Positions 1-64,000 of a stretch of 64,000 nucleotides of DNA are shown here, one piece after another; positions within the stretch are counted from its first letter, which is position 1; each line of letters begins with the position of its first letter. The stretch comes from Celeribacter baekdonensis (GTDB lineage Bacteria > Pseudomonadota > Alphaproteobacteria > Rhodobacterales > Rhodobacteraceae), in NCBI RefSeq assembly GCF_003047105.1, contig NZ_CP028475.1, positions 1,674,001 to 1,738,000 on the forward strand, written 5' to 3'. A program made the translations under genes and the position numbers. The notes under the pieces were generated by a model, which was given only the letters and a program-made list of their open reading frames with translations, was not told the origin of the DNA and searched no databases.

Positions 1-137
1 AACGCGCCGGCAGAGGCGTAGGTCAGACCCGCCTCGACCAAACCATTGGTGACAAGGGATTTCAAATCCTCAGAGGCGCGCTTTTGCATCCGCGCCGGGA
101 TTTCTTCCGAGAAGAGTTCGATCAGCAAATCGGGCAT
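1..137 (-). CDS. glyS: Glycyl-tRNA synthetase beta subunit, N-terminal part
   Basis: The frame reads out of the window on the reverse strand and gives only the first 45 residues. They begin [18 protein letters not shown], the usual start of the GlyS beta chain. GlyS pairs with GlyQ in the alpha2beta2 bacterial glycyl-tRNA synthetase, which charges tRNA-Gly in the cytoplasm. The ATG lies 3 bp after the stop of the preceding DUF6446 gene, so glyQ, that gene and glyS form one operon. The rest lies beyond the left edge, so completeness cannot be judged. Confidence 0.93.
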
Positions 138-140
138 GGA

Positions 141-668
141 TCAGTTTCCTTCTGGCGCGGGGGGACAATCCGCGGGCGCAGGATCGCCGTCAAAGACAGC
201 CGCGCCACAATGGTTGATTTGGTTCCAGGCATAGCCGCGCCCGTCCGGGTAGACGGCGACCACACGGTCGATGCCGTAGGGGGCGTTCTCTTCGCCCAAA
301 AACGCCACGGCGGTCCCGGCTTCGATGTCGGCGCCAATCCGTCCGGCGTCAAAACAGTCAAACCATTTCTGTGCCACCAAAGGAGCGGCCTCCGCATAGG
401 GTTTGAAGGTCTCGGTCATCATCGGCAAGGAGAGCGGCGTGGTGAAACAGGCGCGAAATTTGATCGGCGAAGTATCGGCGTCGATACCGTTGAAATCCTC
501 GGCCAAAATGTCCTCAGCCACGCCGTCAAACGTGGTCAAGCGCACCGTGGCAGCGGGGGCATTGGCGTCGATCGGTTGATAATAGGCGTAGATTTGCGAG
601 TAATAGAGACCCGCGCCAAAGACGATTGCTGTTAACACGATGCCACCTGCGACGAATTTACCGTTCAT
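141..668 (-). CDS. DUF6446-like membrane-anchored protein between glyQ and glyS
   Basis: This 175-residue protein has one N-terminal hydrophobic segment (about residues 5-24), probably an uncleaved anchor, followed by a periplasmic-type domain with cysteines near CFTT, WFDCFD, NHCGA and ADCPP. From memory it matches the Rhodobacterales family DUF6446, of unknown function. The ATG overlaps the glyQ stop (ATGA) and glyS follows 3 bp after its own stop, so it is translationally coupled inside the glycyl-tRNA synthetase operon. A longer in-frame start would run back into glyQ and is unlikely. The link to tRNA charging may be only one of shared expression. Confidence 0.8.
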
Positions 669-1609
669 TGCGCTGCTGCCTCGGGGGCATATCCACCCGC
701 CGTGGTTTGCACGAAGGCATCGGCACAGGCTTTGGCCAATGTGCGCACGCGCCCGATATAGGCCTGACGTTCGGTGACCGAAATCACCCCGCGTGCGTCG
801 AGCAAGTTGAACACATGCGAGGCCTTGATGCATTGATCATAGGCCGGATGGACCATGATGATGCGCTTGCCGGTTTTCGGGTCCTGCGCGTCATTTTCCA
901 GCAAAGCATGGCATTCGGCCTCCGCCTCTTCGAAATGTTTGAGCAACATCTCGGTGTTGGCGGCGTCAAAGTTGTGGCGCGAATATTCTTCTTCGGTCTG
1001 TTTAAAGATGTCACCGTAAGTGAGCGGGATCGGCGATTGCGGATTGTTGAACGGCATGTCCATGACGTGATCAATACCCAAAACATACATCGCCAAACGC
1101 TCCAACCCATAGGTCAGCTCGCCCGAAACCGGACGGCAATCATGGCCCCCGACCTGTTGGAAATAGGTGAACTGCGACACTTCCATACCGTCACACCAGA
1201 CCTCCCAGCCCAAGCCCCATGCGCCAAGGGTGGGAGATTCCCAGTCATCCTCGACAAAGCGAATATCATGCAAATCGGTGTCGATGCCGATGGCTTTCAA
1301 CGAGCCAAGATAGAGCGCCTGAAGATCGGGCGGCGACGGTTTGATCAGCACTTGGTACTGATAATAATGCTGTAAGCGGTTCGGGTTTTCGCCATAGCGG
1401 CCATCGGTCGGACGACGCGACGGCTGAACATAGGCGGCGGCCCAAGGCGTGGTGCCGAGCGAGCGCAACGTCGTAGCCGGGTGAAAGGTCCCTGCCCCCA
1501 CTTCCATGTCGTAAGGTTGCAAAATGGCACAGCCCTTTGCGGCCCAATAGGCCTGAAGCCGTAGAATGATCTCCTGAAAGGAGCGCGGTTTTTCGGTCAT
1601 CTCGGACAT
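665..1609 (-). CDS. glyQ: Glycyl-tRNA synthetase alpha subunit
   Basis: This 314-residue protein begins with the GlyQ signature [18 protein letters not shown] and carries [19 protein letters not shown] and [15 protein letters not shown], the class II synthetase motifs that bind glycine and ATP. Length matches the family (about 300). It acts with GlyS as an alpha2beta2 enzyme. First gene of a three-gene operon with the DUF6446 gene and glyS. Two in-frame ATGs lie 9 bp apart (1609 and 1600); the first is used here. Confidence 0.97.
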
Positions 1610-1700
1610 GGGTTACTCTCAGCCTTCGGAGCTTGGGAAACGCGGCTTCTCACTAGCCAAGAGCCGACGGGGCGTCAATCGAAAGGGGCACATGCGGGGT

Positions 1701-1740
1701 GCATTCTGCTGTATTCGGGCACATTCAGATGCATTCAGGC
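1701..1740. repeat. Four ATTC motifs phased at exactly 10 bp
   Basis: Between glyQ and the divergent gene at 1877, ATTC recurs at 1703, 1713, 1723 and 1733, three of the four times as CATTC. A strict 10-bp period places the motif on one face of the helix, as in tandem operators of response regulators. No regulator is recognised. The remaining 227 bp of this gap hold no gene that I can see. Confidence 0.5.
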
Positions 1741-1876
1741 GGATTTGCCAGCCACACCTGACTTTTTTCCGTCACATCTCACCGGGTTGTTTGTTGACCT
1801 TCCCGTAAAACATGGTTTCTTTGCCAAAAGTTACAAGAATTGGGCCAAGCTCAATCATCAGGAAGTAAGGGTTTCT

Positions 1877-3637
1877 ATGCATAGGTTTTTCGCCGCAGTC
1901 CCATTTGGACTTGCCGCCACGTTGTCTTTCACTGCGGCCAACGCCGAACAATGGATTCAGGTCGAAGCACAGCCAACCCTGACCCAAGCCACCGATGCGG
2001 CGCAAGACTATGCCGCAAAGCTGCCGAATGTGGTTGGGTTCAATCTTCCGGGCCGCTGGCACGCCATCGCTTTGGGCCCCTACGCGACCGAAGCCGAAGC
2101 CGAAGACGCGCGCCGTCAATTGCGTGCTCAGGGCCTCATCCCGGGCGACAGTTACCTGACCGAAGGCGACCGCTTTCAACAACCGTTTTGGCCTGTTGGT
2201 GTCAATGTCGCCACATTGGCCCCCGTCTCCCCGATGGCACCTGCGGATACGGTCGCGAGCGCGCCCGCTGAGGAACAGATCATCGACACGGTGATGACCC
2301 CGGTGGAGATCGACGAAACCCCAGCCCAAGCCCGGCAATCCGAACGCGATCTGGACCGTCCGGCACGCGAGGCCTTGCAGCGCGCATTGAAATTTGCGGG
2401 CGTGTATAATTCCGGCATCGACGGTGCCTTTGGTCCCGGCACACGCCGCGCCATGTCCGACTGGCAAGCCGCCAACGGCTATGACATCACCGGCGTGTTG
2501 ACCACCCGCCAACGCGGAGAAGTTCTGGCCGCCTATGACGCTGTGATCAACAGCCTGTCCTTGGCCCCGGTCACTGACGATGTGGCGGGCATTGCCATCA
2601 CCCTGCCCACCGGCATGGTGGGGTTTGACGCCTACACGCCGCCCTTTGCCAAATACAGCGCCAAAAACGGCTCCGACGTTCAGGTCATGTTAATCTCGCA
2701 AACTGGCGATGAGGCGACGTTGGGCGGGCTGTATGAGATCATGCAGACGCTTGAGATTGTCCCCATGGACGGCCCGCGCAACCGTGACAGCAAATCCTTC
2801 ACCCTGACCGGGATGAATTCCAAGATCGTGTCGCACACAGAGGCGCGGTTGGTGAATGGCACGGTCAAGGGATGGACCCTGATTTGGCCCGCAGGCGACG
2901 AGCAACGCCGCGAAATGGCGCTTGCGGCGATGCAGGCCTCTTTCACCCCGACCGAGGGCGTTTTGCCCGATGCCTATGGCGATGGCGCTGCGCAGGACAT
3001 CGACCTGATGGCAGGCCTCGACATTCGCCGCCCTGAAAAGGCCGGAAGCGGATTTTACGTCAATGCCTCCGGCGCGGTTTTGACCTCCGCCGATTTGGTG
3101 GCGCAGTGCACCAAAATCACCCTAGACGACAGCTATGAGGCCACGGTCACCGCGATCGAAGGTGGCATGGCGCTTGTGACCCCGTCCGAGTCCCTCGCCC
3201 CCCTGTCTGTGGCCCAATTTGACAGCCGCCTGCCCCGGCTTCAATCTGAGGTGTCTGTGTCGGGCTTTGCCTATGAGGGTCGTTTGGGCGCACCGACGCT
3301 GAACTATGGGCTGATGGCCGAGCACAAAGGCCTGAACGGCGAAGAGGATCTGTTGCGCTTGGCGATGACCACCCTTCCGGGCGAAGCGGGCGGACCGCTT
3401 TTGAACGGTCAAGGCGCGGTCATCGGCATGTTGGCCGCCAAAGACACGATCCCTGAGTCCCAAGCGCGCAGCCTGCCCGATGACGTGGCCTTTGCCTATG
3501 ACATGGAAAAGCTCGCCACCTTCCTCTCAAACAATGGCATCGCCGTGTCGGCCTCGGACGCGGCACGCGATATGTCGGATAGCGAATTGGTCACAGTGGG
3601 CCGCGATTTGACCGTCTTGGTGAGCTGCTGGAACTAA
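1877..3637 (+). CDS. Exported SPOR / peptidoglycan-binding protein with inactive trypsin-like domain
   Basis: The ATG at 1877 follows GGAAGTAAGG; 44 upstream in-frame codons are non-coding in character. The 586-residue product has a signal peptide (residues 1-23, cleavage after ANA), a SPOR-like region (about 24-103), a PG_binding_1-like region (about 162-220, with GIDGAFGPGTRRAM) and a C-terminal trypsin/HtrA-like fold (about 390-560). The C-terminal motifs line up with HtrA proteases but the catalytic residues are lost: LTNNHVV is LTSADLV (His becomes Asp406), the TDIAVL block reads GGMALV, and GNSGGP is GEAGGP (Ser becomes Ala504). It is probably a periplasmic cell-wall-binding pseudoprotease or scaffold. 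Single gene with its own terminator. Confidence 0.8.
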   Translation: MHRFFAAVPFGLAATLSFTAANAEQWIQVEAQPTLTQATDAAQDYAAKLPNVVGFNLPGRWHAIALGPYATEAEAEDARRQLRAQGLIPGDSYLTEGDRFQQPFWPVGVNVATLAPVSPMAPADTVASAPAEEQIIDTVMTPVEIDETPAQARQSERDLDRPAREALQRALKFAGVYNSGIDGAFGPGTRRAMSDWQAANGYDITGVLTTRQRGEVLAAYDAVINSLSLAPVTDDVAGIAITLPTGMVGFDAYTPPFAKYSAKNGSDVQVMLISQTGDEATLGGLYEIMQTLEIVPMDGPRNRDSKSFTLTGMNSKIVSHTEARLVNGTVKGWTLIWPAGDEQRREMALAAMQASFTPTEGVLPDAYGDGAAQDIDLMAGLDIRRPEKAGSGFYVNASGAVLTSADLVAQCTKITLDDSYEATVTAIEGGMALVTPSESLAPLSVAQFDSRLPRLQSEVSVSGFAYEGRLGAPTLNYGLMAEHKGLNGEEDLLRLAMTTLPGEAGGPLLNGQGAVIGMLAAKDTIPESQARSLPDDVAFAYDMEKLATFLSNNGIAVSASDAARDMSDSELVTVGRDLTVLVSCWN

Positions 3638-3654
3638 ATCAGCGCCGTTCAAAA

Positions 3655-3690
3655 TCAAAAGCCCCGCAAAGTTTGCGGGGCTTTTGTATG
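3655..3690. terminator. Bidirectional terminator between convergent genes
   Basis: GCCCCGCAAA at 3661-3670 pairs with TTTGCGGGGC at 3672-3681, with A-rich flank on one side and TTTTG on the other. It sits between the stop of the gene at 1877-3637 (+) and that of the gene at 3712-4449 (-) and can serve both. Confidence 0.85.
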
Positions 3691-3711
3691 GCATACGATC
3701 GCCTATGCGCT

Positions 3712-4449
3712 TTAGGCGCCGGGCACGATTTTGCGCATCAAACGGACTGCGGATTGATCCGCTTTGCCTTTGGTCAACCACGCCAAGGCGAAAATCCAAA
3801 CCCCAGCGGCCTCGCCCCAGAAAATCAGATTGTGACGAGAGACAAACTCCGCCGCCCCCTGACCGCCCAAACGCGCCGTCAAAAAAGCGGTGCTGATCAC
3901 CGCCAACGTCGCCAAAATGCCGTAGCCGCAGGCACGGTAAACGCGACGGCGGGCTTGGTCTGAGGTTTTAGGAAACTGCACCAAACAGAACACCACAAGA
4001 CAGAGAAAAAACACCACGGCAGAGATGTTATGCACCCAAGCCGACGGTCCGGTGTTGACCCAAATCTGTGTCACGGTGCGCTCTGGCAAGACACAGATCT
4101 CAGACGCCGCAGGACAATCTTCGAGTGATGGGAACACCGAAACCATCAAAGCCGAGAGACCCGAAATCCGGGCAAGCACCTGATCGGAAAACCGTTCATC
4201 TGAGCGCCGCGCGTAGCCTTTGTAGGAGATCAAGAACACGCCAATGGCCCAAAGCGCACCAACGAAAACCTCGCGTAAAGGCGAGAAAAAGTAGTTGGAC
4301 AGGCTGTCACGCAGATTGCCCTCCACCGCCAATCCCCCAAGGATCAAACTCAGGGGAAGCAGCAGCGCAACAGCCCCAAGCGCTTGGCGCACCCGGTGGT
4401 AACTCATCACATGCGGATCAGTGTCAGGCGTGGTCGAAGTTTCAGACAT
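3712..4449 (-). CDS. Multi-pass membrane protein of unknown function
   Basis: This 245-residue protein has about six hydrophobic segments (for example ALGAVALLLPLSLILGG, VFVGALWAIGVFLISY and ISAVVFFLCLVVFCLV) and cysteines in the loop EDCPAASEICV. I do not recognise a named family with certainty. The start at 4449 (MSETSTT) is preceded by GGGAGACC at good spacing; a longer frame to 4494 would overlap trkH. It lies 32 bp downstream of trkH on the same strand and may be cotranscribed. Confidence 0.65.
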   Translation of the reverse strand: MSETSTTPDTDPHVMSYHRVRQALGAVALLLPLSLILGGLAVEGNLRDSLSNYFFSPLREVFVGALWAIGVFLISYKGYARRSDERFSDQVLARISGLSALMVSVFPSLEDCPAASEICVLPERTVTQIWVNTGPSAWVHNISAVVFFLCLVVFCLVQFPKTSDQARRRVYRACGYGILATLAVISTAFLTARLGGQGAAEFVSRHNLIFWGEAAGVWIFALAWLTKGKADQSAVRLMRKIVPGA

Positions 4450-4481
4450 GCGTGGTCTCCCATGCGTTGTACGTGGGGCGC

Positions 4482-5930
4482 TTATGAACGCCAAAACCGG
4501 ATTGTGAACAGCGCGAACACCGACATAACCTCAAGCCGACCGATCAACATGGCAATCGCCAAGACCCATTTTGCCGGATCATTGAGCGAGGCGAAATTGC
4601 CCGAAGGCCCGATGATATCCCCAAGCCCCGGACCAACACAGGCCAGTGCCGTGGCCGCCCCCGACACGGCCGTCACAAGGTCCAATCCGGTCGCCGCCAA
4701 AAGCACCGATGTGATGCCCAATGTGACGATGAAAAACGAGAAGAACGCCATCACCGAGGAAAGCACATCCTCAGAGACCGGCCGGCCTTGGTAACGCGGG
4801 GTGAAGACACCGTTTGGGCTGTGAATCTTGCGAATTTGCGCCCGCATTGAGGCAAACAAAAGCTGATAGCGAAAGATTTTGACCGAACACGCCGTCGACC
4901 CCGCGCAGCCGCCGATCAGGCCGATGAAAAAGAACGCAACGGCGGGAAAGGCCCCCCAAAGCTGGTAATCAACCGAGGCATAGCCGGTGCCAGAAATGAT
5001 CGAGGTGACATTGAAAATCCCTTCGCGAAAGGAGTGTTCAAAATGGTCCTCGTTGACGATCAGCCGGTAGACCGCGAAACACAGGGTCAGGCCAAAAATC
5101 ACCGCCAAATAGGCGTGAATTTGAGTGTCGCGCCAAAACGGTTTGGCGCTGCCCGCAATCAACTGCACATAGCGCACGAACGGCAAGCTGGCGAGGATCA
5201 TGAAGAAAGAGGACACATATTCCGCCGGGCCTTGGAAGGCACCGAAAGAGGCGTCTCGGGTTGAAAACCCGCCGGTGGAGAGCGTGGTCAGCGCGTGGTT
5301 GATCGCGTCGAACCCGCTCATCCCAACCACCAGATAGGCAATGAAACAGGCCACGGTGAGCCAGACATAAATCACCGAAATCCGCGAGGCAATTTCGGCG
5401 GCACGGGGCAAAACTTTGCCATCTGTATCAAAGGCTTCGGAGCGAAACACCTGCATCCCACCGACTTTGAGTTCGGGCAGGAACACCATGGCAACGACGA
5501 TGATCCCGATGCCACCGAACCATTGCAACATCGACCGCCAGAGCAACAGCCCCTCCGGCAGATCGTCCAGGCCGGAGAACACCGTGGAACCTGTGGTGGT
5601 CATGCCCGACATCGCCTCAAAAAACGCGTCCGTAAACCCGGCCTCGGTCGCGCCAAGCATGAAGGGAATGCCACCAAAGATCGGTAAGATGAGCCAGATC
5701 AGCGTGGTCAAAAGAAACATTTGCTGGATGGAAAGGCCTTCGGATTTGCCATTGGCACAGGCCAGTGCCATCGACACGCCGGCCACAGTGGTGACCACCC
5801 CTGCCTCCAAAAATACCCCCCATTCGGCGTTGCCGTAGGCCAGCTCGACCAACAACGGCACAATCATCGTCAGCCCCAAAAGGGCCACGAGGGTTCCGAC
5901 TACATATCCTACAGGCCTGAGATCCGTCAT
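4482..5930 (-). CDS. trkH: TrkH-type potassium uptake channel subunit
   Basis: This 482-residue integral membrane protein has the four P-loop filters of the Trk/Ktr/HKT family: TTTGSTV (111-117), TLSTGGFST (216-224), SGTGYAS (313-319) and CVGPGLG (431-437). Each filter glycine is present, so it should conduct K+. The usual partner is the cytosolic NAD-binding gating protein TrkA, which is not in this window. Length is normal for TrkH (about 480). Monocistronic or cotranscribed with the small membrane protein downstream. Confidence 0.95.
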   Translation of the reverse strand: MTDLRPVGYVVGTLVALLGLTMIVPLLVELAYGNAEWGVFLEAGVVTTVAGVSMALACANGKSEGLSIQQMFLLTTLIWLILPIFGGIPFMLGATEAGFTDAFFEAMSGMTTTGSTVFSGLDDLPEGLLLWRSMLQWFGGIGIIVVAMVFLPELKVGGMQVFRSEAFDTDGKVLPRAAEIASRISVIYVWLTVACFIAYLVVGMSGFDAINHALTTLSTGGFSTRDASFGAFQGPAEYVSSFFMILASLPFVRYVQLIAGSAKPFWRDTQIHAYLAVIFGLTLCFAVYRLIVNEDHFEHSFREGIFNVTSIISGTGYASVDYQLWGAFPAVAFFFIGLIGGCAGSTACSVKIFRYQLLFASMRAQIRKIHSPNGVFTPRYQGRPVSEDVLSSVMAFFSFFIVTLGITSVLLAATGLDLVTAVSGAATALACVGPGLGDIIGPSGNFASLNDPAKWVLAIAMLIGRLEVMSVFALFTIRFWRS

Positions 5931-5985
5931 AACGGCAAGGCTTGGCTGCCCAAGCCGCGCATGTCAAGCACAGCCCATGACGTGA

Positions 5986-7104
5986 TCAACCAACGTGGAA
6001 AAGTGTGGCAAAGAGTTTGGGATCAAGGCTTTGCGCCGCGAACGTTTCGCCCTCGGTCAGCACAGAGACCGCATCATGAGAATGCAGGCTTTCTTGATGC
6101 GAGGCGATGATGCGAAAATCACCGATCCGAGGGTCATTTTCGAGGTTTTGCGCAAACAAGCGGGCCGCATCTTCAACGAAAATCGGATTGGCGGCATTCA
6201 GTTCCGCAAAGGCTTGTTCATCTTCGCGCTTGACCATGACTTGTGTCTCGGTCGGCACGGCCGCACGACACAGATCAATCAGGTCTTCGAACCAAAGCGT
6301 GTCCGCCCGATCCCGCACCTCAACCGAAATCCGCGCCACGGAGCGTTGTGAATGCGGTGTGGCCAATTGATGTCGGGTGCGGCGCGCATGTTCGGAAAGT
6401 TCAAGAGAACAGGGGCAAGTGGAGCTATACACATAGTCCAAATGCATGATTTCTGTCATTTTCCCGTTGGTCTCCACCAGCTCCAAAGCGATGTCATAAT
6501 ACTGATAGCCGCTCAGACCAGAGCGCAGCGAGGCACGTTTGACCGGGAAAGAAAACCGCATCTGAATGCGGGCATCGAAACTGTTGAGATCGGCTTTGTA
6601 ATCGCGCAGGGCGGCTTGGATCACGTCAAAGGAAAACGTGCGCTCGGAATGTTTGTAAAAGGAGCGCATGATCCGGGACATGTTGATGCCCTTTTTCTCT
6701 GCCTCCAAACTGACCGTGCCAGTGACCGAGGTCTCAAGTGTCAGATCGCCCCCCGCATCATGACTGTCACGGCTGTGAAACCGGATCGGCAGACGGAAAT
6801 TCGAAATCCCGACATGCTGAATCTGACGTTTCGCGCCTTTGATCAGGCTTTCAGGCCCGTTTTGCAAATCAGGCAGCGTGTCGCGATAGGCCTCTGAGGC
6901 CTCGAAATCCTCGGGGTAGGCGCGCCGCAGCGCCGGATAATTGGCGAAATCATCCGCCTCCGGCAAAAGCCGCGAAATGGCCGGATCAAGTTCGGCCACT
7001 TCGGTCGGCGTGGCGCGGCTCGCCCAGTCACGCAAAACGGCCAAAGCCGCCTCGGCTTTGGCCCGCTCAGATGAAATCTCAAGGTCGCTTGGGTGCATGT
7101 TCAT
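5986..7104 (-). CDS. folE2: GTP cyclohydrolase IB
   Basis: FolE2 converts GTP to 7,8-dihydroneopterin triphosphate, the first step to folate and queuosine, with a metal centre that does not demand zinc. The 372-residue protein carries the family blocks MSRIMRSFYKH, SSTCPCSLELSEHARR (ligand-type cysteines in 228-233) and KREDEQAFAELNAANP. Of the starts GTG 7110, ATG 7104 and ATG 7098, the one at 7104 sits best behind GGGGGAG. In many bacteria folE2 is under zinc control, but I see no convincing Zur operator in the 85-bp upstream gap. Confidence 0.94.
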   Translation of the reverse strand: MNMHPSDLEISSERAKAEAALAVLRDWASRATPTEVAELDPAISRLLPEADDFANYPALRRAYPEDFEASEAYRDTLPDLQNGPESLIKGAKRQIQHVGISNFRLPIRFHSRDSHDAGGDLTLETSVTGTVSLEAEKKGINMSRIMRSFYKHSERTFSFDVIQAALRDYKADLNSFDARIQMRFSFPVKRASLRSGLSGYQYYDIALELVETNGKMTEIMHLDYVYSSTCPCSLELSEHARRTRHQLATPHSQRSVARISVEVRDRADTLWFEDLIDLCRAAVPTETQVMVKREDEQAFAELNAANPIFVEDAARLFAQNLENDPRIGDFRIIASHQESLHSHDAVSVLTEGETFAAQSLDPKLFATLFHVG

Positions 7105-7139
7105 AGGCACTCCCCCAAAAGTCTGTTTCGATTGATATA

Positions 7140-7154
7140 GGGCGTCTTGCGCCC
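7140..7154 (-). terminator. Weak hairpin downstream of metZ
   Basis: GGGCG and CGCCC form a 5-bp stem with a 5-nt loop about 35 bp after the metZ stop. No long T run follows, so this is a weak terminator at best. Confidence 0.35.
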
Positions 7155-7189
7155 GTTACCAACAGATACGTGGGAGAAACACCAGCGGA

Positions 7190-8398
7190 TCACAGCACAT
7201 CCAAAGCCGCCCGCAGATCGGCGATCAAATCGTCAGGGTCTTCCAGCCCAAGCGACACACGCACCATGCCCGGCGTGATGCCCAACATGTCTTTCTGCTC
7301 TTGCGGCAGGCGTTGGTGTGTGGTGGTCGCGGGATGGGTGACGATGGATTTGGCATCGGCGAAATTGTTGGAGATGGTAAAAATCTCCAAGGCATTCAGA
7401 AACTTAAAGCAAGCATCCTTGCCGCCTTTGACATCAATCGTCAAGACGGTGCCGCCCGCCTCAGCTTGGGATTGGGCCAGATCACATTGCGGATGGGCTT
7501 TGTGGGTCGGATAGCGCACAGCATTGAGCGCCGGGTGCCCATCAAGAGCATCCGCCACGGCGAGCGCCGTGCTGGCTTGTTGCCGCACCCGAAGGTCGAG
7601 CGTTTCCATCGACTTGAGCTGTACCCAAGCATGGAACGGGCTCATCGCACCACCGGTGTGTTTGAGATAGGCCTCAACCGGCCCCCGGATCAGATCGCGC
7701 GACCCACAAATCATCCCGCCCAAACACCGTCCCTGCCCGTCGACATGTTTGGTGGTGGAATAAACCGACAGATCGGCCCCCGCCTGAGCGGCATAGGAGA
7801 AGATCGGCGTGCACATCGCATTGTCGACCACGACTTTGGCGTCAACCGCATGGGCCAGATCGCAAACGGCTTTGAGGTCGATCACCTCCAAAGTCGGGTT
7901 GGAAATGCTCTCAAGGAACACCAGCGCCGTGTCGGGGCGAATGGCCGCGCGCCACGCGTCCAGATCGGTGCCATCGACCAAGGTGATCTCAACGCCGAAA
8001 CGCCCCAGAACCTCTTCGAGAATATAGAGACAGGAGCCAAACAGCGCCCGCGACGACACCACATGATCCCCGGCTTTGAGCAAAGCCATCAACGCGCCAT
8101 TGACAGCGGCCATACCAGAGGCACAGGCAAACGCGTCCTCATAGCCTTCCAAAGAGGCCATGCGATCTTCGAACATGCGGGTGGTGGGATTGCCGTAGCG
8201 GGCGTAGATAAATTCATCCTCGCCCAGAGACACAAAACGCTCTTCTGCCGCCTCAGCCGTATCATAGACAAAGCCTTGGGTCAGAAAAAGGGCTTCGGAC
8301 ACTTCGCCATATTGGCTGCGCCGAATGCCTTCATGCACGAGTTTTGTGCGGGTTTTCCACCCCGCATTGTTCTTGGTATTGCTCTTCGCGTTGCTCAT
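7190..8398 (-). CDS. metZ: O-succinylhomoserine sulfhydrylase
   Basis: This PLP enzyme of the Cys/Met metabolism family makes homocysteine from O-succinylhomoserine and sulfide. The 402-residue product has GNPTTRMFE, the SISNPTLEVIDL block, DNAMCTP and STTKHVDGQGR with the Schiff-base lysine at 217. The start at 8398 follows GGAAGGGAA; a 22-codon upstream extension would run through the leader terminator. The SAM-II-like leader directly upstream supports a methionine role over cystathionine synthesis. The sister enzymes MetB and MetC share the fold, so exact acyl specificity is inferred. Confidence 0.93.
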   Translation of the reverse strand: MSNAKSNTKNNAGWKTRTKLVHEGIRRSQYGEVSEALFLTQGFVYDTAEAAEERFVSLGEDEFIYARYGNPTTRMFEDRMASLEGYEDAFACASGMAAVNGALMALLKAGDHVVSSRALFGSCLYILEEVLGRFGVEITLVDGTDLDAWRAAIRPDTALVFLESISNPTLEVIDLKAVCDLAHAVDAKVVVDNAMCTPIFSYAAQAGADLSVYSTTKHVDGQGRCLGGMICGSRDLIRGPVEAYLKHTGGAMSPFHAWVQLKSMETLDLRVRQQASTALAVADALDGHPALNAVRYPTHKAHPQCDLAQSQAEAGGTVLTIDVKGGKDACFKFLNALEIFTISNNFADAKSIVTHPATTTHQRLPQEQKDMLGITPGMVRVSLGLEDPDDLIADLRAALDVL

Positions 8399-8420
8399 TT
8401 CACGGTTCCCTTCCGCCAAC

Positions 8421-8452
8421 AAAAAAGCCCCCTCTCGATCAAGAGCGGGGGC
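8421..8452 (-). terminator. Leader terminator (attenuator) of metZ
   Basis: On the reverse strand GCCCCC plus CTCT pairs with AGAG plus GGGGGC around a short loop and is followed by six T. It lies between the SAM-II-like aptamer and the metZ ATG, so it is placed to stop transcription when SAM is bound. Confidence 0.85.
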
Positions 8453-8485
8453 GCGGCGGGTCATCCAACCCAGCGTCTCGTCCTG

Positions 8486-8540
8486 ACCTCTTTAGCGGAA
8501 TATTTTATGTGGCCCGCAATCCGGAGAACAAATCGCCACG
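8486..8540 (-). ncRNA. SAM-II riboswitch aptamer (metA-type leader)
   Basis: Read on the reverse strand, GTGGC (8539-8535) is followed by GATTTG, a loop with ATTGCGG, the closing strand GCCAC, then a TAAAATATTCC linker and GCTAAAGAGG. This order matches the SAM-II fold: P1 stem, GAUUU after P1, A/U-rich linker and the 3' GCUAAARAGG tail. The pseudoknot is supported by GCGG in the loop facing CCGC just before TAAAGAGG. SAM-II elements are known in front of metA, metX and metZ in alphaproteobacteria. Gene context, conserved blocks and a downstream terminator all agree. Confidence 0.85.
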
Positions 8541-8688
8541 TTTGGTCGGGGTACAAATCCTGCGACGCTCTGTCAACTGCGCGCGGCACCGTTAACAAAG
8601 ATTCACCCCGATGTCGCAGCATCGTGACAAACCCCACGCAAACTATGTGCAGTTCTCGGCGCACATCGAACCCAGGGGAGCGGCGTCC

Positions 8689-9612
8689 ATGCCCCTCATG
8701 CAACTCAATGTCGACGGCCCTTTCCCCGCGTCCCAAACCAAGGACGCTTTAGAGCGCGCCTTGGCGGCAACCCCGGCGCAGGCGCCGGTGGTGATTTGCA
8801 TCCACGGTTATAAATTCTCCCCACAAGTGCCCCAACATGACCCGCATGATCACATCCTGTCGCTTGATCCCGGCGCGCGGTGCCCAAAGGCACTGAGCTG
8901 GCCACGCGGTCTTGGATTTGGCAGCAACGCGGCGGACGAAGGCCTGTGCATCGCTCTGGGCTGGGAAGCCCGCGGTACGATTTGGCAGGCTTACGCCCAA
9001 GCGCGACTTGCGGGCGAGGCCTTGGCCCGGCTGATTTGGACCATCAAGCGTCCGGTGCATGTGATCGGCCACTCGCTTGGCGCGCGGGTGGCCCTGTCGG
9101 CGCTGCCGCATCTGTCTGAGGGCGCCGTGGGTCGGATGATTCTTTTGGCCGCCGCCGAGTTTCGCAGCACAGCGAGTGTTGCCATGGACAGCGCCGCCGG
9201 GCGCAGTGCCGAGGTGATCAATGTGACCTCACGTGAAAATGATCTGTTTGATCTGATGGCCGAATTGGCGCTGACCCCGGATCATGGTGCATCGCGCACA
9301 CTGGGGTCTGGGCTTGGCCAAGACCTGCGCGGTTGGTGCGATCTTCAGATTGACGATGCCGGGACGCGGGCCTGTTTGGCGCAACTCGGCTATACAATCC
9401 CTGAGGCCGACAAACGCGTCTGCCATTGGTCGCCCTATCTGCGCGACGGGGTCTTTGATCTCTACCGCACTGCGCTGCGCCACCCCGAACAGCTTCCCAT
9501 CGGATTGTTGAAACATCTGATGTCTGACGCCCCTGCCCCACGCTATTCGCGTCTTTTCCGGGGCCCTCGGACACCTTCACTCTTGTCCTTTTCGCGCAAA
9601 GCGTCATCCTAA
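8689..9612 (+). CDS. Alpha/beta hydrolase
   Basis: This 307-residue protein has the oxyanion-side motif VVICIHGYKFSP (about 34-45) and the nucleophile elbow GHSLGA with Ser129, so the catalytic serine is intact. Substrate is unknown. The ATG at 8689 lies 9 bp after AGGGGAG; the longer frame from 8611 lacks a ribosome binding site and would run over the divergent metZ leader. A second hydrolase of similar HGY type (10381) lies two genes downstream on the same strand, hinting at a common origin. Confidence 0.8.
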   Translation: MPLMQLNVDGPFPASQTKDALERALAATPAQAPVVICIHGYKFSPQVPQHDPHDHILSLDPGARCPKALSWPRGLGFGSNAADEGLCIALGWEARGTIWQAYAQARLAGEALARLIWTIKRPVHVIGHSLGARVALSALPHLSEGAVGRMILLAAAEFRSTASVAMDSAAGRSAEVINVTSRENDLFDLMAELALTPDHGASRTLGSGLGQDLRGWCDLQIDDAGTRACLAQLGYTIPEADKRVCHWSPYLRDGVFDLYRTALRHPEQLPIGLLKHLMSDAPAPRYSRLFRGPRTPSLLSFSRKASS

Positions 9613-9662
9613 GGCCATCCTTCCAACCCTCTTTCCTTTGATGACCGCACGGAACCGTTTTC

Positions 9663-10379
9663 ATGATCGACACTCCCATTACGCTCTTCTATTGGCCGAC
9701 GCCAAACGGCTGGAAAATCTCTATCGCGCTTGAGGAAATGGACCTGCCTTATGAGGTCAAGTTCATCAACATCGGCGCGGGCGAGCAATTTGATCCCGCA
9801 TTCTTGAAACACGCGCCCAACAACCGGATGCCCGCGATTTATGACCCCGAAGGGCCAAGCGGTCGACCGATTTCTATTTTTGAATCGGGCGCAATCCTGC
9901 AATATCTGGCGCGCAAATGCGGTCACTTTTATGGCGGCGGCGAACGCGACCAAGTCGCCGTGGATCAATGGTTGATGTGGCAAATGGGCGGGCTTGGCCC
10001 GATGGCCGGACAGGCGCATCATTTCCTCAAATACGCGCCCAAAATGGAGCCGCCGCACGATTTGCCCTATGCCAAAGACCGCTACCGCAACGAGGTCGCG
10101 CGGCTCTATGGCGTTTTGGATCGGCGTTTGGCCGAAGAAGAATTCGTCGCAGGCGATTTTTATTCCATCGCGGATATGGCGATTTGGCCTTGGGCTTCGC
10201 TCTGGGAAGGCCAAGAGCAAACCTTGGACGACAAACCCCATCTGGCGCGGTGGATCGACCGGATCGCAGCGCGCCCGGCGGTGCAACGTGGCCGTGCCCT
10301 TGGGGCCGAGCGGCGCACAGATACCGCCCATGACAAAGCCGCGCAAAAGATCCTCTTTGGTGGGACAAAAGGCACATAA
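9663..10379 (+). CDS. Nu-class glutathione transferase (YfcG/YghU-like)
   Basis: This 238-residue protein has an N-terminal thioredoxin-like domain with TPNGWKISIALEE and ESGAILQYLARK, and the C-terminal block GGLGPMAGQAHHF that marks the YfcG/YghU Nu class. These enzymes act mainly as glutathione-dependent disulfide reductases using the TPNGxK threonine and asparagine. Cytosolic. Its stop lies 1 bp before the GTG start of the following lipoprotein gene, so the two are cotranscribed. Confidence 0.88.
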   Translation: MIDTPITLFYWPTPNGWKISIALEEMDLPYEVKFINIGAGEQFDPAFLKHAPNNRMPAIYDPEGPSGRPISIFESGAILQYLARKCGHFYGGGERDQVAVDQWLMWQMGGLGPMAGQAHHFLKYAPKMEPPHDLPYAKDRYRNEVARLYGVLDRRLAEEEFVAGDFYSIADMAIWPWASLWEGQEQTLDDKPHLARWIDRIAARPAVQRGRALGAERRTDTAHDKAAQKILFGGTKGT

Positions 10380-10380
10380 C

Positions 10381-11493
10381 GTGACAGTCTCCCGGCGGCA
10401 CTTTCTGTTGAGCGGCGGGGCTTTGGTCCTGACCGGCTGCGCGCAACCGTTGATCAACACGCCGCCGGAGGTGACACCGGAGCACACTCGGGACATTTTT
10501 GTCCTCACCAACCGCACGGTCTCGCCCGATGCGCATGAGGCGTTTGAAGGCCAGCGGTCCGACGCGGTCTTTTATCGCAATTATACGATTTCCGTGCCAC
10601 CGGACCGGAAACCGGGCCATTTCTCGTTTCCAAGGCGCAACATTGATCCCAAACGCGAATTCTTTGTCGCGCAGAGCAAGTCCTATGACGGCCCTGCCCG
10701 GTTTCGCACCGATTTAGACGCTGAAATCGCCCGCCGCCCCAAGGGCGATCGCGGCGTCATTTTGTTTGTGCATGGCTACAACGTTTCCTATGCCAGTGCG
10801 GTGTTTCGCGCCGCACAGATTGCCACCGATTTCAAGATGACCGAACCTATGGTGGCGTTTTCATGGCCCTCTGCGGGCCGCGTGTCGCAATATGCCTATG
10901 ACCGGGATTCGGTGCTTTATGCCCGCCGCGCCTTGGCCGATGCGATCAAAGATCTGGCCAAATCGAACGCGCAAAGCATCACCATCCTGGCGCATTCGAT
11001 GGGGGGTCTGTTGACGATGGAGGCGCTCAAAAGGCTGGCTTTGGAGGGCGATCAGCACACATTGGACGCGCTCAACGGCGTGGTGTTGATTGATGCCGAC
11101 ATCGACGTCGATGTGTTTCGCCGTCAGGTTCAGGATGTGTCGCCCTACGGCGTGGAACTGGCCGTTGTCGCCTCGCGTCGCGATTCCGCCCTTAAGATTT
11201 CGTCGATCCTGACCGGTGGTCACCCGCGCGTGGGGGCCGCAGATGACATTGCCGCACTGCGCGACATGGGCGTTTTGGTGCTTGATGTCACCAATGCGCC
11301 GGGGGCCGGGATGCTTGGGCATTTTGCCATGCTGCAATCACCCGAACTCTTGGCGATCATTTCGTCGGGACAGTTGGTCAACGACATCGTCGCGGGCGCG
11401 CCCGGTCAGGATATTTTGATCGACGGTCTGACGCTCACCGGCAACGCTGCCTTGGCGATTGCCTACCTGCCCTACACCGCCACCGGGAATTGA
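10381..11493 (+). CDS. Tat-exported lipoprotein, alpha/beta hydrolase (DUF900-like)
   Basis: The chosen start is GTG at 10381, one base after the glutathione transferase stop. It gives SRRHFLLSG (twin-arginine motif) followed by the lipobox LTGC with Cys20, so the product should be Tat-exported and lipid-anchored. The 370-residue protein has HGYN (131-134), a FSWPSAG block (160-166) and the elbow AHSMGG with Ser206, typical of DUF900 hydrolases. A frame extending back to 9994 is only the shadow of the upstream gene. The substrate is unknown. Confidence 0.82.
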   Translation: MTVSRRHFLLSGGALVLTGCAQPLINTPPEVTPEHTRDIFVLTNRTVSPDAHEAFEGQRSDAVFYRNYTISVPPDRKPGHFSFPRRNIDPKREFFVAQSKSYDGPARFRTDLDAEIARRPKGDRGVILFVHGYNVSYASAVFRAAQIATDFKMTEPMVAFSWPSAGRVSQYAYDRDSVLYARRALADAIKDLAKSNAQSITILAHSMGGLLTMEALKRLALEGDQHTLDALNGVVLIDADIDVDVFRRQVQDVSPYGVELAVVASRRDSALKISSILTGGHPRVGAADDIAALRDMGVLVLDVTNAPGAGMLGHFAMLQSPELLAIISSGQLVNDIVAGAPGQDILIDGLTLTGNAALAIAYLPYTATGN

Positions 11494-11496
11494 CCC

Positions 11497-12144
11497 TTAG
11501 GCCTTTGGTGTTTTGTCCTGAGCGCTGTCGTCTTCGGTCGAATGGCGACTCATCAAACCGCCTTGGGCCATGAAGAACGCGATCATCGCAATGGGCAGGC
11601 CAAAGGTTTTGAATTTGACCCAAGTGTCGGTCTCCATCGTGCGCCAAATCATCTCATTGGCCACGGCGAGCGCGAAGAAAAACAGCATCATCCGAAAGGT
11701 GAGTTTTTTCCAACCCTCCGCATCCAACGGCATGACCTCACCCAACACCAACGACAGATAAGATTGACCGCGCAGCAAGCCCACGCCCAACGCCCCGCCG
11801 AACAGCAGGTAAATCATCGTCGGTTTCATTTTGAAAAACCGTTCGTCATTGAGCCAAATCGTCAGCCCACCAAAAACCACGACCAAAACAAGCGTCATGA
11901 CCTGCATGACGGAGAGCTTTCCGGTCAGCCGCCAGAGCACAAAGGTCGATGCCGCCAAAAGCGGGATAAACAGCGCGGTCATCACGATGAACCCGGAATA
12001 GTCCGTGCCCGCGATGGTGAACACCTTGTCTTTCAAGATCACATAGCCCGCGAAAAACGCCAAGATCGGCCCCATTTCGAGCACGGTCTTGACCACAGGA
12101 TTGAGCTTTTTTTCGGCGATCGTCTCTGGTGCGTCTTCTGGCAT
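11497..12144 (-). CDS. ispZ: Inner membrane-spanning protein, septation protein A family
   Basis: This 215-residue protein has five to six hydrophobic segments with the YciB/IspZ blocks LEMGPILAFF, FKMKPTMIYLLFG and EMIWRTMETDTWVKFK. YciB proteins affect cell-envelope synthesis and septation; the molecular role is unsettled. The start at 12144 follows AAAGGACAGATC; a start at 12171 would overlap the upstream permease. It follows the DMT permease by 10 bp on the same strand and is probably cotranscribed. Confidence 0.88.
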   Translation of the reverse strand: MPEDAPETIAEKKLNPVVKTVLEMGPILAFFAGYVILKDKVFTIAGTDYSGFIVMTALFIPLLAASTFVLWRLTGKLSVMQVMTLVLVVVFGGLTIWLNDERFFKMKPTMIYLLFGGALGVGLLRGQSYLSLVLGEVMPLDAEGWKKLTFRMMLFFFALAVANEMIWRTMETDTWVKFKTFGLPIAMIAFFMAQGGLMSRHSTEDDSAQDKTPKA

Positions 12145-12154
12145 GATCTGTCCT

Positions 12155-13057
12155 TTATCCACCCATCTCAACTATGATCGCACCGACTGCAATCAAGGTC
12201 ATCAACGCCAAACGGCGTGGCCCAACCTTTTCGCCCAAAACGATCCATCCAATCAAGGCCGCAAACACGGTCGAGGTTTCACGCAACACGGCAGCTTCGC
12301 CGACATTGTCCAATCGTGTGGCTAACATGATGCAACCAAACGAAAAATACGCCACGATGCCGCCGGCAAACCCACGTAGTGCCAAGGGGCCAAGCGCGGG
12401 CTTTTCGACCATCTGACGATAGCGCAACGCGGCAACAACTGGCATCACAAGACCGTCAAGAAAAAAGAACCACGCCAAAAAGGTGAACGGATCGGCGGTG
12501 GCGCGGATGCCATAGGCGTCATAGGTGGTGTAAAGCGCGACAAAAGACCCGGTCAAAACCGCCAACATCAAGGCGGGGACCATGGTGTCACGGCCCAAAG
12601 TGATGGTGCGCAAGTTATAAACCGCAAGGCCAAAAATACCGGCGATCAACACCATCACCCCCGACCATTGGATCAGGGTGAAATGTTCGCCAAACACCAA
12701 GCCCGCGCCGATGACCGCGAAAAACGGCCCGGTGCCGCGCACCACCGGATAGACCACGGTATAAGCGCCTTTGGTGTAGGTGTAGCCTTGGGCAACTTTA
12801 TACCCCATGTGGATGACAAACATGCCCGCAAAAATGATCCACATATGCGGTTCGGGCCATGGCACCACGAAAAGCGCAAACGGCGCCGCAATGATGCAAT
12901 AGAAAAAATCCATCGCGCCCCGAGACATCCACGGATCATGCCGCCCCTTTTGCAGCGCGCCAAACAAAGCATGTAAAAATGCTGCCGCCAAAGCCAATGC
13001 AAGGGCTGCGTGGTGACCGGCCTCTGTGCCTTCGAGGGAAAGAATCCAACTGCTCAT
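12155..13057 (-). CDS. EamA/DMT-family permease
   Basis: This 300-residue protein has ten predicted membrane segments in two EamA halves. Signatures are YPVVRGTGPFFAVIGAGLVFGE in the first half and LRETSTVFAALIGWIVLGE in the second. DMT permeases export or import small metabolites; the substrate cannot be told from sequence. AGGACGCT precedes the ATG. It heads a pair with ispZ. Confidence 0.85.
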   Translation of the reverse strand: MSSWILSLEGTEAGHHAALALALAAAFLHALFGALQKGRHDPWMSRGAMDFFYCIIAAPFALFVVPWPEPHMWIIFAGMFVIHMGYKVAQGYTYTKGAYTVVYPVVRGTGPFFAVIGAGLVFGEHFTLIQWSGVMVLIAGIFGLAVYNLRTITLGRDTMVPALMLAVLTGSFVALYTTYDAYGIRATADPFTFLAWFFFLDGLVMPVVAALRYRQMVEKPALGPLALRGFAGGIVAYFSFGCIMLATRLDNVGEAAVLRETSTVFAALIGWIVLGEKVGPRRLALMTLIAVGAIIVEMGG

Positions 13058-13125
13058 AGCGTCCTGCTACAGAAGCACATTGAAAAGGGCCAGAGGATTA
13101 AGCGCACAGGGGGGGGAGGGCAAAC

Positions 13126-13145
13126 ACCGGGGGCGCCCCCTTCTT
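13126..13145 (-). terminator. GC-only hairpin downstream of the ftsY operon
   Basis: GGGGGCGCCCCC at about 13130-13141 is a perfect palindrome just after the stop of the last gene of the ftsY operon. No T run follows on the reverse strand, so termination is uncertain. Confidence 0.35.
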
Positions 13146-13152
13146 GGTCACA

Positions 13153-13584
13153 TCAGGCGGCAAGCGGGCCGCGACGTTCGCGCAGACCTTCGATTTCCGA
13201 ATAGGGATTGGGCACAAGCGCGCCATCTGTCGCCTCGATAAACGGATACGCCGGGTCAAGATGGGCGGCCCGAATGAGCGTTTCTTCTAAGGTTTGGATG
13301 ATGAAATCCGTGCGAAACGCCGGCAAAACCCCCATGCCCCAAATCCGCGCCGGGCGGTCTTCGCGCTCGGGATCGACCACCAACATCGCGGTGCCAATCA
13401 AACGCTCGCCCTCAACCACCACCATTTCGGCGTAGAGTTGACGGTCGTCGGGCCAGTCCTCTTCGGTCTCCTCCGGGCACACCGGGTGATCGAAAAACAG
13501 CTCCTGCATGGATTCGCGACGCTCAACAACGTCACCGCCCGAAACCCAGTTGCCCGGGCCGATTGCGTGCAGAATTTCTAACAT
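13153..13584 (-). CDS. Conserved hypothetical protein coupled to ftsY
   Basis: This 143-residue acidic, soluble protein has no signal peptide and no family that I recognise. Its ATG overlaps the ftsY stop as TGATG, so it is translated by coupling with ftsY. A TTG one codon upstream could also start it. The central part (MVVVEGERLIGTAMLVVDPE, WGMGVLPAFRTDFI) looks like a compact alpha/beta domain, with a GNAT-like look but no clear acetyl-CoA loop. Function is not assigned. Confidence 0.7.
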   Translation of the reverse strand: MLEILHAIGPGNWVSGGDVVERRESMQELFFDHPVCPEETEEDWPDDRQLYAEMVVVEGERLIGTAMLVVDPEREDRPARIWGMGVLPAFRTDFIIQTLEETLIRAAHLDPAYPFIEATDGALVPNPYSEIEGLRERRGPLAA

Positions 13585-14792
13585 CAAACCTCCAGACCCA
13601 TCAGGGCCTTGGCAAAATCTTCGGGATCAAACGGCGCAAGGTCGTCGATCTGTTCGCCCACCCCAATCGCATGGATCGGCAGGCCGAACTTATCCGCGAG
13701 GCTCACAAGCACACCACCGCGCGCCGTACCGTCGAGTTTTGTCATCACAAGGCCGGAGACATCCGCGAGTTTTTGGAAAATCTCAACCTGTGAAATCGCA
13801 TTTTGTCCGGTTGTCGCGTCCAGCACAAGCAATGTGTTGTGCGGTGCGGTGGCGTCCTTTTTACGGATCACCCGGACGATTTTGGACAGCTCTTCCATCA
13901 AATCGGCGCGGTTTTGCAACCGTCCGGCGGTGTCGATCATCAACAGATCTGCGCCCAATTCTTCGGCCTTGGTCATAGCATCAAAGGCCAATGAGGCGGG
14001 GTCAGAGCCCTCGGGTGCGGTCAAAACCGGCACGCCGGCGCGCGTGCCCCACACCTGCAATTGTTCGACGGCTGCGGCGCGGAACGTGTCCCCGGCGGCA
14101 ATCACAACGGTTTTCCCGGCGGCTTTGAATTGGCTGGCCAATTTGCCGATCGTCGTGGTTTTGCCCGATCCGTTGACGCCCACCACCAAAACCACCTGCG
14201 GTGCCTTGGGATACAGCGGCATCGGCTTGGCCACAGGCTCCATGATTCGTGCAATTTCACTGGCCATCAGGCGCTTGATTTCATCGACCGAAAGCTTTTT
14301 ACCGTACCGCCCCTCGGCCATCGCGGCGGTGACGCGCATCGAGGTTTCGACGCCCATATCGGCGGTGATCAACAGCTCTTCAAGCTGCTCCAACATCGCA
14401 TCATCAAGGGTGCGCCGCAGCACGGGCTGAGCCTCTTTGCGGCCCAAAAGGCGTCCAACCAAGCCCGGCTTTGTCGCGGGCGCAGTCGGTTCGGGCACCT
14501 GGTTCACAACGGTCTCAACCGGGATTTCCAACGGTGTCACTGCACGCGGGATCTCAATGGGTGTCGCGTCGGGTGTCTCAACCGGCTCAGGCGGCGCACC
14601 TGTTTCTGGGAGGGGCACGGGCTGTTCCAAAGGCGGCTCAATCGGCGCGACCTCGGGCACCACCGGATCGGCCAAAACCGCCTCATCCGCGCTGCTTTGC
14701 ACACCGCCATCTTCGACAATCGCCTCAAGACCCTCGTCGAGTTTCGACGAAGTTTTCTTTAGGCGAGATTTCAGTTTCGAGAATAGCGACAT
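13584..14792 (-). CDS. ftsY: Signal recognition particle receptor FtsY
   Basis: This 402-residue protein has an acidic, Pro/Glu-rich A domain (about 25-110), an N domain (about 115-190) and the SRP GTPase domain with the P-loop GVNGSGKTT (205-213), DTFRAAA, DTAGRLQ and TKLDGTARGG. It docks SRP-ribosome complexes at the membrane for co-translational insertion. The N-terminus MSLFSKLKSRLKKTSSKLDE is basic and amphipathic, as expected for lipid binding. It is followed by the coupled hypothetical gene. Confidence 0.97.
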   Translation of the reverse strand: MSLFSKLKSRLKKTSSKLDEGLEAIVEDGGVQSSADEAVLADPVVPEVAPIEPPLEQPVPLPETGAPPEPVETPDATPIEIPRAVTPLEIPVETVVNQVPEPTAPATKPGLVGRLLGRKEAQPVLRRTLDDAMLEQLEELLITADMGVETSMRVTAAMAEGRYGKKLSVDEIKRLMASEIARIMEPVAKPMPLYPKAPQVVLVVGVNGSGKTTTIGKLASQFKAAGKTVVIAAGDTFRAAAVEQLQVWGTRAGVPVLTAPEGSDPASLAFDAMTKAEELGADLLMIDTAGRLQNRADLMEELSKIVRVIRKKDATAPHNTLLVLDATTGQNAISQVEIFQKLADVSGLVMTKLDGTARGGVLVSLADKFGLPIHAIGVGEQIDDLAPFDPEDFAKALMGLEV

Positions 14793-14843
14793 TTGGCCTC
14801 CGTTCCTTGCTCACTTAATCGGTCTTGGCCTTTTAGAAAAGCC

Positions 14844-15493
14844 CTAGGCAACCGGTTTGAGAGCAACAAAGGCGAAAAGAATCGCCATTTGCCCAAGGAT
14901 GTACAGGGTCCACAGCGCATAGCCAGCCCAGCGCGCCCGCTTGGTCCCCGCCGGCATGCGAAACATCTGAAGCGCAAGGATCAGGTCCGAGGCCATAAAA
15001 AGCAGCGCGCCGACACTTGCCATGCGGTAAAGATCAGGCAGGCTCAGCGCCGCAACCGCCATCGCGCAAATCAATCCAACATAAATGCGCACCGGCCCCC
15101 GCAAGTCGCCCGTGAAGGGGCCAGCCAAAGCTCGCTTGAAAGCGCAAACCCGATCAAAAGGAGCGCGGGAAGGATGCGCCAGGTCTCGACCAAGCCAGAG
15201 AACAGTCCAAGATAACACAGATGCGCGAGGGCAAAACTCACCAACCCGGCCATAAACGCCCGCTCAAAGGGACGCGACAACGCCCAATCGCCCAAAGCCG
15301 ACAACGCCAAGCCCGCGACCAAAAGCCCCGGCGCGCTCTGCGTCATTGCGATCATGGCACATACTGCGACGGGAACGGTTTTGAGCGCGCTGTGCCAGAG
15401 CGTTTTGTCGCGATGGGTGACAGGCAAATAGGCCAGCGCCGCAAGAATGGCTGCTGCCATGCCGCCGCCAACGCCGATGTTAAATTGCACCAT
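14844..15493 (-). pseudogene. YhhN-family membrane protein, frameshifted
   Basis: Two overlapping reverse frames carry one protein. The first (from 15493) gives MVQFNIGVGGG to ELWLAP, the second continues FTGDLRGPVRIYVGL to FVALKPVA. Joined they give about 216 residues with seven to eight membrane segments, the length of the YhhN/TMEM86 lysoplasmalogenase-like family. The break lies at the run of four G at 15117-15120 (CCCC on the coding strand): one extra C restores LAPFTGDL. So this is a -1 event in a homopolymer, either a real mutation or a sequencing error. The start is taken at the ATG 15493. Confidence 0.75.
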
Positions 15494-15601
15494 CCCAATC
15501 CTCCCTGCCCTCTTTGACCTGCGCCGTCTCTATCGCGGCTGAATGCTTTTGCACCGATAGGGGACACCGCCTATAGTCTGCACATTCCAGAAGGTGCGTC
15601 C

Positions 15602-16672
15602 ATGATGTCCAATCCCCAAAAAACCGCTCACATCATTCGCTTTTTTGCCCTGTCTACCCTCGCCCCGGTTGCGCTTTTGTCACTGGGCGCGCTGTTTGGC
15701 GGGCTCTGGGCGGTGGCCGGGTTTCTGTATATGACCGTACTGGCCTATGGCTTTGATCAGCTGGTCAGCCTCGCCCGCGACCCTGCCGATCCAGAGGCCG
15801 CATTTCCCGACGCCAATGCCCTGTCCACCATCCTCGCCCTTTCGCATTTTGCGATGATGCCCTTGGCCGTTTGGGCGCTCTCCGTCGGACCTTTTGCACT
15901 TTGGGAACGAGTGTTCATGTTTTTCGGCTTTGGTCTGTTCTTTGGACAGGTGTCCAATTCCAACGCCCATGAGCTGATCCACCGCTCGGATCGGACGTTG
16001 CGGCGGTTGGGCACGTGGGTCTATATCACCCTCTTGTTTGGCCATCACGCCACCGCCCATGTCCGCGTCCATCACCGCTATGCCGCCTCGGCTCAGGACC
16101 CGAACTCCGCCCCCCTAGGCATGAGCTATTATCGGTTTTTGCCACGCGCGTGGATCGGATCTTTTAAGGCCGGGCTGCGTGAAGAAAACACCCTGCGGGC
16201 ACGCGCCTCTGCCACTGATTTACACCCCTATGCGCTCTATCTTGGCGGGGCTGTGATCTGTCTGTTCATCACCTTTCAAATCGGCGGAATATTGGGGATT
16301 TTCAAATACATCTTGCTCGCGGGCTATGCCTCTTCGCAATTGATGCTCTCAGATTACGTCCAACATTACGGGTTGCGCCGCGCCGAAGTGTCTGAGGGCA
16401 AATATGAACCTGTGGGGCCTGCACATTCGTGGAACAGCCCGCAATGGTTCACTTCGTTTTTGATGCTCAATGCGCCGCGTCATTCTGATCACCACGCCCA
16501 TCCGATGAAGCCCTATGTCGCGCTTGAACTGTCGGATGACATGCCGCGCTTGCCGCGCTCCTTACCGGCCATGGCGACGCTCGCGCTGATCCCGCCGCTT
16601 TGGTTCAAAGTGATGGACAAACGTGTGGCGCGGGTGATGGCCGATGCGGACAAAGCTCCAACGCCACGTTGA
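15602..16672 (+). CDS. AlkB-like membrane di-iron alkane/fatty-acyl hydroxylase
   Basis: This 356-residue membrane protein has the eight-histidine signature of the integral-membrane hydroxylase and desaturase family: NAHELIH (121-127), HHATAHVRVHH (148-158) and RHSDHH (293-298), with DYVQHYGL (251-258) as in AlkB. AlkB uses rubredoxin, O2 and a di-iron site to oxidise medium-chain alkanes at the terminal carbon. No rubredoxin gene is adjacent. Somewhat shorter than typical AlkB (about 400). An alternative is a related xylene monooxygenase-like or fatty-acid hydroxylase. ATG ATG doublet at the start. Confidence 0.85.
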   Translation: MMSNPQKTAHIIRFFALSTLAPVALLSLGALFGGLWAVAGFLYMTVLAYGFDQLVSLARDPADPEAAFPDANALSTILALSHFAMMPLAVWALSVGPFALWERVFMFFGFGLFFGQVSNSNAHELIHRSDRTLRRLGTWVYITLLFGHHATAHVRVHHRYAASAQDPNSAPLGMSYYRFLPRAWIGSFKAGLREENTLRARASATDLHPYALYLGGAVICLFITFQIGGILGIFKYILLAGYASSQLMLSDYVQHYGLRRAEVSEGKYEPVGPAHSWNSPQWFTSFLMLNAPRHSDHHAHPMKPYVALELSDDMPRLPRSLPAMATLALIPPLWFKVMDKRVARVMADADKAPTPR

Positions 16673-16714
16673 CCAGTTAACCAGATGTTAAGAATGTGAG
16701 TGGAGCTCATCGCA

Positions 16715-17157
16715 ATGCTGTGGCATGGTTTCCAAATGATGAAAAAGCTGTCTCTCCCGGCCTCTTTGGCCCCCTTGATTTTGGTCTTCGCCACCTCAAC
16801 TTTCGCCGCACCGGCGGGGTCTGAGCCGCTGACTGGCAGCGAATTTGAAGCTTATGCCACCGGCAAAACCCTCACCTATGCTGAGGGGGACAACCCTACG
16901 GCGCCGAAGAATACCTCCCCGGCAACCGCGTCCGTTGGGCGTTTGACGAGGACACATGCAAAGAGGGCATCTGGTACGAATCCGGGCAAAACATCTGTTT
17001 CGTCTACGAGGACGGCTCCGCCCCGCAATGCTGGCAGTTCTTTGTTGAAAGCGACAAATTAAAGGCCGTGTTCCAAGGCGAAAGCGGCACAGAACTCTAC
17101 GAGGCCTGGGCCAGCGACGGGCCGCTCAGCTGTATGGGTCCACAAGTCGGGGTTTGA
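16715..17157 (+). pseudogene. Small exported protein, frameshifted
   Basis: The start at 16715 follows GGAG by 9 bp and yields a signal peptide ending in STFAAPA, then a domain up to YAEGDN. The frame then drifts. Shifting by one base near 16885-16896 (AACCCTACG, next to a run of five G) restores PYGAEEYLPGNRVRW, then a cysteine-bearing C-terminus with EDTCKEGIWYESGQNICF and ending at TGA 17155-17157. The joined product is about 147 residues, a periplasmic protein of a family that I cannot name. A single missing C explains the break; a sequencing error is possible. Confidence 0.65.
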
Positions 17158-17177
17158 TCCGTTCGACATCGGACCCG

Positions 17178-18746
17178 TTAAAACAAAGACCCCTGCTCTG
17201 GTCCGCCGCCTTTTGGCTTTTTCGCCTTCGCAGGTGATGGGACCACGACCGCCCCGCCGCCAATCCGCGCCCGACCGTCGGCAAACTGCACCTCATGCAT
17301 CCGGCTCGCATCCCTGGCCGAGGTCACGACCCCACCAGAGACATCCCAAACCACCGCATAGCCGCGTTCCAAAGTCTTTTGGTAGGACAGCGCCTCAAGC
17401 ATCCCGGCCCGGCGATCCAACACCCCGCGCCAGCGCTCGGTTTGCGCCTTTGACGCACGTTCAAACCGGGCGGTGAGTTGATCCAACTGACCCCGCGCCT
17501 GAACTGTGTGGCGCGACAGGCGCATAGGGTCCAAACCTTTGGCGGCACTGGATAAATCACGGCGCCTTTGCGCCACAGACCGGGCCAAAGCCGGGCCAAG
17601 ACGCCCGCAAAGGACCGCCGTTTTCTCCTGTCCGCGCTTCAACATCCCGCGCAATATCGTTGGCCGCAGAACGGCGGACCGCTCAGACAATTTCAACCGA
17701 CGATTGCCCACGGAGGTGATCAAGGCTTGGTTCAAACGTGCTTCCGCCTGATCGACGCGCTGACGCGGCCCATCCAAAAGCCGCCCGCGCTGTGGCAAAG
17801 CGCGAGACAGGTCACTCAACCGTTGCCGCCGACGCGTCACGCCAAGGCTCAACGCCCGCTCCATCCGCGCCCGCATCTCTTGCAGCGTGACCCAAAGCTC
17901 ACGTCGTACGGGCACGGCAATTTCTGCGGCGGCTGTGGGTGTCGGCGCGCGCATGTCAGAGGCGAAATCAATCAGCGTCGTGTCGGTTTCATGCCCCACG
18001 GCAGAGATCAACGGGATGTTTGAGGCCGCCGCAGCGCGCACCACGATCTCTTCGTTAAAGCCCCAAAGATCCTCAACCGAACCACCGCCACGCGCCACGA
18101 TGATCAAATCGGGACGCGGGATCGGCCCGTCTTTGGGCAAAGCATTAAAGCCTTCGATCCCACGGCTCACTTCGGCGGCGCAGTTTTGGCCCTGAACCGC
18201 CACCGGCCAGATCAACACATGGCGTGGGAAACGGTCGCGCAGACGGTGCAAAATATCGCGGATCACCGCACCAGAGGGCGAGGTCACCACACCGATCACC
18301 TTTGGCAAATAGGGAATCGGTTGCTTGCGCGCCGGATCAAACAGACCCTCGGCGGCCAAGGCCACTTTGCGTTTCTCCAGCATCGCCATCAAGGCACCCG
18401 CCCCCGCCGGCTCGACACTGTCAACGATGATCTGATACCGCGACCCGCCCGGAAAAGTTGTCATCCGGCCCGTGGCGATGATCTCCATCCCCTCTTCGGG
18501 CTGGACCTGCATCTTTGCCACCTGCCCTTTCCAACTCACCGCATTGATCACGGATTTGTCGTCCTTGAGGTCGAAATACAGATGCCCAGACCGTGGCCGC
18601 GACACCCGCCCAACCTCTGCACGGACCCGGACAAAGCCAAACTCGCCCTCGATGATCTTTTTCACCGCACCCGACAGTTCGGAAACGGTGAATTCAGGCG
18701 CATTTGACGTTCCTTGCGGGCCGTCATCTTCGAAAAGCTCGGACAT
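17178..18746 (-). CDS. xseA: Exodeoxyribonuclease VII large subunit
   Basis: This 522-residue protein has the N-terminal OB-fold (FTVSELSGAVKKIIEGEFG to SGHLYFDLKD), the catalytic region with GVVTSPSGAVIRDILHR, RGGGSVEDLWGFNEE and AVGHETDTTLIDFASD, and a long coiled-coil Arg-rich tail (about 280-480). With XseB it degrades single-stranded DNA. XseB is not seen nearby. ATG 18746 (MSELFED) is preferred; a GTG at 18758 is also in frame. It is divergent from purD with a 76-bp gap. Confidence 0.95.
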   Translation of the reverse strand: MSELFEDDGPQGTSNAPEFTVSELSGAVKKIIEGEFGFVRVRAEVGRVSRPRSGHLYFDLKDDKSVINAVSWKGQVAKMQVQPEEGMEIIATGRMTTFPGGSRYQIIVDSVEPAGAGALMAMLEKRKVALAAEGLFDPARKQPIPYLPKVIGVVTSPSGAVIRDILHRLRDRFPRHVLIWPVAVQGQNCAAEVSRGIEGFNALPKDGPIPRPDLIIVARGGGSVEDLWGFNEEIVVRAAAASNIPLISAVGHETDTTLIDFASDMRAPTPTAAAEIAVPVRRELWVTLQEMRARMERALSLGVTRRRQRLSDLSRALPQRGRLLDGPRQRVDQAEARLNQALITSVGNRRLKLSERSAVLRPTILRGMLKRGQEKTAVLCGRLGPALARSVAQRRRDLSSAAKGLDPMRLSRHTVQARGQLDQLTARFERASKAQTERWRGVLDRRAGMLEALSYQKTLERGYAVVWDVSGGVVTSARDASRMHEVQFADGRARIGGGAVVVPSPAKAKKPKGGGPEQGSLF

Positions 18747-18822
18747 ATGGGTGCTCACGCTTGTGTCGTGTTCCTACTCACCCTAAAACGCCCGAAACCG
18801 GATGAAAAGCGGGGACGCGAGA

Positions 18823-20085
18823 ATGAACATTCTGATCTTGGGCAGCGGCGGGCGCGAACATGCTTTGGCTTGGGCTGTGATGCAAAACCCGAAATGCGAT
18901 AAATTGATCGTCGCCCCCGGCAATGCGGGGATCGAAATGATCGCCGAATGCGCAAAATTTGACATCAATGATGGCGCGGCTGTCGTGGGGTTTGTCGAAG
19001 AAAACGCGATTGATTTTGTGATCATCGGACCAGAAGCTCCCTTGGCCGCAGGCGTTGCCGATGATTTGCGTGCCGCTGGTGTGTTGACCTTTGGCCCCTC
19101 GAAAGCGGCGGCGCAACTGGAGGCCTCGAAAGCCTTTACCAAAGAAATTTGCGACGCCTCTGGTGCGCCGACCGCAGGCTATGCCCGGTTTACCGAGGCC
19201 ACCCCGGCCAAAGACTATATCCGCGCCCAAGGTGCTCCAATCGTGGTGAAAGCCGACGGTTTGGCCGCAGGCAAAGGCGTGATCGTGGCGATGGACGAAC
19301 AGGCCGCCCTGGACGCCATCGACGACATGTTCGGCGGCGAATTTGGTGCGGCAGGGGCCGAAGTGGTGATTGAGGAGTTCATGGAGGGCGAAGAGGCCTC
19401 TTGGTTCATTCTCTGTGACGGCGAAAACGTCCTGCCCATCGGCACGGCGCAAGACCACAAACGTGTCGGCGATGGTGACAGCGGCCCGAACACCGGCGGC
19501 ATGGGCGCCTATTCCCCCGCGCCCGTCATGACCGACAGCGTCATTCAGAAAGCCATGGACGAGATCGTCAAACCGACCGTTGTGGAAATGGCCAAACGCG
19601 GGATGCCCTATCAGGGCGTGCTCTATGCGGGCTTCATGATCAAAGACGGTCAACCGCGCCTTGTCGAATACAACTGTCGCTTTGGCGACCCGGAATGTCA
19701 GGTCTTGATGATGCGGCTCGGCGCACAGGCGCTTGATCTGTTGCTCGCGACCGCCGAAGGCCGGCTGGATCAGGCACAGGTCAACTGGGCCGATGATCAT
19801 GCGATCACCGTTGTCATGGCCGCGAATGGCTATCCGGGATCTTACGCAAAAGGCTCTGTGATCAAAGGCTTGGACGCTTTGCCAGAGGACAGCAAAAACA
19901 TGGTGTTCCACGCAGGCACCGCTCTCAAAGACGGGGCAATTGTTGCCGTGGGCGGGCGTGTTTTGAACGTCACCGCGCGTGGCGAAAGCCTCAAAGAGGC
20001 CCGAGATCGCGCCTATGCGATGATCGAGGGGATCGAATGGCCAGGCGGGTTTTATCGCTCTGATATTGGCTGGCGGGCGATGTAA
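18823..20085 (+). CDS. purD: Phosphoribosylamine-glycine ligase
   Basis: PurD makes glycinamide ribonucleotide from phosphoribosylamine, glycine and ATP, step two of purine synthesis. The 420-residue ATP-grasp enzyme begins [18 protein letters not shown] and contains [36 protein letters not shown] and [17 protein letters not shown]. The ATG at 18823 is chosen over upstream 18802 because the family starts with this motif. A small membrane-protein gene follows after 3 bp. Confidence 0.97.
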
Positions 20086-20088
20086 GAC

Positions 20089-20532
20089 ATGCGCCGAGAC
20101 ATCCACACCTGTGTGTCTCGGCTCTACGCCGCGCTTCTTTTCTACGCCGCATCTGTGCCCTTCTTCTGGCCGACAAATGGGATTGGCTTTGTCGCGGGGC
20201 CACGCAGCGCCCCTTTTACCTGTTCCGAGCTGATGAGCAGCGGCGGAGATGCAAATGCGATGATCATCGGGTTTGTCGGCATGTCCATTCCGGCCCTGCT
20301 CCGCGTGATCCTTATGCCCAAGCCGATGGGACGCGTTGAATTTGGCCTCTTTCTTGTCAGCATAGCGCTGAGCCTTGGGATCGTCTCGCTCGCTACTCTC
20401 GACTGTGCCGAGATCCTTCACACGATGATTTGGCAAAAAGATTTTGGTCTCGTCAGTGCCTATGGCGCGGTTTTTATGGCCTTGGTTCTTGCCTTTATTT
20501 TACGAAAGACCGGCCTGCGGGCGGTGCTTTGA
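20089..20532 (+). CDS. Small membrane protein downstream of purD
   Basis: This 147-residue protein has four hydrophobic segments (about 11-26, 57-76, 83-100, 122-138) and a cysteine in the first loop. It has no family that I can recognise. It starts 3 bp after purD and is presumably cotranscribed. Function unknown. Confidence 0.65.
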   Translation: MRRDIHTCVSRLYAALLFYAASVPFFWPTNGIGFVAGPRSAPFTCSELMSSGGDANAMIIGFVGMSIPALLRVILMPKPMGRVEFGLFLVSIALSLGIVSLATLDCAEILHTMIWQKDFGLVSAYGAVFMALVLAFILRKTGLRAVL

Positions 20533-20700
20533 ACTTTTACGACCGCTCTTAGCAAAACATTAACCTTACCCTGCGATAAACCAAGCTGCGAAATGCACCA
20601 CTGGCTCGAATGGCCCTCCGGTTTGGAACTTTGGTGTAAAAGCCCAAACACTGGCTGTCGCGGCAGAACAGAGGCGTGCTCGAACGGCACGCCTTTTTCT
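20533..20700 (+). terminator. 3' untranslated region ending in a strong terminator
   Basis: AGGCGTGC (20672-20679) pairs with GCACGCCT (20687-20694) and is followed by a T run. It lies 140 bp after the last stop of the purD unit. The 140-nt stretch before it has no gene. It could be a long 3' UTR or a separate small RNA; no known RNA family is recognised. Confidence 0.75.
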
Positions 20701-20715
20701 ATGTCCACGGCTTCG

Positions 20716-20953
20716 TTTTATTGGGGGCCTGCCCCAAACCCCCGGGATATTTTTAAGACAAAAGAAATGACCCTCCGCTTGAGGAGAGCGAAGGGCCTTC
20801 TTCCGTCACGGTCATCGGCGTCCCCGCCTGTACCGTGGGGTGAGCTTCGCGCAGCAAACTTAATGGGCGGTAAACCTGCGGCTTCTTTTGTCGTAAAATA
20901 TCCCGGGGTGAGGTAGGGCAGCGCGCTGCCCTACCGAGGGGCAGAGCCCCTCC
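20716..20953. repeat. REP-like inverted pair with 24-bp perfect palindrome
   Basis: The block CCCCCGGGATATTTTTAAGA then CAAAAGAA (about 20740-20768) recurs in inverted orientation at about 20882-20908 with one indel and one or two mismatches. Next to the second copy a perfect 24-bp palindrome spans 20912-20935 (GGTAGGGCAGCG and its complement), followed by GAGGGGC/GCCCCTC at 20936-20952, ending at the purU stop. The unit resembles an interspersed CCCGGGATATTTT element that I recall from Roseobacter genomes. No gene is seen in this 238-bp stretch. Confidence 0.65.
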
Positions 20954-21838
20954 TTACCCCATCCGCTCAGAAGCGTAGCTGCCGGGAGAGGCCGGAAACA
21001 CCACCGTTTTATTGCCGTTGATGAACACACGATGGTGAATATGGGCATGGATTGCACGCGACAGCACCTGGGCTTCGACATCGCGCCCCAAAGAGACGTA
21101 ATCCTCGGAGGATTGCGCATGGGTGATCCGCACCGTGTCTTGTTCAATAATCGGCCCTTCGTCCAAATCCGCCGTGACATAATGCGCCGTCGCGCCGATC
21201 AATTTCACCCCCCGCTCAAACGCCTGTTTATAGGGGTTCGCGCCTTTGAAGGACGGCAAAAACGAATGGTGGATGTTGATGATCCGACCAGACATCTGTT
21301 GGCACATTTTATCTGACAGAATTTGCATGTAACGCGCCAAAACGATCAGCTCCGCACCGGAGTCTTCGACCACTTGCATGATCGCAGCTTCCGCATCGGG
21401 TTTGTTCTCTTTGGTCACCTTGATGCAGTGGAAAGGAATGTCGTGATTCACCACAACCTTTTGATAATCCATGTGGTTTGAAACCACGGCAACGATGTCG
21501 ATCGGCAAAGCCCCGATGCGCCAGCGATACAGCAAATCGTTAAGGCAATGACCAAAGCGTGAGACCATGATCACGACTTTCATCTTTTTGGCCTCGTCCC
21601 GCACTGCCCAGCGCATGTCAAAGGCCTCGGCCACGGGAGCAAAGCCTTGGGCCAGTTCAGGCTGGGTCAGGCCGGTCTCGGAGACAAAACTCACCCGCAT
21701 GAAAAATTGATCGGTGCCCGGATCATCGAATTGCGCGGAATCGGTGATGTTACAGCCAAGCTCCGCCAATTTGCCGGAAATCGCAGCCACGATTCCGCGT
21801 TTGGAGGGACAGGTCACGGTCAGCACATGGGAGGTCAT
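20954..21838 (-). CDS. purU: Formyltetrahydrofolate deformylase
   Basis: PurU hydrolyses 10-formyl-tetrahydrofolate to formate and tetrahydrofolate, balancing the one-carbon pool. The 294-residue protein has an N-terminal ACT domain (about 5-75) and a formyltransferase-fold catalytic half with VSRFGHCLNDLLYRW, NIHHSFLPSFKGANPY and TAHYVTADLDEGPIIEQD. Length fits the family. A 161-bp gap separates it from the next gene at 22001, on the same strand. Confidence 0.94.
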   Translation of the reverse strand: MTSHVLTVTCPSKRGIVAAISGKLAELGCNITDSAQFDDPGTDQFFMRVSFVSETGLTQPELAQGFAPVAEAFDMRWAVRDEAKKMKVVIMVSRFGHCLNDLLYRWRIGALPIDIVAVVSNHMDYQKVVVNHDIPFHCIKVTKENKPDAEAAIMQVVEDSGAELIVLARYMQILSDKMCQQMSGRIINIHHSFLPSFKGANPYKQAFERGVKLIGATAHYVTADLDEGPIIEQDTVRITHAQSSEDYVSLGRDVEAQVLSRAIHAHIHHRVFINGNKTVVFPASPGSYASERMG

Positions 21839-22000
21839 GTCAAAGTCCTCGATCTTTCTTTAAAGGGTCGAGGCGTTGTGCCACAGCCGACAGAGAATGC
21901 CAGCGCCAAAACGCGTGGCACGGCCCAATTTGCGGGGCTTTCAGGTGGCTAAGTTTCCGAAAGGCGTCGCCCTGTCCCTCAGGCGCGCATCACGAGCGCA

Positions 22001-22725
22001 TTAAGGACAGATCAGGAAAGGCGCAAAGCTATCTGCCCCGACGTAGGACGCAACGGGAGTGCTGACCAACGCCCCATTTTCAAATCGGGTTTCCATAACC
22101 TGCGACCAGTCCGCATTGGCGGTGACGATCACCGGCAAGTGCCCAGAACAGTCGCGAATGCCGCCTTCGATCTCGGCAGAGCCAAGGTGATGATTGGTCA
22201 GACCGGCAAGGCGGGCGGAAGCATCTAACATCCCCGACCCCGCCAGATCGACCGGCAGGATCACCAGTTCTTTGGTCAAATGCGGGCGGTCGATATAGGC
22301 GATGTCATCGACGCCATCGCCATCAAAATCAGCAATGCCTGCAATCGCAAGCCAACGGTGGCGCTGGCCGATTGGGGCATTGGATTTGGCCGGGATCAGC
22401 GCGCCGGAGGCATTGAGCGACCAGACCTGGACCCAAGCGCCGGTGGCAAAACCGCTGACGACGGTGACAATTTCGGGCGCGCCATCGCCATCAAAATCAT
22501 GCAGGCGCGGTGCTGTGTCCTCGAAAATGCTTTTCTTGAAAGACACGTTGCGCTCGGTGCCGTCACTTAAAGCAACCCGCATCTGCGCATGTTCACCGCC
22601 CGCCACGGCACCATGGCCGTAGACATCCGTTGGCTCGATGTAACGCGCGGAGGTGATGTCATTCGTGATCTCGGTGGCGACAAGCGGGCTGGCCGCCAGC
22701 ACAAAAGCCGCGGCCAGACGCAGCA

Positions 22726-22726
<1 letters not shown>
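22001..22726 (-). CDS. Exported FG-GAP/VCBS-repeat protein
   Basis: This 241-residue protein has a signal peptide (residues 1 to about 18, LAAAFVLAASPLVA) and two calcium-binding-like repeats with DFDGDGAPEIV and DFDGDGVDDIAYID. Such repeats build beta-propeller blades in exported proteins. Its ATG overlaps the ferredoxin stop as TGATG, so the two are translationally coupled. The biological role is unknown. Confidence 0.8.
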
Positions 22727-23885
<1,159 letters not shown>

Positions 23886-23918
23886 TTTTCAGACATTCTT
23901 TTCAGATATTCCAAGATA

Positions 23919-23957
23919 GAAAAGGCGGCCCACCACCTCTGGGGGCCGCCTTTTTGT
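23919..23957. terminator. Bidirectional terminator
   Basis: AAAGGCGGCC (23921-23930) pairs with GGCCGCCTTT (23944-23953), with A- and T-rich flanks. It separates the convergent lipoprotein (+) and DegP (-) genes. Confidence 0.88.
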
Positions 23958-23980
23958 TTTATGAGGCGAGGCGCTCAGGC

Positions 23981-25474
23981 TCAGTTGTCCTCGACACCAA
24001 GGGCCACAAAGCGCGGGTCACCAGCGCGACGCACCAAGAGCAACACAGTCTTACGTCCGCCTTCGCGTGCTTCACTCACACGGGCCTCAAGATCTGTCAC
24101 AGACATCAGTTTTTGCTGACCGGCCTCGGTGATCACATCGCCCGCCCGCAGGCCTTTGGCAAAGGCTTCAGACGCTTCATCCACCTCGACCACAACCAGA
24201 CCATCGGTGCCGGAGGTGACGCCCAGCTCTTCGCGCAGCGTGTCATCCAGTGGCTGCAAGGTCAGGCCCATCATCTGGGTGGTGTCGGGCACTTGCGGTG
24301 CCGCCCCATCATCGGTCGGGAAGGCAACGTTTTCGGCCTCTTCACGACGTCCCAGAGTGACCATCAGCGTTTTGGTTTTGCCATCGCGGAACACAGTGAC
24401 ACGCACCGCTTTGCCAACTTCGGTCTCACCCACTGTGCGCACGAGGCTGCGGGTGTCCGTGACCTCTTTGTTGTCAAAAGTCAGGATCACATCACCGGAT
24501 GCAAGACCCGCCTCTTTCGACGGCCCCTCAGGCACATCGGTGACAAGCGCACCTTTGACGGCCTCAAGCCCCATGGCCTCGGCCACATCTGCCGTCACGT
24601 CCTGAATGCGGACACCCAACCAACCGCGGCGGGTTTCACCGAATTCTTTCAACTGATCGACGACTTTGGACACCACGTTTGAGGCCATCGAGAAACCGAT
24701 GCCAATGGAGCCACCATTCGGGGACAGGATCGCGGTGTTCACGCCGATCACCTGACCGTCCATATTGAACAGCGGGCCACCGGAGTTGCCGCGGTTGATG
24801 GCCGCGTCCGTTTGGATGTAATCATCATAGGCACCCTGAAGCGCGCGGCCGCGTTGCGACACGATACCGGCAGAGACCGAGAAGCCTTGGCCAAGCGGGT
24901 TGCCCATGGCCATGACCCAATCACCAATACGCGACAAGTCGCTGTCACCAAACGGCACATATTTCAAAGGCTTATCGCTTTCGACCTTCAATACGGCGAT
25001 GTCCGTTTTCGGATCAGTGCCGATCAATTTGGCCGGAAGGGTGAAGCCCTCAAAGAACTCAATCGAAATCTCGTCAGCGCCTTCAATCACGTGATTGTTG
25101 GTGACGATATAGCCGTCCTCAGAGATCACAAACCCCGATCCCAATGCTTGGGAGCGGTGTGGCGTCTGTCCGCCTTGACCGTTGCGGTCCATGAAATCGC
25201 GAAAGAAATCCTCAAAGGGCGATCCTTCGGGCACAACCGGCTGATCATTGGCGGCGGCCTCGACCATGGTTGTAGTGGTGATGTTCACCACGGCGGGGCT
25301 GACCTTTTCGGCGAGATCGGCAAAACTTTCAGGCGCGCCACGCGCCTCGGCAGACACGGTTTGAAACAGAAGTGCAATGACCCCAATCAGGGCAAAGACC
25401 ATCATGCGAAGATCAGCGCGGGAGGGAACCAACCCTCTGTTGTGATCGGTGGGAATGGCGCGAGCCTGTATCAT
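23981..25474 (-). CDS. DegP/HtrA-family periplasmic serine protease
   Basis: This 497-residue protein has an N-terminal hydrophobic signal (about 24-42), the protease domain with His128 (TNNHVIEG), Asp158 (KTDIAVLKV) and Ser231 (GNSGGPLFN), and two PDZ domains (about 290-380 and 400-490). It degrades or refolds damaged envelope proteins. The start at 25474 follows GGAGG and gives a signal peptide. HflK and HflC, which control membrane proteolysis, lie directly upstream but have their own terminator. All three catalytic residues are intact. Confidence 0.95.
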   Translation of the reverse strand: MIQARAIPTDHNRGLVPSRADLRMMVFALIGVIALLFQTVSAEARGAPESFADLAEKVSPAVVNITTTTMVEAAANDQPVVPEGSPFEDFFRDFMDRNGQGGQTPHRSQALGSGFVISEDGYIVTNNHVIEGADEISIEFFEGFTLPAKLIGTDPKTDIAVLKVESDKPLKYVPFGDSDLSRIGDWVMAMGNPLGQGFSVSAGIVSQRGRALQGAYDDYIQTDAAINRGNSGGPLFNMDGQVIGVNTAILSPNGGSIGIGFSMASNVVSKVVDQLKEFGETRRGWLGVRIQDVTADVAEAMGLEAVKGALVTDVPEGPSKEAGLASGDVILTFDNKEVTDTRSLVRTVGETEVGKAVRVTVFRDGKTKTLMVTLGRREEAENVAFPTDDGAAPQVPDTTQMMGLTLQPLDDTLREELGVTSGTDGLVVVEVDEASEAFAKGLRAGDVITEAGQQKLMSVTDLEARVSEAREGGRKTVLLLVRRAGDPRFVALGVEDN

Positions 25475-25671
25475 CGGTAAAATATCCTCCGTCTGATGCC
25501 CCCGAATTCTTTTGCCGGAAATGGCATGGTCGGGCGCGACACGTGTCTTTGGGGTATAGATAGCTGCAGCATGGCACAACTCAAAGTCGGTCGCGTTCAG
25601 TCAACAGCATGTGAGCGGGCTGTGACAAGGGTAAAGCGCGCCAAGATGAACAGCTTATGAAGCTTGGCCAT

Positions 25672-25703
25672 AAAAAAGGGGCCGGTGGTTCCACCCGCCC
25701 CTC
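25672..25703 (-). terminator. Terminator of the hflK-hflC operon
   Basis: On the reverse strand GGGGCGGGTGG pairs with CCACCGGCCCC (one mismatch) around AA and is followed by six T. It lies 46 bp after the hflC stop. The rest of the 274-bp gap to degP holds the degP leader, with no gene visible. Confidence 0.85.
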
Positions 25704-25748
25704 TTGATGTTCCTTCGAGGATCAAAGACCCACTGCCAACACTGTATC

Positions 25749-26624
25749 TTAGCGGCCTGTATTGGATTTCAGGTAGTCAAAGAATTCGCTGTCCGGCGAG
25801 ATCACCATGGTGGTGTTCGATCCAGACAAGCCCACGCGGTAGGCATCCAAAGAGCGGTAGAATTCAAAGAAATTCTCATCCGCACCGTAGGCTTCGGCAT
25901 AGACTTTGTTTTTCTCTGCATCGGCTTCACCGCGGGTGATCTCGGCCTGACGACGGGCATCAGATTCAAGTTCGACCACGGTCCGATCCGCCTGCGCACG
26001 CACGCGTGTCGCGGCTTCTTCACCACGGGCACGTTCATCGGCGGCTTCACGTTCGCGTTCGGCCCGCATCCGCGCATAAGTCGCTTCCAAGTTTTGCTCT
26101 GGAAGGTTGGTTTGTTTCAAACGCACATCCAACACTTCAAGACCCAAAGCTTGCGCTCGCACCCGCGATTGCGCGGTGATCTGCGCCATCAAGGTGGACC
26201 GTTCAGACGACAAGATGGTGTTCGAGGTGACGCCATCGGCACCCAAAACCGCACGAATACGGTCAATGAGGATACCCTCAAGATCGGTTTCCGCTTTGCG
26301 GATGCCACCCGTGGACACAGCCTTTTTAAAGGTCACAACATCGGCGATGCGATAGCGCGCAAAAGCGTCGACCAAAAGACGGCGGTCATCGGAGGGCGTG
26401 ACTTCGGTCGGCGCAGTTTCAAGCGACAGAATACGGTCGTCAAAATACTCGACCTTTTGAATCCACGGCAGTTTAAACGCCAAACCGGGGTCTTCTTTGA
26501 CCGATTTGATTTGGCCAAACTGCAACACGATGGCCTTTTCACGTTCGTCGACGATAAAGATCGAAGACAAGGCCGTGAACACAGCAAGGCCCGCGATGAT
26601 GATCAGAATAGGAAGCTTCTTCAT
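25749..26624 (-). CDS. hflC: HflC, modulator of FtsH protease
   Basis: This 291-residue SPFH/prohibitin-domain protein has one N-terminal membrane segment (about 5-22) and a long charged coiled coil (about 190-250) with NLEATYARMRAEREREAADERARG. With HflK it forms a ring-like periplasmic cage around FtsH and limits degradation of membrane proteins. The ATG overlaps the hflK stop as TGATG. Confidence 0.94.
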   Translation of the reverse strand: MKKLPILIIIAGLAVFTALSSIFIVDEREKAIVLQFGQIKSVKEDPGLAFKLPWIQKVEYFDDRILSLETAPTEVTPSDDRRLLVDAFARYRIADVVTFKKAVSTGGIRKAETDLEGILIDRIRAVLGADGVTSNTILSSERSTLMAQITAQSRVRAQALGLEVLDVRLKQTNLPEQNLEATYARMRAEREREAADERARGEEAATRVRAQADRTVVELESDARRQAEITRGEADAEKNKVYAEAYGADENFFEFYRSLDAYRVGLSGSNTTMVISPDSEFFDYLKSNTGR

Positions 26625-27781
26625 CAGTTCGACCCTCCGGTGGTGGATTTCTTCAGCTCATTGAGCGGCAGATAGGGCACAACCCCCTGAGCGCCACCCG
26701 CGGCATCATCCAGAAGGATCTTATCCATCCCGCCGTAGACCTCTTCCATCGCCTCAAGATAAAGACGTTTGCGGGTCACTTCGGGGGCTTGTTGGTACTC
26801 TTGCAGAACCGCGCTAAAGCGCGACGCCTCACCTTTGGCTTCGTTGACGACTTGGGCACGATAGCCTTCGGCCTCTTCCAAGATTTGCGAGGCTTTACCC
26901 CGCGCACCGGCAACAGCCGTGTTGGCGTAGGCATCGGCCTGACGTTCCAAACGGTCGCGCTCTTGTTCGGCGGCCTGCACGTCACGGAACGCGTCGATCA
27001 CCTGTTTCGGCGGATCGGCTTTGTCCAAGTTGACGCGCACAATGGTGATGCCCGAATCCAACGCATCCAAGGTCGATTGCACCAAGGTTTTGGTCGTATC
27101 AGAGATCAAGCCACGGTCGCGGTTCAGGATCGGGGACAGTTCAGAGGCGGCGATGATTTCACGCATCGAGGCCTCTGACATGGCCTGAACCGTGCCACGC
27201 GGATCGGCGAGGTTAAACAGGAATTTGGCCGGATCGTTGATGTTCCACACCACCTGAAAGTCGATGTCGACGATGTTTTCGTCGGTGGTCAACATCAAGC
27301 CATTGTCAGAACCGGAATTGCCAAGGCCAATGCTTTCAGACCGCTGACCCGTCACATTGACCTTTTCATAGGTCACAAAAGGCCAAGGCGCAAAGCGCAG
27401 ACCTTCACCCGTCGTCTGGGAGTATTTGCCCAAGAACAGCTCAACACCGGCCTCTTGCGGCTGAACCGTATAGAAAGAGCTGTAGGCCCAAAGCAACGCG
27501 GCTGCGGCAACACCGCCCAACAAAACCAAGCCTTTCGGCACTTGCGGACCTTCGCCGTCGGGGCCGCCGGGACGACCCGTGCCGCCGCCTTTGCCGCCCA
27601 TCAGCACCTTCAGATATTCGTTGCCCTTGTTGAGCATATCTTCGATTTCGGGGATCTGGGGCTGGTCTCCGGGACGGCGTCCGCCATTCCGGTTGTCGCC
27701 GCCACGATTGTCACCACCGGGTCCGGTCGGGCGGTTTCCACCCCCTCCGGTGCCCCAAGGGCCGCCATTGTTACTGGCCAT
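26624..27781 (-). CDS. hflK: HflK, modulator of FtsH protease
   Basis: This 385-residue partner of HflC has a Gly/Asn/Arg-rich cytosolic leader (residues 1-75, with GGDNRGGDNRNGG), a membrane segment (about 84-103) and an SPFH domain with VQPQEAGVELFLGKY and the coiled coil AAEQERDRLERQADAYAN. First gene of hflK-hflC. The low-complexity leader is typical of HflK. Confidence 0.95.
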   Translation of the reverse strand: MASNNGGPWGTGGGGNRPTGPGGDNRGGDNRNGGRRPGDQPQIPEIEDMLNKGNEYLKVLMGGKGGGTGRPGGPDGEGPQVPKGLVLLGGVAAAALLWAYSSFYTVQPQEAGVELFLGKYSQTTGEGLRFAPWPFVTYEKVNVTGQRSESIGLGNSGSDNGLMLTTDENIVDIDFQVVWNINDPAKFLFNLADPRGTVQAMSEASMREIIAASELSPILNRDRGLISDTTKTLVQSTLDALDSGITIVRVNLDKADPPKQVIDAFRDVQAAEQERDRLERQADAYANTAVAGARGKASQILEEAEGYRAQVVNEAKGEASRFSAVLQEYQQAPEVTRKRLYLEAMEEVYGGMDKILLDDAAGGAQGVVPYLPLNELKKSTTGGSN

Positions 27782-27940
27782 AAAGGTCTCTTCCTCTCTC
27801 GTATGGGTCTGACCCGGCAGGTTAGACCTGTCGGGCCAAGGCTCTTGTCTAACCTGTTCTCTCTCGCCCCGAGTTTCAAGGGTGCGAGATCGTCGCAGGG
27901 TCGGTTTCCGGGCTGTTTGGCCCCTTTCGGGGTGTTTTAC

Positions 27941-29302
27941 TCAGTTATGAACGCGGGTCGGCGTTTTCATCAGGACGATTTCTTCGGCCATGGTCGGATG
28001 CACCGCCACGGTCGCGTCGAAATCCTCCTTGGTGGCGCCCATTTTCACCGCCACGCCGGCGATCTGGATCATCTCCCCCGCATGAGGCGCAATGATATGA
28101 CAGCCCAACACTTTGCGCGAGTTGGAACAGACGATGAGTTTGAACATCACCCGTTCGTTTTTCTCGATAAAGGCGTTTTGCATCGGTCGGAACGCGGCGC
28201 AATAGACCTCGACCGGGCCTTCTTCGCGCGCCTGTTCTTCGGTCAGCCCCACCGCGCCATATTCCGGCTGGGTGAAAATCGCCGACGGCACGTTCGAGTG
28301 ATCCGGTTTCATCGGATTGCCTTTGAACACCGTCTCATGAAACGCCACCGCTTCACGGATCGCCACCGGGGTCAATTGGATGCGATCGGTCACATCGCCC
28401 ACGGCATAGATCGAAGGAATGTTGGTTTGGCTATAGCCGTCCACTTTGATCTCGCCATGACGGCCCAACTCAACGCCCGCAGCCTCAAGCCCAAGGCCTT
28501 TGGTGTTGGGCGTGCGCCCGGTGGCATAAAGCACCACATCAAAAACGGTTTCGCGCCCGTCCGTGGCCTTGACCCAAATGCCATCACCGCGCTTTTCAAG
28601 CCGCTCCACATCGGTGCCGACATGCAGGTTGATACCCTGCCCGGTGATCAGCTCGGCAATATGGCCGCGTGCCTCATCATCAAAGCCGCGAAGGATTTGC
28701 GCGCCGCGATAATATTGTGTCACCTCAGAGCCAAGCCCGTTGAAGATACAGGCGAATTCACAGGCGATATAGCCGCCACCAACGATGAGGATTTTTTTCG
28801 GCAGTGCCGGAATGTCGAAAATCTCGTTCGAGGTGATCGCATGTTCGATCCCCGGCACGGTGTCAGGCACAAACGGCGTACCACCCACGGCGACCAAAAT
28901 ATGTTTCGTGGTCTTTTCCGTGCCATCGGCCAAAACCACCGTATGCGGGTCTTTCACCGTGGCGCGTTGGTGCAAAATCTCGACCCCTGCCGTATCGGCG
29001 TTGCGGGTGTAGATGGCCTCAAGACGGGACAATTCGGCGTGCAACCGCTTTTGAAACGACGGCCAGTTGAACTCCCCCAAGGTGATGTCCCAGCCGTATT
29101 TCCCCGCCTCCTCGGCGTAGTCCGAGTAATGCGAGGCAAAGACCATCAGCTTTTTCGGCACACAACCGCGAATGACACAGGTGCCGCCCATGCGGAACTC
29201 TTCGGCCATCGCGACCTTTTTCCCATCCGCCGCCGTCAACCGCGCCGCGCGCACACCGCCCGATCCGCCACCAATCACGAAGAGATCATAATCGAAATCC
29301 AT
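27941..29302 (-). CDS. gor: Glutathione-disulfide reductase
   Basis: This 453-residue flavoenzyme reduces GSSG with NADPH. It has the FAD motif GGGSGG (11-16), the redox pair Cys42/Cys47 in GGTCVIRGCVPKKL, the NADPH-binding GGGYIA and the C-terminal HPTMAEE with the catalytic base. The long gap to hflK (159 bp) suggests a separate unit. Glutathione use fits the nearby Nu-class transferase. Confidence 0.95.
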   Translation of the reverse strand: MDFDYDLFVIGGGSGGVRAARLTAADGKKVAMAEEFRMGGTCVIRGCVPKKLMVFASHYSDYAEEAGKYGWDITLGEFNWPSFQKRLHAELSRLEAIYTRNADTAGVEILHQRATVKDPHTVVLADGTEKTTKHILVAVGGTPFVPDTVPGIEHAITSNEIFDIPALPKKILIVGGGYIACEFACIFNGLGSEVTQYYRGAQILRGFDDEARGHIAELITGQGINLHVGTDVERLEKRGDGIWVKATDGRETVFDVVLYATGRTPNTKGLGLEAAGVELGRHGEIKVDGYSQTNIPSIYAVGDVTDRIQLTPVAIREAVAFHETVFKGNPMKPDHSNVPSAIFTQPEYGAVGLTEEQAREEGPVEVYCAAFRPMQNAFIEKNERVMFKLIVCSNSRKVLGCHIIAPHAGEMIQIAGVAVKMGATKEDFDATVAVHPTMAEEIVLMKTPTRVHN

Positions 29303-29363
29303 GCTACCGCCTTTTAGAAGAAATCTAAGTTGAGGGTAGATGTAGGGGGTTTGACGCCAAAGG

Positions 29364-29390
29364 AAAACCCCGCGGTTTATGCGCGGGGCC
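29364..29390 (-). terminator. Terminator of rpiA
   Basis: CCCCGCG (29368-29374) pairs with CGCGGGG (29382-29388); the reverse strand then runs into TTTTCC. It lies 24 bp after the rpiA stop and before gor. Confidence 0.8.
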
Positions 29391-29413
29391 CTGTGCGGTT
29401 TTGGAACGTGCGA

Positions 29414-30199
29414 TCACTCCAGATCGGCAAAAATGTTTTCGCTTTCGGCGAATTCGATCTGATCTTCGCTTTCCTCACCCGACAGAATGTCCCGCGTCGT
29501 CACGCGGCCATCGCCATGGCCGATGATCACCTTGTCGCAAATGTCGATGAACAGGCCGTTTTCGACCACACCGGGGATTTGGTTGAGCACCAAGGCCAAT
29601 TGCCGTGCGTTGCCAATACGTTGCAGGTGAAGATCGACAATGTGATTGCCCTCATCGGTGACATAGGCGGCATCGCCGTTCATCCGCAGGGTTGAATGTT
29701 GACCCAGGACATCCATCGACACCAACGTCTCTTCGATCAGCGCCTTGGTGGTCTGCCAGCCAAAAGGGATCACCTCGACGGGCAAAGGAAACGCGCCGAG
29801 CATATCGACCTGTTTCGAGACATCCGAGATCACGATCATCTGATCAGAGGCGGTCGCCACGATCTTTTCTTGCAACAACGCGCCGCCGCCGCCCTTGATC
29901 AGGTTCAGCTCGCCATCAAATTCATCCGCGCCATCAATTGTGAGGTCCAACCATTTCGCCTCATCCAAAGAGATCACTTTGATCCCCTGTTGCCGCGCCA
30001 GTTCGGCGGTGCGGCTTGAGGTTGGAACGCCGACGATATTCAGCCCCTCATCGCGCACCAATTCGCCCAAACACCGCACCATCCACGCCGCCGTGGAGCC
30101 TGTGCCAAGGCCCAGCTTCATCCCGTCCTCGACAAATTCCACCGCCTTTTTGGCGGCGACAAATTTGGCGGTGTCAATCGGCGACAGGGTGTCGGACAT
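29414..30199 (-). CDS. rpiA: Ribose-5-phosphate isomerase A
   Basis: This 261-residue enzyme interconverts ribose-5-phosphate and ribulose-5-phosphate. It carries GLGTGSTAAWMV, VPTSSRTAELA, TIDGADEFDGELNLIKGGGGALLQEK and KVIIGHGDGRVTTRDIL. The C-terminus is longer and more acidic than in the E. coli enzyme (219 residues), as in other Rhodobacterales. Probably monocistronic, followed by its own terminator. Confidence 0.95.
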   Translation of the reverse strand: MSDTLSPIDTAKFVAAKKAVEFVEDGMKLGLGTGSTAAWMVRCLGELVRDEGLNIVGVPTSSRTAELARQQGIKVISLDEAKWLDLTIDGADEFDGELNLIKGGGGALLQEKIVATASDQMIVISDVSKQVDMLGAFPLPVEVIPFGWQTTKALIEETLVSMDVLGQHSTLRMNGDAAYVTDEGNHIVDLHLQRIGNARQLALVLNQIPGVVENGLFIDICDKVIIGHGDGRVTTRDILSGEESEDQIEFAESENIFADLE

Positions 30200-30403
30200 G
30201 GTGTATTTCCCCCAAGGATGAGCGAGCGGTTGTGACGGAAAGAGTCATCGGCGGTTATAGGCGGCACACCGCCGTTTGAATAGGATAAATGCGTGATGGT
30301 CGCCCTCTGAGGCGCTCTATGGCCGTCTGCGGCGTCAAGGCCACTGGACAGCGCGTCACTTGAGCATAAATGCTTGGGTAAGGGAGGCGTGATAGAACAA
30401 GGC

Positions 30404-30772
30404 ATGGTTGCACGGATGTCAAAATATGTCCATCTGGCCCTTGGTGGGCTTTGCGTGGCTTTAGGCCTGATCGGTGCGGTGTTGCCGGTGATGCCGACGA
30501 CCGTGTTCCTCATCTTGGCGGCGTTCTTTTTCACCAAAGGTTCGCCGCGCCTGCGGATGTGGTTGCTGGATCACGCCCATTTTGGCCCGCTCATTCGCGA
30601 TTGGGAAGCAACCGGGGCCATTCCGCGTCGGATCAAAATCCTCTCCCTTTCGATGATGGCGGCCTCTTTTGGCATCTGTGTGATCCTCGGCCTGCCCGCC
30701 TATGTGCTGATTGCACAGGCGGTTTTGATGAGTGCCGGGGCGGCCTATATCCTGACGCGCCCGGACAGTTGA
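30404..30772 (+). CDS. YbaN/DUF454-family inner-membrane protein
   Basis: This 122-residue protein has two to three membrane segments and the DUF454 motif GLIGAVLPVMPTTVFLILAAFFF, then SPRLRMWLLDHAHFGPLIRDWE. Function is unknown. Starts at 30404 and 30416 (ATG) are both possible; neither has a strong ribosome binding site, and AGGGAGG lies further upstream at 30381-30387. A DMT permease gene follows after 79 bp. Confidence 0.8.
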   Translation: MVARMSKYVHLALGGLCVALGLIGAVLPVMPTTVFLILAAFFFTKGSPRLRMWLLDHAHFGPLIRDWEATGAIPRRIKILSLSMMAASFGICVILGLPAYVLIAQAVLMSAGAAYILTRPDS

Positions 30773-30851
30773 GCCAAACTGCACAAGGGGCGTGTGATCT
30801 GCCAAAGGACATGAGGCTTGCGCACGCGCGCCCTCTGCCTGACAAAGGCCC

Positions 30852-31805
30852 ATGAGCCAAAATCGCCTCCCAGACCGCCCCCATGATCGCCCCCATGACC
30901 GCCCCGTCTTCGGCCTCCTTTTAATGGTGGGCTTTTGCGCCATTGCGCCGCTGATTGATGTCAGCGCCAAATTGGCCTCCGCCTCACATCCGGCGGCGCA
31001 AATCACCGTCGGGCGCTTTGTCGTTCAGGCGCTGATCCTGGTGCCTTTGTCACTCATCATGGGGCTTTCGTGGCGGATCAGCCGCCGCGACTGGGGCCTC
31101 ATTGCGTTACGCGCCATCTTCACCTTGGGCGCGACCTTTGCCTTTGTCGGCGCGGTGTCAGTCATGCCCTTGGCCGATGCTTTGGCGGTGACCTATGTCG
31201 AACCTTTCGTGATCTTGCTTTTGGGGTGGTGGATCTTTAGCGAACAGATCGGGCCACGCCGGATCATGGCCGCCGTGGTCGGATGTGCCGGCGCTCTGAT
31301 CGTGGTGCAACCGGGGCTTGCAGCCTTTGGCGCGGTGGCCGTTTTGCCTTTGGCTGCGGGCGTCCTGTTTGCCTGTTACATGCTGGTCACCCGTGCGCTA
31401 CGTCACCACACGCCCGTCCTGTTGCAAGCCGCCACCGCTGTGGTTGCCGTGTTCATGGCGCTGCCGATCCTGGTCTATTTCGACGGCACAGGCGGGATAT
31501 TTGACCCGGTGATGCCCGAAGGGATCATGTGGGTCTGGCTGATTTCTGTGGGCTTGGCCGCCACCCTGTCGCACCAATTCCTGACCTTGGCGCTGCGCCT
31601 TGCGCCCTCGGCCACGCTGGCCCCGTTGTCCTATCTGGAGCTGGCCTTTTCCACCCTCGCCGGGCTTGTGGTCTTTGGCGACTTCCCCGGCCTTACCGTC
31701 TGGATCGGCATCGCAGTGATCGTCACTTCGGGGCTATACCTGATCCACCGCGAACGGATGCATGCGCAAAAACCGCCGGTGGTCGCGGGCCCGACCGCCT
31801 CTTAA
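30852..31805 (+). CDS. EamA/DMT-family permease
   Basis: This 317-residue protein has ten membrane segments, with VMPLADALAVTYVEPFVILLLGW and LSYLELAFSTLAGLVVFGD as EamA landmarks. The N-terminus has an imperfect 12-bp repeat that encodes RPHDRPHDRP. Substrate unknown. It is convergent with the thiamine pyrophosphokinase gene, with only 7 bp between the stops. Confidence 0.87.
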   Translation: MSQNRLPDRPHDRPHDRPVFGLLLMVGFCAIAPLIDVSAKLASASHPAAQITVGRFVVQALILVPLSLIMGLSWRISRRDWGLIALRAIFTLGATFAFVGAVSVMPLADALAVTYVEPFVILLLGWWIFSEQIGPRRIMAAVVGCAGALIVVQPGLAAFGAVAVLPLAAGVLFACYMLVTRALRHHTPVLLQAATAVVAVFMALPILVYFDGTGGIFDPVMPEGIMWVWLISVGLAATLSHQFLTLALRLAPSATLAPLSYLELAFSTLAGLVVFGDFPGLTVWIGIAVIVTSGLYLIHRERMHAQKPPVVAGPTAS

Positions 31806-31812
31806 CCGTTCC

Positions 31813-32475
31813 TTACACACAGAGACCTTTGACCAGCGCGGCAAGCTCCGAACGCGGCAGGATCAGCAACATCCCCGGCCCGTCAAAGTCCAAATCGACC
31901 TGCGACGCAGACGCCTCGTTGGAGGTGCCGACCCGGCCCGCTGGGGCAAAATGCAGCCCCTCAATCGGCCAACGCAGCCCCGCAGACCGTCCTGTCACCG
32001 GCCCCATTGGAAACAGTGACACTCGCGTGCCGGGCGCAAGGGGGAGAGAAATAGAGCTGGGCACATGGGCAATCACATCATATTCGCCCACGATGATGCA
32101 GCGTTGTTTTGGGTGGCGCGTCAAAGCCGTATAGACCGCCAATTCGTGATCCACCCGCGCGCCGGTGAAGCCGACGCCAAAAATCAGCGGCGCGTCAATC
32201 CGGCTGAGGCATTTTTCGAAATCCGTGCTGTCTTGTTCAGGAATGTGATGCAGCCGCGCTTGGGGAATCACCTCCCTCGCATGCTGTGACACACTGTCAA
32301 AATCACCGATCACCGCCTCCGGCATCACGCCTTCGGCCAAAGCGCGATCTGCCGCACCGTCGGCTGCGACCAAAATTGGAGCTGATTTTAAGATGTCGGC
32401 AAGCGTTTCACGGTTAACCTGCCCACCCCCCAGTAAAGTCACGCTTTTTTCGGTTTTTAGGACAGAATTTTTCAT
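31813..32475 (-). CDS. Thiamine pyrophosphokinase
   Basis: This 220-residue enzyme transfers pyrophosphate from ATP to thiamine, giving the cofactor TPP. Landmarks are the core motif VAADGAADRAL, GDFDSV, QDSTDFEKCL and the C-terminal thiamine-binding block with GLRWPIEGLHF. No TPP riboswitch is seen upstream, and the rest of the thiamine pathway is not nearby. Confidence 0.9.
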   Translation of the reverse strand: MKNSVLKTEKSVTLLGGGQVNRETLADILKSAPILVAADGAADRALAEGVMPEAVIGDFDSVSQHAREVIPQARLHHIPEQDSTDFEKCLSRIDAPLIFGVGFTGARVDHELAVYTALTRHPKQRCIIVGEYDVIAHVPSSISLPLAPGTRVSLFPMGPVTGRSAGLRWPIEGLHFAPAGRVGTSNEASASQVDLDFDGPGMLLILPRSELAALVKGLCV

Positions 32476-32615
32476 ACTTTATATTCCTGCGTTAACCATT
32501 TTGCCACATTTCGGACAGGAAATGATCACAGCGATTTCCTTGTTCTGTTCCTATTTGCGAACCAATTCATGGTAAACACATAGATGCTGAGCAAGAGCAG
32601 AAAGCGAGTATTGGC

Positions 32616-34820
32616 ATGGTGAGTGAGAGTAAAATTCTAACCGTATCCTATGGGACGTTCTCCTGTACGTTGGAGGGATTCGATGATCCGTTCAACACGA
32701 TGCGGTCCATTGCAGAGTATTTCCGCGATCTCGCGGCAGATGATCGGTATTTCGGTGCCGAACCTCCGACGCCCGATCCTCAAATGCTACATTCCATCGC
32801 AGAAAAAGAAATTCAGCGCCGGGTCGAAGCCCGCGTACAAGACAATGGTCTTGTGTTGCGCCAACTTGAGGACGACAGCACTGTCGATGACCTTGAGGCT
32901 GGAAAGGCGGCTGCCCGCGCCCAGGCCGCGTCGCAAGAGGCCAAAGCCCAGCGCAAAAAGGCCAAGACGCTCAAAGCCCAAGCCAAATCCGCGCCAAACG
33001 GCACGCCCCCTCTGGCACAAGAGACCGCTGCTCCGGTTTCCTCGCCTGCCCCAATCGCGCAAAGCGAACCGGCTCTGCACACCCCCGCTCCCACAGCCAA
33101 AGCCGCGACTCCCGCCGTTGGCAATTCCATCGCTGATAAGCTCGAACGCATCCGTGCCGCTGTCGCTCAGCGTGGCGAGGCCGAATTTGTTGAAGATCAA
33201 CAAGCCTCCGCGAATTTTGGCGCATTCCAAGCCACGCCAGATCCATCTCACGTGATGGAAGAGGTCGAAGAAGAACAAGAGCCCCCGGCGATTGTGCCAG
33301 CCGATGAACCTGTCGCTTTGGCCGAGGTCGAAGATGATTTTGCCGATGAGATGAACGACGACACGGCTGAGGCTGAGGCTGAGGCTGAGGCTGAGGCTGA
33401 GGCTGAGGCTGAGGCTGAGGCTGAGGCTGAGGCTGAGGAAGTCCTCGCCGAAGAGATCGAACCTGTACAAGAGGTTGTCGAAGACGACGCACCCGGCACA
33501 GAGGCCGATGACGAAGCCAAACTCGACACCATCCTCTCCAGCTTGCAACAAGACGATGCACCTGCCGCGCAAGAAGATCTGGCCGAAGCTGAGATCCCCG
33601 CCCAAGATGCCAAAGACCAAGACCTCAACCTCGCCGCAGATATTGCCGAAGCAAGCGCGCCCTCCACAGAGGCAGAAACAGAGGCCGCCGCAGAAGCGGC
33701 TTCTGAAGACGCCCCGCAAGATCCGCTGCGTCGCGTGCGCGCCCGCGTCGTCAAAATGCGCCGCTCTGACTATGAAGCGCAGGCACAGGACGGTGAGGCC
33801 GAAGCTGTGGCTGAACCCGATGCTGTGACCGCCGAGAAGGATGTCGACAGCGATGCCGATTTGACCTCGGTGCTGCGCCGCGAACTTGGCTCCTCTTCGC
33901 TTGATGATGAGGCCGAAGACGAATTGATGCGCGAACTGGCCGAAGTGGCCGCAAGTGGCGATCTCTCCCCAGAAGTCGCCGCCGACATCTTGGAAGACGA
34001 AAGCGAAACCGGCGCGATTGCCGCCGAATATGACAATACCAGCGACGCAGACGACGCCGAAGACGACACCCAACTGTTGACCGATGAAGACGACGACGAA
34101 GACGACAGCGACACACGCAATGTGTTTGCCGCCTCGGATGCGTCGATGTCGCGCCTGATGGATGAAACCGACCGCGAAATGGCCAAGGGTGAAAACACCC
34201 GCCGCCGCAACGCGATCCAACATCTGAAAGCCGCCGTGGGTGCGATTCGCGCCGAGAAAGCTGACAAAGACACGTCCGCTGAGGAAGACGACGATGCGGA
34301 TGTCTACAAACAAGACCTGGCGCGTGTTGTTCGCCCGCGTCGCCCAGAAGTCAGCGGCCAAGCCCGCCGTCAACTGCCGCCCTTGATGTTGGTGTCGGAA
34401 CAACGCATCGACGCCCCTGTCGAACTCGCCGGTGGGGCCAATATCACCCCGGTTCGGCCGCGCCGCGTGTCGACCTCGGCCCTTGCGGTGCAACAAGAAC
34501 AGGTTTTTGATGCCGCAGAAGAGGTCGATCAAAACGCCGCGGAAACGGTGACGGAATTCGCCGAGTTTGCCGAACGTCTTGGCGCCGAAACCCTACCGGA
34601 ACTGTTGGAAGCGGCTGCGGCCTATACCAATTTCGTCCAAGGCCGCGACACGGCCACCCGTCCGCAAATCATGAGACTGGCGACCCAAGCGCTGCCCACC
34701 GATGTGCCGGTCGAAGAACGCCTGCGCTCCTTCGGTCAGCTTTTGCGGCAAGGGAAGATCAAAAAAATGACACGCGGCCAGTTTGCCGTTGCGGCCAGCA
34801 CGCGGTTCAAGCCGCGCTAA
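32616..34820 (+). CDS. Large acidic repeat protein of unknown function
   Basis: This 734-residue protein has a conserved-looking N-terminal domain (1 to about 85, KILTVSYGTFSCTLEGFDDP), a long acidic low-complexity middle (about 90-560, Ala/Glu/Asp) and a C-terminal domain (about 630-734, ending GQFAVAASTRFKPR). Residues 251-274 are a pure Ala-Glu repeat encoded by a hexanucleotide tandem repeat. No signal peptide or membrane segment. I recall Rhodobacterales proteins with the same start but cannot name a function. Monocistronic, with its own terminator. Confidence 0.8.
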   Translation: MVSESKILTVSYGTFSCTLEGFDDPFNTMRSIAEYFRDLAADDRYFGAEPPTPDPQMLHSIAEKEIQRRVEARVQDNGLVLRQLEDDSTVDDLEAGKAAARAQAASQEAKAQRKKAKTLKAQAKSAPNGTPPLAQETAAPVSSPAPIAQSEPALHTPAPTAKAATPAVGNSIADKLERIRAAVAQRGEAEFVEDQQASANFGAFQATPDPSHVMEEVEEEQEPPAIVPADEPVALAEVEDDFADEMNDDTAEAEAEAEAEAEAEAEAEAEAEAEEVLAEEIEPVQEVVEDDAPGTEADDEAKLDTILSSLQQDDAPAAQEDLAEAEIPAQDAKDQDLNLAADIAEASAPSTEAETEAAAEAASEDAPQDPLRRVRARVVKMRRSDYEAQAQDGEAEAVAEPDAVTAEKDVDSDADLTSVLRRELGSSSLDDEAEDELMRELAEVAASGDLSPEVAADILEDESETGAIAAEYDNTSDADDAEDDTQLLTDEDDDEDDSDTRNVFAASDASMSRLMDETDREMAKGENTRRRNAIQHLKAAVGAIRAEKADKDTSAEEDDDADVYKQDLARVVRPRRPEVSGQARRQLPPLMLVSEQRIDAPVELAGGANITPVRPRRVSTSALAVQQEQVFDAAEEVDQNAAETVTEFAEFAERLGAETLPELLEAAAAYTNFVQGRDTATRPQIMRLATQALPTDVPVEERLRSFGQLLRQGKIKKMTRGQFAVAASTRFKPR
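33366..33437 (+). repeat. Twelve perfect hexanucleotide repeats inside the acidic protein gene
   Basis: GCTGAG is repeated 12 times without a mismatch and encodes (Ala-Glu)12. Copy-number change by slippage would alter protein length in steps of two residues and keep the frame. Confidence 0.97.
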
Positions 34821-34842
34821 GTGTCGTTCAAAGACCCACGCA

Positions 34843-34869
34843 AAAGGCCGCCCTTCGGGGCGGCCTTTT
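34843..34869. terminator. Bidirectional terminator
   Basis: GGCCGCCC (34846-34853) and GGGCGGCC (34858-34865) form an 8-bp stem closed by a TTCG tetraloop, flanked by AAAA and TTTT. It separates the acidic protein gene (+) from the DUF2842 gene (-). Confidence 0.92.
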
Positions 34870-34891
34870 CATTCGTCTGAGTGCTCGGAGA

Positions 34892-35128
34892 TCAATCTTC
34901 TCGATCTGAAGACGGTGCATTCGGGTCCGCCTGACCGATGCCTTTGAACACCGCCTTCAACGGCACAGCCCAAAGCACACCCAACCCAACATAAACCGCC
35001 AGTTCGACCCAAATCGACGGGCGCCCGAGCCAGTTCATCACCGTCACCGCCACGACGATATAGCCGGGCAGACCCAGCACGAGGATCAACAGCGCCAGGC
35101 GGCGACGGGCTTTGTAGCTCAGAGCCAT
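34892..35128 (-). CDS. DUF2842-family small membrane protein
   Basis: This 78-residue protein has two membrane segments (about 11-31 and 39-60) and matches the small alphaproteobacterial family DUF2842 in pattern (YKARRRLALLILVLGLPGY). Function unknown. It starts 6 bp after the purA stop and is presumably cotranscribed with it. Confidence 0.8.
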   Translation of the reverse strand: MALSYKARRRLALLILVLGLPGYIVVAVTVMNWLGRPSIWVELAVYVGLGVLWAVPLKAVFKGIGQADPNAPSSDRED

Positions 35129-35134
35129 ACCGCC

Positions 35135-36430
35135 TTAATCCGCAAACGGATCGGTGACGAGGATGGTGTCTTCGCGCTCCGGCGAGGTCGACAACATCGA
35201 CACCGGACATTCGATCAACTCTTCGATGTGGCGGACATATTTGATCGCATTGGCCGGCAGATCGTTCCAGGAGCGTGCGCCTTCGGTCGATTCGGACCAA
35301 CCGGGCATTTCCTCATAGATCGGCGTGCAGCGTGCCTGTTGATCGGCGGCGGTCGGCAGATAATCAAGCCGTTCCCCGTCAAGATCATAGCCGACACAGA
35401 TTTTCAGCGTCTCAAACCCGTCCAAAACGTCGAGCTTGGTCAGAGCAATCCCGGTCACGCCAGAGGTCGCACAGGTCTGACGCACAAGCGCGGCGTCGAA
35501 CCAGCCACAGCGGCGTTTGCGGCCCGTCACCGTGCCAAATTCATGGCCGCGTTCGCCCAACCGCTGACCATCATCATCGAGCAATTCGGTCGGGAACGGA
35601 CCTTCGCCCACGCGGGTGGTGTAGGCTTTGACGATCCCCAACACATAGTTGATCGCGCCCGGCCCCATGCCCACCCCCGTAGCGGCCTGACCGGCAATCA
35701 CGTTGGAGGATGTCACAAACGGATAGGTGCCGAAATCAATGTCCAAAAGTGCGCCCTGTGCGCCTTCGAACAGGATGCGTTTGCCGGCTTTGCGCTGCTC
35801 ATTGAGCACTTTCCAAACCGGTTTCGCATAGGGCAGAATTTCGCCCGCAATGGCTTTGAGATCATTGATCAAACGGTCACGATCGACCGGCTCAATGCCA
35901 AGCCCTTTGCGCAGCGGATCGTGGTGTTGAAGCGCGCGATCAACGCGGGCAATCAACGTGGCCTCATCGGCCAAATCCGCGACGCGCACCGAACGACGCC
36001 CGACTTTGTCCTCATAGGCCGGGCCGATGCCGCGACCTGTGGTGCCAATCTTTGTCCCTTTAGAGGCCGCTTCTTCGCGCGCCCGGTCCAATTCACCGTG
36101 GATCGGCAGGATCAGCGGCGTGTTTTCCGCGACCATCAAGGTCTCCGGCGTGATCTCCACGCCCTGTTCGCGAATCTTGGCGATTTCCGCCACAAGATGC
36201 CACGGGTCCAACACAACCCCATTGCCGATCACCGACAATTTACCACCGCGCACCACACCCGAAGGCAATGCGTTCAGCTTATAGACCTTGCCGTCGATGA
36301 CGAGCGTGTGGCCGGCATTGTGACCACCTTGAAAGCGCGCGATGATGTCTGCGCGCTCAGAAAGCCAGTCTACAATCTTGCCTTTTCCCTCGTCACCCCA
36401 TTGGGCGCCGACAACGACGACGTTAGCCAT
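35135..36430 (-). CDS. purA: Adenylosuccinate synthetase
   Basis: PurA joins IMP and aspartate with GTP in the first step to AMP. The 431-residue enzyme begins [25 protein letters not shown] (P-loop-like GDEGKGK) and has [23 protein letters not shown] and [15 protein letters not shown]. The start at 36430 follows AAAGG; the frame upstream to 36496 is not part of the family. Downstream lies the DUF2842 gene. Confidence 0.97.
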
Positions 36431-36514
36431 AATGAATCCTTTGGATTGGATGAAGCCCGGGGCTGTATAGCCAGCCAGACCGCGTGATGAAACCACAATT
36501 TAAGGGCTGCGGCT

Positions 36515-37075
36515 TTATATTGCGCAAATTTCGGTGAGATCGGCCCAGCCATAGGCAATCTCGTCCAGACCTTCGCCATTCTGGCCGTCGACCCGTTCGG
36601 CGGACACAACGCCACCAAGCGCCTGATAAAAGCCACGCGCGCCCGCGTTTTCGGACAGGACCCAAAGGGCTGCGGCAGCATGCCCTATCGCGGTGAGCGC
36701 CCTTGCCCCCTCGCCCATCAACGCCCGGCCAATTCCCTGTCTTTGGGCGCTATCCGCGACATAAATCGCGGAAAACTCACCGGGAAAGGACGTCAGCAAC
36801 TCTTCGTCACGCTGGTCGCCACAGGACAAAAAGCCCACAACCACGCCCGCGTGTTCGGCCACGACCACCGCGCCACGCCCGGATTGCGCATAAGCCGTAA
36901 GGATTTTCCCCCAACCGTTTTCACGATCTGCCACCGTCATACGTTCAATCAACGCGGCGGGCAAAATATCACGATAGGCGCTTTGCCACACCGCCACTTG
37001 CACCTCGGCAATGGCATGAGCGTCAAAAAGCGTTGCGGGGCGCAGGGAAAAAGGCGGCGTTTGAATCTGTGTCAT
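36515..37075 (-). CDS. GNAT-family N-acetyltransferase
   Basis: This 186-residue protein has the GNAT acetyl-CoA-binding block IYVADSAQRQGIGRALMGEGA and the late WVLSENAGARGFYQALGG. The acceptor is unknown. Its ATG overlaps the stop of the upstream membrane protein (ATGA), so the two are coupled. A longer frame to 37696 belongs to the upstream gene in another phase. Confidence 0.87.
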   Translation of the reverse strand: MTQIQTPPFSLRPATLFDAHAIAEVQVAVWQSAYRDILPAALIERMTVADRENGWGKILTAYAQSGRGAVVVAEHAGVVVGFLSCGDQRDEELLTSFPGEFSAIYVADSAQRQGIGRALMGEGARALTAIGHAAAALWVLSENAGARGFYQALGGVVSAERVDGQNGEGLDEIAYGWADLTEICAI

Positions 37076-37665
37076 GGCCGCTTTTTTAGCCCGTGCAGGA
37101 GGGCCAGCACCAGCCCCAAAAGCAACACACCAAAGAGCGCAAAGGGCGCGACCGCCACCCCCGCCTCGGGGCTGAACAGCACCGACCAGAGCAGTTTTAA
37201 CCCGGCGCCCAGAGCGACAACGACAAAGCCAAGCCACAAGGACCGCCGCCAAAAGGCCAAGGCCACCAGCCCAAAATAGACCGCAACCGCGAGAGCGCCC
37301 AACAGATTGGCCGCGGTCCAACCGGATTGCAAAAGCGCGCGCTCCATCGCGAGAAAGGCCAGAACATCCTCCCGTGGCGCGACGGGGACAGGGAACCAGA
37401 ACATCGACGTTACAATCGCCAGAACCGACAAAATCACGCCCGGCAACCAGCGCCGCCATGCGCAATAACAATAAGGCAGCACCAAAACCGGACGCGCGAT
37501 CCAAGACAAAGTGTTTTGATGGCGGGCAAAGGCCCAGTCGAAAAAGGCTGAGTTTGTGAAAAACAGCCAAAGCACGGCGACAAGCGCCACTGTGAGCACA
37601 ATCGACAAAATGACATCCCGGCGGGACATGTCGAACCTGCGGGACATGGCGAACCTGCGGGGCAT
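37072..37665 (-). CDS. Membrane protein coupled to an acetyltransferase
   Basis: This 197-residue protein has about six hydrophobic segments, with no family that I recognise. Three in-frame ATGs lie 18 bp apart (37665, 37647, 37629) within tandem repeats that give MPRRFAMSRRFDMSRR. The first follows AAAGG at good spacing; the others follow GCAGG. The stop overlaps the GNAT gene. Confidence 0.7.
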   Translation of the reverse strand: MPRRFAMSRRFDMSRRDVILSIVLTVALVAVLWLFFTNSAFFDWAFARHQNTLSWIARPVLVLPYCYCAWRRWLPGVILSVLAIVTSMFWFPVPVAPREDVLAFLAMERALLQSGWTAANLLGALAVAVYFGLVALAFWRRSLWLGFVVVALGAGLKLLWSVLFSPEAGVAVAPFALFGVLLLGLVLALLHGLKKRP

Positions 37666-37674
37666 GGCGAACCT
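37621..37674. repeat. Three tandem 18-bp repeats at a gene start
   Basis: On the + strand the unit ACCTGCGGGACATGTCGA is repeated with small changes (about 37634-37651 and 37652-37669), with a diverged third copy at 37621-37633. On the reverse strand each copy carries a weak ribosome-binding-like AGG, a spacer and an ATG, so the repeat copies a translation start. Confidence 0.7.
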
Positions 37675-37842
37675 TTGGTTTGGGCATGACAGACACGGGT
37701 CAAAGGGGGCATATCCCGCCTGATTATGTCAAGAATGCGCAGCGGCCCCAAAGTCGCACACGCATTTGACATGGTTTGTGGGGTTGCGTCAGTCCACCGA
37801 AGCTTTTAAGTAGCCCCATCGAACGACCCAAAGGCCTGATCC

Positions 37843-38205
37843 ATGGAAAATGTCATCCTCGTCATCCACCTGATCCTCGCGCTTTGCCTGATTGGCATTG
37901 TGCTTTTGCAGCGCTCTGAGGGTGGCGGCCTTGGCATGGGGGGAGGCGGCGGCGACGTCATGACCGGCCGTGCGGCAGCCACGGCCCTTGGCAAACTGAC
38001 CTGGATCTTTGCGATTGGCTTTATCTGCACCTCCCTGACACTGACCGTTTTGGCGCGTCGGGATGCGGCCACCTCCTCTGTGATGGACGGTGTCGCGATT
38101 GAGGATGTGGCGCCGGCCGAGACCTCCACACCGGCCGTACCGTCGGGCGACAGCCTGTTGCCGCCCTCCGCCGATGCACCGGTCGAAGCCCCGCGCGCCG
38201 ACTGA
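37843..38205 (+). CDS. secG: Preprotein translocase subunit SecG
   Basis: This 120-residue protein has two membrane segments (about 3-22 and 52-72) and the SecG signature LLQRSEGGGLGMGGGGG (about 21-37). It assists SecYE and SecA in protein export. The C-terminal tail is acidic and Pro-rich. The gene precedes pyrG on the same strand with a 203-bp structured gap. Confidence 0.95.
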   Translation: MENVILVIHLILALCLIGIVLLQRSEGGGLGMGGGGGDVMTGRAAATALGKLTWIFAIGFICTSLTLTVLARRDAATSSVMDGVAIEDVAPAETSTPAVPSGDSLLPPSADAPVEAPRAD

Positions 38206-38312
38206 TCCATCTAAAACTTAGGTTTTAACAATACCTTGGGCGTTGAGCGGATTTTCCACTCAACATGTTGCGGTTTGGTTGCGCGGGACGACCGAATCTG
38301 ATATCGCTTAAA

Positions 38313-38395
38313 TCCCGTGAACCGTGGCGTTTTTGGCCCCTCATCTGGGCCAAATTCAAACGCCGCGTCCGCATGAATTTTGGACTATCACGGGA
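38313..38395 (+). promoter_or_regulatory. Nested stem-loop leader of pyrG that overlaps its ribosome binding site
   Basis: Three paired regions are nested. Outer: TCCCGTGA (38313-38320) with TCACGGGA (38388-38395), which covers the GGGAG ribosome binding site. Middle: CGTGGCGTTT (38323-38332) with AAACGCCGCG (38358-38367), 10 bp with one G-U. Inner: TTGGCCC (38333-38339) with GGGCCAA (38347-38353), 7-nt loop. No T run follows, so this is more likely a translational control element than a terminator. The ATG follows at 38409. Confidence 0.65.
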
Positions 38396-38408
38396 GACAC
38401 TCCAGCCC

Positions 38409-40052
38409 ATGGCACGTTACGTTTTTATCACCGGCGGTGTTGTATCCTCGCTTGGCAAAGGGCTTGCTTCGGCCGCCCTTGGCGCCCTTTTGCAAGCCCG
38501 CGGATATTCGGTCCGCCTGCGCAAACTTGACCCTTATCTCAACGTCGATCCGGGCACGATGAGCCCGTTTGAACACGGCGAAGTGTTTGTGACCGACGAT
38601 GGTGCCGAAACCGATCTCGACCTTGGCCATTATGAGCGTTTCACCGGCGTGGCAGCACGCAACACAGATTCGATTTCCTCAGGTCGCGTGTACACCAATG
38701 TGTTGGAAAAAGAGCGCCGGGGTGATTACCTTGGCAAGACCATTCAGGTGATCCCGCATGTCACCAATGAAATCAAAGACTTCCTTGAAATTGGCGATGA
38801 TGAGGTCGATTTCATGCTCTGCGAGATCGGCGGTACCGTCGGCGACATTGAAGGCCTGCCCTTCTTTGAAGCCATCCGCCAATTCGCCCAGGACCGTCCG
38901 CGCGGCCAGTGTATTTTCATGCACCTGACGCTGCTGCCGTACATCACCGCCTCCGGCGAGTTGAAAACCAAGCCGACCCAGCACTCGGTGAAAGAGCTGC
39001 GCACCATTGGCCTTCAGCCGAATGTGCTGGTCTGCCGCTCCGAGCATCCGATCCCGGAAAAAGAGCGCGAAAAAATCGCCCTGTTCTGTAACGTGCGCAA
39101 AGAGGACGTGATCGCGGCCCCGGATTTGAAATCCATCTACGAAGCGCCTCTGGCCTATCACCGCGAAGGTCTGGACCAGGCCGTGCTGGATGCCTTCGGC
39201 ATCGCGCCCGCCCCGAAACCCGACCTCACTGTATGGCATGACGTGGCCGACCGGGTGTTTAACCCCGAAGGCGAAGTCAAAATCGCCATCGTCGGCAAAT
39301 ATGTCCAACTCGAAGACGCGTATAAATCCATTGCAGAGGCCCTGACCCATGGCGGCATGGCCAACCGGGTCCGCGTCAAGGTTGAATGGGTCGATGCCGA
39401 AATTTTCGAACGCGAAGATCCCGCCCCCTACCTCGAAGGCTTCCACGCCATTCTGGTTCCCGGCGGCTTTGGCGAACGCGGCACCGAGGGCAAAATCAAA
39501 GCGGCGGAATTCGCCCGGACCCGCAAAATCCCCTACTTGGGCATCTGCCTGGGCATGCAATTGGCCGTCATTGAGGCCGCGCGCAATCTTGCCGGGATCG
39601 ACACCGCCGGGTCCGAAGAATTTGATCACGAAGCGGGCAAAAAACGGTTTGAACCGGTGGTCTATCACCTCAAAGAATGGGTGCAGGGCAACCACACCGT
39701 GCGCCGTAAAACCGGCGACGACAAGGGTGGCACTATGCGCCTTGGGGCCTATAACGCGACCCTGACCGCAGGTTCGAAAGTGGCCGAGATTTACGGCTCA
39801 ACCGAGATCGAAGAACGCCACCGTCACCGCTATGAGGTCGACACGAAATACCGCGAAAAATTGCAAGACTGCGGTTTGCTCTTCTCCGGCATGTCGCCTG
39901 ACGGGCGCTTGCCAGAGATCGTCGAACTCAAAGATCACCCGTGGTACATCGGCGTTCAGTTCCACCCGGAATTGAAATCCAAACCCTTCGCCCCCGCCCC
40001 TTTGTTCCGCGACTTTGTGCGCGCGGCAAAAGAGATTTCGCGGCTGGTCTAA
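38409..40052 (+). CDS. pyrG: CTP synthase
   Basis: PyrG makes CTP from UTP with glutamine. The 547-residue enzyme starts [22 protein letters not shown], with the synthetase domain (about 1-270: [29 protein letters not shown]) and the class I amidotransferase domain with the nucleophile in [10 protein letters not shown] and C-terminal VQFHPEL. An upstream in-frame ATG at 38373 adds residues not found in the family. The GGGAG before 38409 lies in the leader stem described above. Confidence 0.97.
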
Positions 40053-40068
40053 GCCAGTCAAACAATCG

Positions 40069-40099
40069 CAAAAAGGCGCTCTTTGGAGCGCCTTTTTCG
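40069..40099. terminator. Bidirectional terminator after pyrG
   Basis: AAAAAGGCGCTC pairs with GAGCGCCTTTTT around TTTG. It lies between the convergent pyrG (+) and paiB-like (-) genes and can serve both. Confidence 0.93.
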
Positions 40100-40107
40100 T
40101 CTTTACC

Positions 40108-40740
40108 TTAGTCCTGAGCCGCGGGGAATGAGGCCAAGGCCTGTGCCAGATCCACGCCCTGCTCGCCCGACGCCATCAACCCCTCATAGGTGCCCTGACG
40201 GTCGGCGGACGATTTGTGCTGGTTGACCTTCCATTTGCCCTCCAACCGATCCACCGTGAACCGCAGCCCGATGATGCCACGCTTGAGCGCCGCGAGATAG
40301 GGCACGGGCGCGTCTGACATGGCCCAAGGCTCCGCCCGACCGGCCTCATGGCGATGGGTCAAATCCCCCAGATGGGCGTGAAGCTCCTCGGTGCCATTGA
40401 AACTTTCAAACGCCCCATGGGCATGCACCACGATATAGGCCCAGGTCGGCACGACTTTGCCATCTACCTGTTTTGATGGATAAAAGGACGGCGAGACATA
40501 GGCTTGCGGTCCTTGGAACATCACCACAGAGCCTGTGCCCGCAAGTTTCCAATGCGGATTGGGACGTGCCACGTGGCTTTCCAATATAACCTTTCCGCCC
40601 TCCTCGCGCACAATCCACGGCAGGTGACTGATCTCAATGCCGTCCGGCGTCGGCGTGATCAGCGCGCCAAAGGAGATCTCGGTCATCACATAGGCCAGCG
40701 TTGCGGGATCATTGATCGCGGAATTGTTCGGTGTGTACAT
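40108..40740 (-). CDS. PaiB-family FMN-binding negative regulator
   Basis: This 210-residue protein has the PaiB blocks MYTPNNSAINDP, VARPNPHWKL, FQGPQAYVSPSFYPSK and VPTWAYIVVHAHG, then FTVDRLEGKWKVNQHKS. PaiB proteins are flavin-binding split-barrel proteins first described as repressors of protease and sporulation genes in Bacillus. The true ligand here is unknown. Confidence 0.88.
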   Translation of the reverse strand: MYTPNNSAINDPATLAYVMTEISFGALITPTPDGIEISHLPWIVREEGGKVILESHVARPNPHWKLAGTGSVVMFQGPQAYVSPSFYPSKQVDGKVVPTWAYIVVHAHGAFESFNGTEELHAHLGDLTHRHEAGRAEPWAMSDAPVPYLAALKRGIIGLRFTVDRLEGKWKVNQHKSSADRQGTYEGLMASGEQGVDLAQALASFPAAQD

Positions 40741-40830
40741 GCGGATGCGTCCTCTTTGCCCCGGCCTAACATGCGCCCCCGCAGCTCGAAACAGAAATTT
40801 GGGTCATGGGCGCGAATCCAACGATTGGCC

Positions 40831-41283
40831 TCAGGCCCGCAAATCTTTTGGGCTTTCCATCACAATGTAAGAGGTGATCGAGGCCACCTCCGGCACGGTG
40901 CCCAACACTTCGGTATGAAAGCGTTTGTAGGCGGTCAAATCCGCCGTTTCGACCCGGAGCAAATATTCAAACACCCCGGCGATGTTGTGACATTCCTTGA
41001 CCTCGGGAGCATAGCGCATCGCCGCCTCAAAGCCCTTTTGCGCCGCCTTGTTGTGGACCGACAGGCCAACCGCGATATAGGCGGTGAAGCCCTGCCCGAC
41101 CTGCGTGCGATCAATGATGGCGCGATAGCCGCGAATGACGCCGCGCCGCTCCAACTCGCTCACCCGCCTCGACGTGGCCGAGGGCGACAGACCCACGCGC
41201 TCCGAGAGTTGCAGGTTGGTGAGGCGGCCATCGCGCTCAAGCTCACGCAATATTTTCTCGTCAATATCATCCATATCCGACAT
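40831..41283 (-). CDS. Lrp/AsnC-family transcriptional regulator
   Basis: This 150-residue protein has an N-terminal winged helix-turn-helix (DDIDEKILRELERDGRLTNLQL with SPSATSRRVSELE) and a C-terminal RAM/AsnC ligand domain. It is divergent from a LysE-family exporter, a classic regulator/exporter pair for amino acids. Starts at 41304, 41283 and 41274 are in frame; 41283 is used here without strong proof. Confidence 0.88.
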   Translation of the reverse strand: MSDMDDIDEKILRELERDGRLTNLQLSERVGLSPSATSRRVSELERRGVIRGYRAIIDRTQVGQGFTAYIAVGLSVHNKAAQKGFEAAMRYAPEVKECHNIAGVFEYLLRVETADLTAYKRFHTEVLGTVPEVASITSYIVMESPKDLRA

Positions 41284-41286
41284 TCC

Positions 41287-41321
41287 GTGCAAAATACCTG
41301 CCATACTTCACATCTTTGCAC
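41287..41321. promoter_or_regulatory. Probable Lrp operator between divergent genes
   Basis: GTGCAAA (41287-41293) and TTTGCAC (41315-41321) form a perfect 7-bp inverted repeat in the Lrp/LysE intergenic region, which is AT-richer than its surroundings. Binding by the neighbouring Lrp protein is inferred from position. Confidence 0.45.
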
Positions 41322-41356
41322 GAATATTGCGGCATCAAAAGACTAATCTGCCCGGC

Positions 41357-41949
41357 ATGGATATGACCCTTTTCATCGCCCTTCTGGCCTTCGCCTTTGT
41401 CTCCTCGGTCACGCCGGGGCCGAACAACCTGATGCTCTTGGCCTCGGGGGCCAATTTCGGCCTGCGCCGGACCCTACCGCATATGGTCGGCGTCTCGCTC
41501 GGGCATAGCTTTATGGTGTTCATCGTCGGGCTTGGGCTGGCGCAGATGTTTCAGGCCTACCCGCCGCTGCGCCAGATCATGTTGGTTGTCTCCATCGTCT
41601 ATATGACGTGGCTGGCGTGGAAAATCGCCCATGCCAGCGCCCCCAAAGAGGGCACGGTCGGCGGCAAGCCGTTGACGTTTTTCCAAGCGGCGGCGTTTCA
41701 ATGGGTGAACCCGAAGGGCTGGATCATGGCGATCGGTGCGCAGACCAATTATGCACAGGATGCCACATGGGGGCTGCCCTCATGGTCGGTGTTGGTTTTG
41801 TGATCGTCAATTTTCCGGCGATCACGCTTTGGGCCTGGCTCGGTCAGGAAATGCGCCGCTTTTTGACCAACACACGGCGTTTGACGGCGTTCAATTGGAC
41901 AATGGCCGCGCTTTTGATGGCCTCTTTGATCCCAATCCTTTTCCATTAA
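41357..41949 (+). pseudogene. LysE-family amino-acid exporter, frameshifted
   Basis: The first frame gives MDMTLFIALLAF with the LysE motif SSVTPGPNNLMLLASGANFG, up to AQDATWG, then ends early at TGA. A second frame continues ALMVGVGFVIVNFPAITLWAW to PILFH. Joined they give about 197 residues with six membrane segments, a normal LysE length. The break lies in the run of five G at 41769-41773; one more G restores TWGAALMVG. It may be a true mutation that disables amino-acid export, or a base-calling error. Confidence 0.8.
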
Positions 41950-42030
41950 GAAACCGTCATGTATGCGTGGTTAAAGGCACTTTAGAATTGCGGCCCCAAT
42001 CGCAACGCAGCGCACAGACAGACGGAGTAG

Positions 42031-42945
42031 ATGATGAGTTTTGACAAAGACGCCCAAGACTGGCTTGAGGCCGAACTGGCCGACACCCTCGACGAAGAGT
42101 GGGAAATTGAGCTCGAAGATTCGATCCTGTCGCGCGAAATCAAAAAGATTTACCAAAAAGAGCATCCTGACATGCTCGAACGCCAAGTCTATTTCCGCGA
42201 ATTGCTGCGGCTTCAGGCCGAGTTGATCAAGCTACATGATTGGGTCGAACAGACCGGACAGAAGGTCGTGGTTTTGTTTGAGGGACGTGATTCGGCGGGC
42301 AAAGGCGGCGTGATCAAACGGATCACTCAGCGCCTCAACCCGCGCGTGGTGCGCGTCGTCGCCCTCCCCGCGCCCTCGAACCGTGAAAAAAGCCAATGGT
42401 ATTTCCAACGCTATGTACCACATCTCCCGGCGGCGGGCGAAATGGTGTTGTTTGACCGCTCTTGGTACAATCGTTCCGGCGTTGAGCGGGTGATGGGCTT
42501 TGCCGACGAGGATCAAGTCGAACAGTTTTTCCAAGACGTTCCCGATTTTGAACGGATGCTGGTACGTTCTGGCATCAAGGTGATCAAATATTGGTTCTCG
42601 ATCACCGATGAAGAACAGCAAATGCGATTCCTGATGCGCATTCACGACCCGATGAAACAGTGGAAATTGTCGCCGATGGATTTGCAATCGCGCATCCGTT
42701 GGGAGGATTACACAAAGGCGAAAGAAGACACATTCGCCCGCACCAACATCCCCGAAGCGCCGTGGTATATCGTTGAAGGCAATGACAAAAAACGCGCGCG
42801 GCTGAATTGCATCAACCATTTACTGTCGCAGTTCGACTATCACGAGATGCCGCATGAAGAGGTGCATTTGCCGGAGCGGGTCTACAACAAGACCTATGAG
42901 CGTGCGGTGTTGCCGCCTGAGCTGTATGTGCCAAACAAATACTAA
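42031..42945 (+). CDS. ppk2: Polyphosphate kinase 2
   Basis: This 304-residue enzyme of the PPK2 family phosphorylates nucleoside mono- or diphosphates with polyphosphate, or the reverse. It has the P-loop EGRDSAGKGG (84-93), the lid region NREKSQWYFQRY and the Walker B motif FDRSWYNR (141-148). One-domain PPK2; class I and class III cannot be separated by eye. ATG ATG doublet behind GGAGTAG. Confidence 0.93.
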   Translation: MMSFDKDAQDWLEAELADTLDEEWEIELEDSILSREIKKIYQKEHPDMLERQVYFRELLRLQAELIKLHDWVEQTGQKVVVLFEGRDSAGKGGVIKRITQRLNPRVVRVVALPAPSNREKSQWYFQRYVPHLPAAGEMVLFDRSWYNRSGVERVMGFADEDQVEQFFQDVPDFERMLVRSGIKVIKYWFSITDEEQQMRFLMRIHDPMKQWKLSPMDLQSRIRWEDYTKAKEDTFARTNIPEAPWYIVEGNDKKRARLNCINHLLSQFDYHEMPHEEVHLPERVYNKTYERAVLPPELYVPNKY

Positions 42946-43031
42946 TCCTCGCAGTTGACGTTATCGCGAGCCAAGGTCGGAACGATTGCTCCGGCCTTTC
43001 CCTTTGGCAAAAGACCTCCTATATCCAATTT

Positions 43032-43475
43032 ATGTTCGGTGATTTTCTCAAAACTCTGCTGCAACCCGCCCCGCCGCGTCTTCAAGTGACAGACGCGCGG
43101 CGTGCTTTGGCAGCACTCTTGGTCCGAGTGGCCCGCGCTGATGGGCATTATCACCCGTCTGAATCCCAGCGGATTGAGAAAATCCTGATCGAGCGCTATG
43201 CTCTGTCGCCCTTTGAGGCGGCGAAACTGCGTGGCGAGGCGGAGGTGCTTGAAGACGAAGCCCCCGACACCGTGCGCTTTACCCGCGCCATCAAGGAGGC
43301 CGTGCCCTATGAGGACCGCGAAAGCGTGATCGAAGGGCTTTGGTCGGTGGTTTTGGCCGACGGCGTGCGCGACAGCGACGAAGACACGCTGTTGCGTTTG
43401 GTTGCGAATCTTTTGGGTGTGAACGACCGCGACAGCGCTTTGGCGCGCAAAAGGGTCGAGGCACGGCTGGGTTAA
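43032..43475 (+). CDS. TerB-like (DnaJ-like N-terminal/tellurite) domain protein
   Basis: This 147-residue all-helical acidic protein has the TerB-type pattern ARADGHYHPSESQRIEKIL and ADGVRDSDEDTLLRLVANLLG, two metal-binding-like acidic repeats. TerB proteins bind Ca2+ or act in stress responses; here the role is unknown. It has a weak start, with no upstream partner. Confidence 0.82.
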   Translation: MFGDFLKTLLQPAPPRLQVTDARRALAALLVRVARADGHYHPSESQRIEKILIERYALSPFEAAKLRGEAEVLEDEAPDTVRFTRAIKEAVPYEDRESVIEGLWSVVLADGVRDSDEDTLLRLVANLLGVNDRDSALARKRVEARLG

Positions 43476-43540
43476 ACCCGGTCATAAGGCCCAAAGCCAG
43501 CCCAAGACCTAGGCGCGGGCCATACATATGATCAAAAAAC

Positions 43541-43597
43541 GGGCGAAACGCTACGACACCCTGATGATCATTATTGCATATGCTTAAGATTTCGCCC
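43541..43597 (+). promoter_or_regulatory. Inverted repeat in the ABC-transporter leader
   Basis: GGGCGAAA (43541-43548) and TTTCGCCC (43590-43597) are perfect complements 41 bp apart in the gap before the ABC ATPase gene. They could close a leader hairpin just before the start codon or act as operator halves. Confidence 0.4.
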
Positions 43598-43609
43598 TAA
43601 CTCTTGTGG

Positions 43610-44425
43610 ATGTTGACCAAAGACTCAAAAACCGCACCCGCCACGTCGCCTCTTGAGGCAACTCCCGTGATCGAAATCCGGGATTTGCACAAATCTTATG
43701 GCGAGTTGGAAGTGCTCAAGGGCGTCTCACTGAGCGCACCACGCGGCCATGTGCTTTCGCTGATTGGGTCGTCGGGCTCTGGCAAATCCACGTTGTTGCG
43801 CTGTGCCAACCTCCTTGAAGACAGCCAAAGCGGCGAGATCCTGTTTGAGGGCGAGCCGATCACATGGAAGGGCGAAGGCCTGAACCGGCGTCCGGCGGAT
43901 CGCAAACAGGTGCTGCGCATCCGCACCAACCTGTCGATGGTGTTTCAACAATTCAATCTTTGGGCCCATATGACGATTTTGGAAAACGTCATGGAAGCCC
44001 CCGTTACGGTCATGGGCCGCGACAAAAAAGAGGTCGAAGCCAGCGCGCGTGCCTATCTCGACAAGGTCGGCATTGGTGACAAATGCGATGTCTATCCGGC
44101 GCAAATGTCCGGCGGCCAACAACAACGCGCCGCGATTGCGCGCGCCTTGTGCATGGAGCCAAAAGCCCTTTTGTTTGACGAACCGACCTCCGCGCTTGAT
44201 CCCGAATTGGAACAAGAGGTGGTCAAGGTGATCAAAGCGCTGGCCGAAGAGGGCCGGACCATGATGATCGTCACCCACGACATGCGCATGGCGGCAGATA
44301 TTTCCGACCATGTGGTGTTTTTGCACAAAGGGTTGATCGAAGAAGAGGGGCACCCAAGCCAGCTTTTCAATCAGCCCAAATCCGAACGCCTGCAACAGTT
44401 TCTCAGCGCGACTGTGCCGGCCTAA
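43610..44425 (+). CDS. Polar amino-acid-type ABC transporter ATP-binding protein
   Basis: This 271-residue ATPase has Walker A (GSSGSGKST), Q-loop, signature MSGGQQQR, Walker B (ALLFDEPTSALDPE) and the H-loop (VTHDMRMA) of the HisP/GlnQ/ArtP class. The ATG at 43610 is preferred over an upstream TTG at 43604. First gene of the ATPase, binding protein, permease, permease operon. Confidence 0.94.
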   Translation: MLTKDSKTAPATSPLEATPVIEIRDLHKSYGELEVLKGVSLSAPRGHVLSLIGSSGSGKSTLLRCANLLEDSQSGEILFEGEPITWKGEGLNRRPADRKQVLRIRTNLSMVFQQFNLWAHMTILENVMEAPVTVMGRDKKEVEASARAYLDKVGIGDKCDVYPAQMSGGQQQRAAIARALCMEPKALLFDEPTSALDPELEQEVVKVIKALAEEGRTMMIVTHDMRMAADISDHVVFLHKGLIEEEGHPSQLFNQPKSERLQQFLSATVPA

Positions 44426-44453
44426 AACAAGCGCTATCTACTGGGAGAATTTC

Positions 44454-45173
44454 ATGAAGACACTTATTCTAACTGCCGCCGCATGTGCCCTTATGGCAGG
44501 CGCCGCCTCTGCTGAAACCATCCGTTTGGGCACCGAGGGCGCCTACCCTCCGTACAACTACATTGATGACAGCGGCGAAGTTGCTGGCTTTGAGCGGATG
44601 TTGGGCGACGAGCTTTGCAAACGTGCCGAGCTTGAGTGCGAATGGGTCACCAATGATTGGGACAGCATCATCCCGAACCTTTTGTCCGGCAACTATGACG
44701 CGATCATCGCGGGCATGTCGATCACGCCCGAGCGCGCCGAGAAAGTCGATTTCTCCGTCAACTACACCCCGCCGTCCTTTTCTTCTTATGCGGCCATGTC
44801 CGAAGATGCCGACCTGACCGGCGGCATTGTCGCGGCACAGTCCAGCACCATCCAGTCCCAATACGTCGTCGACACGGGTGCCACGCTTTTGGAATTCCCC
44901 TCCTTTGAGGATTCCCTGGCCGCCATGATGTCCGGCGAAGCCGACGCTGTGTTTGCCGACAAAGACACCCTTGTGCCCGTCGTCGAAGAAGATCCCACCG
45001 TGATGTGGGTTGGCGAAGATATCGCACTTTCGGTTGGCATCGGCATGGCGTTCCGCAAATCCGACCCGGAATTGCGCGCAAAATTTGATGCAGGCATCGA
45101 AGCGATGAAAGCCGATGGCACGCTCAACACCATGATCAAAGACTATCTGGGCGAAGACAGCCCGGGCTTCTAA
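44454..45173 (+). CDS. Amino-acid ABC transporter substrate-binding protein
   Basis: This 239-residue periplasmic protein has a signal peptide (1 to about 20, cut after ASA) and the SBP_bac_3 fold with GTEGAYPPYNYIDDSGEVAGFE, NLLSGNYDAIIAGMSITPERAEKVDFS and ADAVFADKDTLVP. The ligand is a polar amino acid or related amine; arginine, ornithine or octopine-type ligands are possible from the HisJ-like pattern. Ribosome binding site GGGAG. Confidence 0.93.
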   Translation: MKTLILTAAACALMAGAASAETIRLGTEGAYPPYNYIDDSGEVAGFERMLGDELCKRAELECEWVTNDWDSIIPNLLSGNYDAIIAGMSITPERAEKVDFSVNYTPPSFSSYAAMSEDADLTGGIVAAQSSTIQSQYVVDTGATLLEFPSFEDSLAAMMSGEADAVFADKDTLVPVVEEDPTVMWVGEDIALSVGIGMAFRKSDPELRAKFDAGIEAMKADGTLNTMIKDYLGEDSPGF

Positions 45174-45182
45174 GCCCGTTTT

Positions 45183-45216
45183 GGCGGGGCTGCTCAGCGT
45201 GGCCCCGCCGCTTTTG
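45183..45216 (+). terminator. Terminator-like hairpin after the binding-protein gene
   Basis: GGCGGGGC (45183-45190) pairs with GCCCCGCC (45202-45209), followed by GCTTTTG. It probably reduces expression of the permease genes below that of the binding protein, a common pattern in ABC operons. Confidence 0.7.
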
Positions 45217-45321
45217 TCCGATCTCGCCAACCGTGTTTTTCCCTGAGCTCACAGGTGATCCATCTTTTCCTATTGCGCCACTCCTGACACGCTCGAAGGC
45301 CTGACTTGGCTGAGCTGTTAC

Positions 45322-46152
45322 ATGACGACCGGAAAGCATCTCGCTTTTTACGCCTCCTTTGGGACGGTTCTGATGTTGTTGGCGGTGACCGCGCCGCTGG
45401 CCTTGGCGTTTGGATTTTTCTCGGCCACCGGCAGCCGCGCGCAATTCGCACCGCTGCGCTGGATTTCACAGACCTATATGGCGCTGGTCCGAGGCATTCC
45501 CGACATCGCCTTTTTCCTGTTTTTCGTGATCGCATTGGACCAAGGCATCGAGTGGCTGCGCCATCAGGTGAAGTGCCCCGACTGGGCCGAACCGATCCGC
45601 CAAGGCAATGATTTTATTGTCTGTGCTGCGGCCAAAATGCCGCTCAATGACGCCCCCGAAAGCGTGCACCAAATCTACGGCTTTGCCTTGGCCGTGTTGA
45701 CCTTTGCCATCGTGTTTGGCGCCTTTGCCGGCAATGTGTTGGCCGGGGCGATGAACACCGTCCCCCACGGCCAAATTGAAACCGCCGAGGCCTATGGCAT
45801 GAGCCACCGCCAAGCGTTTTGGCGCATCATCGTGCCTCAAATGTGGATTTACGCCCTGCCGGGCCTCTCGAACCTGTGGATGGTACTGATCAAAGCCACG
45901 CCGTTGCTGTTCCTGTTGGGCGTCGAAGACGTGGTCTATTGGGCGCGCGAATTGGGCGGCACCAAGAACATTCGGTTCACCGAATACCCCCACGGAGATT
46001 GGCGGATGTGGTACTTTTTAGCCCTTTTGGTGTTCTACCTTCTCTTCACCAAAGTCTCTGAAATCGTCCTCTCCCGCGTCACTCGCAAACTGAGCCAAGG
46101 ACAGGCGACAGCGGGCGGTGAAGCCCTGCGCAAAGCGGGGACTGCACCATGA
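45322..46152 (+). CDS. ABC transporter permease (polar amino acid type)
   Basis: This 276-residue permease has about six membrane segments and the EAA loop AEAYGMSHRQAFWRIIVPQM. The only standard start is ATG 45322. The open frame continues upstream for 21 codons to a TGA at 45256 with a coding-like reading (YCATPDTLEGLTWLSCY) that resembles what I recall of relatives. A rare ATC at 45262 might be the true start. Its stop overlaps the next permease gene (ATGA). Confidence 0.9.
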   Translation: MTTGKHLAFYASFGTVLMLLAVTAPLALAFGFFSATGSRAQFAPLRWISQTYMALVRGIPDIAFFLFFVIALDQGIEWLRHQVKCPDWAEPIRQGNDFIVCAAAKMPLNDAPESVHQIYGFALAVLTFAIVFGAFAGNVLAGAMNTVPHGQIETAEAYGMSHRQAFWRIIVPQMWIYALPGLSNLWMVLIKATPLLFLLGVEDVVYWARELGGTKNIRFTEYPHGDWRMWYFLALLVFYLLFTKVSEIVLSRVTRKLSQGQATAGGEALRKAGTAP

Positions 46153-46955
46153 GCTGCCTCCAGACAGTTGCCGACTACGGCCTGCGCTCCATCGGCATTG
46201 GCGAGCGGCTTTTGCCCCGCGCCGACATTACATTATGTGATCAGGTGACCCTGATTGGCTCGGGCATGTTGTGGAACATCTATTTTGGCCTTCTTGCCAT
46301 CCTGTTTGGCTTTTTCTCAGCCACGGGATTGGCATTGGCCAAAAACAGCACCTACAAACCGCTGCGTAAAGCGGCTGAATGGTTCATCTTTTTGTTCCGC
46401 GGATCGCCATTGTTCATCCAATTCTTCTTTGGCTATTTCCTGTTTCTCTCGTTGAAACAGAGCTTTCCGCTCTTTGACGCCTTCACCAGCGCATGGATCG
46501 GTGCGGCCATCGTCTTGTGGCTCAACACAACGGCCTATTCCGCCGAGATTTTTTACGGCGCTCTGCAATCCATCCCGAAAGGCGATATTGAGGCCGCCGA
46601 CGCCTATGGCCTCTCCGGCTGGAAGCGCTTTCGCCGGATCACCTGGCCAACGCTGTTGCGTCTGGCCTGGCCCGCCTACACCAATGAGGCGATCTTTATC
46701 TTTCACTCCACGACCTTGGTGTTTTTCTCCGGCTTCCCGGCGCTGCAACAAAAGGGCGATGCGTTGTATTACGCCTCCTATTTCGCCGACAAGACGTTCA
46801 ACCCCTTTATCCCCTATCCGATTTTGGCGGGCTATTTCGTCTGTGTCACGCTCTGCATCATCCTGACGTTTGGCGCGGTCAATCGCTATTTGAACCGCCA
46901 TTTGCCAAGCTCCAAACGCCCCCGCCTGCGGATTCGGACACAGGTGATCCGATGA
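46149..46955 (+). CDS. ABC transporter permease (polar amino acid type)
   Basis: This 268-residue second permease has about six membrane segments, the FRGSPLFIQFFFGYFLF segment and the EAA loop ADAYGLSGWKRFRRITWP. It forms the heterodimeric channel with the gene before, with which it overlaps by 4 bp. Confidence 0.93.
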   Translation: MSCLQTVADYGLRSIGIGERLLPRADITLCDQVTLIGSGMLWNIYFGLLAILFGFFSATGLALAKNSTYKPLRKAAEWFIFLFRGSPLFIQFFFGYFLFLSLKQSFPLFDAFTSAWIGAAIVLWLNTTAYSAEIFYGALQSIPKGDIEAADAYGLSGWKRFRRITWPTLLRLAWPAYTNEAIFIFHSTTLVFFSGFPALQQKGDALYYASYFADKTFNPFIPYPILAGYFVCVTLCIILTFGAVNRYLNRHLPSSKRPRLRIRTQVIR

Positions 46956-47086
46956 CCCAAAACGCGGCTGGGTTGGGTGAAGATCCTGAAATCAAAACCA
47001 TCCGCGCCGCGGCTGCCACATCGGAACTCGACATTGCCGGTGACTGCGCGTGCCAAAAGCACCTGCCCCCTGCGCACGGCGATTGA
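46952..47086 (+). pseudogene. Vestigial ORF, possible glutamine-synthetase remnant
   Basis: A 44-codon frame begins ATGA-overlapped with the upstream permease stop, MTQNAAGLGEDPEIKTIRAAA. The start resembles the N-terminus of glutamine-synthetase-like ligases (PEI-TIRAAACDLNG) as I recall them, but the frame then loses similarity and stops. Its role is uncertain. The following 288 bp to 47374 hold no gene: they contain a short 12-bp direct repeat (47226-47249) and the palindrome at 47284-47295. Confidence 0.35.
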
Positions 47087-47225
47087 TAGATTTGCCACCT
47101 CCCCTTGATGCGGCGAGGTTTCCCAGAGCAATTGATGCCCAACCAGCCCCTGAAAAAGCGCCAAAACGTCCGTGACTGGGCGGAATTTCCCCCGTGAAAC
47201 AGGTCGCATTGGCGCTCGATACGGT

Positions 47226-47249
47226 GTGACGTTTGGGGTGACGTTTGGG
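47226..47249. repeat. Two tandem 12-bp repeats
   Basis: GTGACGTTTGGG occurs twice back to back, followed by GTAAC, in the gap before the amidotransferase gene. Confidence 0.85.
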
Positions 47250-47283
47250 GTAACTGCACTCAGAGATTGGGCGTGAGACTGAT

Positions 47284-47295
47284 ATTTGATCAAAT
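47284..47295. promoter_or_regulatory. Perfect 12-bp palindrome upstream of the amidotransferase
   Basis: ATTTGATCAAAT lies 79 bp before the ATG at 47375, in AT-rich DNA, typical of an operator for a dimeric regulator. No regulator is adjacent, and no consensus is recognised. Confidence 0.45.
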
Positions 47296-47374
47296 TATTG
47301 CAACAGGCCTCGCCACCCCTTGCGGCATTATAACCAACACGCTACCGTCGGGCATTCACAACAGTCGGTGACTT

Positions 47375-48070
47375 ATGAAACTCGGCATTCTGCAATGCGG
47401 ACACGCGCCTGACCCGGTGGCGCAAAAACACGGGGATTTCGATCATATGTTTGCGCAACTCCTTGCGCCTTATGGCTACAGCTATGAGGTCTGGAACGTT
47501 GTCGACATGCAGTTCCCGGACGGGCCAGAGGCCGCCGATGCATGGCTTTTGACCGGCTCCAAACATGGTGCCTATGAAGACCACCCGTTTATACCGCCGC
47601 TTGAGGCGTTGATCCGGGACATTCAGGCCTCCGGTCGACGGATGCTTGGCATTTGTTTTGGCCATCAAATCATCGCCAAGGCTTTGGGCGGTACGGTTGA
47701 AAAATTCAAAGGCGGCTGGTCCATCGGCCGCACCGCCTATGACATTCCGGCGCTGGGTCATGTGTATCTCAATGCTTGGCACCAAGATCAGGTCACAACC
47801 CTGCCCGAAGGGGCCGAAGTCGTGGGCCAGAATGATTTTTGTGCCAATGCCGCGTTGGTCTATGGCGACAGCATCCTGACGATCCAACCCCACCCGGAAT
47901 TGTCACCGACAATCATCTCCGACTATCTGGCCGCACGCGCCAATGATCCGGCCTATCCGCAGGATCTGATCGCAGCGGCGCTGGAGGAGAACGCACACCC
48001 CACAGATGACGCACGTTTTGCCGGGCTCATGGCGGGATTTCTAGACCAAGGGCGGGAGGCCCTGACCTGA
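47375..48070 (+). CDS. Class I glutamine amidotransferase
   Basis: This 231-residue protein has the amidotransferase triad: Cys94 in GICFGHQ, His173 and Glu175 in QPHPEL. Class I family without a synthase domain, close to the gamma-glutamyl hydrolase or PuuD type in layout. It overlaps the glutamine-synthetase-like gene by TGATG, so the pair may act on a gamma-glutamyl amine: one ligates, the other hydrolyses. Confidence 0.87.
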   Translation: MKLGILQCGHAPDPVAQKHGDFDHMFAQLLAPYGYSYEVWNVVDMQFPDGPEAADAWLLTGSKHGAYEDHPFIPPLEALIRDIQASGRRMLGICFGHQIIAKALGGTVEKFKGGWSIGRTAYDIPALGHVYLNAWHQDQVTTLPEGAEVVGQNDFCANAALVYGDSILTIQPHPELSPTIISDYLAARANDPAYPQDLIAAALEENAHPTDDARFAGLMAGFLDQGREALT

Positions 48071-49422
48071 TGGATTTCTTCGATCAACTGCCCCAAGCCG
48101 CCCTTGATTTCATGGACGGGCGCAAACTGGATGAGGTCGAATGTATCGTTGCCGATCTCTCCGGCATTGCTCGCGGCAAGGCCATGCCCGCCGCCAAATT
48201 CGCCACGCAAAAACATTTCTACCTGCCCAATTCGATCTTTTTGCAATCCATCAATGGCGATTGGGTCGATGACGCGGATGCGCCGTTCACCGAACCTGAC
48301 ATGGTTTTGGTGCCTGATTTCAGCACCGCCTCCGCCGCGCCATGGACCGCTGATTGCACGCTTCAAGTCATCCATGATGTGTTTGATCAAAAGGGCGATA
48401 TGATGCCCGTGGCCCCGCGCAATGTGTTGAAACGCGTGGTGGATTTGTATCATCAACAGGGCTGGGACCCGATTGTCGCACCGGAGATGGAATTCTTCCT
48501 CGTCGCGCGCAACACCGACCCGAACCAACCGATCGAGCCCCCCATCGGTCGCTCCGGCCGCCGTGCCGCTCAGCGTCAGGCCTACTCCATGTCCGCGGTC
48601 GACGAATATGGCCCGATCATTGATGACATTTACGACTTTGCCGAGGCTCAGGGCCTTGAGATCGACGGCATCTTGCAAGAGGGCGGTGCTGGTCAGATCG
48701 AGATGAACCTGCGTCATGGCGATCCGGTCAAATTGGCCGATGAAATGTTTTATTTCAAACGGTTGATCCGCGAAGCCGCGCTGCGTCACGATTGTTTTGC
48801 CACCTTTATGGCCAAACCGATTCAGGACGAACCGGGCTCGGCGATGCACATTCACCATTCGGTCGTGGACCTCAAAACCGGCGAAAATATCTTTTCCGAT
48901 GCCGAGGGCGCAGAAACCGACGCCTTTCATCATTTCATCGCTGGGCTGCAAAATCACCTTGCCTCGACCATCGCGATCCATGCGCCCTATGTGAACAGCT
49001 ATCGCCGCTACGTCCGGGATTTTGCCGCCCCCATTAACCTTGAATGGGGCCGCGACAACCGAACCACCGGGCTGCGCGTGCCGATCTCTGGACCCGAAGC
49101 ACGGCGGATTGAAAATCGTCTGCCGGGGATGGATGTGAACCCCTATCTGTCGATTGCCGCCTCTTTGGCCTGCGGCTATCTCGGCCTGATGGAACGGCGT
49201 GAACCGCGCGACGAATATGTCGGGGACGCATATGCCTCTGCTGAGGGTATTCCGGGGACTTTGGCCTCCGCCCTCGATCTTTTGCAACGCGCCGATCAGA
49301 TGCAAGAGGTGCTGGGTCGCGATTTTTGCCGCACCTACATTCAGGTGAAACGCACGGAAAACGATGCGTTTTTGCAGGTGATTTCGCCTTGGGAACGCGA
49401 GCATCTTTTGCTCAACGTCTAA
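48070..49422 (+). CDS. Glutamine-synthetase-family ligase (PuuA-like)
   Basis: This 450-residue protein has the GS catalytic fold with DLSGIARGKAMPAAKF, EGGAGQIEMNLRHGD, FMAKPIQDEPGSAMHIHHS and the late NSYRRYVRDFAAP and NRTTGLRVP. The sequence departs from GlnA and looks like gamma-glutamylputrescine or related amine ligases. Together with the amidotransferase and the ABC transporter it suggests import and gamma-glutamyl-based breakdown of an amine. The next gene, an aminotransferase, fits as the following step. Confidence 0.9.
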   Translation: MDFFDQLPQAALDFMDGRKLDEVECIVADLSGIARGKAMPAAKFATQKHFYLPNSIFLQSINGDWVDDADAPFTEPDMVLVPDFSTASAAPWTADCTLQVIHDVFDQKGDMMPVAPRNVLKRVVDLYHQQGWDPIVAPEMEFFLVARNTDPNQPIEPPIGRSGRRAAQRQAYSMSAVDEYGPIIDDIYDFAEAQGLEIDGILQEGGAGQIEMNLRHGDPVKLADEMFYFKRLIREAALRHDCFATFMAKPIQDEPGSAMHIHHSVVDLKTGENIFSDAEGAETDAFHHFIAGLQNHLASTIAIHAPYVNSYRRYVRDFAAPINLEWGRDNRTTGLRVPISGPEARRIENRLPGMDVNPYLSIAASLACGYLGLMERREPRDEYVGDAYASAEGIPGTLASALDLLQRADQMQEVLGRDFCRTYIQVKRTENDAFLQVISPWEREHLLLNV

Positions 49423-49448
49423 AGGCATACCGCATCAGAACCGACACG

Positions 49449-49475
49449 AAAAAGGGGGCAAACTGCCCCCTTTTT
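49449..49475 (+). terminator. Terminator after the GS-like gene
   Basis: AAAAAGGGGGCA pairs with TGCCCCCTTTTT around AAC. It suggests that the aminotransferase gene at 49594 has its own promoter. Confidence 0.9.
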
Positions 49476-49593
49476 GCGGCCTGCGCGCGCTCCGAAAATA
49501 TGAATTTTTTGCGAAAACCCGCCGGTGCGACAGCACAAGAGTAGATTTCTCTGCGCACACCACTTACAGTTATTCTGAAAGAAGAATTTAAAA

Positions 49594-50820
49594 ATGGTGA
49601 AAGACATGTCCGACGGAGCTTCTCACGCCCCCAACGTCTACGATGCCGAACCGATCCCCGCCCTGGCCCGCGAGGAGGTCGAACGCCTACTCCTGTCCGG
49701 TGATTTGTTCCGCTACACAGCCGCCAAAGACGCGCCGGTGACGTTGCTCGAACAGGAATTCGCCGCCATGCTCGGCGCGAAATATGCCCTCGCCGTTGCC
49801 TCCTGCTCCGCCGCTCTGTTCCTCTCTCTTAAGGCGCTCGACCTGCCGCGCGATGCGCGCGTTTTGATACCGGCCTTCACCTTTGCCGCCGTGCCCTCCG
49901 CCATCGACCATGCCAATTGCACGCCCGTTTTGGTCGAATGTGCAGACAACTACCGCATTGATTTGGAAGACTTTTACGCCAAGATCGAAGATGCTGACGC
50001 GGTGATGATTTCACACATGCGCGGCCACACCTCCGACATGGACGCGATCAAAACCGCCTGCGACGCCAAAGGCATCCCGTTGATTGAAGACGCGGCCCAC
50101 AGTCTTGGCACGGTTTGGGACGGACAAAACATTGGTACGATTGGCAAAATCGGCTGTTTCTCGTTCCAGTCCTACAAACTATTGAACGGCGGCGAAGGCG
50201 GCATCATGATCACCGACGACGCCGAGGTCTATGCCCGAGCTGTTATCATGTCTGGTGCCTATGAGCACAACTGGGCCAAGCACAATCCGCAGCGCGACAA
50301 TGCGCTTGTTGAGGCATTTGACCGCTGGCAGAACAAGCTGCCGCTCTACAACACCCGCCTGTCCAACATGTCCGCCACTTTGGTGCGTCCGCAGATCAAA
50401 GAAGTGCCGCGCCGTGTGGCCGATGGTCGTCGCAACCACGATTATGTTGCCGCTTTGCTTGAGGCCTCGCCCTATCTGAGCGTGCCCGCCAAGCTCGAAA
50501 AAGAGGTCCGCGCGCCTGACAGCCTTCAGTTCAATTTGGTGGATTTCTCCCGCGAAGAGGCGCTGTCTTTCCAAGAGGCCGCCAAAGCGCGTGGCGTCTC
50601 GGTTCAGGTCTTTGGTCTCTCAACGGACAACGCCCGCGCCTTTTGGAACTGGCAGTTCTTGGGCGACACGCCTGAGCTACCGAAAACCCGCGAGATGCTG
50701 TCGAAAGCCTGCGACACCCGCCTTCCGGCGCGTCTGCAACAACCCGATCTGGACTTTATCGCTGATGCGTTGCTCGGTGCCGCCGAGGCGGTCAAAGCTG
50801 TGCGTGCCGCAGCGGAATAA
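49594..50820 (+). CDS. DegT/DnrJ/EryC1/StrS-family aminotransferase
   Basis: This 408-residue PLP enzyme has LIPAFTFAAVPSAID, the cofactor aspartate in IEDAAHSLG (Asp166) and the Schiff-base lysine Lys195 in FSFQSYKLLNGGEGG. Members transaminate sugars or small ketones. The start is ATG 49594 with ATG 49606 as an alternative. It lies between two terminators, convergent with a LysR gene. A role in amine breakdown with the upstream genes is inferred. Confidence 0.87.
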   Translation: MVKDMSDGASHAPNVYDAEPIPALAREEVERLLLSGDLFRYTAAKDAPVTLLEQEFAAMLGAKYALAVASCSAALFLSLKALDLPRDARVLIPAFTFAAVPSAIDHANCTPVLVECADNYRIDLEDFYAKIEDADAVMISHMRGHTSDMDAIKTACDAKGIPLIEDAAHSLGTVWDGQNIGTIGKIGCFSFQSYKLLNGGEGGIMITDDAEVYARAVIMSGAYEHNWAKHNPQRDNALVEAFDRWQNKLPLYNTRLSNMSATLVRPQIKEVPRRVADGRRNHDYVAALLEASPYLSVPAKLEKEVRAPDSLQFNLVDFSREEALSFQEAAKARGVSVQVFGLSTDNARAFWNWQFLGDTPELPKTREMLSKACDTRLPARLQQPDLDFIADALLGAAEAVKAVRAAAE

Positions 50821-50844
50821 TCGCGTTTAGCCCTAAAAATCAAA

Positions 50845-50873
50845 GACGCCGCCTCATTGGGGCGGCGTTTTGC
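50845..50873. terminator. Bidirectional terminator
   Basis: ACGCCGCC (50846-50853) pairs with GGCGGCGT (50861-50868), followed by TTT. It lies between the convergent aminotransferase and LysR genes. Confidence 0.85.
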
Positions 50874-50874
50874 G

Positions 50875-51819
50875 TTAGAGCAGTTTGACGTAACCCTCAA
50901 GCCAAGGGTTGGCCGCGACCAAGGGCGTGACCACCTGATCCTGCAACAGGGGACGCAAGCGCGCGGCGATGTCGCTGGCCATCTCGGACACGCCATCCCG
51001 GCGCACGGTCAAAGAAATCCGGCGCGACAGCGGCGTGGTTGGCAGCGGGAGGACCTCAATCGCGCTGGCATAACGCCCGGCGTTGAGCACGCCCAGAGAG
51101 GACAGGATCGTCCATCCGGTCCCCCCCGCCACCATTGCCAACATGGCGCGGTAACTGTCCAATTCAAACCGTTGGGTCAGCCGCATCCCCTGCTCTGACA
51201 GGTGATTGGCCACCATCCGCCCCATCGCATGACGGCGAGTGTATTGGATCAACGGCAGGGTTTGGATCGCCTCACGATGGCCCTTTGGCACCACGGCGAC
51301 GAACGGATCTTGCAACATTGGATGGCTCTCCCGCCAGTCCTCCGCCATATCCAATTCGGCGGCGACAATCACGTCGAGTGCCCGGTGTTCCAACCGGTCA
51401 AGCAGCCGATGCGACGGGCCGGTCTCCAATTCAAACCGGGTGTTTGTCAACGTGTCGGCCATCTGTGCGATCAGCAAAGGCGTCACACTGGATTCAAAAT
51501 CTTCGACCATGCCAAGGCGCAACTGGCCCAATTGGCTCAGGTCCAACCCGGCGATTTCAGAGCGCGCGCGCGCCGCCTCCAACAGGATCGTTTGCGCCCG
51601 TTTGCGCAACACCCGTCCCGCAGGCGTCAGGCTCATTGGCCGTTCGCGCCGGTTCATCAATTCGGTGCCCAGCGCGGTTTCGAGGTTTGAGATTTGTTGC
51701 GAGATGGCAGAGGGCGACGCCCCCAATCGCTTGGCCGCCGCCGAGACAGAGCCCTCCTCGGACACGGCCAAAAACACCTCAACCCCCCAAAGCGTCAACC
51801 GCCCAACCTTGTCACTCAT
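50875..51819 (-). CDS. LysR-family transcriptional regulator
   Basis: This 314-residue protein has the N-terminal winged helix (FLAVSEEGSVSAAAKRLGASPSAISQQISNLE) and a C-terminal periplasmic-binding-type ligand domain. The target genes are unknown; the neighbours are an aminotransferase and the PHA cluster. The start at 51819 is preferred over 51939, because the helix-turn-helix begins right after it. Confidence 0.9.
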   Translation of the reverse strand: MSDKVGRLTLWGVEVFLAVSEEGSVSAAAKRLGASPSAISQQISNLETALGTELMNRRERPMSLTPAGRVLRKRAQTILLEAARARSEIAGLDLSQLGQLRLGMVEDFESSVTPLLIAQMADTLTNTRFELETGPSHRLLDRLEHRALDVIVAAELDMAEDWRESHPMLQDPFVAVVPKGHREAIQTLPLIQYTRRHAMGRMVANHLSEQGMRLTQRFELDSYRAMLAMVAGGTGWTILSSLGVLNAGRYASAIEVLPLPTTPLSRRISLTVRRDGVSEMASDIAARLRPLLQDQVVTPLVAANPWLEGYVKLL

Positions 51820-51932
51820 CGCGCTGCGTCGCCTTTTGGTGTTTGATCTCGTGTTGATCACAAGCCTAGGGGGTGCTGTGCGGACTGTCACCCGCCTAAT
51901 CGAAGGGGGCCGTACATTCATGCCGCAGCTGC

Positions 51933-51961
51933 AAAACAAAACCCCGCCGATTGGGCGGGGC
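51933..51961 (-). terminator. Terminator of phaR
   Basis: CCCCGCC (51942-51948) and GGCGGGG (51954-51960) form a stem; on the reverse strand it is followed by TTTTGTTTT. It lies 32 bp after the phaR stop. Confidence 0.85.
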
Positions 51962-51992
51962 TTGTCTTGATCAGCGGATCAAATGGGCGCGT

Positions 51993-52556
51993 TTATTGCA
52001 GTTTGGACAGCTTGTCCTGAAGCTCAGCGAGTTGCTTTTTGATCTCGCCCAGATCTTCTTTGCTCTCGGTCGCAGCTTCGGCTTTCGGTGCGGTCCAATT
52101 CGCCCCAAGCCCACTGCCCAAGCCCCCGGTCATCGCCTTCAGGAAAGCGTCCTGTTGGGCTTGCAGCGCTTCAAATCCCGGCAAACTGGTGCCAAAGTTT
52201 TGCATCACCTGCTCTTGGCCGTGGCGGAGCATTTCAAAACTCTGCGCCAAAAATTGCGGCACAACGGATTGAATATCCGAGGTGTAGCTGCGCACAAGAT
52301 CGGTCAAGACGTTGAGCGGCAACACGCTTTCACCGCGGCTTTCATGTTCCGCGATGATTTGCAAAAGGTACTGACGGGTCAAATCATCCCCGGATTTCAA
52401 ATCAACGATCTGCACATCACGCCCCTCGCGGATAAACCCCGCGATGTCCTCCAGCGTGACATAGTCAGACGTCTCAGTGTTATAGAGGCGACGCGACGCA
52501 TAGCGTTTGATCAACAGCGTCGCGGTTTTATCAAATGTTTTTTTCTCGGCGGCCAT
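51993..52556 (-). CDS. phaR: Polyhydroxyalkanoate synthesis repressor PhaR
   Basis: This 187-residue protein has the PhaR N-terminal DNA-binding block LLIKRYASRRLYNTETSDYVTLEDIAGFIREGRDV and a C-terminal coiled coil (about 155-187). PhaR represses phasin genes and its own gene, and leaves the DNA when PHA polymer is present. A site CTGCGGCGCAA (52700-52710) lies in the upstream gap, one base off the CTGC-N3-GCAG rule and consistent with autoregulation. Confidence 0.96.
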   Translation of the reverse strand: MAAEKKTFDKTATLLIKRYASRRLYNTETSDYVTLEDIAGFIREGRDVQIVDLKSGDDLTRQYLLQIIAEHESRGESVLPLNVLTDLVRSYTSDIQSVVPQFLAQSFEMLRHGQEQVMQNFGTSLPGFEALQAQQDAFLKAMTGGLGSGLGANWTAPKAEAATESKEDLGEIKKQLAELQDKLSKLQ

Positions 52557-52699
52557 TCTGGGCTCCCCTCCCTTATTGGCATTGCAGCGAGCCTAAGCGA
52601 CGGATTTTCCAAAAGCAAAAGAAATCCCTATCAAACCGATACCGCTACCATGTCACCGGGGCAAAACCAGCGTGCATCAGACCTCTGCGGCATTCTGCG

Positions 52700-52710
52700 C
52701 TGCGGCGCAA
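52700..52710. promoter_or_regulatory. Probable PhaR operator upstream of phaR
   Basis: CTGCGGCGCAA fits CTGC-N3-GCAG in seven of eight positions. It lies 144 bp from the phaR ATG within the 264-bp gap to the phasin gene. Confidence 0.45.
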
Positions 52711-52726
52711 ATCCACATGCCGACCA

Positions 52727-52760
52727 AGAAAAATGGGCCCCCAAAAGGAGGCCCATTTCT
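52727..52760 (-). terminator. Terminator of the phasin gene
   Basis: AAATGGGCC (52731-52739) pairs with GGCCCATTT (52750-52758); the reverse strand then has TTTTTC. It lies 61 bp after the phasin stop. Confidence 0.85.
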
Positions 52761-52820
52761 GATGCGGCAGGGTCAGGGAGGCGACCCCCACGCGCGAATA
52801 CAATCGTAAGACCAGATGCC

Positions 52821-53270
52821 TTAGGCGGCCGGAGTGGTCACTTTTTTCGCAGCTTTGGTCATTTCGTCTGTCGCTTTTTTAGCGGCAGCGGTCATGTCTT
52901 CGCCTGCGTCTTTGCCAGCAGCGAGCATCAGTTCAACGGTTTCCATTTGAACTTTTTTCGCAACTTCAGCGAAAGCGGCCATGTTTTCAGCAGCCAATTC
53001 AGCCTGAGCAGAAGCGAAATCGGTGACCGCTTTGGTGTAATCGGTCGGCTCTTCTTTCACAGCTGCCACAGTGGAGGCTTTTGCGAGAACTTCTTTGGTC
53101 CATTTGGAGGAAATCTCAGTGGATTTCTCAGCAGCTTCGAGAGCCACTTTGGCCATTTTCTCACCAAGCGATGCTTGGGTTTTGAACGCGTCCTGCATTG
53201 CCGACATGTCCATTGGGAAATTGCCCATCATGTCTTTCATCATTTTGGTGAAGTCATCAGTTTTAGCCAT
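52821..53270 (-). CDS. phaP: Phasin
   Basis: This 149-residue helical amphipathic protein has many Ala/Lys/Met residues and the phasin-like run MGNFPMDMSAMQDAFKTQ at the start. Phasins coat PHA granules and set their number and size. It lies between phaC and phaR and has PhaR-type operators upstream, which supports the call although the sequence is low in complexity. Confidence 0.9.
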   Translation of the reverse strand: MAKTDDFTKMMKDMMGNFPMDMSAMQDAFKTQASLGEKMAKVALEAAEKSTEISSKWTKEVLAKASTVAAVKEEPTDYTKAVTDFASAQAELAAENMAAFAEVAKKVQMETVELMLAAGKDAGEDMTAAAKKATDEMTKAAKKVTTPAA

Positions 53271-53354
53271 GTCACAGTCCTTTGCGGTTACTAAATAAGC
53301 GGTCCGTTCCGGTGTGCCGCTCTGAATTCGTTACAGACCGGCGTTGATGTCGCT

Positions 53355-53420
53355 CTGCACTTGCAAACAGAATATGCATGCTGCGGTGCAGAAAATCAAG
53401 TGTTTTATGCTGCACCGCAG
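53355..53420. promoter_or_regulatory. PhaR operators in front of the phasin gene
   Basis: CTGCGGTGCAG (53381-53391) and CTGCACCGCAG (53410-53420) are two perfect CTGC-N3-GCAG sites, the consensus reported for PhaR of Paracoccus. A weaker CTGCACTTGCA lies at 53355-53365. They stand 111-150 bp upstream of the phasin ATG. Confidence 0.75.
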
Positions 53421-53444
53421 AAAAATACCCAAAACCACGTAGAT

Positions 53445-55250
53445 TCAGGGTGTTGCCTGTGACGCAACGTAATCGCCCGGAGCCGGACCCAATGTTGCGC
53501 GCCCCGAATCACCCGGATGACGCGCTGGAACCATCTTACCGGCCTTAGATGACAACCAGTTTTCCCACCGCGGCCACCATGAGCCTTGATGAAAATCCGC
53601 CCCCGCTTTCCACTCCTGCGGTGACAGTGTCAGATCACTGTTGGTATAATGACCGTATTTCTTTTTCGATGGCGGATTGACGATCCCGGCAATATGCCCG
53701 GACTCTGAGAGGATGAAGGTTTTGTTCTTCGATCCCATCTGACGCACCCCATTATAGGAGCTGGTCCAAGCCGCGATGTGATCGGTCTCACAACCGATGG
53801 CACAGAGCGGCACATCCACTTCGGAAAGACGTACCGTTGTTCCGGCGATCGGGAACCCCGTGGTCGACAGTTCATCCCGCTGGCACAGACCGCGCAAATA
53901 TTCGACCGCCATTCGCCCCGGAAGGTTGGTGGCATCGCCATTCCAGTACAACAGATCAAAGGCAGGCGGCGCCTCCCCCATCATATAGGAGCGGATCGCG
54001 GGCTGATAAATCAGATCGTTGGCACGCAGGTAAGAGAAGGTGCGGTTCATATACAAAGACTTCATCAAGCCCGTGCGCGTCGCCTCTGCCTCAATTCCAT
54101 CGACAAAATCATCATCCAAAAACACCCCAACCTCGCCCTGATCGGCAAAATCGGTCAGGGTGGTAAAGAAGGTGGCGGATTTGATCGACTTGTCGCCGCG
54201 TTGTTTCATCAATCCCAACGTGATCGCCAACGTCGTGCCCGCGATACAGTAGCCGATCACATTGATCTTGGCCTCTTTGGTGATCTCTTTGACCTGAGCG
54301 ATGGCGGTCAAAAATCCCTCTTCGACATAGGTGTCCATGCCGACATCGGCATAGCTCTCATCCGGGTTGACCCAAGAGACGACAAAGACGGTGTACCCCT
54401 GCTCCACCACCCATTTGATCAGAGAATTCTGTTCGCGCAGATCAAGAATGTAGAATTTGTTGATCCAGGGCGGAAAGATCAGAAGTGGGGTTTTATGAAC
54501 CTCGTTGGTCAAAGGCGCATATTGAATCAGCTCAAACATCCGGTTGCGAAACACCACTTCACCCTTTGAGGTGCCGATGTTTTTGCCAACCTTAAAAGCG
54601 GCCTTGTCGGCCAAGTTCACAATCGCCTCGCCCTGATGTTCCTCAAGATCGCGGACAAGGTTCTCCAAACCGCGCACCAAGCTTTCGCCATCGGTGTCAA
54701 TCGCCTGTTGCAACGCGTCCGGGTTGGTCGCCAAGAAATTGGTCGGCGACATCATATCAATGATCTGGCGAGTGAAATAATCGACGCGGCGGCGTTCGCG
54801 GTCTTCCATCACCTCAAGATCACCCACGGCGGTTTCAATCGCCTCGGCATTCATCATGTATTGTTGTTTGATAAAATTAAAATACGGGTTGTTGTCCCAA
54901 GCCGGGTTGGCGAATCGGCGATCCTTTGGGGTCTCATCCGGCGGCGGGCTCATATCGCCCTTTGCCAACCGATGTTGGGCATCGACATAATGCTTTAGCG
55001 TTTTGCCCCAGTGCCCGACCTGATGTTCAATCACCCGCGCCGGGTTGTTCATCATTTCGGCCATATAGGCCGCTGCGGCTTTCATAAATAACTCTTGGTT
55101 CGGCCCCTGCAACGACTGCGGCACCGGTTTCTTTTGCGCCAACGCCGAAACCAACCGCTGCGACAAAGCTTCTATCTTTGCGATATTCGCGTTCAATGCC
55201 TCAAATTCATGCGGTTTGTCTTGCGTTTTGACATCTCCATCCCCTGTCAT
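53445..55250 (-). CDS. phaC: Class I polyhydroxyalkanoate synthase
   Basis: PhaC polymerises (R)-3-hydroxyacyl-CoA into PHA at the granule surface. The 601-residue enzyme has the lipase-like box GYCIAG with Cys335 and the other triad members Asp490 (GCETDHIAAW) and His519 (SESGHIAG). Length is that of class I synthases. It is followed by the phasin and phaR genes and divergent from phaZ. Confidence 0.97.
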   Translation of the reverse strand: MTGDGDVKTQDKPHEFEALNANIAKIEALSQRLVSALAQKKPVPQSLQGPNQELFMKAAAAYMAEMMNNPARVIEHQVGHWGKTLKHYVDAQHRLAKGDMSPPPDETPKDRRFANPAWDNNPYFNFIKQQYMMNAEAIETAVGDLEVMEDRERRRVDYFTRQIIDMMSPTNFLATNPDALQQAIDTDGESLVRGLENLVRDLEEHQGEAIVNLADKAAFKVGKNIGTSKGEVVFRNRMFELIQYAPLTNEVHKTPLLIFPPWINKFYILDLREQNSLIKWVVEQGYTVFVVSWVNPDESYADVGMDTYVEEGFLTAIAQVKEITKEAKINVIGYCIAGTTLAITLGLMKQRGDKSIKSATFFTTLTDFADQGEVGVFLDDDFVDGIEAEATRTGLMKSLYMNRTFSYLRANDLIYQPAIRSYMMGEAPPAFDLLYWNGDATNLPGRMAVEYLRGLCQRDELSTTGFPIAGTTVRLSEVDVPLCAIGCETDHIAAWTSSYNGVRQMGSKNKTFILSESGHIAGIVNPPSKKKYGHYTNSDLTLSPQEWKAGADFHQGSWWPRWENWLSSKAGKMVPARHPGDSGRATLGPAPGDYVASQATP

Positions 55251-55274
55251 CTCGCCTCATCCCTCCATTTTGCA

Positions 55275-55310
55275 CTTGCAGCATGACAAAATGCTGTAAG
55301 ACTATATAAA
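55275..55310. promoter_or_regulatory. Inverted repeat in the phaC/phaZ divergent promoter
   Basis: CTTGCAGCAT (55275-55284) and ATGCTGTAAG (55291-55300) are complements with one mismatch and a 6-bp spacer. A TATAAA box (55305-55310) follows, so the repeat overlaps a likely phaZ promoter. It is TGC-rich like PhaR sites but does not match CTGC-N3-GCAG. Confidence 0.5.
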
Positions 55311-55396
55311 CTACGATAGCGATAGAGATGGCAGGTGGGAAGGCGCTGATGTGCCCTAATCTCACAAGGCTGGAACGAGACACCAAGGAGTGACGC

Positions 55397-56701
55397 ATGC
55401 GATTTATGGCGACCTACGATTTCATGGAAACGATGCGGAACACCAACCAGTGGCTCGGGGCCTCGGCCTTGGCGCTTGGCTCTTACCCCGCCATGTCGAT
55501 GGTGCCCAACCCCGCGATCCAATGGCTCGCCGCTTGGGGCCAAGTGACTGAACGTTCCTTTGCGCGTATGGGGGCCAAACCCGACTGGGGCATTCAATCC
55601 GTGGTCGGCGAAGATGGCCGCGATCATATCGTCGATATCGAAGTTGAAGTGTCCAAAGCCTTTGGCGACCTGATCCATTTCAAGGTCCAGGGTCGCAAAG
55701 AAATGCCGCGCAAAGTTCTGCTCGTCGCACCCATGTCCGGCCATTACGCCACACTGCTGCGCTCGACCGTCGTGTCGCTGTTGCCCGATTGCGAACTCTA
55801 CATCACCGATTGGCACAACGCCCGCGACATTCCGGTGTCCGAAGGCAAATTCGACGTTGAGGACTACACCCTCTACCTCGTTGATTTCATGAAACATCTT
55901 GGCCCGCAAATCCATGTCATCGCGGTCTGTCAACCGGCCCCGCTGACCTTGGCCGCAACCGCCTATCTGGCCGAAGAAGACCCCAAAGCTCAGCCGCGCA
56001 GCCTGACGTTGATCGGCGGGCCAATTGACCCTGACGCGACTCCGACCGAAGTCACCGACTTTGGCAACCGCATCACCATGGGCCAGCTTGAACAAAGCAT
56101 GATCCAGCGCGTCGGATATAAATACAAAGGCGTCGGCCGCAAGGTCTATCCGGGTCTGTTGCAGCTCAGCTCCTTCATCGCGATGAATTCTGAAAGCCAC
56201 ACCAAGGCCTTCAAAGATCAAATCAACCGTGTCGCCAAAGGCGAAGCCTCGGATCACGACAAGCACAATAAGTTCTACGACGAATACCTCGCCGTGATGG
56301 ACATGACCGCCGAATTCTACCTCTCGACTGTTGAGCGGGTGTTCAAAGGCTTGGAAATCGCCAACAACGAATTCGTCGTCGCAGGCAAGCGAATCGATAT
56401 CGGCAAAATCACCGATGTGGCAGTCAAAACCGTCGAAGGTGAGAATGACGACATCTCGGCTCCGGGCCAATGCGTCGCGGCGCTCGATCTGTGCACGGGC
56501 CTGCCAGACAGCAAAAAAGCCTGGCATTTGGAGCCGGGCGCGGGTCACTACGGGATTTTTGCGGGCAAAAGCTGGCGCAACAACATCCGGCCCTTGGTGC
56601 TGGATTTCATCGACGCCAACTCGGGACCGCGCGTGGTTGCGGGCAAAGACACCGCCCGTCCAAGCGCTGCCGCCAAAGCCAAGACCAAAGCCGCAGGGTA
56701 A
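55397..56701 (+). CDS. phaZ: Intracellular polyhydroxyalkanoate depolymerase
   Basis: This 434-residue protein degrades native PHA granules. It has the VLLVAPMSGHYATLLRSTV block (about 107-125), the Cys nucleophile Cys178 in AVCQPAP in place of serine, as in other type PhaZ1, and SLTLIGGPIDPDATPTEV. No signal peptide, so intracellular. The start at 55397 follows AAGGAGTGACGC. Confidence 0.93.
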   Translation: MRFMATYDFMETMRNTNQWLGASALALGSYPAMSMVPNPAIQWLAAWGQVTERSFARMGAKPDWGIQSVVGEDGRDHIVDIEVEVSKAFGDLIHFKVQGRKEMPRKVLLVAPMSGHYATLLRSTVVSLLPDCELYITDWHNARDIPVSEGKFDVEDYTLYLVDFMKHLGPQIHVIAVCQPAPLTLAATAYLAEEDPKAQPRSLTLIGGPIDPDATPTEVTDFGNRITMGQLEQSMIQRVGYKYKGVGRKVYPGLLQLSSFIAMNSESHTKAFKDQINRVAKGEASDHDKHNKFYDEYLAVMDMTAEFYLSTVERVFKGLEIANNEFVVAGKRIDIGKITDVAVKTVEGENDDISAPGQCVAALDLCTGLPDSKKAWHLEPGAGHYGIFAGKSWRNNIRPLVLDFIDANSGPRVVAGKDTARPSAAAKAKTKAAG

Positions 56702-56721
56702 TCAGCGCCCGAACTTAATTC

Positions 56722-56757
56722 AAAACGGCGTCCTCCCACACGAGCGGCGCCGTTTTT
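56722..56757 (+). terminator. Terminator after phaZ
   Basis: AAAACGGCG (56722-56730) pairs with CGCCGTTTT (56748-56756), followed by TT. It lies between the convergent phaZ and hydrolase genes. Confidence 0.85.
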
Positions 56758-56785
56758 TGAGTATTTTCGCTGCCATGAAGGGGCT

Positions 56786-57499
56786 TTAGCGCAACACCAA
56801 CGGAGCCTCGGCCTCAAGCCATGTTCTAAGCGCGCGCGACACGGTTTTGGGCGCTTCCAACATCGGCAGATGTCCAGCTTTTTCAATCAGAACCAACTGC
56901 GCGCGTGGCATCAACTGGGCGATGAAATCTTGCCGCCGGGCCGGACAAATCGTATCGGCCACACCGCCAATCACCAGCGCCGGAAGCCGCGCACGCCGCA
57001 GCACATTTTGTAAATCCGGACGGCGTTGCAGAATGCGCGATTGGGCCAAATAGGTCTCCGCCCCGGCCTCCATCGCCATGTCGAGCCAATATTCGCGAAT
57101 GGCGGTGCGGTGCGGCGACTCAAACAACGCCGTACTGGGCAGTTCTTCCAATAGCGCCTCACCAAACCGGCCGGTTTTGGCTTTAATCATTCGCGGTTCA
57201 CGGGCAGCGGCCGCATTTGGCGGTTCGGCCTGCGCCGAGGCGGAAATCAACGCCAGTCGCGTCACCCGTCCGGGCGCACGGCGCAGCATTTCTGTTGCCA
57301 CAGAGGCCCCGAGATCATGCCCGGCCAGCGCGAATTTCGCGGGTGCGACGGCCAGAACATAATCCGCCATCTCAGCCAAGCTCACCCCTTTGAGCGGTGC
57401 AACCATCACGGCATGGTCCCGGCTCAGATCGTTGATCTGATCCGCAAACACCCGACCGTCCGCGAGAAATCCGGGGAGAAACACTAAGCTTTCCGTCAT
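56786..57499 (-). CDS. Alpha/beta hydrolase with aspartate in the nucleophile position
   Basis: This 237-residue protein has the alpha/beta-hydrolase layout: oxyanion LPGFLADGRV, elbow GHDLGA (60-65) with Asp62 where serine is expected, GGVADTICP for the acid and EKAGHLPMLE for the histidine. An Asp nucleophile is used by haloalkane dehalogenases and epoxide hydrolases (GHDWG); here the following residue is Leu, not Trp, so activity is not clear. It stands 50 bp from the next hydrolase gene, on the same strand. Confidence 0.8.
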   Translation of the reverse strand: MTESLVFLPGFLADGRVFADQINDLSRDHAVMVAPLKGVSLAEMADYVLAVAPAKFALAGHDLGASVATEMLRRAPGRVTRLALISASAQAEPPNAAAAREPRMIKAKTGRFGEALLEELPSTALFESPHRTAIREYWLDMAMEAGAETYLAQSRILQRRPDLQNVLRRARLPALVIGGVADTICPARRQDFIAQLMPRAQLVLIEKAGHLPMLEAPKTVSRALRTWLEAEAPLVLR

Positions 57500-57549
57500 C
57501 GGTAGGTCATCCTGCCGGGGTCACTCCCCAAATTTGTTTCGGCGCAAGA

Positions 57550-58293
57550 TCAAATGCGCGCCAGCACATCACAGATCGCCGCCTCGATGGTTTTGAGACA
57601 ATCCGGGGTCGAAAACGGGTGATCCGCGCCTTTGACAAGCATCAGCCGCAGATCATCGCCCTGCGCATGATCAAACAGGCGCAGCGCCGTTTCGGTGGAC
57701 ACCGCCGTATCCTCTGTGCCTTGCAAAAATCGCACCGGAAAAGGCAGATTCAGCGGGGCACGCAACACAAGATGATCCCGGCCATCGAGGATCAGGCGTT
57801 TGGTGATCGGATAGGGCTCACCATATTCAGAGGGCACATGCACGACGCCCTTGTCCATCAATTCGGCGCGCTGATCGTCGTCAAAGCTGGCCCAAAACCC
57901 GTCTTCGGTAAAATCGGGGGCGGCGGCGATGGTGACAAGCCCCGCCACCCGCTCAGGCATCCGCGTACACATCAAAAGCGAAATCCACCCGCCCATGGAG
58001 GAGCCGACAAGCAACTGCGGTCCGGTTGTGAGCGTTGAGATCGCCACCTGCGCATCTTCTGCCCAATCACCGATAGCGCCCTCTTCAAAGCGGCCCGCGC
58101 TTGCGCCATGACCGGAATAATCAAACCGCAAAAACGGTCGCCCCTCTGCACGCGCCCAAGCGTCCAAAGCCGTGGCTTTGCTGCCCTCCATATCGGATTT
58201 AAAGCCGCCTAAGAACACCACGCCGGTGCCCTGGCCCGCAACCTGATGATAGGCGATGCGGCGACCGCTTGAGGTATCTAAAAACTCTGGCAT
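57550..58293 (-). CDS. Alpha/beta hydrolase (ABHD10/thioesterase-like)
   Basis: This 247-residue protein has the elbow GSSMGG (97-102, Ser99), GGFKSDMEGSKA at the oxyanion side and DYSGHGAS. It looks like the ABHD10-type acyl-protein thioesterase group. The start at 58293 follows GGAGGACA. Its neighbours are a second hydrolase and an MFS transporter. Confidence 0.83.
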   Translation of the reverse strand: MPEFLDTSSGRRIAYHQVAGQGTGVVFLGGFKSDMEGSKATALDAWARAEGRPFLRFDYSGHGASAGRFEEGAIGDWAEDAQVAISTLTTGPQLLVGSSMGGWISLLMCTRMPERVAGLVTIAAAPDFTEDGFWASFDDDQRAELMDKGVVHVPSEYGEPYPITKRLILDGRDHLVLRAPLNLPFPVRFLQGTEDTAVSTETALRLFDHAQGDDLRLMLVKGADHPFSTPDCLKTIEAAICDVLARI

Positions 58294-58412
58294 GGCACTG
58301 TCCTCCGTCCTTGCCTCAGGCCTATCGCGGCTGGGAAAACTTTGCAATCCGCTGGCCCGAACCGGTCCCACTGACATAGAGAGGCCGGCAGGGGTCCGTT
58401 CAAATACCGCAC

Positions 58413-59729
58413 TCAGTCCCGCTCCATCGAAAACAGCGAAAAGCCTGTTTCGACCTCGCTCAAGCGCGATGCAACTCCGGCCCCCGCCAATGCCAAGCCC
58501 GCAAAGCAGAGGAGAGCGCCATGCGGGCCAATCAAACTGGCCACTGCGCCGATCGCCCCCGAGCCCAAAAGGATCACCCCAATGACGGTATTTGCAACCG
58601 CCGTATAGGCGGTGCGTTGCTCAGAGGGGGCAAGATCGACCAGATAGGTGGAGCGGCCTTGGCGCACACCATGGTAGCAAATCATCAGCAAAAACAAGGA
58701 CACAGGAATGGCCCAAAGCGTCGAAGACAGGCCCATCAGGTCCAACACGACGCCAAGAACCAAGGCAGCGGCCCCAAATAGACCTGAGAGCATCAGAACG
58801 GTTTTCGACGACCGATCCGCCAATCTCCCCCAAACATATGAGGACAGAAACGAGGCCACCGCCGAGGCCAGAACCGAGGCACCGAGCGCCTTGAATGTGC
58901 CGTTACCGGCCTGCGCACCGAGGACAATGAGGTAAGGCGGGGCCAGTGCTGTGCCAGTCAAAAGGCCACGCGCATAAATAAACCGGCGCAACATCGGCTT
59001 GTCACGCAACAGGCGTAGTTGGGACAAAATGCGCGGATCGCCGGCACCGGGATCGCGGTCTTCGCGCAGGGTCGAAAACGTCAGAAACGCAGCACCCCAC
59101 AGCACAGCAGCCACCCCCAACGCGCCAATCACCAAGACAAAGCGGTCCACAGGGGCGAAAATCAGCAAAAGTGCAAAGATCACCACCACCAGCGCGGAGG
59201 CAGAGGCCGCCGACCCGGTGACCGCGCCGCGCCGGGTTTTCGCGATGGTTTTGCCAAGGATGTCTTTGTAACTGACCGAGGCAACAGAGCGCGACACGGC
59301 CAAAAGCGCCACAGCCCCACAGGCGGCGACCCCGGCGGTTGCGCCCTGCATATTCAGTCCGATCAAGACCAAAAGCAACGCCGCCAGGCCCTGCCCCAAA
59401 CACGCGAGTGCCCACGCCCATTTGCGAACTGGCAGCGCATGAATATGCGGCGCGGTGAAAAGTTGCGGCAAAAGCGCGCCCGCCTCGCGGATTGGCACCA
59501 ACAGGCCAATCAAGGCGGCGGGCGTACCAAGGTGGCTTAAAAGCCAAGAGAGCACCAATTTCGGATCAAACAGCCCATCGGCAGATTTGGTCATCGAAAG
59601 GGCCGCAAAGTGACGCAGGAAATTTCCCGGTTCTTGCGCCTTGGCCGCCGCACTGAGCCCCTCAGCCTCGCGACCGTCGCCCCCTTGCACCCCAGAAAGA
59701 CGTTCAAACATCGCATTTACGGCAGTCAT
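58413..59729 (-). CDS. MFS transporter
   Basis: This 438-residue protein has about twelve hydrophobic segments and MFS-type loops (VPIREAGALLPQLF, WGRLADRSSKTVLMLSG). Substrate unknown. It is divergent from thrS. It has an N-terminal soluble extension of about 40 residues. Confidence 0.85.
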   Translation of the reverse strand: MTAVNAMFERLSGVQGGDGREAEGLSAAAKAQEPGNFLRHFAALSMTKSADGLFDPKLVLSWLLSHLGTPAALIGLLVPIREAGALLPQLFTAPHIHALPVRKWAWALACLGQGLAALLLVLIGLNMQGATAGVAACGAVALLAVSRSVASVSYKDILGKTIAKTRRGAVTGSAASASALVVVIFALLLIFAPVDRFVLVIGALGVAAVLWGAAFLTFSTLREDRDPGAGDPRILSQLRLLRDKPMLRRFIYARGLLTGTALAPPYLIVLGAQAGNGTFKALGASVLASAVASFLSSYVWGRLADRSSKTVLMLSGLFGAAALVLGVVLDLMGLSSTLWAIPVSLFLLMICYHGVRQGRSTYLVDLAPSEQRTAYTAVANTVIGVILLGSGAIGAVASLIGPHGALLCFAGLALAGAGVASRLSEVETGFSLFSMERD

Positions 59730-59837
59730 GGCGGCCCTTTCGCATTGACTCGGTCACACTATAGATTCACATAGGGCGAACACCATAACCCGCAACCGGG
59801 CGCTCCGTGGGCGCCAAACTGACGAGGAGTGCCAGAC

Positions 59838-61787
59838 ATGGCCCAGATTTCTCTCACCTTCCCCGATGGCACTGCACGCGACTTCGCAAAGGGCGTAACC
59901 CCTACCGAGGTCGCCGAAAGCATTGCGATCTCTCTCGCCAAAAAGGCGATTTCTGCGACCGTGAATGGCGCGCATTGGGACCTGCAATGGCCGATTGAGG
60001 CGGATGCCACGATCGCCATCAACACCATGTCGGACGATGCGCCTGCGTTGGAATTGATCCGTCACGATCTGGCTCATATCATGGCCCGCGCGGTTCAGGA
60101 GCTTTGGCCCGATGTCAAAGTCACCATCGGTCCGGTGATCAAGGATGGCTGGTATTACGACTTTGACCGCAAAGAGCCGTTTACCCCCGAAGATTTGGGC
60201 GCAATTGAAGCGAAGATGAAAGAGATCATCAACGCCCGTGACCCGGTGCGCACCGAAGTCTGGTCGCGCGATGAAGCCATCGCCTATTACAAAGAGCGCG
60301 GTGAAGAGTATAAGGTCGAGTTGGTCGGTATGATCCCCGACGACGGCCAACCGATCCGCATGTATTGGCATGGCGATTGGCAAGACCTGTGCCGTGGGCC
60401 CCATTTGCAAAACACCGGCCAAGTGCCAAACAATGGCTTTAAATTGATGTCCGTCGCCGGAGCCTATTGGCGCGGCGACAGTGACCGCGCAATGTTGCAG
60501 CGGATTTACGGCGTTGGCTTCAAGGACCCGAAGTCGCTCAAGGCCCATTTGACCATGTTGGAAGAGGCGGCCAAACGCGACCACCGTAAGCTGGGTCGCG
60601 AAATGGACCTGTTCCACATGCAAGAAGAGGCTCCGGGCCAGATTTTCTGGCATCCGAATGGCTGGAAAATCTACACCACGTTGCAAGATTACATGCGCCG
60701 CCAGCAAGAAGAAGATGGCTATGTCGAGGTCAACACGCCGCAGGTGGTGAACCGCAAGCTTTGGGAAGCGTCCGGTCACTGGGACAACTACCAAGACAAT
60801 ATGTTCATCGTCGAAGTGGACGAGGAGCACGCCCGCGAAAAAACGCTGAATGCGCTTAAGCCGATGAACTGCCCCTGCCACGTTCAGGTGTTCAACCAAG
60901 GTTTGAAATCCTACCGCGATCTGCCATTGCGCATGGCCGAATTCGGATCGTGTAACCGCTATGAACCGTCAGGTGCGCTGCACGGCATCATGCGGGTGCG
61001 TGGCTTTACCCAAGATGACGCGCATATTTTCTGTACCGATGAACAGGTCGAGGAAGAAACCAAGAAATTCGTCACCTTCTTGGCCAAAATCTATGCCGAT
61101 CTGGGCTTTGATCAGTGGAAGGTCAAATTGTCGACCCGTCCTGAAAAGCGCGTCGGCACCGAGGAAAGCTGGGACAAGGCCGAGGCGGATTTGGCCAACG
61201 GGATTCGGGCGGCGGGATACGAGTATGAAATCCAAGAGGGCGAAGGCGCCTTTTATGGTCCGAAACTGGAGTTCGTGCTGACCGATGCCATTGGCCGCGA
61301 TTGGCAATGTGGTACGTTGCAGATCGACCCCAACCTCCCTGAACGTCTGGACGCCAATTACATCGGCCAAGATGGGGCAAAACACCGTCCGGTGATGTTG
61401 CACCGTGCTGTTTTGGGTTCATTCGAACGCTTCATCGGCATCTTGATTGAATCTCATGCCGGCAAATTGCCGTTCTGGCTCGCGCCGCGTCAGGTTGTGG
61501 TCACCACGATTGTCTCCGAAGCCGATGGCTACGCCGATGAGGTCGTCGCCGCGCTCAAAGCCGCAGGTGTGCGTGCCGAGGCTGACACGCGCAACGAGAA
61601 GATCAACTACAAGGTCCGCGAACACAGCCTTGGCAAAGTGCCGGTGATTCTGGCCGTGGGCGCGCGCGAGATCGACGAAAAGACTGTCTCTGTGCGTCGT
61701 TTGGGCGAAAAACAGACCGCTGTGATGAGTTTGGACGACATCGTCGCTGAGCTAAAACTGGCCGCCTGCCCGCCTGACTTGAAATAA
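59838..61787 (+). CDS. thrS: Threonyl-tRNA synthetase
   Basis: This 649-residue class II synthetase has the TGS domain (about 1-60), the editing domain with [16 protein letters not shown], the catalytic core ([21 protein letters not shown]) and the anticodon-binding domain. The start is ATG 59838, 8 bp after GAGGAG; the GTG at 59829 lies in the ribosome binding site. A short hairpin (GGCGC/GCGCC at about 59798-59814) stands before the start. Confidence 0.97.
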
Positions 61788-61810
61788 GTCGCACCCACCT
61801 GAAACAATAA

Positions 61811-61836
61811 GGCCTCGCGCAAGCGGGGCCTTTTTT
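61811..61836 (+). terminator. Terminator after thrS
   Basis: GGCCTCGC (61811-61818) and GCGGGGCC (61823-61830) form a GCAA-loop hairpin followed by six T. The rest of the 327-bp gap to the bufA start has no gene. A CCTGAC/GTCAGG inverted repeat (61999-62016) and a CCGCC/GGCGG pair (62072-62087) may be regulatory. Confidence 0.9.
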
Positions 61837-62114
61837 GCGTGATCACCGTCCCCAACGTCAACGTGAGCAATGTTTCATCGGCCAATGTGCCTTCATGTCT
61901 CTGTTTTTATTCGGTTCACCCCAGACCTTCGGGTCAAAACGGCACCAGGTTCGCCCCCTTGGATCGCATTTCAACACACGTTTTCGTTTGTTTCACTGCC
62001 TGACAGGCGCGTCAGGACACACCCCCGTGACTGGCCTGTGAGCTGCCCCATCGGCCATATCTTGCTCACCGCCACTCACGGCGGAAACGCATGATCTCTA
62101 GGGAGACACACCCA

Positions 62115-62426
62115 ATGACCACACAAACAAAAACCCTCGCCCTCATCGGCGCTCTTGCCACCGCATTGTCCGCAACCGCCACCATGGCCTCCGCCGAAGG
62201 CGCGCAAGAAAAATGTTTCGGCGTTGCTCTTGCCGGTGAAAACGGCTGTCAGGCTGGCCCGGGCACGACCTGTGCAGGCACCTCGAAAGTCGATTTCCAA
62301 GGCAACGCCTGGACTTTGGTGCCCGAAGGCACCTGTCTGACGATGGAACTGCCGGCAATGATGGACGGCCATGCCCGTATGGGGTCGCTCGAAGCGCTGG
62401 AACGCGACCTGCCGATGGACAGCTAA
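62115..62426 (+). CDS. bufA: Bufferin-type metallophore precursor (DUF2282)
   Basis: This 103-residue exported protein has a signal peptide (1 to about 27, cut after ASA) and four cysteines, Cys34, Cys45, Cys53 and Cys74, in the DUF2282 layout [23 protein letters not shown] and VPEGTC. The family encodes RiPP copper-binding peptides (bufferins) whose cysteines are modified by MNIO enzymes. The C-terminal [15 protein letters not shown] tail is Met/His-rich, consistent with metal binding. ATG 62115 is chosen over 62091. It is followed by an attenuator and bufB. Confidence 0.88.
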
Positions 62427-62434
62427 ACAGCTTT

Positions 62435-62469
62435 GGGTCCGGTGCCGTCCAGTGCCGGACCCTCTTTTT
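62435..62469 (+). terminator. Terminator-like hairpin between bufA and bufB
   Basis: GGGTCCGG (62435-62442) pairs with CCGGACCC (62455-62462), 8 bp without mismatch, then TCTTTTT. It lies after the bufA stop and before bufB, so bufA may be made in excess of its modifying enzymes. Confidence 0.85.
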
Positions 62470-62496
62470 CAAACGCGAACCTTCGGGGGGGATAAG

Positions 62497-63393
62497 ATGT
62501 TGGACCACCATGATAGCCAAAGTGGCGGCCACAGTGGCGGCCACCACGACATCCGGCGTGACGCCCTGCCAAACGGCGCGGGCATCGGCTACAAACCTCA
62601 GCATTTTTCAAACCTGACATTGGGCAACACCCCGGTGGAATGGCTTGAAATCCATGCAGAAAATTACATGGGTGCAGGCGGGCGACCTCTTGCTCAACTG
62701 CGCGCCCTCTCCGATCTGTTCCCGATTTCCGTGCACGGTGTTGGCCTCTCAATCGGTGGCGAAGGACGGCTAGATCCCGACCATCTGGCTCGGCTCAAGC
62801 ACCTGATCGACTGGCTTCAACCGGCTCGGTTTTCCGAACATCTGGCTTGGTCCACCCATGGTGACGCCTTTTTCAACGACCTGCTGCCCCTGCCCTACAC
62901 CGAGGCCACATTGACCCGCGTCTGCGCCCATATTAACGAGCTGCAAGATCGGATCGGGCGGCAAATGTTGCTTGAAAACCCGTCTGCCTATTTGGCCTTT
63001 TCTGAAAGCACCTACGACGAAGTCGATTTCCTCCGCGAAATCGCCAAACGCACCGGTTGCGGGCTTTTGCTGGACGTCAACAACGTCTTTGTCTCCGCCT
63101 CTAATCTGGCCTTTGACCCCATCGCCTATATCGACGCTTTCGCTCATGACGCCGTGGGGGAAATCCACCTTGGCGGCCATGATCAAGACGCGGATGAGAC
63201 CGGCGCCCCGTTATTGATTGACAGCCATGGGCGCGAAGTGGCCGACCCGGTTTGGGCGCTTTATGCCCATACGTTGTCCGTCGGCGGTGCCAAACCAACC
63301 TTGATCGAATGGGACACCGATGTGCCCGAATGGGACGTTTTGGCCGCAGAGGCCGACCGTGCCGCCGCCCTGTTGCAAACGGTGCCTGCATGA
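62497..63393 (+). CDS. bufB: MNIO (DUF692) enzyme for bufferin modification
   Basis: This 298-residue enzyme of the DUF692 TIM-barrel family (multinuclear non-heme iron oxidases) has EIHAENYM (51-58), SVHGVGLSIGG (78-88), SEHLAWS (113-119), LLENPSAYLAF (158-168), LDVNNVFVSASN (192-203) and EIHLGGHDQD (222-231). Probable metal ligands lie among His80, Glu114, Glu160, Asp193, His224 and Glu271. The N-terminus carries an unusual His/Gly stretch (residues 4-17: HHDSQSGGHSGGHH). ATG 62497 follows a run of G. The bufC ATG overlaps its stop. Confidence 0.92.
   Translation: MLDHHDSQSGGHSGGHHDIRRDALPNGAGIGYKPQHFSNLTLGNTPVEWLEIHAENYMGAGGRPLAQLRALSDLFPISVHGVGLSIGGEGRLDPDHLARLKHLIDWLQPARFSEHLAWSTHGDAFFNDLLPLPYTEATLTRVCAHINELQDRIGRQMLLENPSAYLAFSESTYDEVDFLREIAKRTGCGLLLDVNNVFVSASNLAFDPIAYIDAFAHDAVGEIHLGGHDQDADETGAPLLIDSHGREVADPVWALYAHTLSVGGAKPTLIEWDTDVPEWDVLAAEADRAAALLQTVPA
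62521..62544 (+). repeat. Two tandem 12-bp repeats in the bufB start
   Basis: AGTGGCGGCCAC is present twice in tandem and encodes SGGHSGGH, part of the His-rich N-terminal extension. Confidence 0.95.
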
Positions 63394-64000
63394 CCCAATC
63401 CGCCTTCATCCACGCCGTGCTTAACCCAGACGCCCCTGTCCCGACGGGCCTCACCGATGCGTCAGGTCGCCCCGCATCTGCACGCTTTAATGTCTATCGC
63501 AACAACGTCGCGGTCAGTTTGAAAGAGGCCCTCTCGTCAGGGTTTCCAGCGATAAAATCTTTGCTCGGCACGGCGTTTTTTGACGCGATGACAGGGGTTT
63601 ATCTGCGCGCACACCCGCCAAAATCGCCCCGACTGGCACTCTACGGCGAGACGTTCCCCGATTTTCTGGCCGGATTTGACCCCCTGCGCCACCTCCCCTA
63701 TCTGCCCGATGTCGCCCGGCTCGAATACGCCCTGCGCCAAAGCTATCACGCCGCCGATACCACGGCGCTCACACCCGACGCCCTGCAAACCCCCGACGCG
63801 TTGATACGCCCGCTGCGGCTCGCCCCTTCGGTGTTTTGGATCGAAAGCGCCTATCCTGTAACCCAGATTCACGCCGCCGCTTTTGGTGGACCAAACCCCA
63901 CCGGCGGGGCCGAAACCGCCCTGGTCACCCGCGCCATCTTTGATCCGGTGGCGACGGGTTTTCCTCCCGGCACCAGTGCCGTTCTGATGGCTTTGAACGC
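63390..64000 (+). CDS. bufC: Bufferin partner protein BufC (DUF2063-like), truncated by window
   Basis: The ATG at 63390 overlaps the bufB stop (ATGA), and the frame is open to the window edge, 203 codons. The start MTQSAFIHAVLNPDAPVPTG, then SARFNVYRNNVAVSLKEALSSGFPAIKSLLG, matches the DUF2063 partner that binds the precursor for the MNIO enzyme. The end is not visible. Confidence 0.85.
   Translation, partial: MTQSAFIHAVLNPDAPVPTGLTDASGRPASARFNVYRNNVAVSLKEALSSGFPAIKSLLGTAFFDAMTGVYLRAHPPKSPRLALYGETFPDFLAGFDPLRHLPYLPDVARLEYALRQSYHAADTTALTPDALQTPDALIRPLRLAPSVFWIESAYPVTQIHAAAFGGPNPTGGAETALVTRAIFDPVATGFPPGTSAVLMALN

Follow-up and report, generated by a model that had tools for sequence, protein, structure and literature searches.

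A bufferin-1 operon in a Celeribacter-like Rhodobacteraceae chromosome, with a family-wide hairpin behind the precursor gene and a promoter element different from the SigF type

The window analyzed here (the whole stretch of DNA, 64,000 nucleotides) ends within a group of genes, bufA, bufB, and bufC, that are transcribed in the same direction. The following features were identified, in order of position:

62018..62041, forward strand: promoter-region element CAC-N5-CGTGA-N-TGGC-N-TGTGA (class B), a conserved pattern upstream of bufA
62115..62426, forward strand: bufA, 103 aa, DUF2282 bufferin-1 precursor
62435..62462, forward strand: intercistronic hairpin with an 11-bp stem and a 6-nt loop, followed by TCTTTTTC
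62497..63393, forward strand: bufB, 298 aa, MNIO maturase
63390..64000, forward strand, cut by the window end: bufC, DUF2063 partner protein

Within the window, overlap is confined to the ATGA at 63390-63393, which bufB and bufC share, as the first-pass annotation had noted; a gap of 70 nt lies between bufA and bufB. The whole bufC gene was found in the window's own genome (243 aa; L002:7390-8121), and its end would be at 64121. A DoxX gene (L002:8114-8653; PF07681, 3.3e-08), for which a look past position 64000 had been proposed, was indeed present beyond the window and overlaps the end of bufC; a frame of the ArsC family (2.3e-12) is located right after the DoxX gene, on the other strand. 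Upstream of the buf genes, a 652-aa frame (59829-61787) presumably encodes threonyl-tRNA synthetase. The own genome presented a single match to each of DUF2282, MNIO, and DUF2063, with no additional locus of any of the three kinds.

The small peptide had initially been proposed to belong to DUF2282, the enzyme to be a DUF692 MNIO, and the third protein to be DUF2063-like, and Pfam searches placed all three in these families. BufA matched DUF2282 (PF10048) at 7.1e-22 (77.6 bits, with a cut-off of 22.4), BufB matched MbnB_TglH_ChrH (DUF692; PF05114) at 1.9e-101, and BufC matched DUF2063 (PF09836) at 2.9e-26 (window part) and 4.6e-26 (whole protein); these scores are far over the curated cut-offs, and chance can therefore be excluded for the three family matches. 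BufB also scored 369.6 bits against the NCBIfam model of the bufferin maturase (NF050167, MNIO_BufB; cut-off 310), while the HvfB model remained below its cut-off for BufB (225.2 bits vs. 360), as did the HvfC model for the window part of BufC (48.4 bits vs. 142). Among solved structures, phmmer matched BufB to 3bww (7.9e-44), 8hci (9.1e-13), and MbnB 7dz9 (1.4e-10); we take 8hci to be TglH. The motifs HG (80), SEHL (113), LEN (159), LDVNN (192), HLGGHD (224), DSHG (242), and LIEWD (269) of BufB are mostly kept in its alignment to 3bww, and the iron ligands presumably fall among them.

BufA presents a hydrophobic N-terminus with a plausible MASA/EG cleavage site (judged by eye) and four cysteines, C34, C45, C53, and C74. 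The spacing of these cysteines was identical in 136 of 136 parsed family sequences, which represent 78 of the 79 sequences in a set of named relatives and all 58 in the set that contains the window (both sets are described below), under a parsing pattern in which the middle spacing was fixed and the other two were limited to a range. The last cysteine is followed by a tail of 29 residues with five Met and one His, previously described as an additional Met/His tail; the tail itself is present, but it is not peculiar to this precursor, as a tail of this type, with the motif RD[LIVM], was found in 78/78 parsed named relatives and in 48/58 sequences of the window-containing set. The number of tail Met residues ranges from 0 to 7 in the family, and a tail His is present in only one of the 78 named relatives and in seven of the 58 sequences of the other set, the window being among the seven; the idea that the tail represents a special metal site was rejected on these grounds. 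Two other loci (L015 and L027) encode BufA tails that extend 13 and 22 residues past RDLP, respectively, and the extension in L027 is rich in Met and acidic residues. One family genome contains, in a stretch of 10001 bases (L066), a tandem pair of bufA genes with nearly identical mature parts.

The buf operon is a common property of the family. Within the same family, 211 of 295 genomes contained DUF2282, as did 83 of 349 genomes sampled across the phylum, own family included; the window BufA used as a query gave matches in 279 of 394 genomes. The nearest named BufA among the best 80 of 583 was that of Celeribacter baekdonensis DSM 27375 (95%), although the closest records to the window's own genome may be omitted; the named relatives of BufA agree with the earlier placing of this DNA in the Rhodobacterales, and they are also the basis for taking the family to be Rhodobacteraceae. 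For the comparisons below, two sets of loci were used, both composed of best-matching loci and not of random draws, and probably sharing species, so that they are not independent. One set (58 loci) consists of the window plus loci from the best 30 of the 211 genomes with DUF2282 and the best 30 of the 279 genomes with matches to the BufA query, with two duplicates (L049 and L063) left out; the other (79 named loci) consists of the best 80 of 583 confirmed loci, minus one (L094) in which the motif found no bufA. Of these 79 named loci, 76 extended 2400 nt or more beyond bufA; in this subset, BufB was found downstream of bufA in 75, BufC in 72, BufD in 70, and all three in 66.

The operon is an ordinary bufferin-1 case, in which DoxX completes the known four-gene layout. 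The first-pass annotation had recognized a bufferin gene pattern, and the order bufABC followed by DoxX corresponds to the core of bufferin clusters (precursor, MNIO, DUF2063, and DoxX genes) as given in the available part of PMC12452194. The same order of DUF2282, DUF692, DUF2063, and DoxX genes is found in Caulobacter bufferin-1 (CC3254–CC3257, also CCNA_03363–03366), whose precursor CC3254 has 93 aa (PMC3511200, available part), as compared to 103 aa in the window. As thousands of bufferins have already been collected (PMC12452194, available part), the window operon adds one more example. The EGKCG captophorins oxazolin, fontiphorin, and gonophorin, which belong to the 5-thiooxazole class (PMC13097082, available part), share with the window operon an MNIO and a DUF2063-type partner; however, the window precursor is a DUF2282 protein, no EGKCG repeats were found in its sequence, and BufB and the window part of BufC fall under the HvfB and HvfC cut-offs, respectively.

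We are very confident that, taken as a whole, this locus in the chromosome of a Celeribacter-like member of the Rhodobacteraceae is best explained as a bufferin-1 operon with the four genes bufABCD, which would work as follows. BufA would be synthesized in the cytoplasm; BufB, together with its partner BufC, would turn the central C45 and C53 into 5-thiooxazoles; Sec would export the modified BufA; the outer pair, C34 and C74, would form a disulphide; and, under copper stress, periplasmic BufA would bind Cu(I), with the DoxX protein in a helper role. Modification, export, disulphide formation, and copper binding are carried over here from studied homologues: in Buf1, the central cysteines are modified and the outer two are in a disulphide (PMC12452194, available part), and the characterized enzymes of this group produce 5-thiooxazole, with products that generally bind Cu (PMC13097082, available part). 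A single transcript would span the buf genes, and the hairpin behind bufA would lift the precursor-to-enzyme ratio through 3′-end protection of the bufA segment, partial termination, or both; these last two steps are proposals of the present analysis.

The hairpin between bufA and bufB folds well on its own, with −21.7 kcal/mol for a 47-nt piece (z −4.63; reached by 0/200 shuffles), while the fold of the whole 73-nt stretch including the stop codon is not exceptional (z −1.58; 15/200 shuffles). A strong stem, defined by a score of at least 21 (GC 3, AU 2, GU 0.5) within the first 60 nt past the stop codon of bufA, was present in 54/58 loci (window included) and in 72/79 named loci. Such a stem was found in few of the control 60-nt stretches of the 58 loci, namely in two upstream of bufA, four within bufA, and three downstream (one of the 58 loci being too short for the downstream stretch), and the mean fraction of shuffles reaching the observed stem was 0.03. 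Elsewhere in the window and in 20 further family stretches, only 6/40 co-directional gaps of 40–130 nt presented such a stem, a count obtained with crude gene calling and after one bufA-bufB gap (L156) was removed from the raw 7/41. The hairpins of the family are alike in position and strength, and their sequences differ widely. Outside the family, a stem was found in 16 of the 54 loci with bufB next and in three of the eight without (62 loci in total, using 70 nt after the stop codon, which often reaches into bufB); these counts do not support the hairpin as a general trait of bufferin operons.

By analogy with the Rhodobacter puf operon (pufBA-pufLMX), the family hairpin suggests an mRNA-stability device that favors BufA, a reading put forward because most copies have no T-run. 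In both operons, which come from the same bacterial group, an in-operon hairpin lies behind the part that encodes the product required in larger amounts; the operons themselves differ, however, and any such role in buf is putative. Deletion of the puf hairpin changes the protein ratio (PMC10253847, available part), and operon decay in E. coli is also shaped by protective hairpins that have no uridine tract (PMC5927463, available part). A device of this kind may be a simple way for a single transcript to supply plenty of substrate but little enzyme, where the peptide works through its quantity. The words hairpin, terminator, and stem-loop are absent from the main text of PMC12452194, PMC13097082, and PMC12538549, which deal with clusters of this type, and hairpin and terminator are absent from the available part of PMC3511200; no paper on a buf hairpin was found by title or start of abstract in a search that leaves subscription journals mostly uncovered, so that novelty is unproven.

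Alternatively, the hairpin might be a leaky intrinsic terminator, at which many polymerases stop after bufA and some continue into bufBCD. The window copy fits this description, as its stem is followed by TCTTTTTC (6 T of 8) and it counts among the two terminator-like sites in the 3.3 kb scanned, a number below the 4.2 obtained in shuffles; this copy may therefore also terminate. Across the family, however, at least five T among the eight bases after the stem were found in only 8/58 and 8/79 copies, making termination unlikely as a shared function. Terminator was accordingly set aside as the general meaning of the hairpin, and leaky termination is, in our estimation, an unlikely account of it, if the strongest of the alternatives considered here.

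Upstream of bufA, the 58 loci fall into two main promoter classes. The pattern [CT]GT[GT]A.T[AG]G, a short form of the window's promoter element, was found in 32 loci, including the window, and GTAA[CA]-N15-18-CGAA in 13, where mononucleotide shuffles expect 0.6 and 0.2, respectively, with both patterns having been chosen on these same 58 loci. The two classes are mutually exclusive in this set, with no locus presenting both patterns and 13 presenting neither. Among the 79 named loci, 17 were SigF-like, 42 belonged to the second class, one presented both, and 19 none, based on a looser pattern and a crude anchor. The GTAA[CA]-N15-18-CGAA class fits the Caulobacter SigF-binding sequence, which is GTAACC-N16-CGAA (PMC3511200, available part). 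No SigF-type GTAACC-N16-CGAA element was found upstream of the window bufA by the pattern used. The 24-base pattern of the window element had one perfect site in the own genome and two sites with two mismatches (backwards control, 0); with a second pattern, only the bufA site was recovered (backwards control, 3), and neither search revealed a regulon of this element in that genome.

The distribution of NrsF, the anti-sigma factor that accompanies bufferin-1 control in Caulobacter, follows the same split; NrsF occurs with a sigma factor in Buf1 clusters but does not define them. NrsF was matched in 20/58 genomes at E 0.001 and in 19/58 over the cut-off, so that by the cut-off it is missing from 39/58. 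It was present in all 13 genomes of the SigF-like class (in one, G216, by a fragment), in four of the 13 genomes with neither promoter pattern, and in two of the 32 genomes of the second class, in both cases on a contig other than that of bufA; the other 30 second-class genomes were without it by the cut-off. The twentieth match, below the cut-off, belongs to a second-class genome. The own genome of the window presented no NrsF match. Among the sampled genomes that carry the peptide, the presumed copper peptide is thus commonly found without NrsF. Beyond the known operon, what is worth keeping is the hairpin together with the promoter split. Together, they point to a tentative reading that we judge somewhat more likely to fail than to hold, in which the Rhodobacteraceae buf hairpin would be under selection for structure and not sequence and would set a large excess of BufA over its maturase, as in puf for proteins of photosynthesis, and control would have moved from SigF/NrsF to another regulator reading CAC-N5-CGTGANTRG in most sampled loci, window included.

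The Caulobacter bufferin-1 operon differs from that of the window in this respect, since the window genome has no NrsF match and its bufA has no SigF-type element by the pattern used. In Caulobacter, expression of CCNA_03363–03366 rises with Cu, and growth of a sigF mutant in the presence of Cu is poor (PMC8224329, available part). As neither NrsF nor the same promoter element was found for the window, copper induction is not simply transferable from Caulobacter. The peptide might then serve another metal or stress in Celeribacter (e.g., Cd, Cr, or Au) and not copper; consistent with this, the Caulobacter SigF regulon, DUF2282 genes included, responds to chromate and cadmium (PMC3511200, available part). 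However, the products of the characterized enzyme group generally bind Cu (PMC13097082, available part), and the Caulobacter sigF mutant is Cu-sensitive, although its sensitivity profile to chromate and cadmium is similar (PMC8224329, available part). We consider a metal other than copper improbable.

Least probable of all, by a small step, is that the hairpins are unrelated, repeat-like palindrome insertions or an effect of base composition with no role in the operon, as stem sequences vary widely among loci, several loci of the Yoonia/Loktanella group have a palindrome in common, and covariation is weak, but the same place and strength are kept despite the differences in sequence, with stems in only 2, 4, and 3 of 58 control stretches and 6/40 other co-directional gaps. 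The covariation count was carried out on seven Yoonia/Loktanella-type loci, in which two pairs changed on both sides, a number reached by 107/500 shuffles, and 92.9% of cells were paired, a value reached by 23/500 shuffles. The common palindrome was observed in the Yoonia/Loktanella-like loci L075, L077, L081, L082, and L114; it is of the type GTAGGGTGGG...CCCACCCTAC or GTAAGGTGGG...CCCACCTTAC, and to us it resembles a repeat element.
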